9,496 nt of DNA from an uncultured Lachnospiraceae bacterium (GTDB taxonomy: Bacteria > Bacillota > Clostridia > Lachnospirales > Lachnospiraceae): contig CALZMS010000021.1 of the NCBI GenBank assembly GCA_945788595.1, forward strand, positions 1 through 9,496. Reading direction: 5' to 3'. Shown here one piece after another: positions 1-9,496 of the stretch. The position numbers were made by a program, and so were the translations under genes. Within the stretch, counting starts at the first letter, position 1. The number at the start of each line of letters is the position of its first letter. Below the pieces are notes generated by a model. The model saw only the letters and a list, made by a program, of their open reading frames with translations, made no database searches and was not told where the DNA came from.

Positions 1-1109
1 CCTGTGCTACAGCTACCTTGCTGCTTCTGGGACGGCGGCTGTCCATGCACACCCGGCGTCTGATTGCGGAAAATTATAATCTGGATACCATGGATGGCCT
101 GATCGGTGTGATTCGAAAGATCGTGGGCGGTACCCTTGTGGTGGAAGCATTGGGCACGATTCCCTATGCCGTTGTGTTTATCCCGGAGTATGGCTTTGGC
201 TCCGGCCTTTTCCGGGCGGTGTTTAATTCGGTTTCCTGCTTCTGTAACGCAGGTATGGATATCCTCGGGGAGGACAGTCTGGCTCCGTATGTGACCAATC
301 CGCTTATCAATATCAATACTATGATTCTGATTATTGTGGGTGGTATCGGATTTTTTGTCTGGTTTGATCTGATCAACACGGTAAAAAATACCTGGAGAAA
401 AAAGAAAGGTGCCAGAAGCTTTTTTCAGAAGCTGACGCTTCATACCAGAATGGCTCTGGTGGTAACGCTTTTTCTGATCGTGGCGGGCACGGTACTGATC
501 GCCTGTTTTGACTGGAACAATCCACAGACACTGGGCAATCTGTCCGTGCCGGATAAGATCATGGCAGCTCTGTTTCAGTCAGTGACCACCAGAACGGCAG
601 GATTTCAGACCATACCCCAGGAGAACTTTACAGATTCTTCGGCTTTTATTTCCCTGCTTTTGATGTTTATCGGAGGTTCGCCCATGGGAACGGCGGGAGG
701 AATGAAGACAACGACGATGGCAGTGATCTTTCTGACTATGATTGCTTATCTCAGAGGTCGGGATGCCACGGAGCTGTACAACCGGAGACTGAGAGCATCG
801 GATGTGCGCTCTGCCATGGTCGTTCTGTCTCTGGGATTCAGCGTTGCTTTTTCTGGCACAGTGCTTTTAAGTGCGGTGACGGATGCCAGTGCCATGGATG
901 TGCTGTATGAGGTGATCTCTGCGGTGGGCACTGTGGGACTGACCAGGGGACTTACACCGTTGCTGAATACAGCGGGCAAAATGATTATTATAGCGGTTAT
1001 GTATTGTGGACGTATTGGCCCGGTGACACTGGCCATGGCAATTACCGTCCGGATGAATGCAGCGCAGAAACAGATCCGTTTCCCGGAAGAAAAGATAATG
1101 ATAGGATAG
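1..1109 (+). CDS. ktrB: TrkH/KtrB-family potassium uptake channel subunit, 5'-truncated by window edge
   Basis: Membrane pore subunit of a Ktr/Trk K+ uptake system, working with the cytoplasmic RCK protein encoded next. The frame is open to the left edge (reading C-A-T-A-T before the first possible start codons), so the true start lies outside. About 369 of the usual ~440-450 residues are present, and the first pore loop is missing. The remaining three P-loops are visible: SCFCNAGMD (near 232-258), SVTTRTAGFQT (near 579-612) and GTVGLTRGLTP (near 927-960). The segment GSPMGTAGGMKTTT (near 679-720) matches the Gly-rich, Thr-rich stretch that follows P-loop 3 in this family. Hydrophobic helices alternate with short basic loops such as NTWRKKKGAR. 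The stop lies 12 nt before ktrA, so the pair is almost certainly cotranscribed. K+ versus Na+ coupling cannot be settled from sequence alone. Confidence 0.95.
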   Translation, partial: CATATLLLLGRRLSMHTRRLIAENYNLDTMDGLIGVIRKIVGGTLVVEALGTIPYAVVFIPEYGFGSGLFRAVFNSVSCFCNAGMDILGEDSLAPYVTNPLININTMILIIVGGIGFFVWFDLINTVKNTWRKKKGARSFFQKLTLHTRMALVVTLFLIVAGTVLIACFDWNNPQTLGNLSVPDKIMAALFQSVTTRTAGFQTIPQENFTDSSAFISLLLMFIGGSPMGTAGGMKTTTMAVIFLTMIAYLRGRDATELYNRRLRASDVRSAMVVLSLGFSVAFSGTVLLSAVTDASAMDVLYEVISAVGTVGLTRGLTPLLNTAGKMIIIAVMYCGRIGPVTLAMAITVRMNAAQKQIRFPEEKIMIG

Positions 1110-1121
1110 AGGGTAAATCGT

Positions 1122-1778
1122 ATGAGCAAACAGTATGCAGTGATCGGCCTGGGCCGATTTGGAACAGCCGTTGCTCTGGGACTGGCAGAGTCCGGTAATG
1201 AAGTGACGGCAGTAGACAGCAATGAAGAAAGAGTGCAGGCGGTGGCAGATGTGGTCACCTATTCTGCGGTGGCGGATGTGACGAAAAAAGGGGTATGTGA
1301 GTCCCTTGGCATCGGAAATGTAGACGTGGCCGTGATCGGTATGTCCAGTCATATGGAGGACAGTATTCTGGCTACGATTATGGCGAAGGAAGCGGGGGCC
1401 GGGTATATTGTGGCCAAGGCGGTGAGTGATATTCATGCCACGATCCTGAAAAAAGTAGGCGCGGATCAGATCGTATTTCCGGAAAGAGAGAGCGGAATGC
1501 TGCTGGCAAAAAGTATCAGTTCCGGCTATTTTACCAAGTTTTTCACGTTGTCGGACAACTTCAGTATTGTAGAGATCAAACCGCCCGCATCCTGGATCGG
1601 ACATTCTCTGGCGGAAGTAAATCCGAGGAAAAATTATGGGGTCAATGTGATCGGTCTGATTGAAAATGGTAAGACCCGCATCCATCTGGATCCTGAAGAA
1701 CCCATGCAGGCAGGATGGATCCTGGTGGTGGTAGGAGACAACAAAGAACTGACGAAACTTGGAGAAAACAGGGGATAA
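1122..1778 (+). CDS. ktrA: KtrA/TrkA-family RCK regulatory subunit of potassium uptake
   Basis: Cytoplasmic gating ring subunit that binds nucleotide and opens the KtrB pore. The 218-residue length is typical of KtrA (one RCK_N plus one RCK_C), about half of proteobacterial TrkA. The N-terminal Rossmann motif is G9-L-G11-R-F-G14, followed by the acidic D32 at the end of strand 2 (TAVDSNEERV), which in the family contacts the adenosine ribose. Residues ~1-120 form RCK_N. Residues ~140-216 (IVEIKPPASWIGHSL to ILVVVGDNKEL) form RCK_C, the c-di-AMP-binding module in characterised Firmicute KtrA proteins; c-di-AMP control here is inference from family. A GAGGG motif at 1109-1113 supports the ATG. 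It lies directly after ktrB and 2 nt before the methyltransferase gene. Confidence 0.96.
   Translation: MSKQYAVIGLGRFGTAVALGLAESGNEVTAVDSNEERVQAVADVVTYSAVADVTKKGVCESLGIGNVDVAVIGMSSHMEDSILATIMAKEAGAGYIVAKAVSDIHATILKKVGADQIVFPERESGMLLAKSISSGYFTKFFTLSDNFSIVEIKPPASWIGHSLAEVNPRKNYGVNVIGLIENGKTRIHLDPEEPMQAGWILVVVGDNKELTKLGENRG
1770..1774 (+). promoter_or_regulatory. Ribosome binding site deciding the methyltransferase start
   Basis: AGGGG lies 6 nt before the ATG at 1781 and within the last codons of ktrA. It supports 1781 rather than the upstream in-frame ATG at 1715. Confidence 0.6.
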
Positions 1779-1780
1779 CG

Positions 1781-2566
1781 ATGATTACGAGCAGCAGCAA
1801 TCCACAGCTGAAATATGTGCAGCAGCTGGCAAAGAAAGCCCGGCTTCGCCGGGAGGACGGTGTCTTTCTGGTAGAAGGCCCCCGTATGTTTTATGAGGCA
1901 GATAAGGCTCAGGTACAGAAGGCGTATCTGTCAGAACATTTTTATGAAAATATGGAGGATCGTTCCGCACTGGAAGGAATATCCTGGGATGTGGTGGAAA
2001 ACAGCGTTTTTGACAAAATCAGCAGCACCATGACACCTCAGGGGGTATTGTGTGTGATGAAACAGCCCCGGTACAGCCTGGAGAATCTTCTGAAAAAGGA
2101 GGATCCCCTTCTGGTATTTCTGGAAAATCTGCAGGACCCCGGAAATATGGGCACGATTTTTAGGACAGCGGAGGGAGCCGGAGCGGATGGTATTATTATG
2201 ACTGCAAACTGCGTGGATATTTTTAATCCGAAGACGATCCGTTCTACCATGGGCTCTATTTACAGGATGCCCTTTGTCTGCCTTAAGGAAGAGGAGACGC
2301 AGTCGGTGCTTAGGCTTCTGAGGGAGAGAGGCATTGCCACCTGTGCAGCGCATCTTAAGGGAGAACATACTTACGATAGAGAAGATTACACGAAAGGCAC
2401 GGCTTTTCTTATTGGAAATGAGGGCAACGGACTGACGGAGGCGACTGCCGAAGCTTCATCCCTGAAGGTGAAAATTCCCATGGAAGGCAAGTGGGAATCT
2501 CTGAATGCCTCCGTGGCAGCATCGATCCTTTTGTACGAGGCATATCGCCAGAGACGCAATGGATAA
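1781..2566 (+). CDS. TrmH/SpoU-family RNA 2'-O-ribose methyltransferase
   Basis: SPOUT-class methyltransferase that would transfer a methyl group from S-adenosylmethionine to a ribose 2'-OH in rRNA or tRNA. It is 261 residues long. The N-terminal ~95 residues (ITSSSNPQLKYVQQL, then FLVEGPRMFYEA) match the substrate-binding domain of the RlmB/TsnR-like branch. The three SPOUT motifs are visible: motif 1 at 115-130 (ENLQDPGNMGTIFRTA, with N116 and R128), motif 2 at 209-218 (FLIGNEGNGL, with E214), and motif 3 at 232-250 (KIPMEGKWESLNASVA, with the invariant S240/N242). These residues support an active, knotted AdoMet-binding enzyme. The ATG at 1781 is chosen over an in-frame ATG at 1715, because the latter would overlap ktrA by 64 nt and adds residues unlike the family. 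The exact target nucleotide cannot be told from sequence. The 2-nt gap to ktrA suggests translational coupling. Confidence 0.93.
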   Translation: MITSSSNPQLKYVQQLAKKARLRREDGVFLVEGPRMFYEADKAQVQKAYLSEHFYENMEDRSALEGISWDVVENSVFDKISSTMTPQGVLCVMKQPRYSLENLLKKEDPLLVFLENLQDPGNMGTIFRTAEGAGADGIIMTANCVDIFNPKTIRSTMGSIYRMPFVCLKEEETQSVLRLLRERGIATCAAHLKGEHTYDREDYTKGTAFLIGNEGNGLTEATAEASSLKVKIPMEGKWESLNASVAASILLYEAYRQRRNG

Positions 2567-2637
2567 TATTAAGGTAATCTTAATAAATCTTTGATTTTTT
2601 TTTGTTGAAAATACAGTAGTGATGTGTAAAGTATAAA
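2565..2637 (+). promoter_or_regulatory. Putative promoter and phased AT-rich repeats upstream of the exporter operon
   Basis: The 189-bp gap before the exporter begins with three hexamers on one helical face: AATATT at 2565-2570, AATCTT at 2576-2581 and AATCTT at 2586-2591 (spacings 11 and 10). An overlapping inverted repeat ATTAAG-N5-CTTAAT lies at 2568-2584. OmpR/PhoB-family response regulators typically bind such ~10-11 bp repeats; which protein binds here is unknown. A run of nine Ts (2595-2603) leads into a possible -35 TTGAAA (2605-2610). Poor -10 candidates are TAAAGT (2627-2632, spacer 16) and TATAAA (2632-2637, spacer 21), inside a tandem TAAAGTA repeat (2627-2640). The weak core promoter would fit activator dependence. 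A weak AT hairpin (2585-2597) before the T run might also end the upstream operon. Confidence 0.4.
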
Positions 2638-2667
2638 GTAGATACCGGCACATCGAAAAAATGAATG

Positions 2668-2712
2668 GCCATATCACGCAGGCAAGTGATATGGCTGGTT
2701 ATTTATTCTTTG
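2668..2712 (+). terminator. Hairpin in the exporter leader, terminator-like or attenuator-like
   Basis: A perfect 10-bp inverted repeat, GCCATATCAC (2668-2677) and GTGATATGGC (2686-2695), encloses an 8-nt loop. It is followed by an interrupted T-rich tail (2696-2712). Two extra G-T pairs can extend the stem. It could terminate the ktr/methyltransferase transcript, act as a leaky attenuator in the exporter leader, or be an operator dyad. The broken T tract makes strong termination doubtful. Confidence 0.5.
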
Positions 2713-2743
2713 ATGTACCAGATACGTGAATCAATTTGCGAGC

Positions 2744-2750
2744 GGGAGGA
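2744..2750 (+). promoter_or_regulatory. Ribosome binding site deciding the first adaptor's start
   Basis: GGGAGGA sits 5 nt before the ATG at 2756. It rules out the in-frame GTG at 2726, whose product would place ten hydrophilic residues before the lipoprotein signal peptide. Confidence 0.8.
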
Positions 2751-2755
2751 TAGAT

Positions 2756-4195
2756 ATGAAGAAATGGGTTTCTACAGTAGCTGTCTGCATGACAGCAGCC
2801 ATGCTGATGGGCTGCGGCAGTGGCGGCAATGACACCAAAGTGGCAGTGGATTCGGTGGGAAATATCACCGGACTTGGCAGTCTGGGAGTATCGGACAAGT
2901 TCAGCGGTATGGTTGTGTCGGAGGACGAGATCAAAATCGAAAAAAACAGCGGACTTTCCGTCAAAGAGGTCAAAGTCAACGAAGGAGATGTGGTTAAGGA
3001 AGGCCAGGTTTTGTTTGTGTATGATACAGGCTCACTGGAACTGACGTTGGAAAAACAGAAACTGGAGCTGGAACAGCTGCAGACAACCATTGAAAGCAAG
3101 ACAAAAGAAATTGCACAGCTGAAAAAAGATGCAAAAGGTACAAAAGGCAGCACAAAGCTTGAATACAGTATTCAGATCCAGACAAATGAAGCAGATATCA
3201 AGGAAGCTGAATACAATGCCAAGTTAAAAGAAAAAGAGATTGAAGAGACAAAGAACTCTCTTGAGAATGTCAGCGTGACAAGTCCCATTGATGCTACCGT
3301 AAAAAGTATTGCGTCTGACGGACAAAGCGGTGACGGCAGCATTGCAGATGATGGATCTGAAAGTGGTGACGGCAGTAATTCGGATGCATTCATCGTACTG
3401 ACGAAGTCTGATTCCTTTGAGATTAAGGGAACCATCAATGAGCTTAGCGCCCGCTCTTTATCAGAAGGCATGCCGCTGTTGATCCGTTCTCGTGTAGACA
3501 GTACACAAACATGGACTGGAACTCTGGAAAGAATCGACTGGGAAAAAACAGAAACATCCGATAATAATGCGTATATGTCTGGAAGTTCCTCTGACACCAT
3601 GACCACCTCTTCCAAATATCCGTTTTATGTTTCTCTGGATTCTCAGGAGGGGCTGGTTCTTGGTCAGCATGTGTATATTGAGACAAATGTGGAGGATGGG
3701 GCCACGGAGGATGCGGCACAGTTTTCCCTTCCTTCTTATTACATCGTGGATGTGGATACCGGCTCTCCCTATGTGTGGGCAGAAGGCAGCAACGGCAAGC
3801 TGGAAAAGAGAAATGTTGAATTAGGTGAATATGATCAGGATATGGATCAGTATCCTATCATTTCCGGCCTGGTATTGACAGATTACATTGCCTTCCCGTC
3901 TGAGGATTGTAAGGCTGGCGCGGCAGCTGAGCACTATGATCAGTATTCCGATGATGGAGACGCGGCTACAGGAATCATGGATGGCGGCGTGGATTCTTAT
4001 GACGAAGGCACCATGGGTGGTGAAGAGTATTACGATGAAGGGTCTGTGGATTCCTACGATGAGGGAGCCATGGACGATGGTATGGATTCTTACGGTGAAG
4101 GAACCACGGACGATAGCATGGAGTCTTACGATGACGGTTTCGTAGAGGATGGAGAAGGCAGCGTTGAGGATCTTACCGGTGAAGATGCGGAATAA
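2756..4195 (+). CDS. HlyD/MacA-type adaptor lipoprotein of the ABC exporter, with acidic repeat tail
   Basis: Extracytoplasmic adaptor (membrane fusion protein) predicted to sit on the permease encoded downstream. It is 479 residues long. Residues 1-20 form a lipoprotein signal peptide with lipobox L17-M-G-C20, so the mature protein should be lipid-anchored on the outer face. The first half of a lipoyl-like domain is at ~45-92 (VKEVKVNEGDVVKEGQVLF), a coiled-coil hairpin at ~93-170, and the second lipoyl half from V174 (VTSPIDATVKS), with an unusual Gly/Asp/Ser loop at ~187-212. The beta-barrel (FEIKGTINELSARSL) and membrane-proximal region (GKLEKRNVELGEY, YIAFPSED) follow. From about residue 392 the family fold ends and an ~88-residue acidic Tyr/Asp/Gly/Met-rich tail begins. 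It is clearly paralogous to the second adaptor. The substrate is unknown; in the Bacillus YknWXYZ and enteric MacAB systems the cargo is peptides or drugs. Confidence 0.9.
   Translation: MKKWVSTVAVCMTAAMLMGCGSGGNDTKVAVDSVGNITGLGSLGVSDKFSGMVVSEDEIKIEKNSGLSVKEVKVNEGDVVKEGQVLFVYDTGSLELTLEKQKLELEQLQTTIESKTKEIAQLKKDAKGTKGSTKLEYSIQIQTNEADIKEAEYNAKLKEKEIEETKNSLENVSVTSPIDATVKSIASDGQSGDGSIADDGSESGDGSNSDAFIVLTKSDSFEIKGTINELSARSLSEGMPLLIRSRVDSTQTWTGTLERIDWEKTETSDNNAYMSGSSSDTMTTSSKYPFYVSLDSQEGLVLGQHVYIETNVEDGATEDAAQFSLPSYYIVDVDTGSPYVWAEGSNGKLEKRNVELGEYDQDMDQYPIISGLVLTDYIAFPSEDCKAGAAAEHYDQYSDDGDAATGIMDGGVDSYDEGTMGGEEYYDEGSVDSYDEGAMDDGMDSYGEGTTDDSMESYDDGFVEDGEGSVEDLTGEDAE
3989..4153 (+). repeat. Degenerate ~12-codon repeats encoding an acidic Tyr-rich tail
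   Basis: In-frame repeats with core (V/M)(D/E)SY(D/G)(E/D)G start at residues 412, 431, 443 and 455 of the first adaptor, with a diverged EEYYDEG copy near 422. The last three have a period of 12 residues (36 bp). Third codon positions vary between copies while D/E, S, Y and G are kept, suggesting that the protein composition is under selection. The function is unknown. Confidence 0.8.
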
Positions 4196-4213
4196 TGGCG
4201 GGAGGATGTCCAG

Positions 4214-4885
4214 ATGATTCTTGAAATGACAGATGTATGCAAAGATTACTTCCGCGGTAAGATTCCGGTTCCGGTATTGAAAGAGATCAATCTTAAGGTG
4301 GAAGAGGGCGAGTATATCGCTATTATGGGTCCCTCCGGTTCTGGCAAGACAACGCTGATGAATCTGGTAGGGTGCCTGGATGTGCCGACGTCCGGCACAT
4401 TGAAACTTAATGATGTGGACGTTTCCACACAGACGGAAGATCAGCTGGCAAAACTGCGAAACAGCTTTATCGGATTTGTTTTTCAGCAGTTTCACCTGCT
4501 TCCGGAGATGGATGCCAGAGACAATGTGGCATTGCCGCTTTTGTATGCGGGTGTAGGTCTTAAGGAACGTCGTGAGAAAGCTGAAGAAGCCTTGAAAATG
4601 GTGGGTCTGGAAGAAAGAATCCATTTTAAACCTAATCAGTTGTCCGGTGGTCAGTGTCAGAGAGTGGCAATTGCCAGAGCAGTGGTAGGAAAGCCCAAGC
4701 TTCTTCTGGCAGATGAACCTACAGGTGCGCTGGATACGGCATCCGGAGAACAGGTTATGGAGATTTTTTCCGAATTGAACAGACAGGGAATTACCATAGT
4801 CATGATCACGCATGAGCCGTCCATTGCTGCCTGTGCGAACAAGATCTATCACATTCGCGATGGTGTGCTGACGGCAGACAGATAG
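4214..4885 (+). CDS. ABC exporter ATP-binding subunit (MacB/LolD/YknY type)
   Basis: Cytoplasmic ATPase powering the exporter. Its 223 residues are the normal length for a stand-alone MacB/LolD-type nucleotide-binding domain. All motifs are intact: Walker A G39-PSGSGK-T46, Q-loop Q91 (GFVFQQFHLLPEM), signature L143-SGG-Q147 followed by CQRVAIARA, Walker B LLLADE with catalytic E168, D-loop GALD (to D174), and H-loop H200 (ITHEP). The Cys after the signature replaces the more usual Gln (LSGGQQQRV), a mild variation. GGAGGA at 4201-4206 lies 7 nt before the ATG. The gene is 18 nt after the first adaptor and 14 nt before the second, so the ATPase sits between two adaptors in one operon. Confidence 0.96.
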   Translation: MILEMTDVCKDYFRGKIPVPVLKEINLKVEEGEYIAIMGPSGSGKTTLMNLVGCLDVPTSGTLKLNDVDVSTQTEDQLAKLRNSFIGFVFQQFHLLPEMDARDNVALPLLYAGVGLKERREKAEEALKMVGLEERIHFKPNQLSGGQCQRVAIARAVVGKPKLLLADEPTGALDTASGEQVMEIFSELNRQGITIVMITHEPSIAACANKIYHIRDGVLTADR

Positions 4886-4894
4886 GAGTGGAAG
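4884..4894 (+). promoter_or_regulatory. Ribosome binding site deciding the second adaptor's start
   Basis: A double purine-rich element (GGAG at 4885-4888, GGAAG at 4890-4894) overlaps the ATPase stop codon and precedes the ATG at 4900 by 5 nt. The in-frame GTG at 4888 has no such site upstream. Confidence 0.65.
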
Positions 4895-4899
4895 TTTAC

Positions 4900-6726
4900 A
4901 TGAAAAATAAGAAAGCAAAGATTGCGATCCGTATCCTGGCTGTCGTTCTGGCAGCGGGTGTTGTGACCGGCGCAGTGTTCGGTGTCCGGGCGGCGCAGGG
5001 AGGCAACAATGCGGTAGGCGTCTATCAGTTGTCAAATATGACTTATACCAGTGAAGATATGGGCGGCGGATCAGAAATGAGCGGAACAGTCAGTGCCGAT
5101 CAGGTGCAGACTGTGTATATTTCGGATACGCAGACGGTTACCAAAGTTTTTGTGTCAGAAGGGCAGCAGGTAAAGGCTGGAGATCCACTGATCTCCTACG
5201 ATACGACATTGACTGATATCGAGGTGACCAGAAAGGATCTAGAAATTCAGAAACAAAAGATTGAGCTGGAGAATCTGCAGAAGCAGGTAAAGACAGGAAG
5301 AAGGCTCAGTGCTGTGCCTGAAGAGGAGGCCGGTAAAGGAGAAAGTGATGTGCAGCAGACATCCAGCGTGGCGGAAGCTTCCGAGTCTTCGGGGACATCA
5401 GAATCTTCGATAACGTCAGGATCTTCAATCCCTTCAGAACCGTCGGAACCCTCAGAACCATCAAAACCCTCAGAGCCGTCGGAACCCTCAGAACCCTCAG
5501 AACCGTCGGAACCCTCAGAACCGTCGGAACCCTCAGAGCCGTCGGAACCCTCAGAACCATCGGAGCCTTCAGAACCATCGACACCCTCAGAACCGTCGGT
5601 ACCTTCAGGATCGTCAGAAACACCGGTGCAGCCGGAGAACAACGGCAGTATGGTAACGAATGGTGTTGTAAATACTTACTATGTGGTGCAGGGGGAGGGC
5701 ACAGAGAAATCTCCGAAGTTTGTCATTCTGGCTGATGATTTTGAAATCAGTGATACTTTGCTGGATGCCCTGGATCTGAAAGCCAGCAAAAATTATCTGA
5801 TTTTTGTGAGCACAGAAGAGAATAAGGTTTCCGGTGAGATTTTGACGAAATATGGCCTTGTATGTACCAAGAAGAGCAATGGAAGCTATAGCTTTTCTTT
5901 CTTTGATGCTTCTGAATTTACCTATAAACCTTCAACGGAAGACCCTGGAACGGTCGATCCTGGTATAGGAGGCGGCGGAGGCACGTACGATGACTCCAAG
6001 CTGACCGCGTCTGAAATTGCGGAGATGAAAAAGCAGATTAAAGAAACCGATCTGAGTATTCGTGTGGCCGAAAATGAGCTGGCACAGATGAAACGTGAAC
6101 TGGACAATGGTCAGGTGCTGGCTACGGTAGATGGACGTGTGTCTGCCGTGCAGGATGCAGACCAGTCCCGGGCAGATGGAACTCCCATGATCAAAGTAAC
6201 AGGTACCGGAGGATATGAAGTCCAGTGTACGGTGGATGAACTGAGTCGGGATACGCTGCAGATCGGAGAAGAAGTTCAGGTGATGTCTTATGAAAGCGGT
6301 ATGACATACACCGGTACAGTAAACAAGATAGGTGATATGCCTACGTCAGATCAGGGATATTATTACGGACAGTCTTCCAATACTTCTTATTATCCGTTCA
6401 CCGTGGTGGTGTCTGAGGATGCGGATCTGTCGGATAATGAGTGGGTATCTGTAAAACGAAACAGCAGCAATGTCTCCGGGGGATCCGGCTTCTATCTGGA
6501 AAATATGTTTATTCTGACGGAAGGCAGCAAGAGTTATGTTTATGTGCGCGGAGAAGGTGACAAGCTGGAAAAACGCCAGGTAAAGACGGGAACCATCTCT
6601 TATGGTTCTACGGAGATCCTTTCCGGATTGGACAGAGACACTGACTGGATTGCTTTCCCGTATGGTAAGACCGTCAAAGACGGGGCTTCCACGAGAGAAG
6701 CTACCATGGATGAACTGTACAGCTAA
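4900..6726 (+). CDS. HlyD/MacA-type adaptor with (Pro-Ser-Glu) stalk and extra domain inserted in the hairpin
   Basis: Second adaptor of the exporter, 608 residues versus ~350-480 for most MacA/YknX-like proteins. Residues 8-29 are a transmembrane helix or uncleaved signal. The lipoyl first half is at ~58-101 (VTKVFVSEGQQVKAGDPL) and the first coiled-coil helix at ~102-145. Then comes an insertion: a Ser/Glu-rich stretch (~150-177), 20 Pro-Ser-X triplets (178-237), an unrecognised ~100-residue domain (~248-349) and a Gly-rich linker (~355-362). The second coiled-coil helix (~366-405) and lipoyl second half (GQVLATVDGRVSAV, from ~403) resume the fold, followed by the beta-barrel (YEVQCTVDELSRDTL) and membrane-proximal part (GDKLEKRQVKTG, DWIAFPYG). 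The C-terminal half aligns by eye with the first adaptor, indicating duplication. The insertion sits where MacA docks on TolC, so a wall-crossing or cargo-contacting role is inferred. The inserted domain matches nothing I recognise. Confidence 0.9.
   Translation: MKNKKAKIAIRILAVVLAAGVVTGAVFGVRAAQGGNNAVGVYQLSNMTYTSEDMGGGSEMSGTVSADQVQTVYISDTQTVTKVFVSEGQQVKAGDPLISYDTTLTDIEVTRKDLEIQKQKIELENLQKQVKTGRRLSAVPEEEAGKGESDVQQTSSVAEASESSGTSESSITSGSSIPSEPSEPSEPSKPSEPSEPSEPSEPSEPSEPSEPSEPSEPSEPSEPSEPSTPSEPSVPSGSSETPVQPENNGSMVTNGVVNTYYVVQGEGTEKSPKFVILADDFEISDTLLDALDLKASKNYLIFVSTEENKVSGEILTKYGLVCTKKSNGSYSFSFFDASEFTYKPSTEDPGTVDPGIGGGGGTYDDSKLTASEIAEMKKQIKETDLSIRVAENELAQMKRELDNGQVLATVDGRVSAVQDADQSRADGTPMIKVTGTGGYEVQCTVDELSRDTLQIGEEVQVMSYESGMTYTGTVNKIGDMPTSDQGYYYGQSSNTSYYPFTVVVSEDADLSDNEWVSVKRNSSNVSGGSGFYLENMFILTEGSKSYVYVRGEGDKLEKRQVKTGTISYGSTEILSGLDRDTDWIAFPYGKTVKDGASTREATMDELYS
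5431..5610 (+). repeat. 20 tandem 9-bp units encoding Pro-Ser-X (16 of 20 are Pro-Ser-Glu)
   Basis: Twenty consecutive 9-nt units encode PSE except unit 4 (PSK), 17 (PST), 19 (PSV) and 20 (PSG). Units alternate between a TCA-serine and a TCG-serine form, perfectly from unit 8 to unit 20, so the real duplicating unit is about 18 bp (CCNTCGGAA plus CCNTCAGAA). This is an in-frame minisatellite: copy-number change would alter stalk length without breaking the gene. Confidence 0.97.
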
Positions 6727-6737
6727 GGAGGTAGGGC

Positions 6738-7994
6738 ATGCGCGAAAATATTAAACTTTCCCTGCAGGGTATATGGAGCCACAAAATGCGCTCCATGCTG
6801 ACCATGCTGGGCATTATTATAGGTATCGCATCCATCATTGCCATTGTCTCCACGATCACCGGAAACAGTGAGATGATCAAGGAAAGTCTGATCGGATCTA
6901 ACAATAATGTGGTTACTGTCAGTCTGTACGATGGTGAATGGGAATACGATATGCAGTATAGCAGCAATCCAGAGGGCATCATGCCGCTGGACAGTGAGTT
7001 TAAGGATGAACTGGAAGCTATAGATACTGTGGATAAGGTCGCTTTTTACAATAGTCGTGAGTACAGCGACAATAGCATTTATCGTCTGGACACTTCTTTT
7101 ACCGGAGGTATCTATGGCGTCGATGATCAGTATTTTGGTCTGTATAATTATCAGGTGATCAATGGACGGGCACTTTTACAGGCTGATTATGATAATTTCC
7201 GTAAAGTAGTCATTTTGGATAATACTGCAGCTTCGTCTCTGTTTCCGGGAGAAAATCCACTGGGACAGGTGGTGGAGATCAGTGGAGAGCCATTTACGGT
7301 GGTGGGCATTGTAAGCCAGACAAAATCTGTTGAGCTGAACATTAACAGTGTATCTGATTACTATACATATGCCAACACTTCCAGTGGTAAGATGTTTGTG
7401 ACCGGGGCTGTCTGGCCCATGATCTATCGGTTTGATGAGGTGCAGAAGATAGCTGTAAAAGCGGTGGATACGGATTCCATGACCAAAGCAGGTAAGGCAG
7501 TTGAAGACGCAGTAAATGAAAAACTGGGACTGACAGCGGAAAGTCAGTATCAGTTTAAGAGCCAGGATCTTTTGAAACAGGCAGAACAGCTGCAGGCCAT
7601 GAGTAATTCCACGAACCAGCAGCTGATCTGGATCGCCGGCATTTCTCTTCTGGTAGGCGGTATCGGTGTCATGAATATTATGTTGGTGACGGTAACAGAA
7701 CGTACCCAGGAGATCGGCCTCAAGAAAGCCATCGGTGCCAGAAAGCGAATGATTCTGGGACAGTTTTTGACAGAAGCAGCTGTGCTTACCAGTTTCGGAG
7801 GCGTGTTGGGTGTGATTTTTGGTATCGTTACAGCTAAATTACTGTCAAAGATCATGGGTATACCTACTGGATTAAGTATACCGTCCATGATCATTGCGGT
7901 GCTGTTTTCCATGTGTATTGGTCTGATTTTTGGGTTCCTTCCGGCCAGAAAAGCCGCAAATCTTAATCCGATCGATGCGCTCAGAAGTGAATAA
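6738..7994 (+). CDS. ABC exporter permease (MacB/FtsX-type, YknZ-like)
   Basis: Membrane subunit of the exporter, 418 residues, a normal length for a stand-alone MacB-type permease. It has the N-terminal cytoplasmic helix (NIKLSLQGIWSHKMRSMLTMLG), TM1 at ~20-40, a large extracytoplasmic domain at ~43-290 (MacB_PCD type, with INGRALLQADYDNFRKVVILD and NPLGQVVEISGEPFTVVGIV), then TM2 ~296-318, the conserved FtsX loop TERTQEIGLKKAIGARKRMIL at ~319-339, TM3 ~342-368 and TM4 ~380-404. It ends with the family hallmark NPIDALRSE. In MacB-type pumps this architecture moves substrates from the outer face by mechanotransmission instead of carrying them across the bilayer. AGGAGG (6726-6731) overlaps the adaptor stop codon and lies 6 nt before the ATG, implying coupled translation. 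It is the last gene of the operon. Confidence 0.96.
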   Translation: MRENIKLSLQGIWSHKMRSMLTMLGIIIGIASIIAIVSTITGNSEMIKESLIGSNNNVVTVSLYDGEWEYDMQYSSNPEGIMPLDSEFKDELEAIDTVDKVAFYNSREYSDNSIYRLDTSFTGGIYGVDDQYFGLYNYQVINGRALLQADYDNFRKVVILDNTAASSLFPGENPLGQVVEISGEPFTVVGIVSQTKSVELNINSVSDYYTYANTSSGKMFVTGAVWPMIYRFDEVQKIAVKAVDTDSMTKAGKAVEDAVNEKLGLTAESQYQFKSQDLLKQAEQLQAMSNSTNQQLIWIAGISLLVGGIGVMNIMLVTVTERTQEIGLKKAIGARKRMILGQFLTEAAVLTSFGGVLGVIFGIVTAKLLSKIMGIPTGLSIPSMIIAVLFSMCIGLIFGFLPARKAANLNPIDALRSE

Positions 7995-8001
7995 TTAAGT
8001 G

Positions 8002-8050
8002 AAAAAAGCCTTCATGTGGGGATAATACCTCATGTGGAGGCTGTTTTTTT
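8002..8050 (+). terminator. Intrinsic terminator of the exporter operon
   Basis: A 15-bp stem (8007-8021 with 8028-8042, including several G-T pairs) around the loop ATAATA is followed by seven Ts at 8044-8050. It begins 12 nt after the permease stop. The A run at 8002-8007 gives a T tail on the other strand, so it could act in both directions. It separates the exporter from the hydrolase gene. Confidence 0.9.
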
Positions 8051-8124
8051 GCCTGTTTTGGGGGTAAAAGTGCACAAAAATACGAATTATTGGGGGAAAA
8101 TCGAATAAAGTCGGCAAATAAGTG

Positions 8125-8153
8125 TTGACAAAGAGATATAGGACTGTTAGAAT
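8125..8153 (+). promoter_or_regulatory. Sigma-A-type promoter of the wall hydrolase gene
   Basis: A perfect -35 TTGACA (8125-8130), a 17-nt spacer and -10 TAGAAT (8148-8153, one mismatch to TATAAT) predict a start near 8160 and a 5' leader of about 55 nt. The 75 bp between the exporter terminator and this promoter are AT-rich with two GGGGG runs and no gene. Confidence 0.85.
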
Positions 8154-8158
8154 CTTCA

Positions 8159-8185
8159 CGTAACAAATCGTAACAGAAATGTAAT
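8159..8185 (+). promoter_or_regulatory. Phased GTAAC/GTAAT repeats, WalR-box-like operator candidate
   Basis: CGTAAC (8159-8164), CGTAAC (8169-8174) and TGTAAT (8180-8185) are spaced 10 and 11 bp apart, just downstream of the -10 element. The last pair fits the published WalR/YycF consensus TGTWAH-N5-TGTWAH at 11 of 12 positions. The placement around or after the predicted transcription start would favour repression or fine control over classic activation. The match is by eye only. Confidence 0.5.
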
Positions 8186-8215
8186 ATTTAGAACAGAAAC
8201 TTAACAGGAGGAACC

Positions 8216-9208
8216 ATGTTTCGTAAAATCAAGAAAACAGCCATCCTGCTCGGATGTCTCTGTGCCGCATTGAGCCTGACCAAAAATCCGGTTTCAGCGG
8301 ATACACACAGCAAGCTGCTGGGCAGTATCAGCTGGGACAAAAAGGTGGCGGCCGATGTTAACGATTATTTAAATATTCGAATGAGTGCAGATGCAGGATC
8401 CAAAATCGTAGGAGTGCTGCTCCCTGGATGCACCGCTACAGTGGAAGGTACAGAAGGCAGCTGGACAAAAGTCAGATCCGGCAATATCAGCGGTTATGTA
8501 CTGACAAAATACGTGGTCAGTAAAGACGATGCCAGAAAGTTTTATAATGAGACTGTGGGAGCAACAGGAAAAGTAACAGCCAGCTCTCTGATCATTCGTG
8601 AGGAAGCTACAACAAATTCCGACAGACTGACATCTGTTCCCAGAGGAACTGTTCTTTCTCTGAAAAATCTGGAAGACGGCTGGTATAAAGTCAGCTGTGA
8701 TGGCGTCAACGGCTACGTGCTGGGAAGATACGTGAAAGAAAATGAACCTGAAGGTGCCATTACCAAGACCGCGTATGACAATTTAAAAGAAGAAACTAAG
8801 AAGGCCGTCGAAGAAGAAAAGAAATCCACTTCTTCCAACAAGAAGAAAAACAGCAATTATGTCATCAGCTGCAGTGACAGCGAGCTGGATATGCTGGCAG
8901 CTATCGTTTACTGCGAAGCTGGCGGTGAAAGCTATAAAGGTAAGCTGGCAGTAGCTGCCGTTGTTGTCAACCGTGTAAAGAGCAGCCGCTATCCGGATGA
9001 TGTAGAAGCTGTGATCAAGCAGAAGAGCCAGTTCTCTCCGGTACGCAGCGGACGGTTTGCCAAGACACTGAAGAAGGGTGCGCCGAGCTCCTGCTATGAT
9101 GCAGCAATAGAGGCACTTCAGGGAGAAAGCCCGGTAGGAAACGCCATGTCCTTCCGCGCCGGACACAGCAGAAAGGGCATTCAGATCGGCAACCAGTATT
9201 TCTTCTAA
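8216..9208 (+). CDS. Secreted SH3b-SH3b-SleB-type cell wall hydrolase
   Basis: Predicted exported peptidoglycan hydrolase of 330 residues. A signal peptide (basic MFRKIKK, hydrophobic core, likely cleavage after V26-S-A28) is followed by two bacterial SH3 domains at ~47-101 (YLNIRMSADAGSKIVGVL, GYVLTKYV) and ~118-173 (LIIREEATTNSDRLTSVP, GYVLGRYV), which usually bind wall peptides. A Lys/Glu/Ser-rich linker (~174-218) leads to a C-terminal Hydrolase_2/SleB-type domain (222-330: ELDMLAAIVYCEAGGES, KLAVAAVVVNRVKSSRYP, QFSPV, MSFRAG). E234 in YCEAGGE matches the presumed catalytic Glu of SleB/CwlJ transglycosylases. SleB itself is a spore germination enzyme with a different N-terminus, so a vegetative remodelling role is more likely here. 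AGGAGG at 8206-8211 supports the ATG. It stands alone behind its own promoter. Confidence 0.92.
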   Translation: MFRKIKKTAILLGCLCAALSLTKNPVSADTHSKLLGSISWDKKVAADVNDYLNIRMSADAGSKIVGVLLPGCTATVEGTEGSWTKVRSGNISGYVLTKYVVSKDDARKFYNETVGATGKVTASSLIIREEATTNSDRLTSVPRGTVLSLKNLEDGWYKVSCDGVNGYVLGRYVKENEPEGAITKTAYDNLKEETKKAVEEEKKSTSSNKKKNSNYVISCSDSELDMLAAIVYCEAGGESYKGKLAVAAVVVNRVKSSRYPDDVEAVIKQKSQFSPVRSGRFAKTLKKGAPSSCYDAAIEALQGESPVGNAMSFRAGHSRKGIQIGNQYFF

Positions 9209-9244
9209 GGGGAGTTCCCTTCATAAATCTTAAGAAATATCAGA

Positions 9245-9272
9245 TTGCATTTTGGGGAGTATCTGATATATA
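9245..9272 (+). promoter_or_regulatory. Possible promoter for a downstream small RNA
   Basis: A weak -35 TTGCAT (9245-9250), a 16-nt spacer and an extended -10 TGATATATA (hexamer TATATA 9267-9272) could start an RNA near 9279. The same bases also form a 9-bp inverted repeat (ATATCAGAT 9237-9245 with ATCTGATAT 9261-9269), which could be an operator or a transcript hairpin instead. Confidence 0.35.
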
Positions 9273-9406
9273 CTGCTCTTAACAAAAGAGAGTAGCAGGC
9301 ATACAGACATATGCTTGTGGTTCGTCAGTACAATGCAGACGCATTCGGATCACAATGAAATTGCAAGACTTTTGTCAGTCATACATCTGGCAAAAGTCTT
9401 TTTTTT
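9271..9406 (+). ncRNA. Candidate structured RNA (small RNA or structured 3' UTR), unidentified
   Basis: This stretch folds by eye into successive hairpins. Hairpin 1 is 9271-9280 with 9286-9294 (9 bp, one bulged G). Hairpin 2 is CAGGCATA 9296-9303 with TATGCTTG 9310-9317. Hairpin 3 is TTGTGGTTCG 9315-9324 with CGGATCACAA 9346-9355 (10 bp, two wobbles), enclosing AATGC-AGAC-GCATT (9332-9345). A 14-bp terminator follows. Hairpins 2 and 3 share 9315-9317, so they compete slightly. I recognise no known riboswitch or RNA family. Read-through from the hydrolase gene would make it a 3' UTR; use of the promoter near 9245-9272 would make it an independent RNA of ~125 nt. Confidence 0.4.
9365..9406 (+). 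terminator. Strong intrinsic terminator
   Basis: A 14-bp stem, AAGACTTTTGTCAG (9365-9378) with CTGGCAAAAGTCTT (9387-9400) and one G-T pair, encloses the loop TCATACAT and runs into eight Ts (9399-9406). It ends the hydrolase transcript and/or the candidate small RNA. Confidence 0.92.
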
Positions 9407-9496
9407 ATACACAGGATTTCTCCGTGATTCAAAACCATACGTAGAAAGGTCTGGGCCCGGGCGGTCCTGCACACACTTTTGTTATGTATACAAAGC
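9407..9496. other. Window end, no gene seen
   Basis: Ninety bases after the terminator show no start codon with a ribosome binding site on either strand. The only notable sequences are the 8-bp palindrome GCCCGGGC (9455-9462) and a short TTTGT/ACAAA inverted repeat at 9478-9494. It is probably the upstream region of a gene beyond the window. Confidence 0.5.

Follow-up and report, generated by a model that had tools for sequence, protein, structure and literature searches.

A recurring domain and a variable acidic loop at the hairpin tip of one adaptor of a MacB-type exporter in Lachnospiraceae

Introduction

What does an exporter adaptor carry at its tip, where TolC would dock, in a bacterium that probably has a single membrane? 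A review, PMC5985334, raises in its accessible text the unanswered question of what adaptors do when no outer membrane is present, and that of PMC4446572 makes a similar point. Here, we analyzed a 9,496-nucleotide stretch of DNA (hereafter the window) from an uncultured Lachnospiraceae bacterium, positions 1-9,496 of contig CALZMS010000021.1 (GCA_945788595.1). In its exporter locus, a recurring domain and a fast-changing loop stand where TolC would dock, on one of two co-encoded adaptors. This is a concrete module that can be cut out, swapped and assayed, which makes the question of the adaptor's role directly testable.

Results

The exporter genes

The window holds part of a potassium-uptake system, namely a TrkH-like fragment (recognized by eye) and TrkA, and a SpoU methyltransferase, on the forward strand. 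These are followed by genes for adaptor 1, a MacB-type ATPase, adaptor 2 and a MacB-type permease, all on the same strand (Table 1). The four-gene cluster likely encodes one exporter. The permease gene follows adaptor 2 in all 42 relative loci (L004-L016 and L024-L052), and all four genes occur in this order in 21 of the 42, most of the others being too short to tell. In one locus (L034), adaptor 1 adjoins adaptor 2 with no ATPase gene between them. The top NCBIfam match of the window's ATPase was the MacB model, with a score under that model's full-length cut-off.

A gene for a SleB/CwlJ-type wall hydrolase with SH3 domains lies just 3' of the exporter genes (8216-9208, forward strand). No SleB-type hydrolase gene was found near the exporter in loci L004-L016 (flanks up to 6 kb). 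Comparison of neighbours among the relatives returned mainly antisense frames of core genes, and no recurring partner gene.

Table 1 Features of the exporter locus in the window.
Feature	Residues	Position	Strand	Support
Adaptor 1 (MFP1, 479 aa), lipoprotein-like N-terminus (LMGC), acidic C-terminal repeats		2756..4195	+	
MacB/LolD-type ABC ATPase		4214..4885	+	PF00005 E 1.9e-35
Adaptor 2 (MFP2, 608 aa), bearer of the tip insert		4900..6726	+	
N-terminal helix	4-32	4909..4995	+	structure model
First lipoyl half motif	80-101	5137..5202	+	PF13533 31.4 bits, cut-off 29.8
Hairpin helix 1	106-132	5215..5295	+	structure model
Whole tip insert	137-368	5308..6003	+	alignment boundaries
Ser-rich stretch	150-177	5347..5430	+	low model confidence
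20 Pro-Ser-X units	178-237	5431..5610	+	mostly pLDDT under 50
Tip domain, predicted beta-beta-alpha-beta-beta-beta	251-343	5650..5928	+	
Gly-rich linker	341-366	5920..5997	+	pLDDT under 50 over 345-364
Hairpin helix 2	370-402	6007..6105	+	structure model
Second lipoyl half and barrel start	406-491	6115..6372	+	PF13437 35.9 bits, cut-off 22.2
MacB-type permease (MacB_PCD + FtsX)		6738..7994	+	PF12704 E 3.6e-33, PF02687 E 1.3e-21

Adaptor 2 carries an insert between the helices of its hairpin

The adaptor 2 frame runs from an ATG at 4900 to a stop codon ending at 6726 (608 aa), and the ORF list also holds a longer form from a GTG at 4888 (612 aa). By its sequence, adaptor 2 is a MacA/YknX-type adaptor (HlyD-family membrane fusion protein): lipoyl halves flank a hairpin of antiparallel helices, and genes for a MacB-type ATPase and permease accompany it. 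Its score with NCBIfam TIGR01730 (RND_mfp) was 59.8 bits, below the cut-off of 94.9. The Pfam scan of the window listed PF13533 and PF13437 and not PF25984, a YknX-type model; among the matches listed, 114 of 120 homologues carry a precomputed PF25984. In a second protein search, 1405 proteins scored at E 0.001 or better, which suggests that the exporter is common among bacteria that have been little studied; the check for the insert covered part of the 120 listed. The hydrophobic N-terminal helix would anchor the protein in the membrane. No LPXTG-type sortase signal was seen at the C-terminus, which ends in DELYS (translation inspected by eye).

The insert comprises 232 residues by alignment, is flanked by the two lipoyl halves, and runs in the order Ser-rich stretch, 20 Pro-Ser-X units, domain of ~90 residues and Gly-rich linker. 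In the structure model, helices 106-132 and 370-402 are predicted to pair, with the antiparallel hairpin retained and the lipoyl halves joined. A structural match (71 residues, rmsd 1.9 A, model range 99-402) needs both hairpin helices side by side, as seen in the match tables. The full-length model has a pTM of 0.33, too low to place the tip domain on the hairpin.

A sequence-only reading of the window had described the second adaptor of a MacB-type exporter with an insert at the hairpin tip, and this description holds, as does the place of the insert between the two helices. Its size estimate of ~215 residues was too small, and its claim that the hairpin had been replaced was wrong, since both helices are present in the model and paired in the structural match. 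The ~100-residue domain that it proposed is borne out by a profile match to residues 257-338 and by a model in which residues 251-343 fold alone, and the Gly-rich linker is found at residues ~341-366. That reading had asked whether the insertion keeps to its place between the lipoyl halves and whether the stalk differs in length among homologues; both hold in the proteins examined.

Adaptor 1 has, by its sequence, a plain hairpin. No insert is present in any of 13 proteins (the window's and twelve relatives), and their hairpin regions span 68 or 88 residues. A simple lipobox pattern marks the window's adaptor 1, and those of four of the twelve relatives, as lipoprotein-like. The tail is acidic in all 13; in the window it holds an acidic Tyr-Asp-Glu-Gly-like tandem repeat (4047-4134), and the last 60 residues have a net charge of -24.

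The tip domain is the constant part of the insert

Modelled alone, residues 251-343 are predicted to fold with a mean pLDDT of 90.5 and a pTM of 0.81. An iterated profile seeded with the window's domain, in which it covers residues 257-338, matched 152 of 165 adaptors. The domain was detected in 50 of 299 genomes of the host's bacterial family, and 58 of 59 matches overlap an adaptor match or sit within 2.5 kb of one. Eight short proteins with the domain look without exception like fragments of such an adaptor. No Pfam family scored above cut-off in any of 25 copies. The sub-threshold matches were four single weak ones, the best being PF01105 (19.4 bits, cut-off 25.9); the window's copy gave PF07894 at 16.0 bits, under the cut-off of 21.4. 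Comparison of the domain with solved structures gave no clear match.

The domain can be absent, as the iterated profile found no match in 13 of 44 adaptors from the loci. Two of the adaptors without it (L019 and L021) are plain ones outside this kind, and four without a match (L010, L011, L013 and L045) have only low complexity by eye. Across the homologues, the tip domain is the constant part of the insert and the low-complexity segment the variable part. Two or three copies of the domain occur per adaptor frame in G105, G102 (L051), G090, G113 and G239. In another genome (G204), two separate contigs each carry a tip-domain adaptor.

The repeat looks held at the protein level and the spacer varies in length

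The exact count of Pro-Ser-X units is 20, as the sequence-only reading had it, and 16 of them have Glu as X. Tandem Repeats Finder (TRF) placed a tandem array at 5434-5619 (score 197). Bases 1 and 2 of the Pro and Ser codons are invariant over the 20 units, while the third bases differ in 74% (Pro) and 51% (Ser) of unit pairs. This array is not a chance feature, and synonymous codon drift with invariant Pro and Ser makes the repeat look held at the protein level. The exact repeat has no second copy in the host's own 57%-complete genome and none in 40 relatives. The Pro-Ser-Glu loop is predicted to be disordered.

Among 11 proteins with 99.6-100% identity outside the spacer (P0001-P0010 and P0012), the spacer is 33 to 117 residues long, each length being divisible by three. 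It is possibly a length-variable repeat locus, and assembly collapse of repeats may explain part of the length differences.

The low-complexity segment occupies different connections of the domain

We compared the place of the segment in a first set of 121 proteins, the window's included. It lies ahead of the domain in 18 proteins, among them the window's, and a Lys/Glu/Leu-rich coiled-coil-like segment precedes the domain instead in 39. It falls inside the domain in 57, after model position 39 (window residues 291/292, the junction of the helix and the third strand). In five, it precedes the last strand, following model position 77-78, which corresponds to window residue 324-325 and lies between the fourth and fifth strands, and the last-strand motif was detected in four of these. 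One protein has almost no spacer and one is a fragment; P0074 carries the domain with a near-absent spacer. In the interrupted proteins (the 57 plus five from the loci), 27-40 residues tie the domain to helix 1 and 23-36 tie it to helix 2.

In profile-profile comparison with the intact domain, the piece before the loop covered columns 13-41 (P 2.5e-4, with a probability of only 43%). Columns 42-90 were covered by the piece after the loop (P 1.5e-9, 96% probability), so the two pieces abut. When proteins P0058-P0120 were searched with the intact-domain profile alone, both halves were found in 2 of 63, the first half in 7 and the second half in 40. The piece before the loop alone exceeded 10 bits in 3 of these 63 proteins versus 0 of 315 shuffles. 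Because the intact-only profile rarely finds both halves, the claim of a split domain rests on the iterated profile and on the profile-profile comparison, in which the first half is weak.

We built a tree of the adaptor core with the insert removed; of its 80 dereplicated rows, 64 were scored, and these require nine changes among six loop states. P0045 and P0014 are the window's nearest kin on this tree, and in them the coiled-coil-like form takes the place of the low-complexity segment. In the 57 proteins with an interrupted domain and the five with the segment before the last strand, the segment leaves from the domain and comes back to it, which makes it a loop and not a mast. In the window, only ~28 residues tie the tip domain to helix 2, so the domain would rise at most ~10 nm with the linker fully stretched (estimated from residue count). 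We interpret the window's segment as a bight projecting from the tip rather than as a stalk. A loop that shifts among three connections of a small domain clearly illustrates, in nature, how a disordered segment can change place on a fold that stays the same.

Outer membrane and TolC docking

Omp85 was found in none of 41 genomes examined, including the 57%-complete genome of the host, which is probably a single-membrane bacterium. This is consistent with the sequence-only reading, in which the adaptor has no outer-membrane partner. The TolC-like family PF02321 had no match in the host's own genome. It scored over cut-off in 16 of the 41 genomes, all without Omp85 (G691, G692, G684, G555, G454, G357 and others); the matches are mostly ORFs of ~370-550 aa, some with two matches. 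A motif with the spacing of RLS, R-x2/3-L-x6-S/T, occurred near the insert edges in 2 of 165 adaptors, and the window protein is not among them. RLS is named as the tip motif of TolC-docking adaptors in the accessible text of PMC4446572.

Clues to contact with the cell wall

All 165 inserts are net negative. In a Pfam scan of 26 homologues, a bacterial SH3 domain in the loop scored above cut-off in one (P0086, 30.9 versus 27) and below it in three (P0065, P0121 and P0123). The loop of L041 matched the Listeria-Bacteroides repeat above cut-off (34.4 versus 27). Three repeat-only matches among those listed (L094, L095 and L096), from the same bacterial family, are wall or surface proteins by eye, with Pro-Ser-Thr, Glu-Pro-Thr and Pro-Ser-Glu repeats. 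One has lectin-like and leucine-rich parts, its start lying beyond the sequence examined; another resembles NlpC/P60 wall proteins and has SH3-like parts; and the third is a surface protein of large size, anchored in the membrane at its C-terminus. In the accessible text of PMC5768738, the modelled Spr0693 tube is ~154 A tall, about as much as the inner wall zone is deep, and ends close to the wall's inner face; that of PMC5985334 reports that purified YknX binds peptidoglycan. Together, the SH3 and repeat matches in loops, the repeat-bearing wall proteins, the height of the Spr0693 tube and the binding by YknX suggest that the tip meets the wall.

Discussion

Our preferred reading, to which we give a probability of about 0.45, is that the tip domain and the acidic Pro-Ser-Glu loop form a crown on a kept hairpin and dock the exit of the exporter in the cell wall. 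Together, the two adaptors would make up a hexameric tube like that of MacA, standing on the MacB-like permease, and the domains of adaptor 2 would ring its outer end, the docking place of TolC in diderms. The loops, with both ends near the tip, would reach into peptidoglycan and hold, space or seal the exit. The substrate would likely be an antimicrobial peptide or a similar toxic amphiphile, taken from the membrane side, as has been reported for YknXYZ and the Spr0693-0695 system. Slightly more tentatively, single-membrane gut Clostridia may have rebuilt the TolC-docking end of MacA-type adaptors into a wall-docking crown, with a new tip-only domain family in one to three tandem copies and acidic loops that reach the peptidoglycan from any of three connections, borne by one of the two adaptors of a mixed tube. 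Counting against a crown are the SH3-type domain above cut-off in just one of 26 loops, an acidity that is not specific to the tip but shared by all 13 adaptor 1 tails, the low pTM of the full-length model, and the 13 of 44 adaptors without a match to the tip domain.

In the main rival to docking in the wall, the tip domains together with the acidic loops would serve at the tube mouth as a gate or as a catcher of substrate, attracting cationic peptides or blocking the return of those expelled. The net negative charge of every insert would suit such a role, as would the handling of antimicrobial peptides by Gram-positive relatives (PMC5985334 and PMC8277102, accessible parts) and the flexible hairpin turn of Spr0693 described in the accessible text of PMC5768738. 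However, acidic low complexity is found in adaptor 1 tails too and the spacer can be nearly absent, and we regard this role as rather unlikely. The low-complexity loop could also be slippage-prone filler without function, the domain alone being what matters. Filler would fit a length that varies between 33 and 117 residues with near-identical flanks, and a loop whose type and place change repeatedly. Pro and Ser are nevertheless held despite codon drift, most members examined keep some spacer, and the net charge of the insert is negative throughout, making filler improbable.

We consider it very unlikely that the Pro-Ser-Glu segment is, as the sequence-only reading had proposed, a stalk on which a domain for capping or for binding cargo is raised to the surface of the wall. 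In favour of a stalk, the window's repeat comes ahead of the domain and has low model confidence, and wall or surface proteins of the host's family have like repeats. But in the 57 proteins with an interrupted domain and the five with the segment before the last strand, the segment cannot carry the domain outward; the ~28-residue linker fastens the window's domain to helix 2; near-identical proteins differ in spacer length; and relatives such as P0074 are nearly spacer-free. Finally, the tip domain could be a module that docks a partner, for example a wall hydrolase or the first adaptor, in the way that FtsX docks EnvC or PcsB. MacB-like permeases share their type with FtsX in the accessible text of PMC5985334, the window has the SleB-type hydrolase with SH3 domains downstream, and each operon encodes two adaptors. 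The hydrolase gene does not recur in loci L004-L016 within the flanks of up to 6 kb, though, and the neighbour comparison gave no recurring partner, leaving this explanation with hardly any credence.

We found no description of the tip domain or the repeat loop in Gram-positive adaptors in the open-access literature, which covers few subscription journals, in keeping with the suggestion in the sequence-only reading of a possibly undescribed architecture. An exchange of hairpin regions between adaptors and outer-membrane auxiliary proteins is described in the accessible text of PMC2850547. The Pro/Ser/Thr/Glu linkers of Gram-positive surface proteins resemble the repeat, with similar ones in L094, L095 and L096, but that of adaptor 2 is a loop inside an exporter adaptor with no sortase-type signal. 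In MacA of diderms (PDB 5NIK and 4DK0), the tip meets TolC, whereas the window's adaptor has no RLS-like motif and Omp85 is missing from all 41 genomes. YknX of Bacillus (YknWXYZ) is alike in its hairpin adaptor, in its separate genes for a MacB-type ATPase (YknY) and permease (YknZ), and in PF25984, carried by most listed homologues of adaptor 2. It differs in that the accessible text of PMC5985334 describes no tip domain or repeat loop for it, and in that the window's system has two adaptors. The best solved relative of adaptor 2 is Spr0693 of Streptococcus pneumoniae (PDB 5XU0; sequence profile E 4.1e-15). Spr0693 forms a hexameric MacA-like tube with a flexible hairpin turn (PMC5768738, accessible text). 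In the same text, the untraced turn of Spr0693 is Pro142-Gly163, 22 residues, compared with 232 residues that include a predicted domain in adaptor 2.
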